This document shows positions 1 through 64,000 of a DNA stretch of 64,000 nucleotides, piece after piece. This DNA comes from an uncultured Pelagibacteraceae bacterium (GTDB taxonomy: Bacteria; Pseudomonadota; Alphaproteobacteria; Pelagibacterales; Pelagibacteraceae). Under the pieces are notes generated by a model. That model worked only from the letters and a program-made list of their open reading frames with translations. It did not search any database and was not told where the DNA came from. Positions within the stretch are counted from its first letter, which is position 1. Each line of letters opens with the position of its first letter. The DNA lies in contig CACPID010000004.1 in the NCBI GenBank assembly GCA_902633965.1, positions 1 to 64,000 of the forward strand. Reading direction: 5' to 3'. The translations under genes and the position numbers were made by a program.

Positions 1-846
1 AGAATTTCAAAGATCAAGGAGCTTGAGAAGATTCAAAAAGAAAAACTAGAAAAAGAAAAAAAAATTAAAGAGGAAAAAGATCTTCAGTCTAAACTAAAAG
101 AGCAAATTTTAAAGGACGAGATGAAATTAGAGAAAGAAAGGGCAAAAGATATAAAGCTTTTTCTAAGAAAAGAGCAAGCTATTATTCGTCAAGAACAAGC
201 AGAAAAACAAAGAAAATTTTTAGAGCAATTAAAAATAGAAAAACAAATTGAAAAATTCAGAGTTAGAGAAGTTAAAGAGTTGGAACAGTTAGAAAAGATT
301 TCTTTGAAAGAAAAAAGAGAGGACTATGCGAGTCTACAAGAAAGGATAGACAAGTTAAAACAAAAATATCAAATTATAAGAGATCAGAAAATTAGAGAAA
401 GAGTGGAAGCTCTTGGGATAAAAACTTTAGGAGATGAGGATAGGGAGACTCTTTTACAAAAAGAAAGGGATTATACCTTAGCAAGACAAAAAATAGAGTT
501 TGCACTTGAGAGTTTTTATAGAAGTTCAAGTAGTCTTGTGTTTCAATTAAATAAGAGACATATAACGCGCCATATGTCAATTTTAAGATGTATAGATAGA
601 AGATTTGAAACTGGAGAAATTTTTATTAAATGGGATGAGAGCGATGATGAAAAATGGCTTTTATTGATTTATATAAAAAATAATTCACCCGATGAAGGGA
701 TTATTATTGAGGATAAGACCAATCCAGATAGGAATATATCTCATGAATTTAAACATACAGAAATTTTTAAAGCTTCAGATTTAATGGTAGATTCTTTAAC
801 ACAATTAATTTCTAAAATAAGGAAGAAACAAGTTAATATTAATTAA
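1..846 (+). CDS. Lys/Glu-rich coiled-coil hypothetical protein, 5' end truncated by window edge
   Basis: Frame stays open from base 1 through the listed ORF (121..846) to the TAA; long charged helical N-terminal half, globular C-terminal half. Confidence 0.6.
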   Translation, partial: RISKIKELEKIQKEKLEKEKKIKEEKDLQSKLKEQILKDEMKLEKERAKDIKLFLRKEQAIIRQEQAEKQRKFLEQLKIEKQIEKFRVREVKELEQLEKISLKEKREDYASLQERIDKLKQKYQIIRDQKIRERVEALGIKTLGDEDRETLLQKERDYTLARQKIEFALESFYRSSSSLVFQLNKRHITRHMSILRCIDRRFETGEIFIKWDESDDEKWLLLIYIKNNSPDEGIIIEDKTNPDRNISHEFKHTEIFKASDLMVDSLTQLISKIRKKQVNIN

Positions 847-1552
847 CGATAACGTTTTTTAAAATATACTCCCAGGAACCCATCCTATTATATTTTACCT
901 TTAATATTAAATTTTTTTTTGGTTCAAGCCATATTTCAAAGTCTAATTTTTTATTTTCACTAATACTTTCATCTTTAGATTTTAAAGAAAATTTATGAGC
1001 CAAATATTCTTTACCGTAAATTTGAACTTTTTCCTTACCTAAAAAAGTTACAACTTGATCTTTAACACTTCCTGACAATGGACTTATTTGAGTTTCACTT
1101 TCCAAAATTTTATGATTCCACCAATTACCAATTATATTGTTTCTATTAGCCTTACCAGTGTAAGAAGAACCTTTAATATCAAAAACATCTTCATTTTTAT
1201 TTAATATTAAATTAACAAATTTTTTTTTATCATTTTGAAGTGTATTTGAATTAAATGAAAATAATTTATTATTTTTATAAATCTCTGTACCTATGCTATT
1301 TATTGAAAAAACTTTAATCCCAAGTAGTTTTACCTCAAAATTTGTTTCGTTATAAATTTTTATAGAGTCATTATTTTTCGTAAATTCATAATTACAGTAT
1401 CCAATATTTTTACCATCTTTAAAGATTTCCATTTCAATTTTTTTTATATTTTTGTAGTGCGATACATGGCCATTTAAACCTTGGGGATAGAGCAGCAATA
1501 TAAAACAAAGTAAGAATTTTTTCATAAAAGATATGGTATTTAATATAAACAA
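839..1552 (-). CDS. Secreted protein, DUF6134-like
   Basis: Signal peptide-like N-terminus (MKKFLLCFILLLYPQGLNG); beta-rich body typical of DUF6134-type proteins. Confidence 0.55.
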   Translation of the reverse strand: MFILNTISFMKKFLLCFILLLYPQGLNGHVSHYKNIKKIEMEIFKDGKNIGYCNYEFTKNNDSIKIYNETNFEVKLLGIKVFSINSIGTEIYKNNKLFSFNSNTLQNDKKKFVNLILNKNEDVFDIKGSSYTGKANRNNIIGNWWNHKILESETQISPLSGSVKDQVVTFLGKEKVQIYGKEYLAHKFSLKSKDESISENKKLDFEIWLEPKKNLILKVKYNRMGSWEYILKNVIVN

Positions 1553-1573
1553 ATAGTAAACACCACATTAAAA

Positions 1574-2221
1574 ATGTTTCTTAAAATTAAAAAAATTCCC
1601 AAGGTGTTTTGGAGCTCGCAAAAACCTTTAAATCTTAAACCAAAATTTTCATCATTATTTTTTCTTTGTTTAGGACTAGTAATTTTCGGCTTCGGAGAAG
1701 GACTTCTTATTGTTTCTAGTTCAGGGGCATCTCCATGGAGTGTTTTAGCTCAAGGAATTTCTATAAATGTTAATTTATCAATTGGTCTAATAACTTTCTT
1801 AATCAGTTTTACAGTTTTAATTTTATGGATACCTCTTAAACAGAAACCAGGAATAGGAACTATTTTAAATGCCTTTATTATTGCAATTATGATTGATCTT
1901 TGCATTAAATTTGTACCAACACCTGAAGATTATATTCATCAAATTATTTTAGGCACTGTTGCAGTTTTAACTGTTGGTATAGGTGGTGGAATTTATCTTA
2001 TTGCCAATCTTGGTGCGGGGCCAAGAGATGGTTTAATGGTAGGTTTACAAAAGAAAACGAACCTACCAATTGCATCCGTAAGAGCTTTTTTAGAAATTTC
2101 AGTAGTCAGCATAGGTTGGTATTTAGGAGGAACTATTGGTCCAGGAACTTTAATATTTGCTTTTGGAATTGGTCCGGCGGTTGCCCTTGCGCTTTATTTA
2201 ATTAAAAAAATTTTTTCATAA
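1574..2221 (+). CDS. YczE/YitT-like integral membrane protein
   Basis: Multiple TM segments, GAGPRDGLMVGL motif. Confidence 0.65.
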   Translation: MFLKIKKIPKVFWSSQKPLNLKPKFSSLFFLCLGLVIFGFGEGLLIVSSSGASPWSVLAQGISINVNLSIGLITFLISFTVLILWIPLKQKPGIGTILNAFIIAIMIDLCIKFVPTPEDYIHQIILGTVAVLTVGIGGGIYLIANLGAGPRDGLMVGLQKKTNLPIASVRAFLEISVVSIGWYLGGTIGPGTLIFAFGIGPAVALALYLIKKIFS

Positions 2222-2225
2222 TATT

Positions 2226-2987
2226 TTAGTCTTTGATGTAAAGCCTGCTAGCATAATCAATTCTGTGGAAAAATTTAAAATTCAAATCGTTTTTAAAATA
2301 ATCATCCACTGCTTTTTTGGAACCTTTCCAATGACCATAATCATCAATAATTAAAACTCCTTTATTTTGCAACCTGGGGTAAAGTACTTCCATTTCCTTT
2401 TTTGTTGAATCATAAAAGTCAGTATCTAACCTAAGCAAAGATATTTTTTTTGGAATATTCTTTTCGTTCTCTAGCGTTTGTTCAACTTTACCTTTAACAA
2501 AAACCAAATTATCTTGATAATTTTTATCAAATTTATTCAAATTACTTTGAACTTCATTTAATGAGGCATAACACCACTCATTTTTTTTGTAAGCTTTTCG
2601 TGTATCTGATGCTGATTTATTTTTTATATCAAAGTCAAAATTTTTGTTTTCCTCAGGCATTCCCTCGAAAGTATCATAGGCAAATATCTTTTTTGATAAA
2701 GTTAGTTTTTTGTTGAGATAATTCATTAATATTAAGTTCCCACCTTTAAATACACCAGCTTCTACAAAATCACCCTCAATATTGTTTGAAGCTATGTACT
2801 TAATAGATTGCAATATTGCCCAATGGTTTGGTATCGAGCACATTGAAAATTCTTTTATTTTTTTTAAAATTTCATTTTCTTCGTTACTAATTTCAGCGAT
2901 ATAATTTTCTTGTCTTTTATACCATGAGTCTTTAGTAATAATTTCATAGTTGAAGAAATTTAAAATATTTTTTAATATTTTTTTCAT
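2226..2987 (-). CDS. TylF/MycF-type O-methyltransferase
   Basis: GDFVEAGVFKGGN, YDTFEGMP, LRLDTDFYDSTKKEMEVLYPRL, IDDYGHWKGSKKAVDDY motifs. Confidence 0.8.
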   Translation of the reverse strand: MKKILKNILNFFNYEIITKDSWYKRQENYIAEISNEENEILKKIKEFSMCSIPNHWAILQSIKYIASNNIEGDFVEAGVFKGGNLILMNYLNKKLTLSKKIFAYDTFEGMPEENKNFDFDIKNKSASDTRKAYKKNEWCYASLNEVQSNLNKFDKNYQDNLVFVKGKVEQTLENEKNIPKKISLLRLDTDFYDSTKKEMEVLYPRLQNKGVLIIDDYGHWKGSKKAVDDYFKNDLNFKFFHRIDYASRLYIKD

Positions 2988-3077
2988 TTTGAAAAATTTT
3001 ATTACTTATATATGATTGAATGTTTTCAATATAGAAAAAAATTAAATATGATTTGTTTCTTATAAATTCTTGTAAAT

Positions 3078-3761
3078 ATGCTAATAGAGAAAATTCTTGA
3101 TATAATAAGTAAGTTTCATCACTATAAAATCTCATTGTATGCAAAAAAATTAGGTTGTAATACTCTTATTGATGTTGGGTCTCATAAAGGTGAATTTCTA
3201 AGTAGTTTTTTGAAAATAAAAATATTTAAAAAGTTTTATTGTTTTGAACCTCAAAAAGAAATTTATAAAAACCTGAAAAAAAAATTTAAAAATAATAAAA
3301 AGATTAAATTATACAACTATTCACTTGGTGAAAAGGAGAGTAAGAAAAAAATGTATTTATCAAATTTAACTTCTTTATCTACTATGTCCAAAATTAATCA
3401 GAAGTCTAACTGGTTTAAAATTAAAAATTTAATTGTAAGAGATAAAAATAGACTTAATATGTATCAAATAGTAAATCAAAAAAAAATTGACACAGTATTT
3501 AAAAATATCTCTTTAAAAAATAGCTTTCTTAAAATTGATGTCGAGGGATACGAACTTAATGTATTATATGGTGCAAAGAGTAAAATTAAAGAGATTCCAT
3601 TTGTGATTGTTGAAAAACATACTTTTAATCAGTATTATAATAATTTTAGCTTAGTTAATGATTTCTTGTTAAAAAATAATTTTAAAATAATTAAAAATTT
3701 TTACTATCCCACATTGCATTATAAGGATGTTCTTTATAAAAATAAAAAAAAAGGGCAGTAA
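3078..3761 (+). CDS. FkbM family methyltransferase
   Basis: LIDVGSHKGEF, CFEPQKEIYKNL, LKIDVEGYELNVLYGA motifs. Confidence 0.8.
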   Translation: MLIEKILDIISKFHHYKISLYAKKLGCNTLIDVGSHKGEFLSSFLKIKIFKKFYCFEPQKEIYKNLKKKFKNNKKIKLYNYSLGEKESKKKMYLSNLTSLSTMSKINQKSNWFKIKNLIVRDKNRLNMYQIVNQKKIDTVFKNISLKNSFLKIDVEGYELNVLYGAKSKIKEIPFVIVEKHTFNQYYNNFSLVNDFLLKNNFKIIKNFYYPTLHYKDVLYKNKKKGQ

Positions 3762-3775
3762 AAACCGCCCTTTTA
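3749..3775. terminator. Intrinsic terminator of groEL, possibly bidirectional
   Basis: AAAAGGGC...GCCCTTTT stem; on the minus strand GGGCGGTTTTTACTGCCC is followed by a run of T. It spans the end of the FkbM ORF. Confidence 0.7.
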
Positions 3776-3801
3776 GAATTTTTGTTTGAGATTGATGAGG
3801 A

Positions 3802-5767
<1,966 letters not shown>

Positions 5768-5792
5768 ATAAAACTCCTTTAAATATGTCAGT

Positions 5793-5822
5793 CATATAGA
5801 GGCAAGTATATAATTTTTCAAG
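5793..5822 (-). promoter_or_regulatory. Putative RpoH (heat-shock) promoter of groESL
   Basis: Minus strand CTTG-N18-TCTATATG upstream of groES; alphaproteobacterial RpoH consensus is about CTTG-N17/18-CYTATNT (one mismatch). Confidence 0.5.
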
Positions 5823-5890
5823 GTATTCATAAAAATATATGAAGTAAAAAAATCAAAGAAATATAAGTATTTTTAAGCTATATCTCCTAA

Positions 5891-6706
5891 ATGCCAAAAA
5901 ATTTAGATGATTTAGGACTGAAGTCAGTAGCGAACAGCTACGATGTCTTTTTTATAGATATTTGGGGAGTGCTTCATAACGGAATAAATCTGTATCAAAA
6001 TTCTGTTAATGTTTTAAACGAATTAGAAAAATCAAATAAGACTTATATTTTGCTCACTAATGCACCAAGACCAAATAGCACAGTAATTGAATTCTTAAAA
6101 AGGATGGGATTAGATGAAAATAAATGTAGTAAAGTTTATACATCTGGGGAGTCTGCACTCAAACATTTAGAAAAAAATTATAAAGAAAAAAAATTTTATC
6201 ATATCGGACCCCCAAGAGATTTTGATCTTTTTAAACTGTTTGAAAAAAATAAAACTGATAATTTAGAACAATGCGATTTTATCCTGTGTACAGGACTTTT
6301 TGAAGAATATGAAGAAGACCTAAAATATTATAAAGAATTATTTAAAAGTGTAATTGGTAAAATAATGATATGTACAAATCCTGATTTGATTGTAGATAGA
6401 GGTAATATTACAGAATATTGTGCAGGCTCAGTAGCAAAAATATTCGAAGATCTTGGAGGAAAAGTTGAATATTTTGGAAAACCTTATCCACCCGTATATC
6501 AACAAGCTGCAGAAATAAAAAATAAAAAAGTATTGTGTATTGGAGATAATCTTAATACGGATATTAAAGGAGCCAATATTCAAAATTTCGACGCTATGCT
6601 AATATCTTCGGGCATACATAAAAAAGAAATAGATAAAAATATTGAAAAAGTTCAATTAAAATACAATGTAAAGATTAATTATTATCAATCACTTTTAAAA
6701 TGGTAA
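5891..6706 (+). CDS. HAD-superfamily class IIA hydrolase (TIGR01459-like)
   Basis: DVFFIDIWGVLHNG, LLTNAPRP, GKPYPPVYQ, CIGDNLNTDIKGA motifs. Confidence 0.85.
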   Translation: MPKNLDDLGLKSVANSYDVFFIDIWGVLHNGINLYQNSVNVLNELEKSNKTYILLTNAPRPNSTVIEFLKRMGLDENKCSKVYTSGESALKHLEKNYKEKKFYHIGPPRDFDLFKLFEKNKTDNLEQCDFILCTGLFEEYEEDLKYYKELFKSVIGKIMICTNPDLIVDRGNITEYCAGSVAKIFEDLGGKVEYFGKPYPPVYQQAAEIKNKKVLCIGDNLNTDIKGANIQNFDAMLISSGIHKKEIDKNIEKVQLKYNVKINYYQSLLKW

Positions 6707-7632
6707 GTAAAATAAAATATTACAAAAATTTTGATGTTCAAAAAAAACACAAAAACTCAATTATATTAATTGGTAATTTTGATGGCGTTCATTTAGGACA
6801 TCAAAAATTGTTTAAAAAAGCTTTAATATTAAAAAAAAGAAAAAAATATAAAATCGGGGTAGTGACATTTGATCCAATCCCTAAAATGTTTTTTTTCAAA
6901 AAAATAAGAAATTATAGAATATCCAACTTTAATCAAAAGTTAGAAATTTTAAAAAGATTTAAAGTGGATTTTGTTATTAATAAAAAATTTGACTTAAAAT
7001 TTTCAAAGATAACATGTAATCGATTTATTGAAAAATTCCTTTACAAAAAGTTATCTGCAAAATTAATTTTTGTAAGTAATAATTTTAGATTTGGTAATAA
7101 GCGTGAGGGAGATGTAAGATTATTAAAATTTTTCGAAAAAAAATTTAATTATAGAATAATAAATCCATCACCTTTAAAAAAAAAGAAAAAGATTATTTCT
7201 TCAACATCTATAAGGAAACTTTTAGAAAAAGGACAAATCTCTACTGCCAATAAATACTTAGATAGAAATTGGTCCATTCAGGGAAATGTACAACTTGGAC
7301 GAAGATTAGGTAAAACTATCGGATTCCCAACTTGCAACATAGATATTGGAAATTACGTGATAGCTAAACCAGGAGTTTATGCCGTTAAAATCTTAATTAA
7401 TAAGACAAAAAAAAAACTGAATGGAATCGCAAACCTGGGTTATAGACCTACATTTAACCAAAATAAAATTCTTCTTGAGGTAAATATTTTTAATTTTAAA
7501 AAAAATCTTTATAATAAAAAGCTAACTGTTGAGTTTTTGAAGTTTATCAGAGGTGAAAAAAAATTTAATGGTATAGATGAATTAAAAAAACAGATAAAAA
7601 AAGATGTAAAAATAGCTAAAAAATTAAAATGA
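6700..7632 (+). CDS. ribF: Bifunctional riboflavin kinase/FAD synthetase
   Basis: IGNFDGVHLGHQKL, STSIRKLLEKG, GRRLGKTIGFPTCNI. Confidence 0.93.
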   Translation: MVSKIKYYKNFDVQKKHKNSIILIGNFDGVHLGHQKLFKKALILKKRKKYKIGVVTFDPIPKMFFFKKIRNYRISNFNQKLEILKRFKVDFVINKKFDLKFSKITCNRFIEKFLYKKLSAKLIFVSNNFRFGNKREGDVRLLKFFEKKFNYRIINPSPLKKKKKIISSTSIRKLLEKGQISTANKYLDRNWSIQGNVQLGRRLGKTIGFPTCNIDIGNYVIAKPGVYAVKILINKTKKKLNGIANLGYRPTFNQNKILLEVNIFNFKKNLYNKKLTVEFLKFIRGEKKFNGIDELKKQIKKDVKIAKKLK

Positions 7633-10355
7633 GCAAAGATCAAATAAATCTTCCAAAAACAGCTTTTTCAATGAAAGCAAATCTTCCATTGAAAGAACCT
7701 AAAATTGTTGAATATTGGAATAAAATCGATCTTTACAATTTATTAAGGCAAAATAATAAAGGCAAAGAAAAGTTTGTTCTTCACGATGGACCTCCTTATG
7801 CAAATGGTAATATTCATATGGGAACAGCTTTTAATAAAATTCTTAAAGATATAATCACAAAATTTCATCAAATGGACGGCAAAGACTCAGTATATGTTCC
7901 AGGATGGGATTGTCATGGTTTGCCGATTGAATGGAAAATAGAAGAACAGTATAAAAAAAATAAGAAAAATAAAAATGACGTACCAGTCGTTGAATTTAGA
8001 AAAGAATGCAGAGAGTTTGCTAATAAATGGATCAAAGTTCATAAAGAACAATTTAAAAGGCTCGGAGTTGTTGGAGATTGGGAAAATTATTATTCTACAA
8101 TGAGTTATGACGCTGAGGCTCAAATAGTAAGAGAATTAGGTAAATTTTTAAAAGAAGGTAGTTTATATAGAGGCTACAAGCCAGTTTTGTGGTCCACAGT
8201 AGAAAAAACCGCTTTAGCTGATGCAGAAGTTGAATATATGGATCACACATCTGATACAATTTATGTTTCGTTTCCTATTCAAAAATCAAAATTAAAAAAT
8301 CTTTTAGGCGCTGAAGTAATTATCTGGACAACTACACCATGGACGATACCAGCAAATAAAGCTTTAGCTTACAACAAATCTTTAAAATATGTTGTAATAC
8401 AGATTAATGACAAAGGCGATTTTAACAATAGAAAAATTATAGTTGCAAAAGATCTTTTAAAAAGTGTAGTTGAGGATTGTAAAATTAACCAATACAAAAT
8501 TATAAGTGAAATAAATGGATCCGATTTTGATGGAGTAGTTTGCTCCCATCCATTTAAGAATTTAGGTTACAATTATGATATACCAATGCTTGAGGCAAGG
8601 TTTGTTACGACAGAACAAGGCTCAGGAATAGTACATTGCGCTCCAAGCCATGGTCCAGATGATTTTAATTTATGTTTAAATAATAATATTAAAGCTGTCG
8701 AAACAGTTGATGATGATGGAAAGTATACAAAACATGTTTTAAATTTTGAAGGCATTCATATTTTTAAAGCAAACCCAATTGTTATCGAGAAGCTTAAAAA
8801 TGAAAAAAATTTATTAGCGAATGGAAAACTAAACCACTCATATCCTCATTCTTGGAGATCTAAAGCTCCGTTAGTCCATAGAGCTACACCTCAATGGTTT
8901 ATTTCTATGGAAAGCCATAAACTAAGAGATAAGGCTCTAAAAGCCATTGATGATACAGAATTTTATCCTCCAAAAGGGAAAGAAAGATTGAGATCAATGA
9001 TTGAAACAAGACCAGATTGGTGTGTTTCTAGACAAAGAGTTTGGGGCGTACCATTGCCTATATTTATTTCTAAATCAGATGGCAAAGTTTTAGTAGATGA
9101 GGATGTGTTTGAAAATATTGCGTCTATTTACGAAAAAGAAGGATCAGATTGCTGGTTTTCAGATGACCCTCAAAAGTTTTTAGGAGACAAATATAAAGCT
9201 GAAGATTTTGTTAAACTAAAAGATATCGTTGAGGTTTGGTTTGACAGTGGATCTACACATTCATTTGTTCTTGAAAAAAGAGGAGACTTAAAATGGCCTG
9301 CATCTATGTACCTAGAAGGATCTGATCAACATAGAGGATGGTTTCACTCCTCATTATTAGAATCTTGTGGAACAAGAGGCAGAGCTCCATTTGAAAGTAT
9401 CCTATCTCATGGATTTGTGATGGATGGTAAAGGTTTGAAAATGTCAAAGTCTTTGGGGAACCAGATCTTTCCTGAGGATATTCTAAAAAAATATGGAGCA
9501 GATATACTTAGAGTTTGGGTGACTGCATCCGATTACTCTGAAGATTTAAGAATAGATTACTCAATTTTAGAGCAACATGCTGAAGCATATAGAAAGATAA
9601 GAAATACATTTAGATACTTAATGGGAAATATAAATGACAATTATTCAGAGCAAGAATATGCCAATATTGATATTAGCAAACTTCCAGAACTCGAAAAATT
9701 AATGTTACACAAATTGTATGTATTGAATGAAAAATTTAAAGCAAATTTTAGAGAGTACAACTTTCATGTTTTGTACAAAGAATTATTAAATTTCTGCACT
9801 GTAGATCTTTCTTCATTTTATTTTGATATTAGAAAAGACACTTTATATTGTGATAAAAAAAATTCAGATAAGAGACAAAGTTGTATTTTAATATTAAATA
9901 CGATATTGGACGCCTTACTAAAATGGTTTGCACCAATTTTATCTTTTACGACAGAGGAAATTTTTAGTCTTTTAAACAAAGATGAAAAAAAAAGTATTCA
10001 TTTAAAAAAATTTCCTGAATTTCCAAAATCTTGGAAAGATGATGAACTTAACAACAACTGGAATCAAATAAATAAAATAAGAGATATAGCAAATATCAGT
10101 ATTGAGGAAAAAAGAGCAGCCAAAACAATAGGATCTAGCCTAGAAACGGCGATTGATATCAGATTGACCAAGGATCTATATGACCTTGCAAAAAAATATG
10201 ATTTTTCAGAAATATGTATAACTTCACTTGCAAATACTATTTTGGATGAAAATGCAAAAGACAACATAGAAGTAAAAACTTCAAAAGCGAAAGGAAAAAA
10301 GTGTCCTGTTTGTTGGAAAATTACTGAAGCAGAATGCGAAAGGCATCCAACATAA
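7629..10355 (+). CDS. ileS: Isoleucyl-tRNA synthetase
   Basis: HDGPPYANGNIHMG (HIGH), KMSKSLGN (KMSKS), C-terminal CPVCWK zinc motif. Confidence 0.97.
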   Translation: MSKDQINLPKTAFSMKANLPLKEPKIVEYWNKIDLYNLLRQNNKGKEKFVLHDGPPYANGNIHMGTAFNKILKDIITKFHQMDGKDSVYVPGWDCHGLPIEWKIEEQYKKNKKNKNDVPVVEFRKECREFANKWIKVHKEQFKRLGVVGDWENYYSTMSYDAEAQIVRELGKFLKEGSLYRGYKPVLWSTVEKTALADAEVEYMDHTSDTIYVSFPIQKSKLKNLLGAEVIIWTTTPWTIPANKALAYNKSLKYVVIQINDKGDFNNRKIIVAKDLLKSVVEDCKINQYKIISEINGSDFDGVVCSHPFKNLGYNYDIPMLEARFVTTEQGSGIVHCAPSHGPDDFNLCLNNNIKAVETVDDDGKYTKHVLNFEGIHIFKANPIVIEKLKNEKNLLANGKLNHSYPHSWRSKAPLVHRATPQWFISMESHKLRDKALKAIDDTEFYPPKGKERLRSMIETRPDWCVSRQRVWGVPLPIFISKSDGKVLVDEDVFENIASIYEKEGSDCWFSDDPQKFLGDKYKAEDFVKLKDIVEVWFDSGSTHSFVLEKRGDLKWPASMYLEGSDQHRGWFHSSLLESCGTRGRAPFESILSHGFVMDGKGLKMSKSLGNQIFPEDILKKYGADILRVWVTASDYSEDLRIDYSILEQHAEAYRKIRNTFRYLMGNINDNYSEQEYANIDISKLPELEKLMLHKLYVLNEKFKANFREYNFHVLYKELLNFCTVDLSSFYFDIRKDTLYCDKKNSDKRQSCILILNTILDALLKWFAPILSFTTEEIFSLLNKDEKKSIHLKKFPEFPKSWKDDELNNNWNQINKIRDIANISIEEKRAAKTIGSSLETAIDIRLTKDLYDLAKKYDFSEICITSLANTILDENAKDNIEVKTSKAKGKKCPVCWKITEAECERHPT

Positions 10356-10362
10356 AAATTAA

Positions 10363-10863
10363 ATGATAAATTTTATAAATAAGAAAATTATTTTTTATTC
10401 TTTAATTACATTATTAATTTTTACTTTAGATAGAATTTCAAAGATTTATGTTATAAGTATTGCTGAAACTTATGGTGAAGTAAATATTTATCTAAATCAA
10501 TTTATAAATATTATTTTAGTTTGGAATACAGGAATAGGGTTTGGATTATTGTCATTTGAAAAACAATTTATTTATAATTTAATCACATTAATAATTGTAT
10601 TAATTAATTTTGTAATTTTATACCTTGGTGTAAAGTCAAGTAATTTTAAAGGACTTATATTTTTTGTCATTTTGGGTGGATCACTTGGGAACTTATTCGA
10701 TAGACTTTATTATTCTGCAGTTCCTGATTTTATAGATTTAAATTATAATGATTTTCATTGGTTTGTATTTAATATAGCGGATGTTTTTATCACAATAGGT
10801 GTATTGTGCCTTATTTTTGTTGAATTATTTTTGAATAACGTAAAAACGAAATTAAATGAATAA
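10363..10863 (+). CDS. lspA: Lipoprotein signal peptidase
   Basis: NTGIGFGLL, GGSLGNLFDR, VPDFIDL, FNIADVFITIG motifs; TM helices. Confidence 0.93.
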   Translation: MINFINKKIIFYSLITLLIFTLDRISKIYVISIAETYGEVNIYLNQFINIILVWNTGIGFGLLSFEKQFIYNLITLIIVLINFVILYLGVKSSNFKGLIFFVILGGSLGNLFDRLYYSAVPDFIDLNYNDFHWFVFNIADVFITIGVLCLIFVELFLNNVKTKLNE

Positions 10864-11164
10864 ATTTTTTTTATACCTTGTTAGTTTGCTATTTTTGTAT
10901 TCTTGTCAAAGTGTCAAGGACGGTTTGACAGGGAAAAAGAGGGAAAGAAGTGATGAATTTTTAGTAATAAAAAAAAATCCATTAGAAATTCCACCAGATT
11001 TTACTGATCTCCCAGTCCCTAAATCAGAAAAAATTGAAGATCAAACTGAAGTAATTGATGAGGATATAGAAAATCTAATAAAATCAATTGATATTGAAAA
11101 CACAAATAATTCAAATAATAGGTCTGCTGAGGAATTTGTTATTAAAGAAATAAATAAAAATTAA
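10856..11164 (+). CDS. Small lipoprotein, DUF3035-like
   Basis: Lipobox LLFLYSC; KNPLEIPPDFTDLPVP motif; directly follows lspA. Confidence 0.65.
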   Translation: MNKFFLYLVSLLFLYSCQSVKDGLTGKKRERSDEFLVIKKNPLEIPPDFTDLPVPKSEKIEDQTEVIDEDIENLIKSIDIENTNNSNNRSAEEFVIKEINKN

Positions 11165-12279
11165 TGTTTAAATCTATTGTAGATTATAAAAATTTTTTGC
11201 ATATCAAAAAAAATAAAAATCTTGAGATAAAATTATTGAAAAAACTTAATTCTTACTTTCAAAAAAAAATTATACAAAGCTTCTCAGAAAAATACAATTA
11301 TGCATTTGATAATATTGATTTAAGAAAATATAAAAATTTTAAAAATATTAATATAATAGGTATAGGTGGTTCATCACTAGGCATAAAAGCAATATATAAT
11401 TTTTTTAGTCCAAAAATAAAAAAAAACTTTACTTTTATCGATAATATAAATTTAAAAAAAAATTATAATAAAAATCTTAAATCGCTGAATTTAGTAATTT
11501 CAAAATCAGGCAATACTCTAGAGACAATTTCTAATTTCAGATATTTAAAAAATAAAAAAAATAACTTATTTATCTGTGAAAATACAAATAATCAAATTAG
11601 AAACCTAGCAAAAAAACTTAAAAGTGAAATAATTGATCATAAAAACTATATTGGAGGGAGGTATTCAGTATTATCAGAAGTTGGGATGCTCCCAGCATCA
11701 CTGATGGGACTGAGCCCAAAAAAATTTAAAAGGTTCGATCATTTAATTAAAGATAAAAGATTTGTTAATTCTTTGGTAAGCAATGTAAGCTCAACCGTTT
11801 CCTTAATTAAAAAGAAAAAATTTAACTCAATTATCTTAAACTTTGATGAAAACTCAGAAGATTTATTTAAATGGTATCAACAATTAATTGCTGAAAGTTT
11901 AGGAAAAAAATCAAAAGGACTTTTACCAGTCATCTCTAATTTACCAAGAGACAATCATAGTATGATGCAATTATACTTGGATGGACCGAGAAATAATTTT
12001 TATACATTTTTTGATGTGCTCGATAGTCCAAAAAATAGTTATCTAGCAAAAATAAAATTAGCTCAAAAAAAGGCTACGAAAATCGTATTTAAAAAAAAAA
12101 AATTACCGTTTAGATGTCTTAACTTACGCGATCGATCCGAGGGTTCTTTGGGAGAAATATTTACTTTTTTTATGCTAGAGACAATTTTGATAGGAGAGGC
12201 TTTGAATCTAAATCCTTTTGATCAGCCAGCAGTTGAACTAATTAAGATTGAGACTAAAAAAATTATTAAAAATCTATAA
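11164..12279 (+). CDS. pgi: Glucose-6-phosphate isomerase (compact, 371 aa)
   Basis: IGIGGSSLG, VISKSGNTLET, GGRYSVLSEVGMLPA, NPFDQPAVELIK motifs. Confidence 0.85.
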   Translation: MFKSIVDYKNFLHIKKNKNLEIKLLKKLNSYFQKKIIQSFSEKYNYAFDNIDLRKYKNFKNINIIGIGGSSLGIKAIYNFFSPKIKKNFTFIDNINLKKNYNKNLKSLNLVISKSGNTLETISNFRYLKNKKNNLFICENTNNQIRNLAKKLKSEIIDHKNYIGGRYSVLSEVGMLPASLMGLSPKKFKRFDHLIKDKRFVNSLVSNVSSTVSLIKKKKFNSIILNFDENSEDLFKWYQQLIAESLGKKSKGLLPVISNLPRDNHSMMQLYLDGPRNNFYTFFDVLDSPKNSYLAKIKLAQKKATKIVFKKKKLPFRCLNLRDRSEGSLGEIFTFFMLETILIGEALNLNPFDQPAVELIKIETKKIIKNL

Positions 12280-12834
12280 TTTAATAAAAAATATCCTAGA
12301 GATCCCGTATACTTTTTCTAATAAAATTTCATGTTTAATATCAATAATATCTTTTTGTTTTTTATTCCTATGCAAAACAATAAGACCATCTTTTTTTAAA
12401 ATATTTGACTCACTAATTAAGGATAAAAGTAAATTTATTTTTTGTTCTTTGTATGGAGGATCTAAAAAAATCAAATTGAAAGTAATATCAAATTCTTTTT
12501 TACCTAGTTTGTTAAATATATTTTCTGTTTTTATTTCAATATTTTTAATTTCATTAAGTGAATTTATGTTTTTTTTTAAAATTGCTAAAACTGGTTTATA
12601 ATTTTCACAAAATACTACTTTCCTTGCTCCTCTCGAAATACATTCTAATCCAAAAGATCCTGTTCCAGAAAAAAGATCCAAAACATATGTATCATTTAGA
12701 TCTATTCTAATATTATTAGAATGGGTAAGTAAGTTAAATATCGACTCTTTGACAATGTCCCTTAAAGGTCGTGTAGAAATATCTATTGGTTGATGTAATT
12801 TTTTTCCTTTGTATTTTCCAGATATTATTCTCAT
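12274..12834 (-). CDS. rsmD: 16S rRNA (guanine966-N2)-methyltransferase
   Basis: MRIISGKYKGKKL, STRPLRDIVKESIFNLL, DLFSGTGSFGLE, LDPPY. Confidence 0.92.
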   Translation of the reverse strand: MRIISGKYKGKKLHQPIDISTRPLRDIVKESIFNLLTHSNNIRIDLNDTYVLDLFSGTGSFGLECISRGARKVVFCENYKPVLAILKKNINSLNEIKNIEIKTENIFNKLGKKEFDITFNLIFLDPPYKEQKINLLLSLISESNILKKDGLIVLHRNKKQKDIIDIKHEILLEKVYGISRIFFIKL

Positions 12835-14096
12835 GTATTAATTACGTTGTACCCAATATCTTTTCTATAAAAACCATTTCTCCAATTAATCTTATCAAGA
12901 ATTTCTAAAGCTTTTTTTCTGCTTTTTTCAAATGTGTTTGAAGTAACAACTATATTTAATACTCTTCCACCGTATGAATATAAATTTTTATCAATATATT
13001 TGGTTCCTGCATGAATTAAGTACTGGCCTTCTTGAAGATTTAAATTATCGGTATTTTTTATAATTACATTTTTTTTGTATTCTCCTGGATAACCATTTGA
13101 ACATAGAACGATACATAAACTTTTTTTGTTTAACCATTCAATTTTTTGTGAGCTTAAACTTTGATTGCAGCAGGACAAAATAATTTCTCCTAAGTCTGAT
13201 TTAAGTAATGGTAAAATAGTTTGACACTCTGGATCTCCCATTCTTACATTAAACTCTATTAAATAAGGTTCATTGTTTGAGATCATTAACCCTACATATA
13301 AAAAACCTATATACTCTGTATTAAGTTTTTTTAAACCCGCCAAAGTTGGTTCAATAATTTTTTTATTTATTTTAGCTTCTAAATTTTTGTTACTCAGCCT
13401 TGAAGGAGAATAAGATCCCATCCCACCAGTATTCGGTCCCGTATCTCCTTCCCCGACTCTTTTGTGATCTTGGGCAGTTTGAAATGATTTATATTCTTTA
13501 CCATCAGATATAATAAAATAACTCATTTCCTCACCATTTAAAAATTCTTCTACTAAAACACAATCAGCTTTACCAAACTTTCCATCAAATATTTCACTCA
13601 CTGCATTTTTAGCCTCGTTATTTGATTTACTAATATAAACACCTTTTCCAGAAGCAAGACCATCCGCTTTTATAACTATTGGATATTTTGCATTATCCAA
13701 ATATTTAATAGCTTCATCTCTATTTTCAAATATTTCAAATTTGGAAGTTGGAATATTATATTTTTTACAAAGTTTTTTTGTGAAAATTTTTGATCCCTCG
13801 AGCTGAGATGCAGTCTTATTTGGTCCAAATATTTTAATATTTGTATTTTTAAAAAAATCCACAATTCCATTTACTAGCGGTTTTTCTGGACCAACGATTA
13901 ATAGTGTTATATTTTTCTCTAAGGCTTTTTTTTTTATTTCATTAAAATTATCAATTTCGATTTCTATATTTTTAGCTATTAAACTTGTTCCTGCATTTCC
14001 TGGAAAACAGTATATATTTTTAACTAAATTAGAGTCTTTGATTTTTAGACATAAAGCATGTTCACGACCACCACTTCCAATGATTCCAATATTCAT
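12831..14096 (-). CDS. purD: Phosphoribosylamine--glycine ligase
   Basis: GSGGREHAL, KADGLASGKGV, GPNTGGMGSYSP, EFNVRMGDPECQ. Confidence 0.97.
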   Translation of the reverse strand: MNIGIIGSGGREHALCLKIKDSNLVKNIYCFPGNAGTSLIAKNIEIEIDNFNEIKKKALEKNITLLIVGPEKPLVNGIVDFFKNTNIKIFGPNKTASQLEGSKIFTKKLCKKYNIPTSKFEIFENRDEAIKYLDNAKYPIVIKADGLASGKGVYISKSNNEAKNAVSEIFDGKFGKADCVLVEEFLNGEEMSYFIISDGKEYKSFQTAQDHKRVGEGDTGPNTGGMGSYSPSRLSNKNLEAKINKKIIEPTLAGLKKLNTEYIGFLYVGLMISNNEPYLIEFNVRMGDPECQTILPLLKSDLGEIILSCCNQSLSSQKIEWLNKKSLCIVLCSNGYPGEYKKNVIIKNTDNLNLQEGQYLIHAGTKYIDKNLYSYGGRVLNIVVTSNTFEKSRKKALEILDKINWRNGFYRKDIGYNVINT

Positions 14097-14120
14097 ATAT
14101 ATAATTTATATAACTAAAAC

Positions 14121-14309
14121 ATGAAAAATAAATTAGCTAAATTAAGATATTTACCAAATAATTTTGAAATTATTGAGCCTGGCGACCATGTGATTTGTGC
14201 AATTTCAAATAAAAAAATACCTTTAGAAAATCTTAATTATTGGGACGTTAAAGATCAGGAAGCCTACTTTTCTTATAAAGAGGTTTCAAAAAAAAAGGAG
14301 AATCAATAA
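14121..14309 (+). CDS. DUF2093 domain protein
   Basis: 62 aa; GDHVICAISNKKIPLENLNYWDVKDQEAY pattern of DUF2093. Confidence 0.7.
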   Translation: MKNKLAKLRYLPNNFEIIEPGDHVICAISNKKIPLENLNYWDVKDQEAYFSYKEVSKKKENQ

Positions 14310-14313
14310 TTCA

Positions 14314-15177
14314 TTAAAGTTTCCACCTGTTATGGGTTAAAATCCACTGTTCAGGTTTTTTTAAAATCATCTTTTCAAGCAAGTAATTAAGTTGTTGAGT
14401 AATATACTCTAAACTTTCATCTTTGGAGAAATAAATTGGTTTATTTATTACCATTTCAAATTTATGTTTATTAACCCTCTCTATATATATAGAAATAATT
14501 GGACAACCAAATTTTTTAACTAGTTGAGCTGGAATTGTTGTTGTAAATGCTTTTTGTCTAAAAAAATTTGATTTTATACCTTCCGTCACTCTTTGATCTA
14601 TCATTAAAGCTATAGATGTATTTTTTTTAAATAAATTTAAAATTTCTCTTATTCCTGATAATCCTTTTTTGATTTGTTTATTGCATATAAAATTTTTTCT
14701 TATGTTTTCCATTGTACTATTTAAAAAAAAATTATTTAACGGCCTATAAATCGCACCAAGTTGTATTCCATTTTTTTCAATTTGCATTGCCATTAACTCA
14801 AAATTATTAAAATGCCCAGATACAAAAACTACAGGAATATTTTTATTTTTTATCTCGTTTAAATATTCTAATCCCTTTATATTTATATAATCTTTTAAAT
14901 TTCCATTTCTGAAATCTTTCATGAAAACGTATTCTGACAATATACGTCCATAGTTTCCCCACATTTTTTGAATAATTTCATCTACTCTTTCACTTTTAAT
15001 ATCTGGGAATATTAGATTAATATTTCTTTCAATAATTTTTTTTGATTTAAACTTTGGACCAACTTTTTTGCCAATTAACTCACCAAGATTAGAAGCTTTT
15101 TTATAACCAATAATTTTACAAATAAAAAAAAATAATTTTATTAAAATATATTGTAGTAAATAATTAATAATTTTCAT
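14314..15177 (-). CDS. lpxL: Lipid A biosynthesis acyltransferase (LpxL-like)
   Basis: VFVSGHFNNFELM (HX4D/E-type motif), IALMIDQRVTEGI, LTHNRWK. Confidence 0.8.
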   Translation of the reverse strand: MKIINYLLQYILIKLFFFICKIIGYKKASNLGELIGKKVGPKFKSKKIIERNINLIFPDIKSERVDEIIQKMWGNYGRILSEYVFMKDFRNGNLKDYINIKGLEYLNEIKNKNIPVVFVSGHFNNFELMAMQIEKNGIQLGAIYRPLNNFFLNSTMENIRKNFICNKQIKKGLSGIREILNLFKKNTSIALMIDQRVTEGIKSNFFRQKAFTTTIPAQLVKKFGCPIISIYIERVNKHKFEMVINKPIYFSKDESLEYITQQLNYLLEKMILKKPEQWILTHNRWKL

Positions 15178-16112
15178 TGCTTTTCAGTTAAAAAATTTTT
15201 GAATTTTTTTTCGTTTAATATTTTAATATCAAGTTTTAAAATATTTATTTCATTTAAAAACTTTTCATTTATTTTTAAATAATCTTTCTCAGTCGTAATT
15301 ATTTTTAGATTGTTTGACTTTGAATAATCAATAATACTTTCTATATCTTTATCTGAATAAATATAATGATCTGGAAAGATAAATTCCTTTAAAATATTGA
15401 AATTATTTTCTTTTAAAAGTTTCAAAAAATTTTTTGGATTACCAATTGCAGAAAAAATAACATAATTTAACTTTCTATCGAAATCATTCAGGTTTGATAT
15501 TTCATAATTTGTTTCAAATATTTGCAAATTATTCTTTATTCTTTTTAATTCTGCAATTAAATTTACATTTAATTTTGGATCCCCATTGATTACTACTGCA
15601 TCGTATTCTTTAATTGAATTAATTTTTTCTCTTAAAGGACCCGCGGGAATAATTAAACCATTCCCTATCCACTGCAGGTTATTGAAACAAACAATTTTTA
15701 AATTATAATCTAACGATTTGTCTTGTAATCCATCATCAAATATAGCGTATTTAAATTTTTTAAAATTTGCCTCTTTTATTGCATCTAATCTTTTTTCTTT
15801 ACAGATTAGATTTGAATACTTTTTAATAAGGAGCTGTTCATCAAGTTGATTTTTATAAAACTTTTTAATAATAACTGAGTTAAATTTTTCGGCATTTAAA
15901 AGATTATTGGACTTTATTGCTAAGGGTGTCTTCCCTGTGCCACCGACATAAATATTTCCAATACAAATCGAGAAAATATCTGGGTATTTTTTTCTTTTTT
16001 TAAATTTTCTAAGCAAATTATTAAGTAATATTGGTAAAGTTAGAGGAATTAGTAGAAGTGCAACTAAATTTGGTTTTTTAAGGTCCCAAAATTTTGGTTT
16101 ATTAAATTTCAT
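15174..16112 (-). CDS. lpxK: Tetraacyldisaccharide 4'-kinase
   Basis: GNIYVGGTGKTPLA, FDDGLQD, TTEKDYLKI. Confidence 0.93.
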   Translation of the reverse strand: MKFNKPKFWDLKKPNLVALLLIPLTLPILLNNLLRKFKKRKKYPDIFSICIGNIYVGGTGKTPLAIKSNNLLNAEKFNSVIIKKFYKNQLDEQLLIKKYSNLICKEKRLDAIKEANFKKFKYAIFDDGLQDKSLDYNLKIVCFNNLQWIGNGLIIPAGPLREKINSIKEYDAVVINGDPKLNVNLIAELKRIKNNLQIFETNYEISNLNDFDRKLNYVIFSAIGNPKNFLKLLKENNFNILKEFIFPDHYIYSDKDIESIIDYSKSNNLKIITTEKDYLKINEKFLNEINILKLDIKILNEKKFKNFLTEKQ

Positions 16113-17359
16113 TTAATAATTTTTTTTATCTCTTCAGAAGTACTTTTAAGTATCTTTATACCAATATCCTCAATTTTTCTAACAATCAAATTAGAGGTCT
16201 TTTTAATTTTGAGGAATTTTTTAATTTCACTTATAAAATTTTTTTTAAGTCTTATTTTTTTTGCAATATTATTTTTATCTAAAAGTTTATATATGTCCTT
16301 AAAATTTTCTATATTTGGTCCATGTATTATTTTGCAACCATATCTTGCTGCTTCTAAAGGATTTTGGCCACCATGTTTGATAATTGATCCCCCCATAAAA
16401 ACAATATTGCTAAGATTATAAAAAGTCTCTGTTTCACCATATGTATCAACTATATAAATTTCGGTATCCGATGGAATCATTCCGCCTGAACTGTGACAAA
16501 AGAATTTAAGATTTTGTGATTTAGCAATATCAATAATTTCATTTCTTCTATCAACGTGCCTAGGTATAATTATGCTTACTAGATTTTTGTATTTTTTTTT
16601 TAGATTACAATGTGCATCAATACAAAATTCTTCCTCTCCTCTATGTGTACTTGAGGCACACCAGTGAGTCCTCCTATTAAAAAAATTTTTTAATTGAAGT
16701 GGAATTTTATCATTCCTTATTTTTTTTTGAGAAAATTTTAGATTTCCAATTAATTTTATATTATTCACACCAAAATACTTTAAGTAATTTAAAGTTTCCT
16801 GATTACACGGATAAGTGAATGAGAGGTATTGAAAAACTCTTTGCGCAAAATCTTTAATAATGCACCATCTCTTAAAAGATTTTTTTGTAATCCTTGCATT
16901 TAGAAGAATTATCGGAATTTTTCTTTTATCTAGATTAATAATGGTATTTGGCCAAATCTCAGAGTCTATAAAAATCGCGCTAACAGGTTTCCAATAATTT
17001 AAAAATTTTTTCGAAACTACATTAGCATCGATTGGAAAAAATTGATGAATGGTTTTTTTAAATTTAAATTTATCAAAAACCCTCGCTGAGCTTATAGTTG
17101 AACTTGTTATTAAAATTTGATTAATATTTTTATCTTTTTCAAGAATTTCAATTAGTGGTATAATGCTCAATAATTCACCTACACTTGCGCCGTGAAACCA
17201 TATCAGTTTTTCACCAATTTTTTTTTTTGAAAAAAAACCAAGCTTTTCTCTAAATCTCTTAAAATCCTCTTTTCCCCTTAATAATCTAAATAAAATTATA
17301 ATTGGAGAAATAAGAAGTATTGAGTTAATTAAAATTCTATAGAGAGGTAATATCATCAA
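16109..17359 (-). CDS. waaA: 3-deoxy-D-manno-octulosonic acid transferase
   Basis: WFHGASVGE, DSEIWPN, NARITKKSFKRW, GGSIIKHGGQNPLEAA. Confidence 0.94.
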   Translation of the reverse strand: MMILPLYRILINSILLISPIIILFRLLRGKEDFKRFREKLGFFSKKKIGEKLIWFHGASVGELLSIIPLIEILEKDKNINQILITSSTISSARVFDKFKFKKTIHQFFPIDANVVSKKFLNYWKPVSAIFIDSEIWPNTIINLDKRKIPIILLNARITKKSFKRWCIIKDFAQRVFQYLSFTYPCNQETLNYLKYFGVNNIKLIGNLKFSQKKIRNDKIPLQLKNFFNRRTHWCASSTHRGEEEFCIDAHCNLKKKYKNLVSIIIPRHVDRRNEIIDIAKSQNLKFFCHSSGGMIPSDTEIYIVDTYGETETFYNLSNIVFMGGSIIKHGGQNPLEAARYGCKIIHGPNIENFKDIYKLLDKNNIAKKIRLKKNFISEIKKFLKIKKTSNLIVRKIEDIGIKILKSTSEEIKKIIK

Positions 17360-19098
17360 TCTCTTCTAACTTGTTTATCATAGAAGTTCTTATAAATCTT
17401 AGAGTTATTCATTAATTCTTTATGCGTGCCTTCGGCAATAACTTCTCCTTTATCAATTACAAAAATTTTATGAGAGTTTAGTATTGTTGAAAGTCTATGT
17501 GCTATAACAATTGTTGTTTTATTTTTGGTTAATAAACTCATTGCTTCTTGTATTTTGCTTTCTGTTTCTGCATCTAATGAAGATGTTGCCTCATCCAATA
17601 ATATTATTGGAGCTTTCTTTAGCATAGCTCTTGCTATTGAAATTCTTTGCTTCTCTCCACCTGATAATTTAAGCCCGTTTTCACCAATAATAGTTTCATA
17701 TTTATTAGGAAGATCTTTTATAAAATTATGTGCGAATGACTTTTCTGCAACTTCCATTATTTCTGTTTCGCTAGCTTTAGAATTCGCATACAGAATATTA
17801 TTTTTTATTGTATCATCAAATAAAGTCGTGTCTTGAGTAACAATTGATATTTTTTTTCTTAAATCCTCAAGTTTAATTTTATAAATTGATTGACTATCAA
17901 TTTTTATATCTCCAGAGATACTGTCGTAGAATCTAGGAATTAAATTCAATATTGAAGATTTTCCAGCACCACTATGACCAACAAGAGCAGTCATTTTATT
18001 GCCTGTGAATTTTAAATTGATTTTTTTTAATATTAAGTTTTGATTATCGTTGTATTTAAAATCACAATTTTCAAATTCTATATCACAATTTTTTAAAACT
18101 AAATTGTTACTAGACTTACTGTCATTAATTTTATTTTCTATATCAATTATTGGTAATATTCTTTTAGCTGCCGACAAACCCTGATTTATGCCAACATTTA
18201 AAGTTGCTAATGATCTTACTGGTTGGTAAGCCAGCATCATTGCAGCTAAAAATGAAAAAAAATTATTTATATCTATTTCACCACTTATAATAAGTTTTCC
18301 TGTTACAAAAATAAGTAATGCTATCATCACACCAGTTAAAGGTTCCATTATTACTGTTGCTCTAGTGAAAACTATAGCAATTTTCTTCGCTTTCTCTTTT
18401 ACATCATTTAAAAATTTACTTGATCTTTGTGTTTCAAAAGTTTCTTTTTGAAAAATTTTAATTAATTTATGATTTTTAAATAATTCCATCAAATATTTTG
18501 ATGCTTCACCAGATTTTTCCTGAGCTTCAGTTGTCACTTTACCGATTCTTTTTCCCAAGCTTTTAGCTGCCAATGTTGCTATAGGAATCATTAATATTGC
18601 AATAAGTGATAGTTTCCAATTTTGATAAAACATAACACACAGCAAACCAACAAGTGTTAAACTGTCTTTAAAAGCATTTAATATTGTTGTACTCACTAAA
18701 TTAGTAATGTGTGATGTATCACCAAGAATATGATTTAAATATTTACCACTGTGCTTATCTTGGATCAAACTTGTATCAGCTCTAATTAGTGAGTTTAACA
18801 TATCATCCTGCATATCTTTTTTAATATCATTACCCACAGAGATCATAAGTACCCTCGCTGCATATAAAGATAAACCTTTTGCAAGAAATGCTAAAATTAT
18901 AAATAATGGAATTATCAAAATTAAATTTTCATCTTTTTCCACAAAAATTTTTTTTATTGCTGGATCTAGAAGATATGCAATTGCTGAGGTTGATCCAGCT
19001 ACAATTAATGAGAAAATCCCAGAAAGAATAATCTTTCCAATATAATTTTTTGAGTAATCAAAGTATAACCGTTTTAAAATTTGAAAATTACTCATCAT
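17356..19098 (-). CDS. msbA: ABC transporter/permease, lipid A exporter MsbA-like
   Basis: TM domain plus Walker A GHSGAGKSS, LSGGEKQRISIARA signature, LLDEATSSLD; LPS gene context. Confidence 0.85.
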   Translation of the reverse strand: MMSNFQILKRLYFDYSKNYIGKIILSGIFSLIVAGSTSAIAYLLDPAIKKIFVEKDENLILIIPLFIILAFLAKGLSLYAARVLMISVGNDIKKDMQDDMLNSLIRADTSLIQDKHSGKYLNHILGDTSHITNLVSTTILNAFKDSLTLVGLLCVMFYQNWKLSLIAILMIPIATLAAKSLGKRIGKVTTEAQEKSGEASKYLMELFKNHKLIKIFQKETFETQRSSKFLNDVKEKAKKIAIVFTRATVIMEPLTGVMIALLIFVTGKLIISGEIDINNFFSFLAAMMLAYQPVRSLATLNVGINQGLSAAKRILPIIDIENKINDSKSSNNLVLKNCDIEFENCDFKYNDNQNLILKKINLKFTGNKMTALVGHSGAGKSSILNLIPRFYDSISGDIKIDSQSIYKIKLEDLRKKISIVTQDTTLFDDTIKNNILYANSKASETEIMEVAEKSFAHNFIKDLPNKYETIIGENGLKLSGGEKQRISIARAMLKKAPIILLDEATSSLDAETESKIQEAMSLLTKNKTTIVIAHRLSTILNSHKIFVIDKGEVIAEGTHKELMNNSKIYKNFYDKQVRRD

Positions 19099-19964
19099 AA
19101 AATAATTTTTCCAACCAAAATATTTATAAAAACTAAAAATCCGATAAGATTATTTGATTTGAATTTAGCTAAACAACTTAATTCATCATCAATATTTAAA
19201 AATTTTATTTGATAAATTAGCAAATGCAAAGAGACAATAATGATTCCAAAAAAGTATATTGAGCTAAACGTCATTTTGTAACCTATATAAAGTAAGCATA
19301 GAATAAAAATTAAAAAACATCCCAAGATAAATATTTTAGGATTTTTTTTAAATTTAATAGATGTTGATTTTACTCCTATAATTTCATCATCTTTAATGTC
19401 CTGATACCCGTATATTGTGTCGTAACCTAATGTCCAAAATATGGCTCCTATATAAAATATTATTGGCAAAGCATCAATTTGACTGTTTATGGATGTCCAG
19501 CCCAATATTAGACCATAGTTGAAAGTAATTCCTAAAAATAACTGTGGCCAGTAAGTAAATCTTTTCATTAATGGATATGTAAATGCTAAAGGCATTGAAC
19601 CAAGTGCAAGCAAAATAGTTAATAAATTAAACTGTATTAGAACAAAAAAAGCTATTAGACATAAAATTATAGAGTAGAGAAGGGCTAATTTTACAGATAT
19701 TGCACCTGACGCTATTGGACGTGATTTAGTTCTTTCAACTTTATTATCAAAATCTTTATCAAATATATCATTAATTATACACCCAGCTGATCTCATTAAT
19801 ACTGACCCTAAAAAAAATAATAAAAGATATTTAATGAATATTTGGATATCTTTAGAGAAATCAAATGCTATCGTTAGTCCCCATAAACATGGCCAAAACA
19901 ATAGCATGAACCCAATTGGTTTTTTTAAGCGAGTTAGCTCAATAAAATAATTTATTTGTTTCAT
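19095..19964 (-). CDS. ubiA: 4-hydroxybenzoate polyprenyltransferase
   Basis: NDIFDKDFDNKVERTKSRP motif; multiple TM. Confidence 0.93.
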   Translation of the reverse strand: MKQINYFIELTRLKKPIGFMLLFWPCLWGLTIAFDFSKDIQIFIKYLLLFFLGSVLMRSAGCIINDIFDKDFDNKVERTKSRPIASGAISVKLALLYSIILCLIAFFVLIQFNLLTILLALGSMPLAFTYPLMKRFTYWPQLFLGITFNYGLILGWTSINSQIDALPIIFYIGAIFWTLGYDTIYGYQDIKDDEIIGVKSTSIKFKKNPKIFILGCFLIFILCLLYIGYKMTFSSIYFFGIIIVSLHLLIYQIKFLNIDDELSCLAKFKSNNLIGFLVFINILVGKIIL

Positions 19965-20017
19965 CAGAATTTACTTGTAAATAGCAAAGCCTAGATTCAT
20001 AATCAAACTGATTCGTT

Positions 20018-20422
20018 ATGAATATTGATTATACAGTGACTGCATTAATGTTTCCCGCGATACCGTTGCTCATGGGTGTCTATAGCAATAGATTTCATAC
20101 TTTAAGTAAATTAATTAGAGAACTTCATGATGAGCATGTTTATGAAAAACATATACCTCCTGAATGGAAAAAACAATTTATTAACTTAAGTAAGAGAATA
20201 TCTATTCTAAGATGGACAATAATGTTCGCAGCTTTTGGTTTTCTATTTAATATGTTAACTGTATTTGCTCTGTATTTAGATACTTTATTTGTAGCCAGAG
20301 TTATTTTTGGATCATGTTGTCTATCAATGATTATATCTATAGCGTTTTTTATAAGAGAAATTCAGATTTCAACAAGTGCCTTAAATTTGCATATGTCCGA
20401 TATGGACGTTCATATAGATTAG
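20018..20422 (+). CDS. DUF2721 family membrane protein
   Basis: ALMFPAIPLLMGVYSNRFHTLSKLIREL N-terminus and TM pattern. Confidence 0.6.
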   Translation: MNIDYTVTALMFPAIPLLMGVYSNRFHTLSKLIRELHDEHVYEKHIPPEWKKQFINLSKRISILRWTIMFAAFGFLFNMLTVFALYLDTLFVARVIFGSCCLSMIISIAFFIREIQISTSALNLHMSDMDVHID

Positions 20423-21393
20423 TTAGGTATTATTACTGCAGGACCAATTAATTTTCTTGCTTCTAAATCTTCATGAGCATTTTTAGCCTGATCAAGAGTA
20501 TATTTTTTTGAAATATCTATTTTTATTTTTTTTGAAATTACTGCATCGAATACTTTTTTAGCAGAATCCTCTAACTCTTTCCTGGTTATAGTATAGTGAG
20601 CAATTGACGGTCTAGTAAAAAATAGTCCTTTTGTATTTATGTGCTTTTTGACATCAATTGTATTTACATATCCTGAGGCGTTTCCAAATGCTACCATCAT
20701 ACCTCTGATTTTTAAGCATTCAATTGAACCTTCAAAAGTTTTTTGTCCTACACCATCGTACACTACATCAACTGCATTCTTTCCAAATAATTTCTCGACT
20801 TCTTCAACAAAATTTTTTTCAGCATAATTAATCACATGGTGACAACCATTTTTTTTTGCAATTTCTTCCTTTTCTTTTGATCCAACTGTACCTATTACTT
20901 CGCAACCAATGGAGTTTGCCCATTGACATAAAATTTGTCCCACTCCACCAGCTGCAGCATGAAATAGAACTTTATCACCTTTTTTTGCTTTATAACTTCT
21001 ATGAAGCAAATATTCAGCAGTTATACCCTTTAATACAATACATGATGCTACTTCATTAGTTATGCCATCTGGCACGCTTACAAGTTTTTCTTGAGGCATA
21101 ATTTGTTTTTCTGAGTAAGCACCTATAGGCATTGATGCATGACTTACTCTATCTCCAATTTTAAATAAATTTACCTCAGATCCGACTTCTTCAATAACGC
21201 CACACGCTTCTAGGCCAATTCCACTTGGTAATGGTATAGGATATAGACCAGTACGATGATAAACATCGATATAATTAAGACCTATTGATAAATTTTTAAT
21301 CAAAACTTCTTTAGGACCTGGCTTACCAATTTCGACATCTTTAAGTTCTAATACCTCTGGTCCACCAAATTTCTTAATTTCTATTACTTTCAT
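20419..21393 (-). CDS. NADPH:quinone oxidoreductase (zinc-independent MDR family)
   Basis: GLNYIDVYHRTGLYPIPLPSGIGLEACGV, AAAGGVGQI. Confidence 0.9.
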   Translation of the reverse strand: MKVIEIKKFGGPEVLELKDVEIGKPGPKEVLIKNLSIGLNYIDVYHRTGLYPIPLPSGIGLEACGVIEEVGSEVNLFKIGDRVSHASMPIGAYSEKQIMPQEKLVSVPDGITNEVASCIVLKGITAEYLLHRSYKAKKGDKVLFHAAAGGVGQILCQWANSIGCEVIGTVGSKEKEEIAKKNGCHHVINYAEKNFVEEVEKLFGKNAVDVVYDGVGQKTFEGSIECLKIRGMMVAFGNASGYVNTIDVKKHINTKGLFFTRPSIAHYTITRKELEDSAKKVFDAVISKKIKIDISKKYTLDQAKNAHEDLEARKLIGPAVIIPN

Positions 21394-21395
21394 AG

Positions 21396-22232
21396 TTATT
21401 TTACGAATGTGCCATTATGGTAATCATTTATTGCTTCTAAGATCTCCGCTTTTGTATTCATTACGAAAGGACCTCCTCTAGCAATCTTTTCACCAATTGG
21501 CTTACCAGATATAAGTAAAAAATTTGATTTTATTAACGACTCTACTATTAATTTTGACCCCTTTGTAAGTAAAACTAGTTTTGAATCTGTGATTTTCTCA
21601 TGTTTTTTTTCACCAACTTTAATTTCTCCATTTATTAAATAAATAAAAGAATTATGGGTCTCAGGTAAATTGAAATCAAAAATTTTATCTTTATTAAGAA
21701 CCACATCAAAATATAACGGTTGGACATTGTGCTTGTTAACTGGTCCCTCAGTACTATTAAATTTTCCAGCAATAACTTTTACGGTTTTCTCGCTGTCCCT
21801 ATGAGTTTTCATTTTTTCAGAGTCTATATAAATATATTCAGGTTTACTCATCTTTAATTTTGCAGGCATATTTATCCAAAGCTGAAAACCATGAAGCTTG
21901 CCTTCTTTCATAGCTGGCATTTCAGAATGAATTATTCCACTACCAGTCTTCATCCATTGAACATCACCTGCTGTCATCCTTCCTTCTCCACCAGCACTAT
22001 CTTTGTGCTCAAAATCTCCTGAAAGCATATAAGTAACTGTTTCAATTCCTCTATGCGGATGTGGTGGAAAGCCTCCAACGTAATCATCTTTATTCTCCGA
22101 ACCAAACTCATCTAACATTAGAAATGGATCGAGATAATCTGGATCAACACCAATACTTCTTTTTAACTTTACCCCAGCTCCATCAGAGGAAATAATTGGA
22201 TCGACTATTCTATCAACTTCAATCTGTTTCAT
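21396..22232 (-). CDS. Pirin family protein
   Basis: FPPHPHRGIETVTYMLSG, GDVQWMKTGSGIIHSEMP. Confidence 0.92.
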   Translation of the reverse strand: MKQIEVDRIVDPIISSDGAGVKLKRSIGVDPDYLDPFLMLDEFGSENKDDYVGGFPPHPHRGIETVTYMLSGDFEHKDSAGGEGRMTAGDVQWMKTGSGIIHSEMPAMKEGKLHGFQLWINMPAKLKMSKPEYIYIDSEKMKTHRDSEKTVKVIAGKFNSTEGPVNKHNVQPLYFDVVLNKDKIFDFNLPETHNSFIYLINGEIKVGEKKHEKITDSKLVLLTKGSKLIVESLIKSNFLLISGKPIGEKIARGGPFVMNTKAEILEAINDYHNGTFVK

Positions 22233-22233
22233 T

Positions 22234-22644
22234 TTAGGATCTATTGCCTTTGATTAAAAAATATAAACCACCTATAAAAAGAAAAATTTGTACACTAGTA
22301 AAAAGCTTTGTATTTATAAACCAATCTGAATGAGCAATTGCAAATATATTAATCATCAAAATTATGATTGTAAAACCAGCTGCTCGAGTAATAAAATTTC
22401 CATACGGATTTTTAATAAATCCTCCGATTATTAAAGCAGCTCCTACCGCAACTTCTGTAATTGCAACAAATGATGCTAAAGCAGGAGATAAGTCAAAATA
22501 CTCAATTAGACCCTGTGGTGGTAACGGAAATTTATTTAAACCATAAATTAAAAAAGCTATTGCTATTCCAAATCTTAAAAATAAAGATGCCAATGCCTCA
22601 AAATTTGAGAAGAAATCATTTATCTTATTTATAAATATTTTCAT
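22234..22644 (-). CDS. DoxX family membrane protein
   Basis: FLRFGIAIAFLIYGLNKF; start placed at MKIFINK (internal ATG) rather than the longer ORF start at 22725, which runs into the CDGSH gene. Confidence 0.75.
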   Translation of the reverse strand: MKIFINKINDFFSNFEALASLFLRFGIAIAFLIYGLNKFPLPPQGLIEYFDLSPALASFVAITEVAVGAALIIGGFIKNPYGNFITRAAGFTIIILMINIFAIAHSDWFINTKLFTSVQIFLFIGGLYFLIKGNRS

Positions 22645-22645
22645 A

Positions 22646-22885
22646 TTATTTATTATGCGACCCATCACAAAATGGCCGATTGTTAGTTTGTTTGCAAGTG
22701 CAAAAAAACATTTTTTTTGTCTCATCTGCTATAAATTTAACTGGGCTAAATTCTGTATTTTTATGAGACCCGTCACAAAACGGTTGCTTAGAACTTAATC
22801 CGCATGAACACCAAAAATAAGATTTATTCTTTTCGACCTCAACCACAATAGCGCTATTTCCAGCTTTTTTTCCCTTTAACATCAA
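22646..22885 (-). CDS. CDGSH iron-sulfur domain protein (two motifs)
   Basis: CSCGLSSKQPFCDGSH and CTCKQTNNRPFCDGSH. Confidence 0.92.
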   Translation of the reverse strand: MMLKGKKAGNSAIVVEVEKNKSYFWCSCGLSSKQPFCDGSHKNTEFSPVKFIADETKKMFFCTCKQTNNRPFCDGSHNK

Positions 22886-22910
22886 TACCTCTTTCTTTTG
22901 AAATGTGAAT

Positions 22911-23576
22911 TTAATTTAGCATTTCGAGTAATTCATTTAAATTTTTAATTTCATAATTTGGTTGATAGTCTAAGTTATCAAATACATTATTATTTCGGTT
23001 TACCCAAATAGAATTATAACCATAATTTCCACCAGCAGATACGTCCCAAGTATTTGCACTTAAAAAAGCTATTTCTTTTTTTTTGAAACTATATTTTTTA
23101 ATTGGCATGTCGTAAACTTTTGAGCTAGGTTTGTAAATACCAACATTTTCAATTGAGAAAATATCATCAAAAATATTATCTAAATTATTACTATTTACTA
23201 ATTCATCTAGAAGACCAGGAGTTCCGTTTGAAAGTATTGATAATTTAAATTTTTTATTCTTTAAGTCTTTTAAAACATTAGGTACTTCATTAAATGTTGA
23301 AAGTTTTTTGTAAAGACTTAATAATTCATTTTTCATTTCAGGATCAATATCGAATACTTTCATAGATTTATTTAAACTATCTTCTGTTACTTGCCAGAAA
23401 TCTTTATGTCTATCCATTAAACTTCGTAGCCAAGTATATTCAAGCTGTGTTGTTCTCCAGTAATTAGCAAAACTTTCCCATTTATCACCTATTTTATTTT
23501 TACATTTCTCTGCTGCGGAGTTAACATCAAATAAAGTACCATATGCATCAAAAATAATTGCTTTAATATTTTTCAT
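22911..23576 (-). CDS. Haloacid dehalogenase type II (HAD superfamily)
   Basis: IIFDAYGTLFDV, ILSNGTPGLLDELV, YKPSSKVYD, SANTWDVSAGGNYG. Confidence 0.88.
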   Translation of the reverse strand: MKNIKAIIFDAYGTLFDVNSAAEKCKNKIGDKWESFANYWRTTQLEYTWLRSLMDRHKDFWQVTEDSLNKSMKVFDIDPEMKNELLSLYKKLSTFNEVPNVLKDLKNKKFKLSILSNGTPGLLDELVNSNNLDNIFDDIFSIENVGIYKPSSKVYDMPIKKYSFKKKEIAFLSANTWDVSAGGNYGYNSIWVNRNNNVFDNLDYQPNYEIKNLNELLEMLN

Positions 23577-23599
23577 AAATCAGATTAATATAATTATTA

Positions 23600-24307
23600 A
23601 TGAATAATTTAAGACTATTCTATCAAAAAAAATTGTCCGATAATCTTATTGGGAATTTGGATAAAAAACAATCTCACTATGTTAGCAAGGTTATGAGATT
23701 GAGAGAAAATGATGAGTTTAATGTTTTTAACGAGTCAGGAGAATGGATTGCACAAATAAAAAAAATTAATAAAACAGGCATTGAATTCCAAATTGTTAAA
23801 CAGTTAAGATCCAAAGAGAGCAGAGTAGACATATGGTTAGCTTTTTCTCCAATTAAATCGAATTATTTTAATTTTATGATTCAAAAATCAACAGAGCTTG
23901 GAGTAACAAAATTTATTCCTGTCATATTTGAAAGAAGTATTGTTAGAAAGATAAATAATGACAGACTAAAAAAGATTATTATAGAGGCAACTGAGCAATC
24001 AAACAGAATTTGCACACCAGAGATAGAAAGTCCTGTAAAGCTACAAAATTTTCTATCAAGCTATGAAGATAAAATTAAATTAATCTTTACTGACCTTAAT
24101 TCTAATAAAAAAAAAGTATCTTTAATAAAGTCTGAAAAAAAACCATTATGCATATTAATTGGACCAGAAGGTGATTTTTCCGAGTCGGAAAGGTTAAAAA
24201 TTCTAAATTTTAAAGATGTTGAAACAATTAAATTAAATGACAATATTCTTCGTTCAGAAACAGCAGCAATTTCGGCGTTATCTGTGATTAATTTTATAAT
24301 AAATTGA
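23600..24307 (+). CDS. rsmE: 16S rRNA (uracil1498-N3)-methyltransferase
   Basis: HYVSKVMRLRENDEF, ILIGPEGDFSESE, LRSETAAISALS. Confidence 0.93.
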   Translation: MNNLRLFYQKKLSDNLIGNLDKKQSHYVSKVMRLRENDEFNVFNESGEWIAQIKKINKTGIEFQIVKQLRSKESRVDIWLAFSPIKSNYFNFMIQKSTELGVTKFIPVIFERSIVRKINNDRLKKIIIEATEQSNRICTPEIESPVKLQNFLSSYEDKIKLIFTDLNSNKKKVSLIKSEKKPLCILIGPEGDFSESERLKILNFKDVETIKLNDNILRSETAAISALSVINFIIN

Positions 24308-24367
24308 TAAATTGTCGCGAAAACATTAGTGTAATTTTAATTATTTAGTTCTATATAGTTCATAACA

Positions 24368-26820
<2,453 letters not shown>

Positions 26821-26841
26821 TTACACATATATAATTTAAAG

Positions 26842-27753
26842 ATGTCTACAACTAATATAAGAGCCAAAAAACAAAGTGTTTCAGACATAAAAGTTTTTAA
26901 TGAGCTTATAAAGCTAATGAAACCAAGAGTAATGTCATTAGTTATTTTTACTTGCGCAGTTGGCTTATTATCTTCACCAATAGTTCTTTCAGTAAAAGAC
27001 GCGATGATAGGAATTTTATTTGTTGCGATGGGAGCTGGGGCAGCAGGAACACTTAACATGTGGTATGAGGCTGATTTGGACAAGCTAATGTCTAGAACTT
27101 GTTTAAGACCTATTCCAAGAGGTAAAGTTAATAAAGACCAAGCATTAATTTTTGGCATTCTATTGTCAATTATATCTGTCGTTAGCCTTTATTATTTTAG
27201 TAATTTTTTATCAGCGTTTTTATTATTCTTTACTATTTTCTTTTACGTTATTGTTTATACCATTTGGCTAAAAAGAAAAACTTCACAAAACATTGTTATT
27301 GGGGGAGCTTCAGGAGCATTACCTCCTGTTATAGGATGGACTATTGCAACTAACTCTTTATCTATAGAACCACTAACATTATTTCTAATTATATTTATTT
27401 GGACACCGTCACATTTTTGGGCACTTAGCCTTTACAAAGCAAATGATTATAAAAGAGCAAAAATTCCAATGCTCCCAATAACAGACGGAATTCAAAATAC
27501 AAAAAAAAATATTTTAATTTACTCTTTGCTAATGATACCAACTATTTTAATACCATATTATATTGGGTTTGCTGGATTAACATTTTTAATCCCGTCTTTA
27601 GCACTGACCTTATATTACAACTATATTTGTTTTAATCTTTACAGTTATAAAAAAAATAAATTTGATAAAAATATAGCAAAACACATATTCAGTTATTCAA
27701 TAATATATTTATTTCTAATTTTCGTAATATTTTTGATTGATAAATTAATTTAA
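26842..27753 (+). CDS. ctaB: Protoheme IX farnesyltransferase
   Basis: LMKPRVMSLVIFT, NMWYEADLDKLMSRTCLRPIPRG. Confidence 0.95.
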   Translation: MSTTNIRAKKQSVSDIKVFNELIKLMKPRVMSLVIFTCAVGLLSSPIVLSVKDAMIGILFVAMGAGAAGTLNMWYEADLDKLMSRTCLRPIPRGKVNKDQALIFGILLSIISVVSLYYFSNFLSAFLLFFTIFFYVIVYTIWLKRKTSQNIVIGGASGALPPVIGWTIATNSLSIEPLTLFLIIFIWTPSHFWALSLYKANDYKRAKIPMLPITDGIQNTKKNILIYSLLMIPTILIPYYIGFAGLTFLIPSLALTLYYNYICFNLYSYKKNKFDKNIAKHIFSYSIIYLFLIFVIFLIDKLI

Positions 27754-27875
27754 TGATACCTGATAAAAAATTAAAAAAACGAAATATATGGACAGCACTT
27801 GGGTTGTTATTATTTATAGTTTTTTTATTTATATTTACGCTATTTAACATTGGAGTATTTGACAGACCTTTATAG
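27753..27875 (+). CDS. 40-aa single-TM protein, CoxF-like (absent from the ORF track)
   Basis: ATG overlaps the ctaB stop (TAATG); translation MIPDKKLKKRNIWTALGLLLFIVFLFIFTLFNIGVFDRPL*; ctaG starts 3 nt after the stop. Confidence 0.7.
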   Translation: MIPDKKLKKRNIWTALGLLLFIVFLFIFTLFNIGVFDRPL

Positions 27876-27878
27876 ATT

Positions 27879-28424
27879 ATGAAAAAAAAAACTTTAACAC
27901 CTTTAATCCTTGGAGGAATTTTTTTCTTTATGTTAGGTCTCTCATTTGCAGCAGTCCCATTATACGATCTCTTTTGTAGAGTAACTGGTTTTGGCGGTAC
28001 TACACAAGTATCAAAAGAAGCACCAAAAATTGTTTTAGATAATGTGATTAGTGTAAGACTTGATACAAATGTTAATAGTAATCTTTCTTGGGATTTTAAA
28101 GCTAAAAAAAATCTTTTAGATGTAAAGCCAGGCAAAGTTTACAACATCGATTTCGAGGTTCAAAATGTTGGAAATGAACCGTCCGCAGGGGTTGCTAGTT
28201 ATAATGTTTCACCTTCATCCTTTGGTCAATATTTTAATAAGTTAGGTTGTTTTTGTTTTGAAAAACAGATATTAAAACCAGGTGAAAAAGCCGTTTATAA
28301 ACTAGTTTTTTATTTAGATCCTGAGCTTGTAAACGACCCAAAAACTGCAAATGTTGAAGATGTAACTATGTCATATACTTTTTTTTCGTCTGATTATTAT
28401 AAACAATCAAAGAATATAAATTGA
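27879..28424 (+). CDS. ctaG: Cytochrome c oxidase assembly protein CtaG (Cox11)
   Basis: AAVPLYDLFCRVTGFGGTTQ, FNKLGCFCFEKQ (Cu-binding CFCF). Confidence 0.95.
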   Translation: MKKKTLTPLILGGIFFFMLGLSFAAVPLYDLFCRVTGFGGTTQVSKEAPKIVLDNVISVRLDTNVNSNLSWDFKAKKNLLDVKPGKVYNIDFEVQNVGNEPSAGVASYNVSPSSFGQYFNKLGCFCFEKQILKPGEKAVYKLVFYLDPELVNDPKTANVEDVTMSYTFFSSDYYKQSKNIN

Positions 28425-28428
28425 TATT

Positions 28429-29220
28429 ATGTCCAGCGGAGAGCAAAAACACGATTATCACTTAGTTGACCCAAGTCCTTGGCCAATTTATACATCTTTT
28501 GCAACATTAATAACTGCCGTTGGTTCAGTTTATTATTTTCATAGCAAAGTGATGTGGGCGATGATTTTAGGTTTTGTCTTACTTATCTATGGAGCTTACA
28601 TGTGGTTTAGAGATGTGGTGATCGAGGCAGAGCATCAAGGTCATCATACACCTGTAGTTCAAATACATCATAGATATGGAATGACTTTATTTATTGCCTC
28701 AGAAGTTATGTTTTTTGTTGCTTGGTTCTGGGCATATTTTGATGCAAGTTTGTTTCCATCAGAATTTGTTGGAAATGTATGGCCACCTAAAGATATTGAA
28801 GTTTTTGATCCTTGGGACATCCCTTTAATAAATACACTAGTTTTACTTTTATCAGGCACAACAGTAACATGGGCTCATCATGCTTTACTTGAGGACGATA
28901 GGAAAAGCTTTATTCAAGGTTTAAGCTTAACTGTTTTTTTAGGATTGTGTTTTACTGCACTTCAAGCTTACGAATATCACCATGCAACATTTAGCTTCTC
29001 AGGACATATCTATGGAGCAACTTTTTACATGGCAACAGGATTTCATGGCTTTCATGTTGTTGTAGGAACAATTTTTTTAGCAGTGTGTTTGTGGAGAGGA
29101 AAATTAGGACATTTTAACAAAGACCATCATTTTGGATTTGAAGCCGCTGCTTGGTATTGGCATTTTGTTGATGTAGTTTGGCTATTTTTATTCGCAGCAA
29201 TTTATATTTGGGGTAGTTAA
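28429..29220 (+). CDS. coxC: Cytochrome c oxidase subunit III
   Basis: HDYHLVDPSPWPI, WYWHFVDVVWLFLFAAIYIWGS. Confidence 0.97.
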   Translation: MSSGEQKHDYHLVDPSPWPIYTSFATLITAVGSVYYFHSKVMWAMILGFVLLIYGAYMWFRDVVIEAEHQGHHTPVVQIHHRYGMTLFIASEVMFFVAWFWAYFDASLFPSEFVGNVWPPKDIEVFDPWDIPLINTLVLLLSGTTVTWAHHALLEDDRKSFIQGLSLTVFLGLCFTALQAYEYHHATFSFSGHIYGATFYMATGFHGFHVVVGTIFLAVCLWRGKLGHFNKDHHFGFEAAAWYWHFVDVVWLFLFAAIYIWGS

Positions 29221-29227
29221 AAAATAA

Positions 29228-29878
29228 TTGAAGAACAAATTTCTTTTTTCGGTTTTTGTATATTTTTTTATTTTAATTTTTATAAGCCTTGGCGTTTGGC
29301 AAATTGTAAGACTAAATTGGAAATTAAATTTAATCTCTGAAATCGAGGAAAATATTAACTCTAAACCAGTTTTTTTTTCAGGAAATAATCCACATAATTT
29401 TAAAAAAATCCAGTTTGAAGCAAATTTTGAGAATTCAAAATTAATTTATTTATATAGTCTAAATGAAAAAGGTGAACCTGGCTTCGATATTGTAAATACA
29501 ATTAGTATAGAAAATAGTTATTATCTTTTAAACAGAGGATGGATACCAAGAGACTTAAAAAATAAAAGTTTTGGAATATCAAGTACAAATTTTCAAGGTA
29601 TTTTAAAAAAAAAATCAAACAAAAATTATTTTAAGCCAAAAAATGATATACAAAATAATTATTGGTTCACACTAAATGATAATGACCTTTTTGAGTATAC
29701 TGGAAGAAAATTTTCAAATTTTATAATTTATGAAACGAACAATAGATTAAATTTTCCAAATCCAAAAAAAATTACTGCAAATATTTCAAATAATCATTTA
29801 AAATACTCGCTTACATGGTTTTCATTAGCGATTTCAATTTTTTTAATATATTTATATTTTAGAAAAAAAAATTACTAA
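29228..29878 (+). CDS. SURF1 family cytochrome oxidase biogenesis protein
   Basis: LGVWQIVRLNWKLNLI, YYLLNRGWIPRD; TTG start; C-terminal TM. Confidence 0.85.
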   Translation: MKNKFLFSVFVYFFILIFISLGVWQIVRLNWKLNLISEIEENINSKPVFFSGNNPHNFKKIQFEANFENSKLIYLYSLNEKGEPGFDIVNTISIENSYYLLNRGWIPRDLKNKSFGISSTNFQGILKKKSNKNYFKPKNDIQNNYWFTLNDNDLFEYTGRKFSNFIIYETNNRLNFPNPKKITANISNNHLKYSLTWFSLAISIFLIYLYFRKKNY

Positions 29879-31251
29879 TGGAATATATTAGCACACGAAA
29901 TAATCAAAAAATTTTTACTTTTAAGGACATTTTTTTAAAAGGTTTGGCAGATGATGGAGGTCTATTTATTCCAAAATCAGTAAAACCATTTAGCAAAGAG
30001 GAAATAAACAACTTTAAAAATCTTAGCTACAATGATTTGGCTGCAGAAATAATTAATCCATTTATTGGAGATTTTATGTCTAAAGATGATTTAATTTCTC
30101 TAATATCGAAATCATACTCAAATTTCAGAACTAAAAATGTTGTTAATATAAATAAATTAGGAAATTTAAAAGTTTTAGAACTTTTCCACGGTCCAACACT
30201 TGCTTTCAAAGATATTGCAATGCAACTGATAGGTAATTTTTATGAATATTATTTAAAATTTGAGAAAAAAAAAATTAATATTGTTGTGGCAACTTCAGGT
30301 GATACCGGTGCAGCTGCAATAGACGCCTTAAAAGGAAAAAAAAATTTGAATGTTTTTGTATTACATCCAAATAATAGAATTTCCCCTGTTCAGAGAAAAT
30401 TAATGACAACTTGCGAAGCGAGTAATGTATTTAATATTGCAATACAGGGAAACTTTGATGATTGTCAAAATTTAGTGAAAGCAATGTTTAATGACGAAAA
30501 GTTTTCTAAATCAATTAACATGTCAGGTGTAAACTCAATCAATTGGGCAAGAATTATTGCTCAAGCTGTCTATTATTTTTATGCTTACTTTAAGGTTGGA
30601 AATGGTCAGCCTTTATCTTTTTCTGTTCCAACTGGAAATTTTGGAGATATCTATGCCGGTTACTTAGCAAAAAAACTTGGTCTTCCAATTGACAAACTAG
30701 TTGTTGCTACAAATAAAAATGACATACTACATAGAGCAATATCTGGAGGTGATTATTCTCAAAAGAAAGTTATGGAAACAAATACACCAAGCATGGATAT
30801 TCAGATAGCGAGTAATTTTGAGAGGCTCTTATATGATGTAAAAGATTGTAACTCAGAAGTTACAAAAGATTTAATGAGTAAAATTAAAAACAATACTTAT
30901 AAAATTGATACCGAGGATTTAGGCAAAATACAAAAGAATTTTATATCTGAAATGCTTGATGAAAATGAAACTATTGAAATGATAAAAAAAATTAATGATG
31001 AGCATCAAACGGTCGTTGATCCACATACTGCAGTGGGGATAGGTGCCGTAAAAAAATTAGGAATAGAAAAAAATTGTGTTGTATTATCAACTGCTCACCC
31101 ATGTAAATTTCCAAAAGCAATAGAGGATGCAATTTCTAAGACTGAAAATTTACCAAATAGTCTTAAATACGTTAATGAGAGAAAAGAAAAATTTGAACTT
31201 CTTTCAAATGATATTCAAAAAGTTAAAAAATATGTAATGAATTCGATATGA
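29878..31251 (+). CDS. thrC: Threonine synthase
   Basis: MEYISTRN, LFHGPTLAFKDIAMQ, VATSGDTGAAAI. Confidence 0.96.
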   Translation: MEYISTRNNQKIFTFKDIFLKGLADDGGLFIPKSVKPFSKEEINNFKNLSYNDLAAEIINPFIGDFMSKDDLISLISKSYSNFRTKNVVNINKLGNLKVLELFHGPTLAFKDIAMQLIGNFYEYYLKFEKKKINIVVATSGDTGAAAIDALKGKKNLNVFVLHPNNRISPVQRKLMTTCEASNVFNIAIQGNFDDCQNLVKAMFNDEKFSKSINMSGVNSINWARIIAQAVYYFYAYFKVGNGQPLSFSVPTGNFGDIYAGYLAKKLGLPIDKLVVATNKNDILHRAISGGDYSQKKVMETNTPSMDIQIASNFERLLYDVKDCNSEVTKDLMSKIKNNTYKIDTEDLGKIQKNFISEMLDENETIEMIKKINDEHQTVVDPHTAVGIGAVKKLGIEKNCVVLSTAHPCKFPKAIEDAISKTENLPNSLKYVNERKEKFELLSNDIQKVKKYVMNSI

Positions 31252-31736
31252 AACTGAAAATAAAAGATCAAATACCAAATACGGAGATTTTTCAACTCAT
31301 TGGTGGAGAGCCAAAAAAAAGTAAAATAAGGGAAATTATAGGTAATGAAAAAATTGTTTTATTTGGTTTACCTGGCGCATTCACATCAACTTGCTCCAAA
31401 CTTCATCTTCCAGGTTTTGTAGCTAATGCAGATAAAATCAAAGCACAAGGAATAGAAAATATATTTTGTTTGTCAGTAAATGATCCTTATGTAATGAGTG
31501 GCTGGGGAGAAATTAATAATACTGGAGATAAAATAAAAATGTTATCAGATCCATATTTATTATTCACAAAAGCGATTGGTGCAGAAGTTGATAGAAATTC
31601 AAAAGGAATGGGTATCAGATCAAATCGTTATTTAATGGTTATAGAGAATTTCACAGTAATTAATATTCATGTTGAAAAAGAGACTAAAGAATGTGGATTA
31701 ACTTCAGCAGAGAACTTATTAAATAATCTAATCTAG
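31248..31736 (+). CDS. Peroxiredoxin (Prx5/AhpC-TSA, redoxin)
   Basis: LFGLPGAFTSTCSKLHLPGF, SVNDPYVMSGW. Confidence 0.92.
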   Translation: MKLKIKDQIPNTEIFQLIGGEPKKSKIREIIGNEKIVLFGLPGAFTSTCSKLHLPGFVANADKIKAQGIENIFCLSVNDPYVMSGWGEINNTGDKIKMLSDPYLLFTKAIGAEVDRNSKGMGIRSNRYLMVIENFTVINIHVEKETKECGLTSAENLLNNLI

Positions 31737-31744
31737 TTAGGGCA

Positions 31745-31764
31745 GTTCTGTTGCCAGGTGCCCC
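31745..31764 (+). repeat. Left copy of 20-bp direct repeat GTTCTGTTGCCAGGTGCCCC
   Basis: Identical 20-mer at 32594..32613; local GC content far above surroundings; within GGGCA...TGCCC hairpin. Confidence 0.9.
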
Positions 31765-31795
31765 GAACTTTGTTTGATTATACACACTTAATTTT

Positions 31796-31874
31796 CCAAA
31801 ATCATATATATTTTACGTGTCTGGTCGTCCATATGACGTCTAAAAATCGAGTCGTCAGGGGTTATATGATTTGG
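31796..31874 (+). other. Potential structured RNA or cruciform (about 79 nt) at left end of the islet
   Basis: CCAAA(A)TCATATA pairs with TATATGATTTGG (12 bp, one bulged A); inner hairpin CGTC-CATAT-GACG. Confidence 0.4.
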
Positions 31875-31886
31875 TAACCTTGGATC

Positions 31887-32525
31887 ATGACAGTTATGCT
31901 TAAAGATATAAGAGGGTCTAATTTAGGGTTTATAAATAAACACATTGTTGATCTCAAATCCTTGAACGAAAAAATTTATAACTCAAAAAAAAGCGACAAT
32001 AGAGTGACTCTTAATAGTGAACCTGATGAGTCAAAAAAAAAAGAAATATATAAACTTTATGAATATATTTTTAAAAGTTCATTTGATGCAAAAAAAAAAG
32101 AGGTTTTGCTTACAATTGCATTTGGAAATGAAAAATGGAGCTGGAGAGTAGTGGGAATTTCATATCAGGCTTTATCTGAATTTCAACAAAATGGTTTTAA
32201 ATATAAAACAAGAACTTTCAATCGTGATCATTTTTATCAGCCGAGAATAGTTACTTTTAGAAAAATGTTAAAGGAATTCATGCCATATGAAAAGTGGTGG
32301 AAATGGTTTTGGAAAAATGATGAAACAATTATTGTAACTATTAAACAACATAACAACAACAAGAACTTGTTGGTTGAAAACTTAGACATAATACCAATAG
32401 ATTGGAGATTAGGTTATTTTACTTGCAATCCGGTGGTAGGGTTTAGTTATACTAAAATTAGAGAAGGTGAATATCTACGTAATCTTACACAGATAATTCT
32501 TAACAACGTAGATTCCGACTCATAG
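31887..32525 (+). CDS. Orphan hypothetical protein, 212 aa, no recognised domain
   Basis: Clean ORF between two housekeeping genes, flanked by direct repeats; aromatic-rich C-terminal half (YEKWWKWFWKND). Confidence 0.65.
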   Translation: MTVMLKDIRGSNLGFINKHIVDLKSLNEKIYNSKKSDNRVTLNSEPDESKKKEIYKLYEYIFKSSFDAKKKEVLLTIAFGNEKWSWRVVGISYQALSEFQQNGFKYKTRTFNRDHFYQPRIVTFRKMLKEFMPYEKWWKWFWKNDETIIVTIKQHNNNKNLLVENLDIIPIDWRLGYFTCNPVVGFSYTKIREGEYLRNLTQIILNNVDSDS

Positions 32526-32550
32526 TCGTCCAATCAGGTTGTAATTTTAA
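32504..32550 (+). other. Inverted repeat at right end of islet
   Basis: CAACGTA (32504-32510) and TACGTTG (32544-32550) perfect 7-bp inverted repeat enclosing GACT-CAT-AGTC and GTCGTCCA. Confidence 0.4.
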
Positions 32551-32588
32551 ATTTACGTTGATAATTAAAACTTATTTATTAATAAGAA

Positions 32589-32613
32589 GGGGCGTTCTGT
32601 TGCCAGGTGCCCC
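32589..32613 (-). terminator. GGGGC...GCCCC hairpin downstream of rnhA; contains right direct-repeat copy
   Basis: Minus strand GGGGCACCTGGCAACAGAACGCCCC followed by TTCTTATT, directly after the rnhA stop; contains GTTCTGTTGCCAGGTGCCCC at 32594..32613. Confidence 0.5.
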
Positions 32614-32615
32614 AA

Positions 32616-33038
32616 CTATAAGTTGGCAGCATCTTTAGCAAGTAAATCTACTTCATTATTCAATTCATCAGTTGAATGTGCTTTTACCCAGTTCCAACTT
32701 ATTTCAAACTCATTATTTAGTAGATCTAATTCTGTCCAAAGTGCTTTATTGCTTACTTCTTTTTTGTTTGCAGTTTTCCATCCATTTTTTTTCCAATTAT
32801 GTATCCATTCTGTTATTCCAGACTTTACGTATTTAGAGTCTGTAAAAATTTGAACATTACTACCCTTTGGAATTTTTTTTAAAGCTTCAATTGGAGCAAG
32901 TAGCTCCATTTGATTATTTGTAGTATTTTTTTTACTTCCTTTTATGAAAGTTTTTTTTCCATCAACAATAATTATTGCTGCCCATCCACCATTTCCCGGA
33001 TTAATTAAACATGAACCGTCTGTATATATTTTAATCAT
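32616..33038 (-). CDS. rnhA: Ribonuclease HI
   Basis: IYTDGSCLINPGNGGWAAI, NNQMELLAPIEAL, WVKAHSTDELNNEVDLLA. Confidence 0.96.
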   Translation of the reverse strand: MIKIYTDGSCLINPGNGGWAAIIIVDGKKTFIKGSKKNTTNNQMELLAPIEALKKIPKGSNVQIFTDSKYVKSGITEWIHNWKKNGWKTANKKEVSNKALWTELDLLNNEFEISWNWVKAHSTDELNNEVDLLAKDAANL

Positions 33039-34005
33039 TATTTGTATAAGTTTTGTAAGAATTTATTCCACGATGAAAATTTAATTTTTGAATATATTCT
33101 TTTGGGTCTTTAATTTTTATAATAGCATTTCTTGGTGTATTTAAATAATCATAAGCTCTAGTTAAAAGATATCTTAAAGCTGATCCTTTACACATTGTAT
33201 TGAAATTTTTTTTTTCAATATTTTTTAATTTTCTAATACTTTCATAACCTTTAAGAAGATTTAAGGACTTTCTTTTATTTAGAACATATTTACTATTTTT
33301 TTTTTCAAAACATAGAGCATTAACACATGTAGCAAGCTCATATGATAAATAGTCATTGCATGAAAAATAAAAATCAATAAAACCATGAAACTTTTTTTTA
33401 TGAAAAATAATATTATCTACAAATAAATCTGAATGTATAATTCCTTTTGGTAAGTTTCTAGGCCAATTTTTTTTAATCTGAATTAATTCATTTTTCATAA
33501 GACTTTTTAAGTTCTTTGATATTTTATTTATTTTAATATTTATTTTTGATAGCAAATTTGGCCAAGATGAAATAGATAAAGAATTTCTTCGATAAAGATT
33601 TATTTTTTTTGATGCTAAATGAAGTTTGGCTACATTTTTGCCCACTACAAAACAATCGTTATAATTTAATTCCTTTTTATCTTTGCCTTCAAGAAAAGAA
33701 ACAATACATGCATTCTTTTTTTTTATTTTAAAAATAAATTTTCCATTTTTACTTCTGACTGGATTTGGACATTTCACTTTCAATTTTGACAATCTCGACA
33801 TTAAATTCATAAAATATGGAAGATCACGAGAATTTACTCTTTTTTCAAAGATTGTAAGTATATATTTTTTATTTTTTATAGTTATAAGATAGTTTGTGTT
33901 TTCAATACCTTTTTTAATCCCTTTAAATTTTTTAATTTTTCCAAGATTAAATTGGTTTTCAATATTTAATATATCTAGTTTCGTAACTTTAGTGAAAACC
34001 GCCAT
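33031..34005 (-). CDS. thrB: Homoserine kinase (ThrB2 type)
   Basis: MAVFTKVTKLDI, KGIENTNYLI, GIIHSDLFVDNIIF. Confidence 0.92.
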   Translation of the reverse strand: MAVFTKVTKLDILNIENQFNLGKIKKFKGIKKGIENTNYLITIKNKKYILTIFEKRVNSRDLPYFMNLMSRLSKLKVKCPNPVRSKNGKFIFKIKKKNACIVSFLEGKDKKELNYNDCFVVGKNVAKLHLASKKINLYRRNSLSISSWPNLLSKINIKINKISKNLKSLMKNELIQIKKNWPRNLPKGIIHSDLFVDNIIFHKKKFHGFIDFYFSCNDYLSYELATCVNALCFEKKNSKYVLNKRKSLNLLKGYESIRKLKNIEKKNFNTMCKGSALRYLLTRAYDYLNTPRNAIIKIKDPKEYIQKLNFHRGINSYKTYTNND

Positions 34006-34958
34006 TAGTTTAATCTTCCGGGAATTTTAAAAGTTATATCTTCTTTTATAATCTCAACTTCTTCGATATTGACACTAAATTGTTCTTTTAATTTTTTAAT
34101 AAAATTTTCAACTAAAATTTCAGGGGCAGATGCACCCGATGAAATTCCTATTGTTTTGCATTTTGTTATTTTTTCTAAAGGTATGCTACTTTCAGAGTGA
34201 ATTAAAACTGCCTCAGAACACCCAGAATTATTTGCAACCTCAACTAATCTTAATGAATTAGATGAGTTTCTACTACCAATTACAAAAAACATATCACAGA
34301 GTTTTGCAATTTTTTTTACTGCAGCTTGTCTATTAGTTGTTGCGTAACAAATATCCTCTTTTTTTGGTTCTTTAATGTTTGAAAATTTTTCTTTAAGAGC
34401 ATTAATTATATCTTTTGTATCATCTACTGACAAAGTAGTTTGTGTAACATAAGCTAACTTTCCATTTCCTTTGATTTCAAATTTATTAACATCTTCAATA
34501 TTTTCTATTAAATCTATTGATCCATTTGGAATTTGACCCATTGTACCAATCACTTCTGGATGATTTTTATGACCAATTAACAAAACATGAAATCCACTTT
34601 TATTTAAATTTTCAGCCTCTCTGTGAACCTTAGAAACTAATGGACATGTTGCATCAATATAATCCATTTTTAATTCTTTTGCCTCCGCAGGAACAACTTT
34701 TGGAACTCCGTGTGCTGAAAAAATGACTGGTCTAGTTTTATCCTTTATTTCGTTTAATTCCTCTACGAAAACTGCACCAATCTTTTTTAAACTTTCAACG
34801 ACATGTTTATTATGAACTATTTCATGTCTTACGTAAACTGGAGATCCATATTTTTCTATACTTTTTTTTACTATCTCAATCGCACGATCTACTCCTGCGC
34901 AAAAACCTCTTGGAGCTGCTAATAAAACTTTTATTTCTTTATTTTTCATTTTTTTCAA
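34005..34958 (-). CDS. ispH: 4-hydroxy-3-methylbut-2-enyl diphosphate reductase
   Basis: LLAAPRGFCAGVDRAI, DATCPLVSKVH, YATTNRQAAV. Confidence 0.97.
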   Translation of the reverse strand: MKKMKNKEIKVLLAAPRGFCAGVDRAIEIVKKSIEKYGSPVYVRHEIVHNKHVVESLKKIGAVFVEELNEIKDKTRPVIFSAHGVPKVVPAEAKELKMDYIDATCPLVSKVHREAENLNKSGFHVLLIGHKNHPEVIGTMGQIPNGSIDLIENIEDVNKFEIKGNGKLAYVTQTTLSVDDTKDIINALKEKFSNIKEPKKEDICYATTNRQAAVKKIAKLCDMFFVIGSRNSSNSLRLVEVANNSGCSEAVLIHSESSIPLEKITKCKTIGISSGASAPEILVENFIKKLKEQFSVNIEEVEIIKEDITFKIPGRLN

Positions 34959-35853
34959 TTAAATATTCGAGTAATATATGCGGAAAGGTCAAGGACGCCA
35001 AACCAATAAATATTACTTTTAGTATTGCTTCGTCTAAAACATAATAATTAGTTAAAAAATAAATAGCGATAATAAATAATATTGCAGTAATAACAGTTAG
35101 GGGCACTGCTTTTTTTATAAATTTCACAACTCCACTTTTAAAGTTTTTTTTATCAATTTCATAAATTAATGAAAAAGAGTGCCTTACTGAGTGCAAGAAA
35201 CAAAAGTATAAAGTAAAAGCAACTAGTGGAGATAAAAATATATTAAGTAATAAAATAGTTAACCAATCTGCTAATAAAAAACCATTATAGTTTAATTGGC
35301 TCATTAAAATTATATTTGCAGAGAAACTAATTATAAGAAAGAAAATTACTAAATTTTCATTTGCAGTTATAATATCCACATCAAGAGATTGAAAAATCTT
35401 TAGAGTCTCTTCTTGGTGAAAAAATAAAGGAGCAAATACTATTAAAGATCCTTTAAATAAATATAAAATATTCTTAAATCCTCCGTTATTAACAAGTCCG
35501 ACTGAACTATCTTCTTTACCAAAATGGTATGATGCAACCAATAAAAATATAATCAAAGTGAATAAAGGTAGTATTGTCCAACAAAGAATAATTAACAGAG
35601 AAAAAAAAATATATACTGAATAAAAATAAAAATTATTTTTTACTTTATAAATTTTCATTAGCTGGGAGCCTTTGACATGGTCTAGGGCACCATGACAAAC
35701 TCCAATAATAGATATTAAAAAAAAACAAATAACAGTTTGATAAGGTATTGTAATATTTTTTATTTCTAAAAACTTTGAAACTGAGAATATGACTAATATG
35801 TTGAAGAAAAAAATAATGATAGAATATTGTCTATTAAGTTTTAATAAATTCAT
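34939..35853 (-). CDS. blh: Beta-carotene 15,15'-dioxygenase (Brp/Blh family)
   Basis: GVCHGALDHVKG, ASYHFGKEDS, LHSVRHS, FPHILLEYLIE; adjacent to crtY. Confidence 0.88.
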   Translation of the reverse strand: MNLLKLNRQYSIIIFFFNILVIFSVSKFLEIKNITIPYQTVICFFLISIIGVCHGALDHVKGSQLMKIYKVKNNFYFYSVYIFFSLLIILCWTILPLFTLIIFLLVASYHFGKEDSSVGLVNNGGFKNILYLFKGSLIVFAPLFFHQEETLKIFQSLDVDIITANENLVIFFLIISFSANIILMSQLNYNGFLLADWLTILLLNIFLSPLVAFTLYFCFLHSVRHSFSLIYEIDKKNFKSGVVKFIKKAVPLTVITAILFIIAIYFLTNYYVLDEAILKVIFIGLASLTFPHILLEYLIEKNEK

Positions 35854-36921
35854 TTAGTAGAATAACGCTTTTATAAAAGTTAATTTTGGCATTTTTAAAA
35901 TAATAGATATGTCCTCAATAAAATTACTTTTATTGGATAAAAATTTTATCACAGTATTAGCTTTAACTTTAAACATATCACAAAATATCTTTGGCATTAT
36001 TTTAGGATTTCTCTCTAAAACTTTTAAAAAAACCTGATCTAAAAATTTGTATTTACTTTGAATTTCAAAACTTTTAAGTTTTTTTAAATTATCAAAGTTC
36101 TCTCTTATATACTTACTATGCTCTTGTATATTAAGGAATGTATAGCCAGTGCTTAATCGTGTCATACCACCAGCAGTACCGATATTAATTTTATTTTTTT
36201 CATTTATATTTTTTGGTGTAAATAATGGAATTGCACCTTGTTCTTTAAAAATAATATCATAATTTTTTATTTTTAAATTTTGCTCTATATATTCTTTAAT
36301 TTGTTCGTCATAATCCATGATTGAGTCGTCAGTCATATTTGATAACCAAGTGGTCTCTATAAGTGCTTTATTTTTTTCAAATGGAAGTGTATAGAAGAAA
36401 TGTACACTATTTCTTTGATCGCAGTTAAAATCCATCAAATTAATAATCTTATTATCAAAAATATTATTTTTTGTTTGTATCTCTACACCACAAAAATGTT
36501 GCCAAAGATTTTCTATATTTTTATTAATTGTTGGAACACTATTAAAAATAAAAGAGTTGTTTATATTTATTTCCTTAATATCTTTAAAAAAACTTATATT
36601 TTTATTTTTTTTTAATTCATTAATGATTTTAGAGTAAAATAAACCACTATCTATACTTTGATAGGGAAAATCATTACATTGCAAATGTTGTGTTTCGTAT
36701 TTGGAATTTATGGTAAAATTGTTCCAACTCTTTTTAACACAATCGTCAAAATTATGATCTATAACTTTCCAAAAAGACCAAGTTTTATCCCTCTTATATT
36801 CCTCTCTTGGTTCAATAATTGCCAATGTCCTATTTTCAAATTTTTTATATAAATTGAGCTCATGGGCTAACGATAAACCGGCACAACCTCCACCAATTAT
36901 TATGTAATCAAAATCTTTCAT
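35854..36921 (-). CDS. crtY: Lycopene beta-cyclase
   Basis: FDYIIIGGGCAGLSLA, YKRDKTWSFWK, LIETTWLS, GGMTRLSTGYTFLNIQ. Confidence 0.92.
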   Translation of the reverse strand: MKDFDYIIIGGGCAGLSLAHELNLYKKFENRTLAIIEPREEYKRDKTWSFWKVIDHNFDDCVKKSWNNFTINSKYETQHLQCNDFPYQSIDSGLFYSKIINELKKNKNISFFKDIKEININNSFIFNSVPTINKNIENLWQHFCGVEIQTKNNIFDNKIINLMDFNCDQRNSVHFFYTLPFEKNKALIETTWLSNMTDDSIMDYDEQIKEYIEQNLKIKNYDIIFKEQGAIPLFTPKNINEKNKINIGTAGGMTRLSTGYTFLNIQEHSKYIRENFDNLKKLKSFEIQSKYKFLDQVFLKVLERNPKIMPKIFCDMFKVKANTVIKFLSNKSNFIEDISIILKMPKLTFIKALFY

Positions 36922-37756
36922 CTAAATTTATTTTATCATTAATTATATTATGTTCATTTTTTCGTAAATGCTCGTCTGATTTAATAAATAGTAGTCTAAT
37001 AAAGTCTAAAATACTCAAAATAGTTTGATTTAATTTACTTAAATTAGATACATAAATTTTTCCTGAATTTTTATAATTTTCTATATTTTTCCTTTTAAGA
37101 ATTTCATTTCCTATCTGCCTATATACTCTTCTTGCAACAATAATTGCAAATCTACAATTCAATGGAATTTTATTTATAGATTTAAATGAACTTTCATAAA
37201 AAATATCAGCGAGTTTTAATGTTTCCCTTATAGTATCAAAATCGAGGTTTATATACTTTCTGTTTCGATTGCTATCTTCAATTACATCTCGTGCAATATT
37301 TGTTAGCTGCATCGCAATACCTAGATCTATTGCTGACCTAAGTGAATCCTTTGATTTAACGTTTAGTATTTTAGCCATCATCAGACCTACAGTGCCCGCA
37401 ACTCGATATGAATATATAATTAATTCATTATTTGTTTTTAATTTTACACTATCTTTTAAATCTGACTCAACTCCATCAAATAAATCTAATATTATTTTAC
37501 TGGAAATATTAAAATTATTACTCAGTTCATAAATTTTATTAATATTTTTGTTGTTTAAATTTTTATTAATAAAATCTTGTTTAAAATCATTGAATAATTT
37601 TCTTTTTATTTGTAAATCTTGGTTTTTGTCAGCTATATCGTCTAAGGTTCTACAAAAATCATATAAATCAGAGCATTGTCGATAAGTTTTTTTAGGTAAA
37701 AAAAAACCAGCCCAATTAAACGATTTTGCATAAATTGATAATAGATTTTGGGACAT
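36908..37756 (-). CDS. crtB: Phytoene synthase
   Basis: DLYDFCRTLDDIADK, GIAMQLTNIARDVIEDSNRNRKYI. Confidence 0.94.
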   Translation of the reverse strand: MSQNLLSIYAKSFNWAGFFLPKKTYRQCSDLYDFCRTLDDIADKNQDLQIKRKLFNDFKQDFINKNLNNKNINKIYELSNNFNISSKIILDLFDGVESDLKDSVKLKTNNELIIYSYRVAGTVGLMMAKILNVKSKDSLRSAIDLGIAMQLTNIARDVIEDSNRNRKYINLDFDTIRETLKLADIFYESSFKSINKIPLNCRFAIIVARRVYRQIGNEILKRKNIENYKNSGKIYVSNLSKLNQTILSILDFIRLLFIKSDEHLRKNEHNIINDKINLDERF

Positions 37757-39216
37757 CAGAGAATTTTGTCTAAAACTTTAGCCGAAGATAGAACTCCTGG
37801 CACACCAGCTCCTGGATGAGTTCCCGCTCCAACAAAATAAAGCCCATCATATATCTCAGATTTATTATGAAATCTAAAATAAGCTGATTGCGAAAATTTT
37901 GGCTGAATTGAAAAACCTGAGCCATATTTAGTATTAAGGTCATTCTCAAAGTAATCAGGTGTCAAATAAAAATCTTCAACAATGTTCTCCTTTAAGTTTG
38001 GCATTAAATCTTTTTCCATTTTATTAATTACTAAATTTTTCATTTTCTCACCCTCTGTAGACCAATTAATTTTTGACTGGTTATTAGGCACGGGGACTAA
38101 GACGTAAAAACAATCTTTTCCATTAGGGGCCATAGATTTATCAGTCGCAGACGGTCTATGAAGATAATAACTAATATCATCATTCAATTTTTTATTTTCA
38201 AATATATCATCAAGATGCTCTTTATATTTATTACCGAATTTTATTGTATGATGTTCTATGTTTTCATATTTTATTTTTGTTCCAAAATAGTAAACAAAGA
38301 GACCCATTGAATATTCCATTCGTCTTTTTTTCCATTGAAATAAAATAGACTTATTGGCATTTCCATTTAACATTTTTTCATAAACTGCTGGCGGGTCAGC
38401 ATTGCATATAACATTATCTGCTTTGATATTAGTTTTATCATCTAACTCTATACCGGTTATTTTATTACCGGTTGAGATAATTTTTTTAACTTCGTGACCT
38501 TTAATTATTTGGATACCTACCTCAGTCATTAACTTTTCCAAACCCCTTATGATATTTCCAGTGCCACCCATAGAGTAATGTATTCCCCATTTTTTTTCTA
38601 AATATAAAATTAATCCATAAATAGATGTTGTCGTGAAAGGATTTCCTCCAACTAAAAGAGGATGCATACTTAGCATTCTCCTCAATTTTTCATTTTTAAT
38701 ATACGAGGAGACTAGAGAATAAACTGATTTATAACTTTTAAGTTTTAGTAGAGCAGGTAGTTGCTTCATCATAACAAAAGGTTTATCAAAAGGTACATCA
38801 GCAAGTTCTGTAAATCCTTTATCAAAAATCTTTTTTGTAAAACTAACCAAGTTTTCGTATCCCTTAACATCCTCTTTACTAATTTTCTCAATTTGGCTCT
38901 TCATTTCAGCTTCATTACCAGAGTAATTAAACTTTGAATTGTCTTCAAAAACAAATTGATACCAAGTATTGAGAGGAGATAATTCAATATAATTTTTTGG
39001 GTCTTTTTTGAATAATTCAAATAATTCATTAATTAAATATGGAGCAGTAATTACAGTAGGGCCGCCATCGTAAGTAAATCCATTTCTTTTGAAAACCCTT
39101 GCTCTTCCTCCAAGATCTTGGTGTTTTTCAACTAAAGTTACTTTATGGCCTTTAGCTTTAAGGCGGAGAGCAGCAGCTAAACCACCAAAACCAGAACCAA
39201 TTACAATTGAATTCAT
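37756..39216 (-). CDS. crtI: Phytoene desaturase
   Basis: IGSGFGGLAAALRLKAKGHKVTLVEKHQDLGGRA, C-terminal GLYFVGAGTHPGAGVPGVLSSAKV. Confidence 0.96.
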   Translation of the reverse strand: MNSIVIGSGFGGLAAALRLKAKGHKVTLVEKHQDLGGRARVFKRNGFTYDGGPTVITAPYLINELFELFKKDPKNYIELSPLNTWYQFVFEDNSKFNYSGNEAEMKSQIEKISKEDVKGYENLVSFTKKIFDKGFTELADVPFDKPFVMMKQLPALLKLKSYKSVYSLVSSYIKNEKLRRMLSMHPLLVGGNPFTTTSIYGLILYLEKKWGIHYSMGGTGNIIRGLEKLMTEVGIQIIKGHEVKKIISTGNKITGIELDDKTNIKADNVICNADPPAVYEKMLNGNANKSILFQWKKRRMEYSMGLFVYYFGTKIKYENIEHHTIKFGNKYKEHLDDIFENKKLNDDISYYLHRPSATDKSMAPNGKDCFYVLVPVPNNQSKINWSTEGEKMKNLVINKMEKDLMPNLKENIVEDFYLTPDYFENDLNTKYGSGFSIQPKFSQSAYFRFHNKSEIYDGLYFVGAGTHPGAGVPGVLSSAKVLDKIL

Positions 39217-39260
39217 TATTGTAATTTATATTATTTTTTAAAAAAGTAACGAAATTATCT

Positions 39261-39758
39261 TTAAGAATTAATTTTTTTTAGAAGTTCCTTACTTTCCTCT
39301 AAATTTTTATCAAATAAATTGTCTAACTTGGACTGGTCAACAGAAGTTGAAAGAATTTTTTTTACTGAGTCCACAGCTATTTTTACTGATGTATTTTTAA
39401 TATCTTTTAAAGCTTGATTTTTCATTTGTGAGATTTTTGTTTGTGCTAAGTTTTTTTTGATTTCAGCTGATTTATGAAATTTATCATTCATTTCTAAAAT
39501 TAAATTTTCACTATCCTTTTTAGCTTGTTCTTGAATTTTTTTAGTTTCTATTTTTGCTTGCTCAAGTTTACTTTGAGCATTATTTAATAATACCTTTGAT
39601 TCATTACGAAGTTTTTCACTCTCGTCGATTTCATTCTTAATATCCAAAATCATTTTGCTTAAAGTTTCATTTATTTTATTTGGAACCCTTAAATAAACTA
39701 AAGCTAAAATGAAAATTATAAACGATACTGCTACCCAAAATGTTGCATCAATTGCCAT
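39261..39758 (-). CDS. atpF: ATP synthase F0 subunit b
   Basis: N-terminal TM then coiled coil; start placed at MAIDATFWVAV rather than the longer ORF. Confidence 0.85.
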   Translation of the reverse strand: MAIDATFWVAVSFIIFILALVYLRVPNKINETLSKMILDIKNEIDESEKLRNESKVLLNNAQSKLEQAKIETKKIQEQAKKDSENLILEMNDKFHKSAEIKKNLAQTKISQMKNQALKDIKNTSVKIAVDSVKKILSTSVDQSKLDNLFDKNLEESKELLKKINS

Positions 39759-40338
39759 AATACTTACCTTTATTTTTCTTATATAGATCATCGACAATGG
39801 CAGATATGCTACTATTGTTAACCTCTTCACCAATTAATTGGCGAATAAGATCAGAGGAGGTTTCGATTGCAATTTTCTGGATTTTTTCTGGAGCTTTATT
39901 TACTAATTCGGCAACTTCAGCCTCAGCTTTTTTAATCTCGATATTTATTTCTTTATCTAATGTTTGCTTTTTTTTTTCTATATCTTCAATTATTTTTTTT
40001 CTTGCGTCATTAAAATAATTTTTGGCTTCATTTTTACTTTTTCTTATTAGCTCATCATAGTTTTTTAATGTATTTTCAGCCTCAGTTTTCTGTTTTTCAG
40101 CAGTCTCAATATTATCAAGTATCTCAGACTTTCTAAGCTCAATATTGTTTCTTATTTTTGGAAGAATAAATTTTGATAGTACTACAAACAAAATTCCAAA
40201 CGAAATGATCAACCAAAAAATTTGAGAAATCCAAAATTCAGGATTTAGCTGAGGCATGCCTCCACTCTCAGCACTTTTAGAAATCTGAATAATAAAAGTG
40301 CTAAACAGTAAATTAAAAAAAATAATTTTTTTTAACAT
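39748..40338 (-). CDS. ATP synthase F0 subunit b'
   Basis: GGMPQLNPEFWISQIFWLIISFGILFVVLSKFILPKI; alphaproteobacterial b/b' pair. Confidence 0.88.
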   Translation of the reverse strand: MLKKIIFFNLLFSTFIIQISKSAESGGMPQLNPEFWISQIFWLIISFGILFVVLSKFILPKIRNNIELRKSEILDNIETAEKQKTEAENTLKNYDELIRKSKNEAKNYFNDARKKIIEDIEKKKQTLDKEINIEIKKAEAEVAELVNKAPEKIQKIAIETSSDLIRQLIGEEVNNSSISAIVDDLYKKNKGKYYGN

Positions 40339-40341
40339 TAA

Positions 40342-40569
40342 TTAAAATGCAAATAAAATTATCAACGCAACTACTAATCCAAACAATCCTGTAGCTTCAG
40401 CTAATGCAAAGCCTAAAAGTAAGTTAGGAAATTGCTTTTGAGCTGCGGATGGATTTCTCATAGCGCCTGATAGGTAATTACCAAAAATAATTCCTATACC
40501 TACCCCTGCACCTGCAAGAGCAATAGCTGCCAATCCTGCGCCAATCATTTTTGCTGCTTCTAGTTCCAT
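40342..40569 (-). CDS. atpE: ATP synthase F0 subunit c
   Basis: GAGLAAIALAGAGVGIGIIFGNYL, FALAEATGLFGLVVALIILF. Confidence 0.97.
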   Translation of the reverse strand: MELEAAKMIGAGLAAIALAGAGVGIGIIFGNYLSGAMRNPSAAQKQFPNLLLGFALAEATGLFGLVVALIILFAF

Positions 40570-40583
40570 TATTCCTCCTATTG

Positions 40584-41318
40584 TTAATGGTGTAAATTTA
40601 ATGCATCATTTAAATATATGCATGTTAAAATTGCAAAAACATAAGCCTGAAGAAAAGCAACTAATATCTCCAAACCTGTTAAGGCAACCGAAAAACTTAG
40701 TGGAAGCCAACCACCAACTATTCCAAGGCTTATTACGAAACTTCCAAAAACTTTCATCATTGTATGACCAGCCATCATATTTGCAAATAAACGAACCGAT
40801 AAGCTTATAGGCCTGCTAAGATATGATATAATTTCAATAACTACTATTAATGGCAAAAGAACTAAAGGGACTCCACTCGGCACAAATAGTTTTAAATATC
40901 CAAAGCCATGTTTTATAAATCCAATTACAGTGACCCCAATAAAAATTAATGCTGCAAGAAAAAAAGTTACGATTATATGGCTCGTTACAGTAAACGAGTA
41001 GGGCAACATACCAAACATATTACAAAAAAGAACGAACATGAATAAAGAGAATATTAGGTTAAAATATGGTTTTCCTTTATTACCAGCAGTATCACTTATC
41101 ATTTTTGATATAAAACTATAACTAAGCTCTGCAAGAAGTTGAATTTTGCTTGGAACAATATTTTTTTTTGAAGAGCCTAAATTAAAAATTAATAATATGC
41201 TCAAAGCACTTATAATCATGAACAAGCTAGCGTTAGTAAAAGATATATCTATTTGATTGATTTTTATTTCAGGTCCAATTCGATAAACCTCGAATTGTGT
41301 CATTGGGTTTGCTGCCAT
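40584..41318 (-). CDS. atpB: ATP synthase F0 subunit a
   Basis: SLSVRLFANMMAGHTMMKVFG; C-terminal TM. Confidence 0.97.
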   Translation of the reverse strand: MAANPMTQFEVYRIGPEIKINQIDISFTNASLFMIISALSILLIFNLGSSKKNIVPSKIQLLAELSYSFISKMISDTAGNKGKPYFNLIFSLFMFVLFCNMFGMLPYSFTVTSHIIVTFFLAALIFIGVTVIGFIKHGFGYLKLFVPSGVPLVLLPLIVVIEIISYLSRPISLSVRLFANMMAGHTMMKVFGSFVISLGIVGGWLPLSFSVALTGLEILVAFLQAYVFAILTCIYLNDALNLHH

Positions 41319-41322
41319 AAGT

Positions 41323-41601
41323 TTACTTTATTTGCATGTTTTTTGCAGATTTTATCACGTTCATAATTCCCGCCACAACACCAACAAAAAAAAATATTAA
41401 AATTAACCATGGTTTAGTACCAAACCAATTGTCAAAAATAAACCCAATAATAGTCCCTACTGCTACTGCGGCCACAAATTCGGTGCTCATTTTAAAAGCC
41501 ATCCCTAAAACTGAGGATTTATTTCCAGTATTTTCGTTACTTTTTCTTGATATTTTATTTTTTGCAATTTCAAGGCGAGTTTTAAATTTTTTATCAGACA
41601 T
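41323..41601 (-). CDS. atpI: AtpI-like ATP synthase assembly protein
   Basis: AAVAVGTIIGFIFDNWFGTKPWLILIFFFVGVVAGIMNV. Confidence 0.85.
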   Translation of the reverse strand: MSDKKFKTRLEIAKNKISRKSNENTGNKSSVLGMAFKMSTEFVAAVAVGTIIGFIFDNWFGTKPWLILIFFFVGVVAGIMNVIKSAKNMQIK

Positions 41602-41610
41602 TTTTCTTGA

Positions 41611-44184
41611 TCAAGCAACCATGCTCTCTGCTTTTTGAAGATCAACAGCAACTAACTGACTTATTCCTTTTTCAGGCATAGTAACTCCATATAACTTATT
41701 CATCTTTGACATTGTTAATGCATGGTGTGTTACTATTATAAACCGTGTCTGAGTTATTTTTGTTAATTCATCTAATAAATTGCAGAATCTTGTTACATTG
41801 GCATCATCTAGTGGAGCATCAACCTCGTCCAAGACACATATAGGAGAAGGGTTAGATAAAAAAACTGCGAATATCAGAGATAGTGCAGTCAATGCTTGCT
41901 CACCTCCTGATAAAAGTGTTATCGATTGAAGCCTTTTCCCAGGAGGACTAACTAGCATTTCCAAACCTGCATCTAACGGATCATCAGAGTCTACAAGCTC
42001 AAGCTTCGCATTACCTCCGTTAAAAAGTTTTGTGTAAACTTCATTAAATTTTCTATTCACTCTCTCAAATGCCTCAAGAAGTCGTTCTCGACCTTTTTGA
42101 TTAAGTTCATTTATGCTTTCTTTCAGCTTTGTAATTGCTTGAACAAGGTCTTGTCTATCTGTTTCCATTTTTTTAATTTCAGTCTCATATTTTGTTGTTT
42201 CCTCATCTGCTCTTAAATTTACTGATCCAAGTTTTTCCCTTTCCCGTTTTTTTTCATCGAGCATTTCTTCCTGAGAAACGGCATCAGGAAATTCTTCCTC
42301 TTTATCTAAATTAGAATATTCAAGAATATTATTTTCGTTTAAGTTTAGCTCAGTATCTATTCTTTCTAATAAATCATTTCTTCTTTTATTTAGTCCTTCA
42401 ATTGTTGCACCAGAACTTGCTTTTCTTTCTCTTATTTCAATTGAACTTTCTTTAACTTTATCCAATTCCTCCCTGAGATCATTAATTTTTTTATCAATTT
42501 CCTTAATTAAAGTTTCATTCTCATTTTTTTCATTTTCGGATAATCTTAGGTTTTCAGAAATTTGTCCCTTTTTTTCTGCTTGTGATTGGGGTTGTTTTTC
42601 TAGTTCAGAAAATTTAAAATTTAATTTATTTTTTCTCTCTCTCAATTCTTGAACCATTTTTTCCGAATTTTTTAAAAGATTTCTCCAGCTATCAATTTCT
42701 TTATCAATAGTTTTAACTCTTTCACTTCTCTTGATGGACTCTTTTTTAAGATTTTGATTTTTACTATAAATATCTGCGTAAACTTCTTGAAGTTTTTTTA
42801 TTGTTTCGTTTTTTGAGCTTATATCTGATATTTTTTTATGATCGTCATTTTCATTAATAGTTTGTACTAGAAAATTTAAAGTTGTTTTGCATGTTTCAAG
42901 CACAACTAATGCTTCAGAACTATTGTTAGAGTTTAGTAATTGAATAATTTTATCGATATTAGATTTCACCTCATTTATCGTATGAAGATTTTTTTTTAAG
43001 CTTTCAGAGCTAAAATTTTTTAAAAGATTATCAACTTTTTCTTGTTCATTCTTTAGATCGTTTTTGGCAACTTCTAGGTCAGCATTAGATTGCTTTTCAG
43101 TATCATAATATTTTGAGTCAATTTCTATTAATTCTTGCTTTTCCTCTTTTAGTCTTTTCTCGTTTGAATTAGCATCAATAATTATACTTTTTTCTCTATC
43201 TGTATCTTCCTCAATAGTTTTTAGAGAACTTTTTATATTTTCAATTTCTTTTTTAATTCTATCATTCTCATCGTCCAAGCTTTTAAGTTCCAAGTTAAGT
43301 CTTTGAACTTTTGATAAAATCTCATAATTTTTATCTCTTACTGGATTAACTCTATTGGTTTCTTCCTGGATTTTATTTTCTAATTCGTTTATTTTATCAT
43401 TAAACTTTTGTACTTCACCGTCTGCTTCTTCATTGATTTCATTTTCTAGTTTTATTTCATGATCAATATCCTTTAGTCTTAAATAATATAGTCCGGCTTC
43501 AATCTTTTTAATTTCTTCAGATATAGTTTTATATTTTGTGGCCTCCTCAGCTTGCTTTTTAAGATTTAGTAATTGTCTTTCTTGCTGCCTTCTTAGCTCA
43601 TCTGCACGTTTTAAATTATTTTCTGCTGCACCAAGTCTTAATTCTGCTTCATGTCTTCTTACATGCAGACCTGCAATACCTGCTGCCTCCTCTAAAACCG
43701 CTCGTCTATCAGTTGGCTTTGCAGTTACTAAAGCCCCAATTCTGCCTTGGCTAATAATTGAGGGAGAATGCGCTCCTGTGGACAGATCTGCAAAAAACAT
43801 TTGGGCATCTTTTGCTCTTACCTCCTTACCATTAATGTAAAACTTTGATCCCTTATCTTTCTCTATTTTTCTTCTAATTTCTATATTTTCTAAATTTTTA
43901 TATTGTATTGGACCATCTTTATTTTCGTTTGAAATATTAATTGTAACTTCTGCAATATTCTTTGATGGTTTATTAGATGTTCCAGAAAAAATTACGTCTT
44001 CCATTCCTGATCCCCTCATACTTTTTGCTGAGGTTTCACCCATGCACCATCTTAATGACTCAACGATATTAGATTTTCCACATCCGTTTGGTCCCACAAT
44101 TCCAGTTAAACCATCTTCAATAATAAAGGTTGTTTTTTCGGCAAACGATTTAAAACCATTTAATTGAATTTTTTTAAACTCCAT
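41611..44184 (-). CDS. smc: SMC chromosome segregation ATPase (short, 857 aa)
   Basis: GFKSFAEKTTF, GPNGCGKSNIVESLRWCMGE Walker A, LLSGGEQALTALSL, CVLDEVDAPLDDANV. Confidence 0.93.
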   Translation of the reverse strand: MEFKKIQLNGFKSFAEKTTFIIEDGLTGIVGPNGCGKSNIVESLRWCMGETSAKSMRGSGMEDVIFSGTSNKPSKNIAEVTINISNENKDGPIQYKNLENIEIRRKIEKDKGSKFYINGKEVRAKDAQMFFADLSTGAHSPSIISQGRIGALVTAKPTDRRAVLEEAAGIAGLHVRRHEAELRLGAAENNLKRADELRRQQERQLLNLKKQAEEATKYKTISEEIKKIEAGLYYLRLKDIDHEIKLENEINEEADGEVQKFNDKINELENKIQEETNRVNPVRDKNYEILSKVQRLNLELKSLDDENDRIKKEIENIKSSLKTIEEDTDREKSIIIDANSNEKRLKEEKQELIEIDSKYYDTEKQSNADLEVAKNDLKNEQEKVDNLLKNFSSESLKKNLHTINEVKSNIDKIIQLLNSNNSSEALVVLETCKTTLNFLVQTINENDDHKKISDISSKNETIKKLQEVYADIYSKNQNLKKESIKRSERVKTIDKEIDSWRNLLKNSEKMVQELRERKNKLNFKFSELEKQPQSQAEKKGQISENLRLSENEKNENETLIKEIDKKINDLREELDKVKESSIEIRERKASSGATIEGLNKRRNDLLERIDTELNLNENNILEYSNLDKEEEFPDAVSQEEMLDEKKREREKLGSVNLRADEETTKYETEIKKMETDRQDLVQAITKLKESINELNQKGRERLLEAFERVNRKFNEVYTKLFNGGNAKLELVDSDDPLDAGLEMLVSPPGKRLQSITLLSGGEQALTALSLIFAVFLSNPSPICVLDEVDAPLDDANVTRFCNLLDELTKITQTRFIIVTHHALTMSKMNKLYGVTMPEKGISQLVAVDLQKAESMVA

Positions 44185-44191
44185 TAAATGC

Positions 44192-44770
44192 TTATATCAT
44201 TTTTTGTAAGTATTTTTTTAAATTTTTAAATGTAAGGCTTTTTTCAAATTTTTTATTATTAATAATAATAGTAGGAGTTGAATTTATTTGAAATTCCTTA
44301 ACTCCCTCGATTCGATCTGAAAGAATATGATCTTCCATTTCTTTATTATTCAAACATTTATCAATATTAATATTAAAATTTTGATCTTTAACTAAATCAC
44401 GTAAATTCTGATTAAACTCACTAAGATCTTTACCTTTAACCCATTTACTTTGATTAGCATATAAGAAATGAAGAATTTCTGAATTTCCATCATTCTTACA
44501 GTGTGCAATCTTTGCTGCATTGAAAGCAGCCATATCAAGTGGAAAATTTCTAAATTCTATTGATGCTAACCCAGTATCAATAAATTCATTTTTTAATTCA
44601 GGGTAGACATCTTTGTGAAAGTTTGCGCAATGACTACAAGTTAGAGATTCGTAAACAATTATTTTTATTTTAGCATTTAAATCACCCTCAACTATTTTTT
44701 TTATTTCAGATGAATTAGCAATAGGTGATAAAAATAATATTATTAAAAGTTTAAAAATAAATTTTTTCAT
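44192..44770 (-). CDS. DsbA-family thiol:disulfide oxidoreductase
   Basis: Signal peptide; VYESLTCSHCANFHKDVYPEL (CSHC), STPTIIINNKKFE. Confidence 0.88.
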   Translation of the reverse strand: MKKFIFKLLIILFLSPIANSSEIKKIVEGDLNAKIKIIVYESLTCSHCANFHKDVYPELKNEFIDTGLASIEFRNFPLDMAAFNAAKIAHCKNDGNSEILHFLYANQSKWVKGKDLSEFNQNLRDLVKDQNFNINIDKCLNNKEMEDHILSDRIEGVKEFQINSTPTIIINNKKFEKSLTFKNLKKYLQKMI

Positions 44771-45249
44771 ATTTTTTTAAAATATTTACTCATCTCTAAT
44801 AAAGAATTTTTAATCTTATCATTTTTAATATTTGATATTTTTTTTGTATACTCACTTTTTGTCACATTGTCGTTATGTTTTATTTTAAATTTATCATTCA
44901 GACCCTCAAATGTAATGAGCTTAATATTTTTAAGAATATTTTGTTCAAAATATTTATTTACCTTTTCGATTATTATTTTTTTGGAATATTCCAAATCTAC
45001 CTCATGTCCTCTTTTAACCATTATTTCTAAAAGACTTCCTCTGAATTTATTTTCACTTTTAAATGATTTTGGATAACAAATTTTAAATAAGTCGTTTCCT
45101 ACAATATGTCTCCAGTTATCTAACAACTCAGAGTATATGCGTCCTTTTTTTTTTAAAATTCCTCTAACTTTTAGTGGCAATGTATCTTTGAAAGATCTTA
45201 ATCCTTGAACGGACCTCGTTCGTTGCTTACTATAAGATTTTAATTTCAT
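44767..45249 (-). CDS. DUF721 / DciA-like protein
   Basis: ELLDNWRHIVGNDL...CYPKSFK; gene order mutY/DUF721/dsbA/smc common in alphaproteobacteria. Confidence 0.75.
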   Translation of the reverse strand: MKLKSYSKQRTRSVQGLRSFKDTLPLKVRGILKKKGRIYSELLDNWRHIVGNDLFKICYPKSFKSENKFRGSLLEIMVKRGHEVDLEYSKKIIIEKVNKYFEQNILKNIKLITFEGLNDKFKIKHNDNVTKSEYTKKISNIKNDKIKNSLLEMSKYFKKI

Positions 45250-46230
45250 ATGAAGAAAGATAGCTTATCAAAAAAAATTCTCTATTGGTACGATAATAAT
45301 AAGAGAAAGTTACCATGGAGAAGCCATCTTTCAAAAAAACAAAAACAATATTTTATAATTGTTAGTGAGTTTATGTTGCAACAAACACAGGTTAAGACTG
45401 TGATTCCTTACTTTAATAATTTTGTAAGATTAATTCCTAATTTAGAAAAACTAGCAAAAGTAAATAACAAAAGGTTAATGAAATGTTGGCAAGGCCTAGG
45501 TTACTATTCAAGAGCCAGAAATCTAAAAAAAACTGCACAAATTATACTTAAGAAGCATAAAGGAGAGATACCTAATAATTTTGAAGATTTAAAAGCCTTG
45601 CCAGGTATTGGTAATTACACTGCTAGCGCAATACTTGCCATTGCTTTTAATGAACCTTACATACCACTAGATGGAAATATAGAAAGAGTTTTGAAAAGAT
45701 ATCTATATTTAAAAAAAGAAAGTGAAATTAAGAAAGAAAATCTGGCGCAAAAAAAATCTATTTTTGGCAAGTCCAATAGATCTAGTGATTATGCACAGGC
45801 TCTTATGGAAATAGGTGCACTTATTTGTAAACCAAGTAATCCTTTATGTAATCAATGCCCTATCCAAAAAAAATGTAAATCTTTTAAAAAACAGGATTTT
45901 GGATTAACAAAGAAAAATAAAAAAAATGTAAACAAATATTTTATTTTAAAAGTTTATAAGAGGGATAAAAAATATCTTCTTATAAAGAATACAAAATTTA
46001 ATTTTTTAAGGAATCTTAATATATTTCCTATGGAGGAGGTTGTTAAACCAAAAAATTTTAATGAAAATCTAAATTTTAAAATTTCGAATATGAACATGAA
46101 TATTAAAATTCAATATAAAAAAAATCATGAGGACTTTCCATCTTCTAATTGGATAGATCAAAAAAAACTTGATAACTATCTGCTGCCAACCTTTACAAAA
46201 AAAATAGTTCAATATTTAGAGAGCAACTAA
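45250..46230 (+). CDS. mutY: A/G-specific adenine glycosylase
   Basis: LPWR, EFMLQQTQVKTVIPYF, LPGIGNYTASAI, CKPSNPLCNQCPIQKKC Fe-S ligands. Confidence 0.95.
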   Translation: MKKDSLSKKILYWYDNNKRKLPWRSHLSKKQKQYFIIVSEFMLQQTQVKTVIPYFNNFVRLIPNLEKLAKVNNKRLMKCWQGLGYYSRARNLKKTAQIILKKHKGEIPNNFEDLKALPGIGNYTASAILAIAFNEPYIPLDGNIERVLKRYLYLKKESEIKKENLAQKKSIFGKSNRSSDYAQALMEIGALICKPSNPLCNQCPIQKKCKSFKKQDFGLTKKNKKNVNKYFILKVYKRDKKYLLIKNTKFNFLRNLNIFPMEEVVKPKNFNENLNFKISNMNMNIKIQYKKNHEDFPSSNWIDQKKLDNYLLPTFTKKIVQYLESN

Positions 46231-47372
46231 TGAAAAAAGTTGCAATTATTGGAGCAGGAATTTCAGGATTATTTATTGCAAATCTTTTTAAAAATAATTC
46301 AAATTATGAAATTAAAATTTTTGAAAAAAACAACTTAATTAATTTAGATGAGGGGTATGGAATTCAATTATCAGTCAATAGTGTTAGACTTTTAAATAAA
46401 ATCGATTTTCATAAATTTCAAAATGATAAAAAGTTTAATCCTGATAAAATAATTTTTTATTCAAATAAAAGCCAGGAAAAGTTTTGTGATCTATATATTT
46501 CTGATTTCAATTCACATGATTGTAAATATACAACACTTAAACGATCAGATTTAGTAAGTTTCCTAAAAGATAAAATTCAGGATTTAATAAAAACTAACCA
46601 CAGTATTTCAAAGGTAGACCAACAAAATGAAAAAATTCATTTAACTTTTGAAAATAATGAAACTTTTGAGTGCGATTATTTGATAATTTCAGACGGAGTT
46701 TTTTCAAAGAGTAAAAATCTTATTTCAAATAATAATACTAAACCAAGATATAATAATACTTTAGCTATAAGAGGGATGATCCCTAATTCCTCAAATATTA
46801 TTGATAAAAAAAATATTTCCTTATTCTTTGGTTCTGATTTTCACCACGTTATTTATCCACTAAATCCAGATGGTGATTTAAATTTTATAGCTATTATGAA
46901 ATACAAGCTTTCAGACGAAGAGCTTAAGAATTATTCATTATTTAATGATAACGCTTTTATAAAAAAAGTTTTAAAAAATATACCTCAAGAAAGTAAGAAA
47001 TTTTTTGATGAAATTAAACAACTAAAAATATTTCCAGTATTCGTAACCGATCATTTTTTTGAAATTAAGAAAAATAACATTTACTCAATTGGAGATGCTT
47101 TTTTTGCTTTTCCCCCATCATTTGCACAAGGTGCTTCTCAATCGATAGAGGGAGCTCATGAATTATTTAAAAAAATAGATAGCAATACAGAAAATAGTTT
47201 TTTTGAGGAGAGAGTAAAAAAAATAAAAATGGTGAATAAAAGATCAAAAATCAACCAATTTATATTTCATTTATCTAACCCTTTAACAATTTTTTTAAGA
47301 AATATTTTTTTAAAAAAATTAGTTAAAAATAAAAAGTTTTTAGAAAACTATCTTGGTAAAATTTACAGATAA
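46230..47372 (+). CDS. FAD-dependent monooxygenase (UbiH/hydroxylase-like)
   Basis: VAIIGAGISGLFIANLF, YSIGDAFFAFPPSFAQGASQSIEGAHEL. Confidence 0.82.
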   Translation: MKKVAIIGAGISGLFIANLFKNNSNYEIKIFEKNNLINLDEGYGIQLSVNSVRLLNKIDFHKFQNDKKFNPDKIIFYSNKSQEKFCDLYISDFNSHDCKYTTLKRSDLVSFLKDKIQDLIKTNHSISKVDQQNEKIHLTFENNETFECDYLIISDGVFSKSKNLISNNNTKPRYNNTLAIRGMIPNSSNIIDKKNISLFFGSDFHHVIYPLNPDGDLNFIAIMKYKLSDEELKNYSLFNDNAFIKKVLKNIPQESKKFFDEIKQLKIFPVFVTDHFFEIKKNNIYSIGDAFFAFPPSFAQGASQSIEGAHELFKKIDSNTENSFFEERVKKIKMVNKRSKINQFIFHLSNPLTIFLRNIFLKKLVKNKKFLENYLGKIYR

Positions 47373-47381
47373 ATTTTGAAA

Positions 47382-48458
47382 TTAAATTTTGTTTTTTAAA
47401 AATCGATCTCTTAAATTATCAATAGGAAAAATGGATCCGTCTCTATTGTAGTGCCAAAATGTCCAACCATTACAACTTTCAGCACCTAAAATTGTTGCTG
47501 CTACTTTATGGATTGATCCCTCAGTTTGAGCATGTTTTATACTACCATCGACCATGATTTTTGCGCTAATTTTCTTTTTATTATCAAAAATAGTAGTTCC
47601 CGGTTTAATTATTCCCAATTCAACTAACGAGCCAAAAGGTATTCTCGGTTTAGATCTATTATTTTGGAGTGTATCTAAATAATCATCTTCAATAGGTTTT
47701 GTTTCACTTAATCTTTGTTCTGCAGCCTTGCAGTAATTTTTATCTTTTTCTATGCCAAAATAATTCCTTCCTAATTTTTTTGAAACTGCAGCTGTTGTTC
47801 CAGATCCTAAAAAAGGATCTAAGATATAATCGCTTTTATTTGAGGTTGCTAATAAAATTCTATGTAATAAAGCTTCAGGTTTTTGTGTTGAGTGTATTTT
47901 CTTTCCATTTTTTTTTAGTCTTTCAGTACCACTACAAATGGGTAAATCCCAATTAGATCTCATTTGAATATCATCGTTTAAGCATTTTAAAGACTGATAA
48001 TTAAAAGTATATTTTGATTTTTCAGATTTTGAAGCCCAAATCAAAGTTTCATGCGCATTGGTAAAACGTGTGCCTCTAAAGTTTGGCATTGGATTTTTTT
48101 TATTCCATATAACATCATTTAAAATCCAAAAACCTAGGTTTTGAATTACTGTACCAACTCTGAATATATTATGGTAACTTCCAATCACCCAAATTGCTCC
48201 ATTTTTTTTTAAAACTCTTTTACACTCACTAAGCCAAGTATAAGTAAAATCATCGTATGTTTTGAAACTTTCAAATTGATCCCATTTATCGTTTACAGCA
48301 TTTACTTTTGATCTATCTGGTCTAATTAAATTATTTCGTAATTGTAAATTGTAAGGTGGATCCGCAAAAATTAAATCAAAACTTTCGCTTGGAATTTTTT
48401 TTAGTTCTTTAATACTGTTTCCATTAACAATTTTATTTTTTAATTTATTATCGATCAT
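47382..48458 (-). CDS. ccrM: Cell-cycle adenine DNA methyltransferase (GANTC), CcrM
   Basis: FADPPYNLQLRN, DPFLGSGTTAAVSKKLGRNYFGIE; C-terminal GWTFWHYNRDGS extension characteristic of CcrM. Confidence 0.93.
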   Translation of the reverse strand: MIDNKLKNKIVNGNSIKELKKIPSESFDLIFADPPYNLQLRNNLIRPDRSKVNAVNDKWDQFESFKTYDDFTYTWLSECKRVLKKNGAIWVIGSYHNIFRVGTVIQNLGFWILNDVIWNKKNPMPNFRGTRFTNAHETLIWASKSEKSKYTFNYQSLKCLNDDIQMRSNWDLPICSGTERLKKNGKKIHSTQKPEALLHRILLATSNKSDYILDPFLGSGTTAAVSKKLGRNYFGIEKDKNYCKAAEQRLSETKPIEDDYLDTLQNNRSKPRIPFGSLVELGIIKPGTTIFDNKKKISAKIMVDGSIKHAQTEGSIHKVAATILGAESCNGWTFWHYNRDGSIFPIDNLRDRFLKNKI

Positions 48459-48474
48459 TTTTAAAAACTTATTA

Positions 48475-48551
48475 GACTCTAGGTTAGAGTCCTCGTCAAC
48501 TTGTGATTGAATTATTTTGAGTCTTTTTGTGGTGGTTATTTCTCGAGACTC
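48475..48551 (-). promoter_or_regulatory. GANTC cluster and hairpin upstream of ccrM
   Basis: GANTC at 48475, 48487, 48519 and 48547; GACTCTA-GGT-TAGAGTC perfect inverted repeat 48475..48491, 16 nt from the ccrM start codon. Confidence 0.6.
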
Positions 48552-49111
48552 AATATGTTGTGTATAGGTTTAAATTTTTTTCTATGGTATTTGGTAACTC
48601 CAAATTTTTTAAGAGCCCTAAGATGGTCTATTGTTCCGTAGCCAGCGTTTTTGTGCCAGAAATACCTATGATGTATCTTTGCTAATTTTTTGATTAATCT
48701 ATCTCGTGATACTTTTGCAATTATAGATGCAGCAGATATTTCAGGTATCTTTTGGTCACCCTTAATTACGTACTTTAAATTATAACTCCTCATATCAGGA
48801 ATTTTGTTACCATCAACTAATATAATTTTTGGTTTTATTTTTAACTTTTTTATAGCTCTTTTCATTGCAAGCAGACTTGCATTTAAAATATTATATTTTT
48901 CTATTTCCTTTACGGACGCTGAACCAACTGACCATTTTGAATTTTTCTTTATATATTTTTCTAAATTTTCACGCTTATTTTTTGATAAACTTTTTGAATC
49001 TTTAAGTATTTTCTTATTGATGTCATTATTAAGAATTACAGCAGCAGCAAAGACTGGGCCAATTAAACTTCCTCTTCCAACTTCATCCACACCAGCTAAA
49101 GTTTTTTTCAT
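48536..49111 (-). CDS. rnhB: Ribonuclease HII
   Basis: LAGVDEVGRGSLIGPVFAAAVIL, AASIIAKVSRDRLI. Confidence 0.95.
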   Translation of the reverse strand: MKKTLAGVDEVGRGSLIGPVFAAAVILNNDINKKILKDSKSLSKNKRENLEKYIKKNSKWSVGSASVKEIEKYNILNASLLAMKRAIKKLKIKPKIILVDGNKIPDMRSYNLKYVIKGDQKIPEISAASIIAKVSRDRLIKKLAKIHHRYFWHKNAGYGTIDHLRALKKFGVTKYHRKKFKPIHNILSLEK

Positions 49112-49112
49112 T

Positions 49113-49799
49113 TTACAAAATGATATTCAATTCATTAATTTTTTTTCTTATTTCTTTTAAATCTATCCATGAATATTTTTTTTGATCTGGTTGCCTTAAA
49201 AGATATGCAGGATGAAATGTTACAATGGATAAGTAAGTTTTCCCCTTTATAATAACATCTTTCCATATTCCTCTCTCTTTAGAAATTTTAAAATTATTAC
49301 CAATCAATGCTTCCATTGCTGTACCACCCATAATTATTAGTATTTTAGGATTAATTATAGAAATATGTTCATATAGAAATTTTGAATATTTATTTATCTC
49401 AGCAGTTGTTGGCTTTCTATTATTTGGTGGCCTGTAATTGACAACATTTGTGATATAGATACTTTCTCTTTTAATATCTATGGCTGCTAACATTTTATTT
49501 AATAATTTTCCTGCATCGCCCATAAAAGGTTTTCCTATTTCATCCTCTTTTTGACCCGGGCCTTCACCTACAAGCATTATTTTACTTCTAAAATTTCCAT
49601 CACTAAAAACTAACTGGTTAGCATGATTTTTAAGATCACAAGCGTCAATTTCAGCAATTTGTTTTTTAAGATTTTCTAGTTGTAATTTAATTTCACCTGG
49701 TTGTTGTGACTTTTTCAGGCGTCTTATTGGTTTATTACTAAATTCGTAATTTGAGTCTATTGATTTTAGAAACTCATCATTTAAAACTTCATTATTCAT
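49113..49799 (-). CDS. Uracil-DNA glycosylase, family 4-like
   Basis: LVGEGPGQKEDEIGKPFMGDAGKLLNKML, TFHPAYLLRQPDQK; start placed at MNNEVLND instead of 49817. Confidence 0.85.
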   Translation of the reverse strand: MNNEVLNDEFLKSIDSNYEFSNKPIRRLKKSQQPGEIKLQLENLKKQIAEIDACDLKNHANQLVFSDGNFRSKIMLVGEGPGQKEDEIGKPFMGDAGKLLNKMLAAIDIKRESIYITNVVNYRPPNNRKPTTAEINKYSKFLYEHISIINPKILIIMGGTAMEALIGNNFKISKERGIWKDVIIKGKTYLSIVTFHPAYLLRQPDQKKYSWIDLKEIRKKINELNIIL

Positions 49800-49807
49800 A
49801 AAAACAA

Positions 49808-51511
49808 ATGATATCAAAATTTATTAAATTTTTCTTTATTCTAATGATCTTTTTTTTCGCCAAACAGGCGAATTCCAAAGTAACAAATAATGATTTAAAT
49901 GAGAATGAACTAACCAATTATCTCTCAGCTATAATTTCTTATAATAACCAACAAAACCAAGATTCGTTAAGTTATTTTAATTCGTCAAAAGCATTAGTAA
50001 AAAAACGTGATAATTACTTAAGAAAATATATCTTCTCACTAGCTATAAATCAGAAAGTAAAAAAAGCAATTCAAGAAATAAAAATTTTAGAAAATAAAAA
50101 AGATTTTGATTTTTTTGAGTCTCAGGTGCTTTTGACACTGGACTCAATTTTAAAAGAGAAATATGAAGAGAGCGAAAATTATCTTGAACATTTAAATGAA
50201 CTAAAAAGTTCAAGCGTTTATGAAAATGCAATCTATGATACATTAACGTTATACTTATCGACTTTTAAAAACAAAAAACTGATTTTTCAAAAATCGAATT
50301 TTGATAATTTAGATCTTCTGAATATTACATTTTTAAAATGTTATTTAGAAGATGATACCACGTCTAAGTCATTCTATACTTTAGTTAATTCTTCAAATGT
50401 AGATTATTCAAGATACTTATTCTTTTATTCTAATTATTTGATCAATCAAAATAAAGTCGAAGAGGCAAAAAAACTTTTTTTGAAACAAGATAAACTCACA
50501 AGTGGGCTGCTTATTCTTCAAACAAATGACTGGTTAAAAAATAATCAAACAAAAAAAATTACCGATATATTTTCATGCAAGTCCGAAACTGATCTTTTAG
50601 CTGAATTTTTTTTCTTAATTTCAAATTTGTATTCATCTGATGAAGATTTTGAAAGATCTAACTTTTACTTAAGTGTTTCTAATTTTTTAAATGAAAAATT
50701 TAAAGCAAATAAGCTATTAACAGTTGAAAACTATTTTAATTCCAAAAAGTATAAAGAGGCTGAAAAAATATTAAAAAATTTTAGTAAGCAGGATAAGCTA
50801 TTTTATTGGTTCAAAGTGAAAATTAAAACCAAAATAATTGCAGAGAAACATGATGATCAACAAGCGTTGAATTATATTAAAACGAAGTTTAATAAAATAG
50901 AAAACAAAACAGATAAGATTATCTTTGATATGGCAAATATTTATAAAAATTATAAAAAATATAAAGAAGCAATAGAACTTTATTCTAAGTTAATGAAAAA
51001 TTATGAGAGTAACTCAGATACCTATGCTGATTTATTATTTAGAAGAGGTGGTAGTTATGAAAGATTGTCAAATTTTGAAAGGAGCGATAAAGATTTATTA
51101 ACGGCATTAAAAATTGTTCCAGATAATTCTTATACTTTAAATTATTTGGCCTATTCTTGGCTTGAGAGAAAAATTAATATTTCGAAAGCTGTAAAAATGT
51201 TGGAGATTGCATATAAGAATAATGAGGATGATCCATATATCACTGACTCAGTTGGTTGGGGTTATTATTTAACAGGAAGATATACAGAAGCAGAAAAATT
51301 TATGAGAAAAGCGATAACGCTAATGCCCAATGATCCAATCGTGAATGACCATTATGGTGATATTTTATGGAGTCTTAATAAAAAAATTCAAGCAAAGTAT
51401 TATTGGAATAGTGTTATAGGATTTAAAGATACGGAAAAAGATATGTTAGAAAAAGTAAAAAAAAAATTATTAGTGGGCCCAAATATTGATAACAATAACT
51501 CATACAATTAA
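49808..51511 (+). CDS. TPR-repeat protein, exported
   Basis: Signal-like N-terminus; C-terminal TPRs (NYLAYSWLERKINISKAVKMLEIAYKNNEDDPYITDSVGWGYYLTGRYTEAE). Confidence 0.8.
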   Translation: MISKFIKFFFILMIFFFAKQANSKVTNNDLNENELTNYLSAIISYNNQQNQDSLSYFNSSKALVKKRDNYLRKYIFSLAINQKVKKAIQEIKILENKKDFDFFESQVLLTLDSILKEKYEESENYLEHLNELKSSSVYENAIYDTLTLYLSTFKNKKLIFQKSNFDNLDLLNITFLKCYLEDDTTSKSFYTLVNSSNVDYSRYLFFYSNYLINQNKVEEAKKLFLKQDKLTSGLLILQTNDWLKNNQTKKITDIFSCKSETDLLAEFFFLISNLYSSDEDFERSNFYLSVSNFLNEKFKANKLLTVENYFNSKKYKEAEKILKNFSKQDKLFYWFKVKIKTKIIAEKHDDQQALNYIKTKFNKIENKTDKIIFDMANIYKNYKKYKEAIELYSKLMKNYESNSDTYADLLFRRGGSYERLSNFERSDKDLLTALKIVPDNSYTLNYLAYSWLERKINISKAVKMLEIAYKNNEDDPYITDSVGWGYYLTGRYTEAEKFMRKAITLMPNDPIVNDHYGDILWSLNKKIQAKYYWNSVIGFKDTEKDMLEKVKKKLLVGPNIDNNNSYN

Positions 51512-52328
51512 GTCATACGCTAAGATCAATTTAAGTTTAAATATTGTCAGCAAAAAAAAGATAAATAATTTACATCAAATTGAAAGTTTAGTTGCTTTAA
51601 TTGATTTGGCTGATGAGATTAAAATTAGTGAAATTAGAAGTAAAAAACATAAGTTAATTTTTAGAGGAAAATATTCTAAAGGTATACCAAAATTTAATAC
51701 AATCACCCACTTATTGGCATTATTAGAAAAAGAAAAAATTGTTAAAAAAAAATATCAAATATTAGTAAAAAAAAATATTCCTCAAAAATCAGGCATGGGT
51801 GGCGGATCTATGAATGCGGCTTCAATTTTGAGTTTTTTTTTAAAAAAAAAAATATTAACAAAAAAACTAAGTGAAAAATTTGCTAAAAAAATTGGATCAG
51901 ATGTAATTTTGGGTCTTAATAAATTTCCAAAAATTTATCTACCTAATGGAAAAATACGGGTACTCAAAACTAGAATTAAATACTATCTATTATTAGTAAA
52001 ACCCAATTTTGGCTGCTCAACAAGAAAAGTTTTTTCTGCAAATAAAGCATTTTCTAAAAGTAAATTAGGCAAATTAAAAAATGTTAGTAAAAATATGATA
52101 ATAAATAGTGAAAATGATCTTGAAAATAGTGCTTTCCGACTTTATCCAAACCTTTTTAAATTAAAAAATAAGCTATTAAGTTGGAAAAAAGCTGAATTTG
52201 TAAGAATGACAGGATCTGGTTCAACTTTAGTGATGTATTTTAATAAAGAAGTATCTGCAAAAAATGCGTTGAAAATGTCCAAAAGGAAATTAAATAATTG
52301 TTGGTGCATTTTATCAAAAGTTATATAA
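51486..52328 (+). CDS. ispE: 4-diphosphocytidyl-2-C-methyl-D-erythritol kinase
   Basis: SYAKINLSLNI, IPQKSGMGGGSMNAASIL, MTGSGSTLVMYF; start codon uncertain (TTG or a slightly downstream codon). Confidence 0.92.
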   Translation: MITITHTIKSYAKINLSLNIVSKKKINNLHQIESLVALIDLADEIKISEIRSKKHKLIFRGKYSKGIPKFNTITHLLALLEKEKIVKKKYQILVKKNIPQKSGMGGGSMNAASILSFFLKKKILTKKLSEKFAKKIGSDVILGLNKFPKIYLPNGKIRVLKTRIKYYLLLVKPNFGCSTRKVFSANKAFSKSKLGKLKNVSKNMIINSENDLENSAFRLYPNLFKLKNKLLSWKKAEFVRMTGSGSTLVMYFNKEVSAKNALKMSKRKLNNCWCILSKVI

Positions 52329-52360
52329 AAATTTATTTTTGATAGAAAATAAATAAACTT

Positions 52361-52435
52361 TGGGGCGTAGCCAAGTGGTAAGGCAGCGGTTTTTGGTACC
52401 GCCATTCCTAGGTTCGAATCCTAGCGCCCCAGCCA
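52361..52435 (+). tRNA. tRNA-Gln (anticodon TTG), CCA encoded
   Basis: TGGGGCG...CGCCCCA acceptor stem, GCGGT-TTTTGGT-ACCGC anticodon arm, CTAGG-TTCGAAT-CCTAG T arm, GCCA 3' end. Confidence 0.96.
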
Positions 52436-52438
52436 AAT

Positions 52439-53704
52439 ATGTTAAACTTTTTAAATAAAATTTTAAGTAATTCAAATAAAATTGAGTCCAAATTTATTGA
52501 TCTACAAAATAATTCAAATGTAAAAAAAATATTTAATTCAATTCAAGATTTTTCAGCAGACTCTGAAGTTAGATATGTTGGTGGTTGTGTTAGAAAAATT
52601 CTCATGAATGAAAAAGTCGATGATATTGATCTTGCAACCAACCTTAAACCTGATGACATTCAAAAAGCACTAAATGATAATAATATCAAGTTTTATGAAA
52701 CAGGTATCCAACATGGAACAATTACTGCACAAATTGATAATGAAAAATTTGAAATTACATCCTTGAGAAGCGATGTACTGCCTGATGGAAGACATTCAAA
52801 AGTTGAATTTACCAAAGATTGGAAAAAAGATGCTGAAAGAAGAGACTTTACAATAAACGCTATTTATTCAGACATAAATGGAAACCTGTTTGATCCCTTT
52901 GATGGAAAAAGAGACCTTGAGGCCGGTAAAGTTATTTTTATTGGTAAAGCAGACCAAAGAATTCAAGAGGATTATTTAAGAATTCTTAGGTATTTAAGAT
53001 TTTTCTCCATGTATAGCAAAACAGACCACGATTTAAATACTTTAAAAAGTATTAAAAAAAATTTAAGTGGTATTTCTAAAATATCATCCGAGCGACTATT
53101 AGATGAATTTAAAAAAATTACTATTTCAGGTTCATTAGAAAAACTATGTTTAAATAGTTATTCTTTAGAGATACTGAAATTTATATTTCCACAATTTAAA
53201 AAACTAGAAATTATAAAAAATTTAAATCCTAAGGCTAAAGAAAATTTAAAAAATATTGATTTTCCCGTTTTGTTAGCAGTGATAAGCATAGATGAAACAG
53301 ATAATTTAGAATATTTCCTATTTAAATTTAATATTTCCAAAAAGGATCAAAAACGAATTAAAAATATTAAAGATTTTTTTTATAATGTTAAAACTACAGT
53401 CAAAATAGATACCAAATCACTTTGGAAATATTACTATTTGCATGGTAAAGAAAGTTTATTTGATATTTTAAATTATAAAGTATTAACCTCAAAAAAAGCT
53501 GAAAAAAAAATTTTAGATTTTATTAAATACTTTAAAAATCAAGAGTTACCAGTCTTTCCTATTAAAGCAGAAGATTTAATGAAAAAATTTAATTTAACTG
53601 AGGGAAAAAAAATTGGTGAATACTTAAAACTTTTAGAGGACTTTTGGATTAAAAATAATTTTTCTATTACAGAAAAAGACTTAGAAAGAATTGTAAAAAA
53701 TTAA
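52439..53704 (+). CDS. CCA tRNA nucleotidyltransferase / poly(A) polymerase family
   Basis: [58 protein letters not shown]. Confidence 0.92.
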
Positions 53705-54177
53705 ATATATTTTACATCTTTTATTTCAAAATTTTTATCTCCTGCAGGAGTTTTAATTTCAACTAGGTCGCCTTTATTTTTGCCAATCAATCCTTTACCT
53801 ATTGGAGATTTAAAATAAATTAATTTATTTTTTATATCAGCCTCATCTTTACCAACTATTTTATAATTTACTTTTTCATCATTATCTAAGTTTACTAAAA
53901 AAACAGTTGATCCAAATATAACCTTGCCTTCATTTGCAAGTTTAGTCACATCAATTACATTTGCTCTTGCAATTAAATCATTAATTTCCTCAATTCTTCC
54001 TTCATTATGGGATTGTTGCTCTTTGGCTGCGTGGTACTCCGCATTTTCTTTAAGGTCACCATGAGATCTTGCCTCAGATATAGCCGAAACTATTTCCGGA
54101 CGTTTTTTTTCTTTTCTAAAAACTAGTTCTTCTTTTAGTTTCTCTAAACCTTTAATTGTTATTGGCTCTTTATCCAT
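53701..54177 (-). CDS. greA: Transcription elongation factor GreA
   Basis: [35 protein letters not shown]; start placed at MDKEPIT. Confidence 0.96.
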
Positions 54178-54179
54178 TC

Positions 54180-55007
54180 TTATTTCCATTTAGCAATAGG
54201 CGGTAACGACATTAAAATTCCTTCTACGTTTCCACCTGTTTGTAGTCCGAATTTAGTTCCTCTATCATATATTAAATTAAATTCTACATATCTTCCACGT
54301 TTCAAAAATTGTTTTTCCTTATCTTTTTTTGTCCATTTTTTATTTTTATACTTAAAAATAATTTCATTATAAATCATTTGAAAAGTTAAACCAACATCCC
54401 TTACAAATTCAAAATCTTTTTCCCAATTTTTTTTTTTATAATCGAAAAAAATACCACCTATTCCTCTGGGTTCATTTCTATGTTTCAAAAAAAAATATTC
54501 ATCACACCATTTTTTATATTTTTTATAATAATTTTTATTATGTTGATCACAAGATTTCTTAAGTGTTTGATGAAATTTTTTCTTTAAATTATTATTTTTA
54601 ATACACGGTGTTATATCCATCCCTCCACCAAACCATCCAGATGATGTGTGAATATATCTCGTATTGAAATGCATTGCTGGAACATGCGGATTTTTCATGT
54701 GCATCACAACCGAGATGCCTGAGGCCCAAAATTTTGCACTCTTGTTAGTTCCAGGAATCTTATTCTTAAATTGTTTTGATAATTTTCCATAGACTTCAGA
54801 AAAATTAACTCCAACTTTGTCAAAAACTTTTCCATTTTCAAATATTCTAAATTCACCACCACCTTCATCTCTTTTTTTATTCCTTTCCCAGCTATTTGAA
54901 TTAAATATATTTTTTTTTCCCTCAATTTTTTCAATGTCATCACAAATAGAATCTTGTAAAATTTTAAACCAATTAGACGTAAGTTTTTTTTTGAGTTTTT
55001 CGTTCAT
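54180..55007 (-). CDS. hemF: Oxygen-dependent coproporphyrinogen III oxidase
   Basis: [25 protein letters not shown]-like ([23 protein letters not shown]), [32 protein letters not shown]. Confidence 0.96.
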
Positions 55008-55008
55008 T

Positions 55009-55473
55009 TTAATTAAGTTGTCTTAAACATTCTGCCACAACAATAGAAACTGATGTTGATAAATTTAAAGATCTTTTTTTGTCTACCATTGGGATTTTTA
55101 ACCTATGATTTACTAATTTATGTATTTTTTCAGGCACTCCTGCACTTTCTTTACCAAATAAAATAGTATCATTTTTTTTAAATTTAAAGTCTGTATAATT
55201 TTCTTTTCCTTTTGTAGTCATTAAAATAACTCTTTGCTTACTTTTTGCTTGAAGAAAATCTTCTGCACTCTCATAAAATTTTATTTTATCTAAATTCATA
55301 TAATCTAATACAACTCTTTTAAATCTTTTATCGCTTAATAAGAAACCACAAGGCTCAATAATTTCAAGACTCGCCCCCAGACAAGAGCAAGTTCTGATGA
55401 TAGACGCAGTATTTTGAGGAATATCAGGCTCATATAGTGCTATTTTGAACGCTGAAATGGCTTTATGTGTCAT
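55009..55473 (-). CDS. trmL: tRNA (cytidine/uridine34-2'-O)-methyltransferase (SPOUT)
   Basis: [49 protein letters not shown]. Confidence 0.92.
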
Positions 55474-55545
55474 TGTTTCAGTAGAAATTATTCATTTTTA
55501 TATTATATGAAATCATATATTAGGTACCTTAAACTATATTTAAAA

Positions 55546-56055
55546 ATGTCCGAGAAAAAAGTTAAAAGAAGAGATTTTATATTCACAGCAACTTATGCTG
55601 TTGGTGCGGTGGGTGTTGCAGCTACAGTATGGCCCTTAGTAGATCAAATGAACCCTGATGCATCTGTAAAAGCTTTAGCTAGCACGGAAGTAGACGTGAG
55701 TTCAGTTGAACCTGGCAAAACCATAACTGTTTTATGGAGAGGCAAACCAGTATTTATTAAAAGAAGAACTCAAAATGAAATTGATGAAGCAAGGTCTGTA
55801 AGGATGGAAGATTTACCAGATCCAGAAAAAGATGAGGATAGAGCGAAAAATCCAGAGTGGCTTGTGATGTTAGGAGTTTGTACTCATCTTGGCTGCGTAC
55901 CTTTAAATGATAAAGGAGACTACAATGGTTGGTTTTGCCCATGTCACGGATCACATTACGATACATCTGGAAGAATTAGAAAAGGACCTGCACCAACAAA
56001 TATGTCAATCCCGAACTATGAATTTTTAGAAAATAACATAATTAAAATTGGATAA
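55546..56055 (+). CDS. petA: Ubiquinol-cytochrome c reductase Rieske Fe-S subunit
   Basis: CTHLGCVP and CPCHGSHYD; start placed at [11 protein letters not shown]. Confidence 0.95.
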
Positions 56056-56060
56056 AACTA

Positions 56061-57320
56061 ATGAGTGATCATAATTACACACCAAAATCTAAATTCGGAA
56101 AGTGGTTTAACGATAGATTACCCCTATTGTCATTAGCAAACCATCTTACTGATTACCCAACACCAAAAAATCTAAATTATTGGTGGACATTTGGAGGCAT
56201 TTTAACTTTTTGTTTAATTACACAGATTGTTACAGGCTTAACATTAGCTATGCATTATATTGCTCATGCCGATATGGCCTTTGATAGTGTTGAGCATATC
56301 ATGAGAGATGTAAATTACGGTTGGTTAATTAGATACATTCATTCCAATGGAGCCTCTATGTTTTTTTTAGCCGTTTACATTCATATATTTAGATCTCTAT
56401 TTTATGGATCTTATAAAGCTCCAAGAGAGATAATCTGGATATTAGGAATTATAATTTATTTACTGATGATGGCTGCTGCATTTATGGGATATGTTCTTCC
56501 ATGGGGACAAATGAGTTTTTGGGGAGCAACAGTTATAACAAATCTTTTTAGTGCTATTCCACTAGTTGGAGAAGGTATAGTCACATGGTTATGGGGCGGC
56601 TATTCTGTTGATAATCCTACGCTTACAAGATTTTTTACATTACATTATTTAATTCCATTTTTAATATTAGGTTTAGTTGTATTACATATTTGGGCATTAC
56701 ACGTTCCTGGAAATAATAACCCAGTTGGTATTGATATAAAGAAACCATCTAAAGATACGGTTCCATTTCATCCGTATATTGTAATCAAGGATACATTCGC
56801 ATTATTGATGTTTATGATAATTTTTGCTTTTTTTGTTTTTTATTCTCCAAACGTTTTAGGGCACGCAGATAATTATATTGAGGCCAATCCAATGGTAACA
56901 CCAGCGCATATTGTACCGGAGTGGTACTTATTACCTTTTTATGCAATTTTAAGATCTGTACCAGATAAGCTCTTAGGTGTGATAGCTATGTTATCTGCGA
57001 TTTTAATACTCGCTGCCTTGCCGTGGTTAGACACATCTAAAATAAGATCAGCTGTATTTAGACCTTTGTATAGACAATTTTATTGGATTTTAGTTTTAGA
57101 CGTACTAGTTTTAGGATACGTGGGAGCAATGCCAGCTGAGGGATTATACTTACTCATCGCAAGAGTTGCTACCGCTTATTATTTTGCGCACTTCTTAATA
57201 ATTCTTCCATTACTTGGATTTAAAGAGAAAACTCTGCCTTTACCATTTAGCATATCAGATCCAGTTTTAGGAGGTTCAGCCAATTTATCTATGGCAAAAA
57301 GTGATAAAAAAGAGGGTTGA
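56061..57320 (+). CDS. petB: Cytochrome b
   Basis: [46 protein letters not shown]. Confidence 0.97.
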
Positions 57321-57323
57321 GGA

Positions 57324-58100
57324 GTGAGAGCTTTTAAAATTCTATTAATTACTTTTATATTTTTTACCGTACCCCTTCAAATAAATAGCGCTGAAAAAGT
57401 TGAATTATTAAAGACAGATTGGTCTTTTAAAGGACCTCTAGGTAAGTTTGATAGATCATCATTACAAAGAGGATATCAAGTGTACACCGAGGTGTGTGCA
57501 GCCTGCCATTCAATGAAATATTTAAGTTACAGAAATTTAATGGAAAAGGGTGGGCCTGAATTTTCAGAGGCTCAAGCAAAATCTATAGCAGCAAGTTTTG
57601 AGGTCACTGATGGTCCAAATGCTGATGGAGAAATGTTTTCAAGACCTGCAAGATTGTCTGATAAATTTCCAATGCCATATCCAAATGAGAAGGCAGCCCA
57701 AGCAGCTAATGGAGGTGCTTACCCACCAGACATGTCTGTTTTGGCTAAAGCTAGAAAAGGGGGCGTAGATTATCTTTATTCAGTCCTATTAGGTTATACA
57801 GAGCCTCCAGCTGGAGTCACTTTGGACGAAGGCGTTTATTACAATAAGTTTATGTATGGAAACAAAATTAAAATGCCAAAAGTTCTTGAGGATGACTTAA
57901 TAGAGTATGGAGATGGTACTTTAGCTACAGAAGAGCAAATGGCGAAAGACGTTGTTACGTTTTTGATGTGGTCAGCAGAGCCACATCTAGAAGCAAGACA
58001 TAAAATGGGCTTTAGAGCAATTATATATTTGACTATTTTGACTATATTAGTTTATTTCAGTATGAAAAAAATTTGGTCACGTGTTGAATCTGAAGTTTAA
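57324..58100 (+). CDS. petC: Cytochrome c1
   Basis: RGYQVYTEVCAACHSMKYLSYRNL heme site; C-terminal TM; likely GTG start. Confidence 0.96.
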   Translation: MRAFKILLITFIFFTVPLQINSAEKVELLKTDWSFKGPLGKFDRSSLQRGYQVYTEVCAACHSMKYLSYRNLMEKGGPEFSEAQAKSIAASFEVTDGPNADGEMFSRPARLSDKFPMPYPNEKAAQAANGGAYPPDMSVLAKARKGGVDYLYSVLLGYTEPPAGVTLDEGVYYNKFMYGNKIKMPKVLEDDLIEYGDGTLATEEQMAKDVVTFLMWSAEPHLEARHKMGFRAIIYLTILTILVYFSMKKIWSRVESEV

Positions 58101-59150
58101 TACATCGCCATCTTTTACAATATAGTCTTTACCCTCTAACCTCATTTTTCCACTACTTCTAGATTGTGTCCAACCTTGGTTGTTTACGAAATCTAGATAA
58201 GAAACAGTCTCAGCTTTAATAAATCCTTTCTCAAAATCTGAGTGTATTTTGCCAGCAGCATTAGGTGCAGTACTATTCTTTTTAATGGTCCATGCTCTTG
58301 TTTCTTCAGGACCAGATGTAAAAAATGTGTCTAATTCTAATATATCATAACCTTTTTTGATCATTAATTTTAGGCTTGTTTCATCCGAACCAATCATTTT
58401 CATGTAGTTTACTTTTTCCTCGTTGCTTAATTGATTAATTTGATTTTCAATATCTGCTGAAATTATTAATGTATTTTTTTTACCAAATTTTTCAGTGAAT
58501 AAATTAGTATATTTATTTCCATTTTTAATACTTTTCTCGTCTACATTACATACGTATATTTTAGGTTTAAGCGATAGAAGACCAGATTTATTTATGTTAG
58601 CAAGATCAAATTTTTCATTTATTTTGATGAGGTCTTTATTATTATTTAAACAGTCCGCGGTACTCTCTAAAATATCTTGCTGTTCCTTATCTAAGTTTTT
58701 TTTATTTTTTTTATCTAATCTTTTTTGTATTGATTCAAGATCAGCCAGCATCATTTCTGTCTCAATTATTTCTAAATCTCTAACCGGATCAACTGTTTGA
58801 TTGACATTTTGAATATTTGAAGAATCAAAACATCTTATCATGTGCAATATTGCATCCACCTCTCGTATATGAGATAAAAATTTATTCCCTAGGCCTTCAC
58901 CTTTAGATGCACCTTTTACTAAGCCGGCTATATCAACGAAAGAAATTGTAGTATTAATTTTTTTTTTTGATGATGATATTTCCGCTAACTTATCAAGTCT
59001 CTCGTCTGGTACTGGAACTATTCCAATATTTGGATCAATTGTACAAAAAGGGAAATTCTCTGCTTGAGCTTTATTGGAATTTGTCAAAGCATTAAATAAA
59101 GTAGACTTACCAACATTTGGTAACCCAACTATACCACACTTAAATCCCAT
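58077..59150 (-). CDS. ychF: Redox-regulated GTPase/ATPase YchF (Obg family)
   Basis: GFKCGIVGLPNVGKSTLFNALT, FVDIAGLVKGASKGEGLGNKFL. Confidence 0.97.
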   Translation of the reverse strand: MGFKCGIVGLPNVGKSTLFNALTNSNKAQAENFPFCTIDPNIGIVPVPDERLDKLAEISSSKKKINTTISFVDIAGLVKGASKGEGLGNKFLSHIREVDAILHMIRCFDSSNIQNVNQTVDPVRDLEIIETEMMLADLESIQKRLDKKNKKNLDKEQQDILESTADCLNNNKDLIKINEKFDLANINKSGLLSLKPKIYVCNVDEKSIKNGNKYTNLFTEKFGKKNTLIISADIENQINQLSNEEKVNYMKMIGSDETSLKLMIKKGYDILELDTFFTSGPEETRAWTIKKNSTAPNAAGKIHSDFEKGFIKAETVSYLDFVNNQGWTQSRSSGKMRLEGKDYIVKDGDVLNFRFNT

Positions 59151-59710
59151 TACTTATTATTAACAGTGCTTGAAAATAGATCCAACTTTTTATCTAACAA
59201 AATTGGAAGTGATTCTGTTATATTTTTTGTGATGGTTCCAATTTCCTCTTTTTCTTCATCATTGAAATCTTGAAGAACATGTTCTGCAACTTGAATGTTA
59301 TTTTTTGGCTGACCAATACCAATTCTTACTCTAGAATATTCTTTTCCGATAAATTTATCTATTGATTCAATACCATTATGCCCTGCACTGGATCCCCCAA
59401 ATTTTGTTTTAATTTTTCCAAAGTCTATATCTAGATCATCGTGAAAAACAATTACATCCTCAGCATCAATTTTAAAATATTCAATTAATTCTCTGATGCA
59501 AACACCTGAGTTATTCATAAATGTAAGAGGTTTTATTGCATAAACTTTTTTACCGCTTATGGTGCCTGTAGTTAATAAACCCTTAAATTTTGGTTTTTGT
59601 TTTGATAATCCAAACTTTTGATTTATTGCATCAATAATTTTAAAACCAATGTTATGTCTATTATTCTCAGAATTTGGCGTGGGGTTACCTAAGCCTACAA
59701 ATAAAAGCAT
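59150..59710 (-). CDS. pth: Peptidyl-tRNA hydrolase
   Basis: LFVGLGNPTPNSENNRHNIGF, PLTFMNNSG, VFHDDLDIDFGKI. Confidence 0.96.
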   Translation of the reverse strand: MLLFVGLGNPTPNSENNRHNIGFKIIDAINQKFGLSKQKPKFKGLLTTGTISGKKVYAIKPLTFMNNSGVCIRELIEYFKIDAEDVIVFHDDLDIDFGKIKTKFGGSSAGHNGIESIDKFIGKEYSRVRIGIGQPKNNIQVAEHVLQDFNDEEKEEIGTITKNITESLPILLDKKLDLFSSTVNNK

Positions 59711-59740
59711 ATTATGAGTTATTTAGAGTTTTCAATTAAA

Positions 59741-60496
59741 TTATTTCTTGTCTGAAGCTTTTTTATCAGCAGGAGCTTTTTTATCATCACCTTTTTTTGT
59801 ATCGTCTTTTTTCTCGCCCTTATCTGAGTCTGGTGATGCTGCCTTAGCTTCTCCGTCAGTGCCCTCTGCTGCTGCAGCTTCTCCTTCAGCACCCTCAGCT
59901 CCTTCCGCAGCCTCTGCAGGCTTTTCGGGTTCTTTAATTACAGTTGGTGCAGCAAGTGTTGCCACTACAAAATCTCTTCCTCTAATTGTCGGTTCAACAT
60001 TTTCTGGAAGTTTAATTGAGGAAATTTTGAAACTTTGACCAATATCCACACCATCTAGATCGACAATTAACTCTGATGGGATATTTTCTGTGGGGCAATT
60101 TAATTCTACTTTTCTTCTTACTATATTAAGAACACCACCTCTTTTTAAACCAGGCGAATTTTCTGAATTAATAAATTTAACTGGAATTTCAAGTTTAACT
60201 TTTCCTCCTTTTACAATTCTCAAAAAATCAACATGTATTGGTTCATCAGTAACCGTATCAAAAACTACTTCTCTTGGTAAAACATTTAAATCTTTTCCCT
60301 CAATCTTAATATTAATTATATTTGATAAGAAATTCTCTTTGTCTATAAATGTTTTAAGAATTTTTTTTGAAAAAGATATATTTTGATTTTTCTCTTTACC
60401 ACCATAAATAACAGCAGGAATTTCACCCTTAGCCCTTAATGAATTAAGGTCACCTTTTGTTTTTGTTACTCTTAAGTTTGCTTCAATTGAATTCAT
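59741..60496 (-). CDS. rplY: 50S ribosomal protein L25/Ctc with low-complexity tail
   Basis: LRAKGEIPAVIYGG, EPIHVDFLRI, C-terminal Ala/Glu and Lys/Asp-rich extension. Confidence 0.94.
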   Translation of the reverse strand: MNSIEANLRVTKTKGDLNSLRAKGEIPAVIYGGKEKNQNISFSKKILKTFIDKENFLSNIINIKIEGKDLNVLPREVVFDTVTDEPIHVDFLRIVKGGKVKLEIPVKFINSENSPGLKRGGVLNIVRRKVELNCPTENIPSELIVDLDGVDIGQSFKISSIKLPENVEPTIRGRDFVVATLAAPTVIKEPEKPAEAAEGAEGAEGEAAAAEGTDGEAKAASPDSDKGEKKDDTKKGDDKKAPADKKASDKK

Positions 60497-60542
60497 AAAA
60501 ATAAACGCGTTTTAACCCAACTCATTTAATAACTCAAGTAAA

Positions 60543-61475
60543 TTATTTGAACAAATCCGAAACCGATGTAGAATTTGAAATTCTTTTTAAAGCCTCTCCA
60601 AGTAAATTAGATATACTCAATACTTCAATGTTTTTTGCATTTTTTAATTTTTTAGAATTATCAATTGTATCTGTTATTACTAAATTTTTTATTGGAGAAT
60701 TTCTAATTTTTTTGACCGCATCTCCACTAAGTACTCCATGGGTAATGTAAACATGAATTTCTTTGGCACCCTTACTTTTTAACATTTTTGCAGCGTTTAC
60801 AATTGTTCCTCCAGAGTCAATTATGTCATCAACCATGATACATATTTTATTTTTCACATCTCCAATGATATTCATAACCTCTGATTTTCCAGGAGCAGGT
60901 CTTCTCTTATCCACAATGGCTAAATTAACATTTAAAAGTTTACTCAATCCTCTTGTTCTTGCTACCCCTCCAACATCAGGTGAAACACAAACAATATTAT
61001 TTAATTTTAATTTCTTTTTAATATGTCTAAAAAATATTGGCGTAGCATATAAGTTGTCTACTGGAATATCAAAAAATCCTTGAATTTGTCCTGCATGCAA
61101 ATCAACAGTCACAACTCTATCTGCACCAGCCTTGGTTATAAGGTTCGATATAAGCTTTGCGGATATAGAAGTTCTCGGAACTACTTTTCGATCCTGCCTT
61201 GCATAACCAAAATAGGGAATTACCGCAGTAATATTTTTTGCTGATGATCTTTTTAAAGCATCAATACATAATAACATTTCAAGCAGATTATCGTTAGCAG
61301 GTGATGATATAGATTGAACTAAAAAAATATTATTACCTCTAATATTTTCATTAATCTCTACATATATCTCACCATCAGAAAATTTTCTTATATTTGAATT
61401 AACAAGTTTTGTTTTAAGATATTTTGATAACTTAACGCTTAAATGTTTATTACTATTTCCAGTTAATAATTTCAT
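60543..61475 (-). CDS. prs: Ribose-phosphate pyrophosphokinase
   Basis: GNSNKHLSVKLSKYL, FGYARQDRK, VDLHAGQIQGFFDIPVDNLYA, VDDIIDSGGTI. Confidence 0.97.
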   Translation of the reverse strand: MKLLTGNSNKHLSVKLSKYLKTKLVNSNIRKFSDGEIYVEINENIRGNNIFLVQSISSPANDNLLEMLLCIDALKRSSAKNITAVIPYFGYARQDRKVVPRTSISAKLISNLITKAGADRVVTVDLHAGQIQGFFDIPVDNLYATPIFFRHIKKKLKLNNIVCVSPDVGGVARTRGLSKLLNVNLAIVDKRRPAPGKSEVMNIIGDVKNKICIMVDDIIDSGGTIVNAAKMLKSKGAKEIHVYITHGVLSGDAVKKIRNSPIKNLVITDTIDNSKKLKNAKNIEVLSISNLLGEALKRISNSTSVSDLFK

Positions 61476-61484
61476 TGAAATAAC

Positions 61485-62240
61485 TTAATTAATCATAATT
61501 AATGAAAGATTTCTACCATAATCATTTTCTTTTTTTTTCAGTGATCTTCTTGCACTAAAATAAGTATTTACCCCTGAAAAGGTGTCTTTATTAATAAGTT
61601 TAATTTTTTTTATCCCAAGCTTTTTCATCTCTAATATAATGTACTGTTTGAGATTAAAAAAATATTTTTTATTTTTAGATTTAAAAAAAATTTTATTTTT
61701 TTTATCTTTTTTAAGAAATTTTTTTAAAAAATCATCTTTTACTTCATAACTATTTTGCGATATACAGGGTCCAATTATAATTTCAAGACTTTCAACTTTT
61801 GATCCTTCTTTAATAAAAAAATTGGTCACATTCTTAACTATTCCACTAAGCGCTCCCCTCCAGCCTGCATGTATTACTGAAATTATCTCTTTATTAGGAT
61901 CAAATAAAACTATTGGTGCACAATCGGCCGTTAACACTCCTATAGGGGTATTAATTTGTTTGGTTATTAATGCATCACACTTAAATCTACTTTTGATTGA
62001 TTTATTCTTAATAAAATAAAATTTATTGCTATGAATTTGTTTTGGTAAATGAATTTTTTTTATATTTGATTTTAGTTTTTTTAATACAATATTTAAATTT
62101 TTTTTTATATTTTTTTGTTTATCGTTTGATCCGACTCCACAATTTAAACTTTTATAAATTCCTTTTGACACACCTCCTTTCGATCCAAAAAACCCATATG
62201 TAACACTTCTTTGGGACGATAATTTTTTTGTTTTAATCAA
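61485..62240 (-). CDS. Purine nucleoside phosphorylase YfiH/PgeF (multicopper polyphenol oxidase fold)
   Basis: LTADCAPIVLFDP, VIHAGWRGALSGI, GPCISQNSYEV. Confidence 0.92.
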   Translation of the reverse strand: MIKTKKLSSQRSVTYGFFGSKGGVSKGIYKSLNCGVGSNDKQKNIKKNLNIVLKKLKSNIKKIHLPKQIHSNKFYFIKNKSIKSRFKCDALITKQINTPIGVLTADCAPIVLFDPNKEIISVIHAGWRGALSGIVKNVTNFFIKEGSKVESLEIIIGPCISQNSYEVKDDFLKKFLKKDKKNKIFFKSKNKKYFFNLKQYIILEMKKLGIKKIKLINKDTFSGVNTYFSARRSLKKKENDYGRNLSLIMIN

Positions 62241-62242
62241 TT

Positions 62243-63289
62243 TTAAAAACCAATTTTAAATTTAGTTTTGTTATTTGTTAGAAGCATCACTTTAAAAACA
62301 TCACCCATAAATTGTTTTCCAATCAGTTTTTCTAATCTATAATAAATGTTCGCCTTATCCGAAAAATTCATTTTTTTTGATACCATTTCTGCTCTTTCAA
62401 CAATACCTAACTTTTTCAAAAAACTGCCCTGTGTTGTAATTCCAGAAATATTAAATCCAACTTTTTTTGCAATTTTTTTTAAAAAATCAAAGGGTAAACT
62501 ATGTGTAATATCACATTTTTTATAATGCTCTAAAATATTGACAATTTTATGATTTGAAAAACCTCGTAATGTATTTTTCATCTTTTTGTCAAAATAACCA
62601 TAATCAATAATCAGAAGACCACCATTTTTTTTTGCAATTATTTTATAAATAGACTTTAAATATTTGATCGTATTTTCAGAAATTTCTATAAACGTTTGAT
62701 TGTTACTTAACTTGACTCCTATTTTTTTATCTAAAGACTTTATATTAGTTTTTTGGTCGACATAAACTAAACTTTTGTTTCTAGAAAATTTTACTTTTCT
62801 CTCAAACCAAGCTTTATCTTTCTTTAAAAATTGCTTAATAGGAAACGAGTCAAAAAATTCGTTGGCTAAAAATAAACATGGACCGTCTTTAATTTTTTCC
62901 AAATTATTAATCCAAATTATACTACTATTTTTAATTTTAAATTTCTGTTTTCTTTTGAGATACGGACTTTTCTCATGAATATAAAAACAATAATTTTTTT
63001 TAAATTGTGAAAACTTATTTAAAGTATTTAAGATATTAAAAGACATTTCTCCATTACCTCCACCCATATCAATAATATTAATTTTTTTTGGTTTATTTAA
63101 CTTTTCCCAAAAACTTAAAATCCATATTGCTAGCATCTCTGAAAAGAAAATTGATATATTTGAGGATGTTATAAAATCACCTTTCTTACCAAAAGGATCT
63201 TTTGACATATAATACCCATCTCTTTTATCATATAATGAATTTTCGATAAATTTATCTAGACCGATTGTTTTATTTTTATAATCTTTCAT
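62243..63289 (-). CDS. SAM-dependent methyltransferase (MidA/NDUFAF7 family)
   Basis: YYMSKDPFGKKGDFITSSNISIFFSEMLAIW, LANEFFDSFPIKQF, LIIDYGYF. Confidence 0.88.
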   Translation of the reverse strand: MKDYKNKTIGLDKFIENSLYDKRDGYYMSKDPFGKKGDFITSSNISIFFSEMLAIWILSFWEKLNKPKKINIIDMGGGNGEMSFNILNTLNKFSQFKKNYCFYIHEKSPYLKRKQKFKIKNSSIIWINNLEKIKDGPCLFLANEFFDSFPIKQFLKKDKAWFERKVKFSRNKSLVYVDQKTNIKSLDKKIGVKLSNNQTFIEISENTIKYLKSIYKIIAKKNGGLLIIDYGYFDKKMKNTLRGFSNHKIVNILEHYKKCDITHSLPFDFLKKIAKKVGFNISGITTQGSFLKKLGIVERAEMVSKKMNFSDKANIYYRLEKLIGKQFMGDVFKVMLLTNNKTKFKIGF

Positions 63290-64000
63290 TTTTCTTTAGT
63301 AAAAAAAATCCAATTGAAAAAAAAATTAGACACAAAATTTGTCCCAGCGTTAGATTAAATAATAAATATCCAATTTGTAGATCTGGTTCTCTAAAAAATT
63401 CAATAAAAAATCTAAAAGTTGAGTAAAACACTAAAAATAATGCAGATATAAAACCTTTTCTTTCTAAAAAATTATTTTTTACTAAAATAGTTAAAATCAA
63501 AAAAAGTATAATACCCTCAAAACCAGCTTCATAAAGTTGCGAAGGATGACGAGACACGTTATCAACCTTTGTAAAAGTTACACCCCATGAAACAGTTGTC
63601 TCTTTTCCATACAATTCAGAGTTTAAAAAATTGGCAACTCTTCCAAAGAAAATACCAATAGGCGCAACTAAAGAAATCAAGTCTAAAAATATATAAGGAT
63701 TGAAATGATTTTTTTTTGAAAATATATAAGTTCCTATAATAACTCCAATTAGTCCCCCATGAAAAGACATACCACCTTTCCATATCATAAAAACTTCTGA
63801 AAAATTACTTAGATAGTATTGCGGGTTATAGAAAATTACATAACCCAATCGTCCCCCAAGAATTATACCTAAAATTATATAGGTCAAGAGGTCATCTAAA
63901 TTTTTGAAATATTTTTGATCTTTATCTAAAAATTTTTTAATTATCAGCCATCCAAATAAAATTCCAAAAATATATGCTAACGAATACCATCTTATTTCTA
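63276..64000 (-). CDS. lgt: Prolipoprotein diacylglyceryl transferase, N-terminus beyond window
   Basis: Frame stays open to the window edge (RWYSLAYIFGILFGW...); GGRLGYVIFYN, GGMSFHGGLIG, GRVANFLNSELYG, RHPSQLYEAGFEG. Confidence 0.93.
   Translation of the reverse strand, partial: EIRWYSLAYIFGILFGWLIIKKFLDKDQKYFKNLDDLLTYIILGIILGGRLGYVIFYNPQYYLSNFSEVFMIWKGGMSFHGGLIGVIIGTYIFSKKNHFNPYIFLDLISLVAPIGIFFGRVANFLNSELYGKETTVSWGVTFTKVDNVSRHPSQLYEAGFEGIILFLILTILVKNNFLERKGFISALFLVFYSTFRFFIEFFREPDLQIGYLLFNLTLGQILCLIFFSIGFFLLKKNERL

Follow-up and report, generated by a model that had tools for sequence, protein, structure and literature searches.

The question raised by this locus is why a 20-bp sequence, GTTCTGTTGCCAGGTGCCCC, stands twice in the same orientation between two convergent genes, with a single reading frame between the copies. 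The window (the whole 64,000-nt stretch of Pelagibacteraceae DNA that was analysed) was searched by pattern, and exact copies were located at 31745-31764 and 32594-32613, both on the plus strand and 849 bp apart from copy to copy; the extended form of the repeat comprises 26 nt with 92% identity between the copies. No further match with up to three mismatches was obtained elsewhere in the window, and 100 shuffles gave none. The flanking genes are a peroxiredoxin gene (prx, 31248-31736, plus strand; Pfam Redoxin, E=1.7e-24), which adjoins rnhA in many relatives, and rnhA itself (32616-33038, minus strand; Pfam RNase_H, E=1.1e-45), so that their ends at 31736 and 32616 face each other. Upon folding, the prx-side copy (hairpin at 31740-31764, minus strand) forms a GGGCA/TGCCC stem and the rnhA-side copy (32589-32613, minus strand) a GGGGC/GCCCC stem, each capped by CUG-GCAA-CAG, i.e., by a GCAA tetraloop. 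The original prediction had described perfect same-orientation 20-bp repeats, their distances from the ends of the two convergent genes, a hairpin in each copy, the lack of any other copy in the window, and one unrecognised ORF in between; pattern search, gene coordinates and folding agree with it on all of these points, the ORF (212 aa) having neither a Pfam nor an NCBIfam match and no convincing PHROG match.

The reverse complement of both copies was mapped by a permissive Rfam scan to the 3' end of the alphaproteobacterial tmRNA model (alpha_tmRNA; E=1.9e-4 for the prx-side copy, E=7.3e-4 for the rnhA-side copy). These weak matches lie below the family cut-off, as is expected because the fragment is only 25 nt long. 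A third exact copy was found in the same genome at the 3' end of the true ssrA gene (G000:C21:1749-1768), and the attachment repeat thus equals the ssrA 3' end on the strength of weak model scores plus this exact match. Judged by its sequence, the repeat is the hairpin found at the 3' end of ssrA, the SAR11 gene for two-piece tmRNA, a gene located elsewhere in the genome. The islet of the window stands not at ssrA but at the prx-rnhA junction; sister islets stand at ssrA.

Relatives were located with a pattern for the prx-side form of the hairpin. Ten genomes were found, nine of which carry this form at the prx-rnhA junction. A single hairpin without an islet is present there in five genomes of the same genus (G088, G081, G055, G256, and G018, in which the copy is degenerate). 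Two copies surround different ORFs in the window, in G120 (islet of 670 bp, 149-aa ORF) and in G299 (609 bp, 123-aa ORF); in G230 a small gene is present and the prx-side copy alone is recognisable. In the three occupied sites that are clean, the flanks were rejoined at the core and aligned with the nearest empty sites, giving identities of 94.8% (window against G088), 96.7%, and 91.1%, with no gaps for window/G088 and G299/G055 and two for G120/G081. In all three occupied sites the arms are swapped across the 15-bp segment ACCTGGCAACAGAAC (31745-31759 on the prx side and, from the junction comparison with empty sites, 32594-32608 on the rnhA side, both minus strand), on either side of which host and element arms diverge: the rnhA-side copy consists of a host-left and an element-right half (CGCCCCTTC), the prx-side copy of an element-left (GTTCGGGGCACC) and a host-right half (CTGCCCTA). 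The swapped halves identify the repeats as hybrids, attL on the rnhA side and attR on the prx side, with the crossover inside ACCTGGCAACAGAAC.

Direct repeats of host/element hybrid nature together with a matching empty site, as expected of an att-bounded integrative element, were therefore both found, the islet proper (31765-32588) being missing from the five empty sites. The original prediction had allowed for either a duplicated target or an attachment site. The attachment site stands; a transposon target-site duplication is ruled out, the repeats being hybrids that derive from an attB already in place, itself a mimic of the tmRNA 3' hairpin. The search for empty sites that had been proposed as a check thus yielded five single-hairpin sites in the same genus, and two further sites with different islets; the notion of a minimal inserted element without integrase is supported by the empty sites and by the single ORF without a recombinase match. 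The relative with the closest rnhA among those searched (G003) has neither islet nor hairpin at the site, and attB is hence not universal. Other small inserts without a recognisable hairpin, possibly older insertions, follow rnhA in G008, G005, and G013 (L086, L087, L089).

It is highly probable that the 849-bp unit is a minimal, non-autonomous site-specific integrative cassette, a judgement that does not extend to the identity of the enzyme. A circular form with an ssrA-type hairpin core and arms of its own would recombine at the 15-bp core with the matching hairpin (attB) between the convergent prx and rnhA. The ends of the product, attL and attR, would each regain a whole hairpin, so that no gene would be broken. 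Most cassettes of the same class are docked, alone or in tandem, at the hairpin with which ssrA ends on its 3' side, and a site-specific tyrosine recombinase would act in trans. The arms of the window's element are a distal one (TGATTTTGGAAAATTAAGTGTGTATAATCAAACAAAGTTC, 31765-31810, minus strand), common to islets with different cargo, and a proximal one (TTCTTATTAATAAATAAGTTTTAATTATCAACGTAAATTTAAAATTACAACCT, 32536-32588, minus strand), similar to an arm in G120 and in ssrA islets; both are of type A.

The core was found with up to one mismatch in 249 of 300 genomes of the genus, and the reversed-pattern control gave 0 in every genome (at most 1 in a looser survey of the family). All 28 pairs of adjacent cores less than 20 kb apart lie on one strand (150 listed places in 89 genomes). 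Many of the series examined start at ssrA, where the adjoining gene reads as thyX, and contain between one and a few small ORFs; ssrA-anchored islets without an integrase occur across the Pelagibacteraceae, measure 0.2-6 kb and stand singly or in tandem arrays, that of G347 comprising seven or more hairpins in one run. No tblastn match to either of two recombinase queries was obtained in the fetched islet loci and arrays. Arm families A, B, and C, with six or seven near-exact members each, vary independently of cargo, and a fourth family (D) was seen by eye only. Apart from the window's islet, the near-exact type A members are mostly found in ssrA-anchored islets or arrays, and a distal arm like that of the window also occurs in G120 at the same site and in the ssrA-anchored G110, G309, G108, G207, and G311. 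Of 76 intervals with an ORF of at least 60 aa, 59 have their longest ORF oriented opposite to the hairpin and 17 parallel to it; the intervals stem from relaxed matching, and a few may be spurious. The genome comparison shows empty and occupied sites, hybrid junctions, arms shared between islets of different cargo and, among the islets examined, no integrase; with high probability, the islet of the window is a mobile cassette that lacks an integrase, occupies a secondary attachment site of the tmRNA type and belongs to a family-wide system.

The cargo of the family includes type I restriction genes, GIY-YIG proteins, and trypsin-like proteases. Related genes for secreted-protein-like products of 68-80 aa adjoin a hairpin at ssrA in G014 and at other loci in G019, G008, and G230, from which it follows that one kind of cassette occupies different sites. 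A conserved 110-aa ORF (MQQ.ELFDFRRD...) with a weak DruD match lies near an ssrA-type hairpin in several islets (L062, L076, L200). A further recurrent site (G015, L067; G114, L200) is situated downstream of a homocysteine-methyltransferase-like gene, where about 50 bp, more than the hairpin alone, resemble the ssrA 3' end. The only ORF of the window's islet (31887-32525, plus strand; 212 aa) yielded an AlphaFold model with a mean pLDDT of 39, and its assignment as Cmr1 (PADLOC, 17.8 bits, E=8.7e-4) was judged spurious. Its sole relative among 101 genomes, in G114, is 49% identical in the alignment; this gene (L200, 6449-8304) adjoins DarT-like and macrodomain-like proteins, as named by eye, and is about 3.3 kb away from ssrA-type hairpins.

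Among known systems, CIMEs possess attL/attR ends without recombination genes. The window's islet shares both properties; CIMEs are known to be left over from conjugative or mobilizable elements, whereas a non-exhaustive search found no parent ICE or IME of the islets. Integron cassettes are likewise minimal units of one ORF with a hairpin site, and their sites are arranged in tandem in the same direction. In contrast to integrons, no IntI was found, most ORFs are oriented opposite to the site (59 to 17), and the integron core GTTRRRY/RYYYAAC is absent from the 25-bp hairpin on direct reading; the resident recombinase of a g1 relative scored 31 bits against integrase_gron (cut-off 265 bits). 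A study of SAR11 hypervariable regions from 2007 reported no integron-type attC sites and noted an integrase gene in HVR2 (PMC2217521). Closer in kind are additive flexible genomic islands, in which cassettes are inserted next to an RNA gene, part of which recurs as their boundary: fGI-2 of Ca. Methylopumilus uses the last 20 bp of tRNA-Lys (PMC10872708), and fGI1 of Ca. Actinomarinales has cassettes at tRNAs (PMC7771536). The SAR11 islets differ from these tRNA islands in the two-piece tmRNA, the possibility of cassettes with one small ORF, the secondary sites away from ssrA, and the families of terminal arms. Dehalococcoides islands also lie in tandem downstream of ssrA with a 20-bp ssrA repeat, and 16 of 31 contain a serine-recombinase module (PMC3146451), whereas the SAR11 islets are small and no such recombinase was found in 13 g1 genomes. 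Tycheposons, too, integrate at RNA genes in streamlined marine bacteria; they are described as spanning 4-200 kb, those of Methylophilaceae with a tyrosine recombinase (PMC10872708), as compared with 0.85 kb and one ORF without recombinase match for the window's islet.

The logic of integration is thus known in kind. What appears to be new is the combination of minimal cassettes, a tmRNA hairpin core, secondary sites and, as a hypothesis, a recombinase acting in trans, which would set the islets apart as additive genomic islands of a novel sort, attached at the tmRNA hairpin. No earlier description was found in the literature searched, most subscription journals being outside its scope. SAR11, with its streamlined genomes, ranks among the ocean's most abundant bacterial clades. 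Relatives without the insert, together with dozens of similar SAR11 inserts, point to tiny genes being gained and lost in SAR11 at an ssrA-derived docking sequence, as far as can be read from genomes. A small, precise core with many types of cargo would provide a concrete route of gene turnover, its 20-bp signature makes SAR11 mobile genes findable, and the single unexplained tyrosine recombinase of the family gains a testable job.

With regard to this enzyme, each g1 genome searched has at most one tyrosine recombinase gene, that of G010 encoding a different, phage-type integrase; serine recombinases (PF00239) were absent from the 13 g1 genomes, the window's included. The usual recombinase (306-325 aa) is XerA/XerD-like and scores below every NCBIfam cut-off; its R-K-HxxR-H-Y residues are invariant in 21 homologues, and it was matched in 39 of 45 near-complete genomes of the family. 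The window's own assembly (73.6% complete) gave no match to PF00589. The neighbours of the gene read in some genomes as glycosyltransferases and other surface-polymer genes, a setting that fits, by context only, the HVR2 integrase noted in 2007 (PMC2217521). P. ubique has been reported to be without dif/Xer (PMC2731167). The presence of the recombinase is not significantly associated with core copy number (39 vs 6 near-complete genomes, p=0.14), and G395 (93% complete) has six core copies and no recombinase match. In another family of the same order (f2), the genomes searched carry XerC/XerD-like genes, and an f2 genome, G038 (L043), shows what looks like an ssrA islet, roughly 1.06 kb long and bearing a repeat of its own, GGCAACAGAAGTCTCCCAC. 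This resident XerA/XerD-like enzyme is the most likely catalyst, a plausible candidate that falls somewhat short of probable; in view of the missing copy-number association and the f2 islet, the assignment is put forward as a hypothesis. An integron-like system of the Pelagibacteraceae, anchored on the tmRNA 3' hairpin, with cassettes down to a single gene that bring matching hairpins and with one chromosomal XerA-like recombinase shuffling them in trans at ssrA and secondary hairpin sites, in a lineage reported to be without Xer/dif, is proposed tentatively and is, as a whole, rather unlikely.

The main alternative to the resident recombinase contests the catalyst only, not the site-specific reading: a helper, either a temperate pelagiphage or an integrative element, may supply the integrase in trans, the islets being satellites or CIME-like remnants. 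This is possible but less than probable. The two terminal arms look like those of phage attP, e.g., in direct repeats such as TTTACATTGAAGTTTACATTGAAGTTA (next to ssrA in G022 and G023, also in a G110 islet), tmRNA genes are frequent integration sites (PMC11915505), and G010 has its phage-type integrase; against it, no fetched core-bounded islet or array matched either recombinase query, and the attP-arm pattern found none in IMG/VR, where every core-bearing contig belongs to a T4-like phage with a tmRNA 3' end. The contigs L116-L123, T4-like of the pelagimyovirus type, have one exact core each, probably the 3' end of phage tmRNA, and two-piece tmRNA of phages has been described before (PMC9004378). 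A phage origin of the islet itself was rejected, there being neither an attP-arm pattern in IMG/VR nor a phage relative of the ORF.

Placement of the islet by homologous recombination of imported DNA, with the hairpin pair as short homology, is highly improbable: recombination is frequent in SAR11, which also possesses genes for DNA uptake (PMC7542561), but the homology with the empty site amounts to only about 15-25 bp, and at three occupied sites the crossover falls within this stretch. Homing, by which GIY-YIG or HNH endonucleases of the islets would cut the empty site and gene conversion would copy the islet in, is very improbable; GIY-YIG domains occur in four of ten cargo proteins tested (one with NUMOD1), but most islets tested, the window's included, have no nuclease match, and homing alone would not account for hybrid arms or for direct repeats where a site is newly occupied. 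That the hairpin is a mere recurrent terminator or regulatory motif beside ordinary strain-specific genes is scarcely credible, for all that it folds stably, lies between convergent genes and is single at many sites, since precise single-copy empty sites, swapped arms and 28 same-strand pairs out of 28 would be unexpected, the empty/occupied comparison contradicts it, and a scan of 31700-32660 gave no terminator-like site. The original prediction had named such a motif, single and paired without linked ORFs, as its refutation; the resemblance is superficial, because the single copies include ssrA itself and the empty sites, and among the pairs examined almost all have ORFs between them.

The promoter/terminator scan gave nothing above shuffles. 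The hairpin was also considered as the chromosomal dif site and rejected, ssrA of the complete genome G012 lying inside one GC-skew arm and not at the switch. A minus-strand run of genes at 34939-39216 of the window reads by eye as carotenoid/retinal biosynthesis (phytoene synthase, desaturase, cyclase-like).
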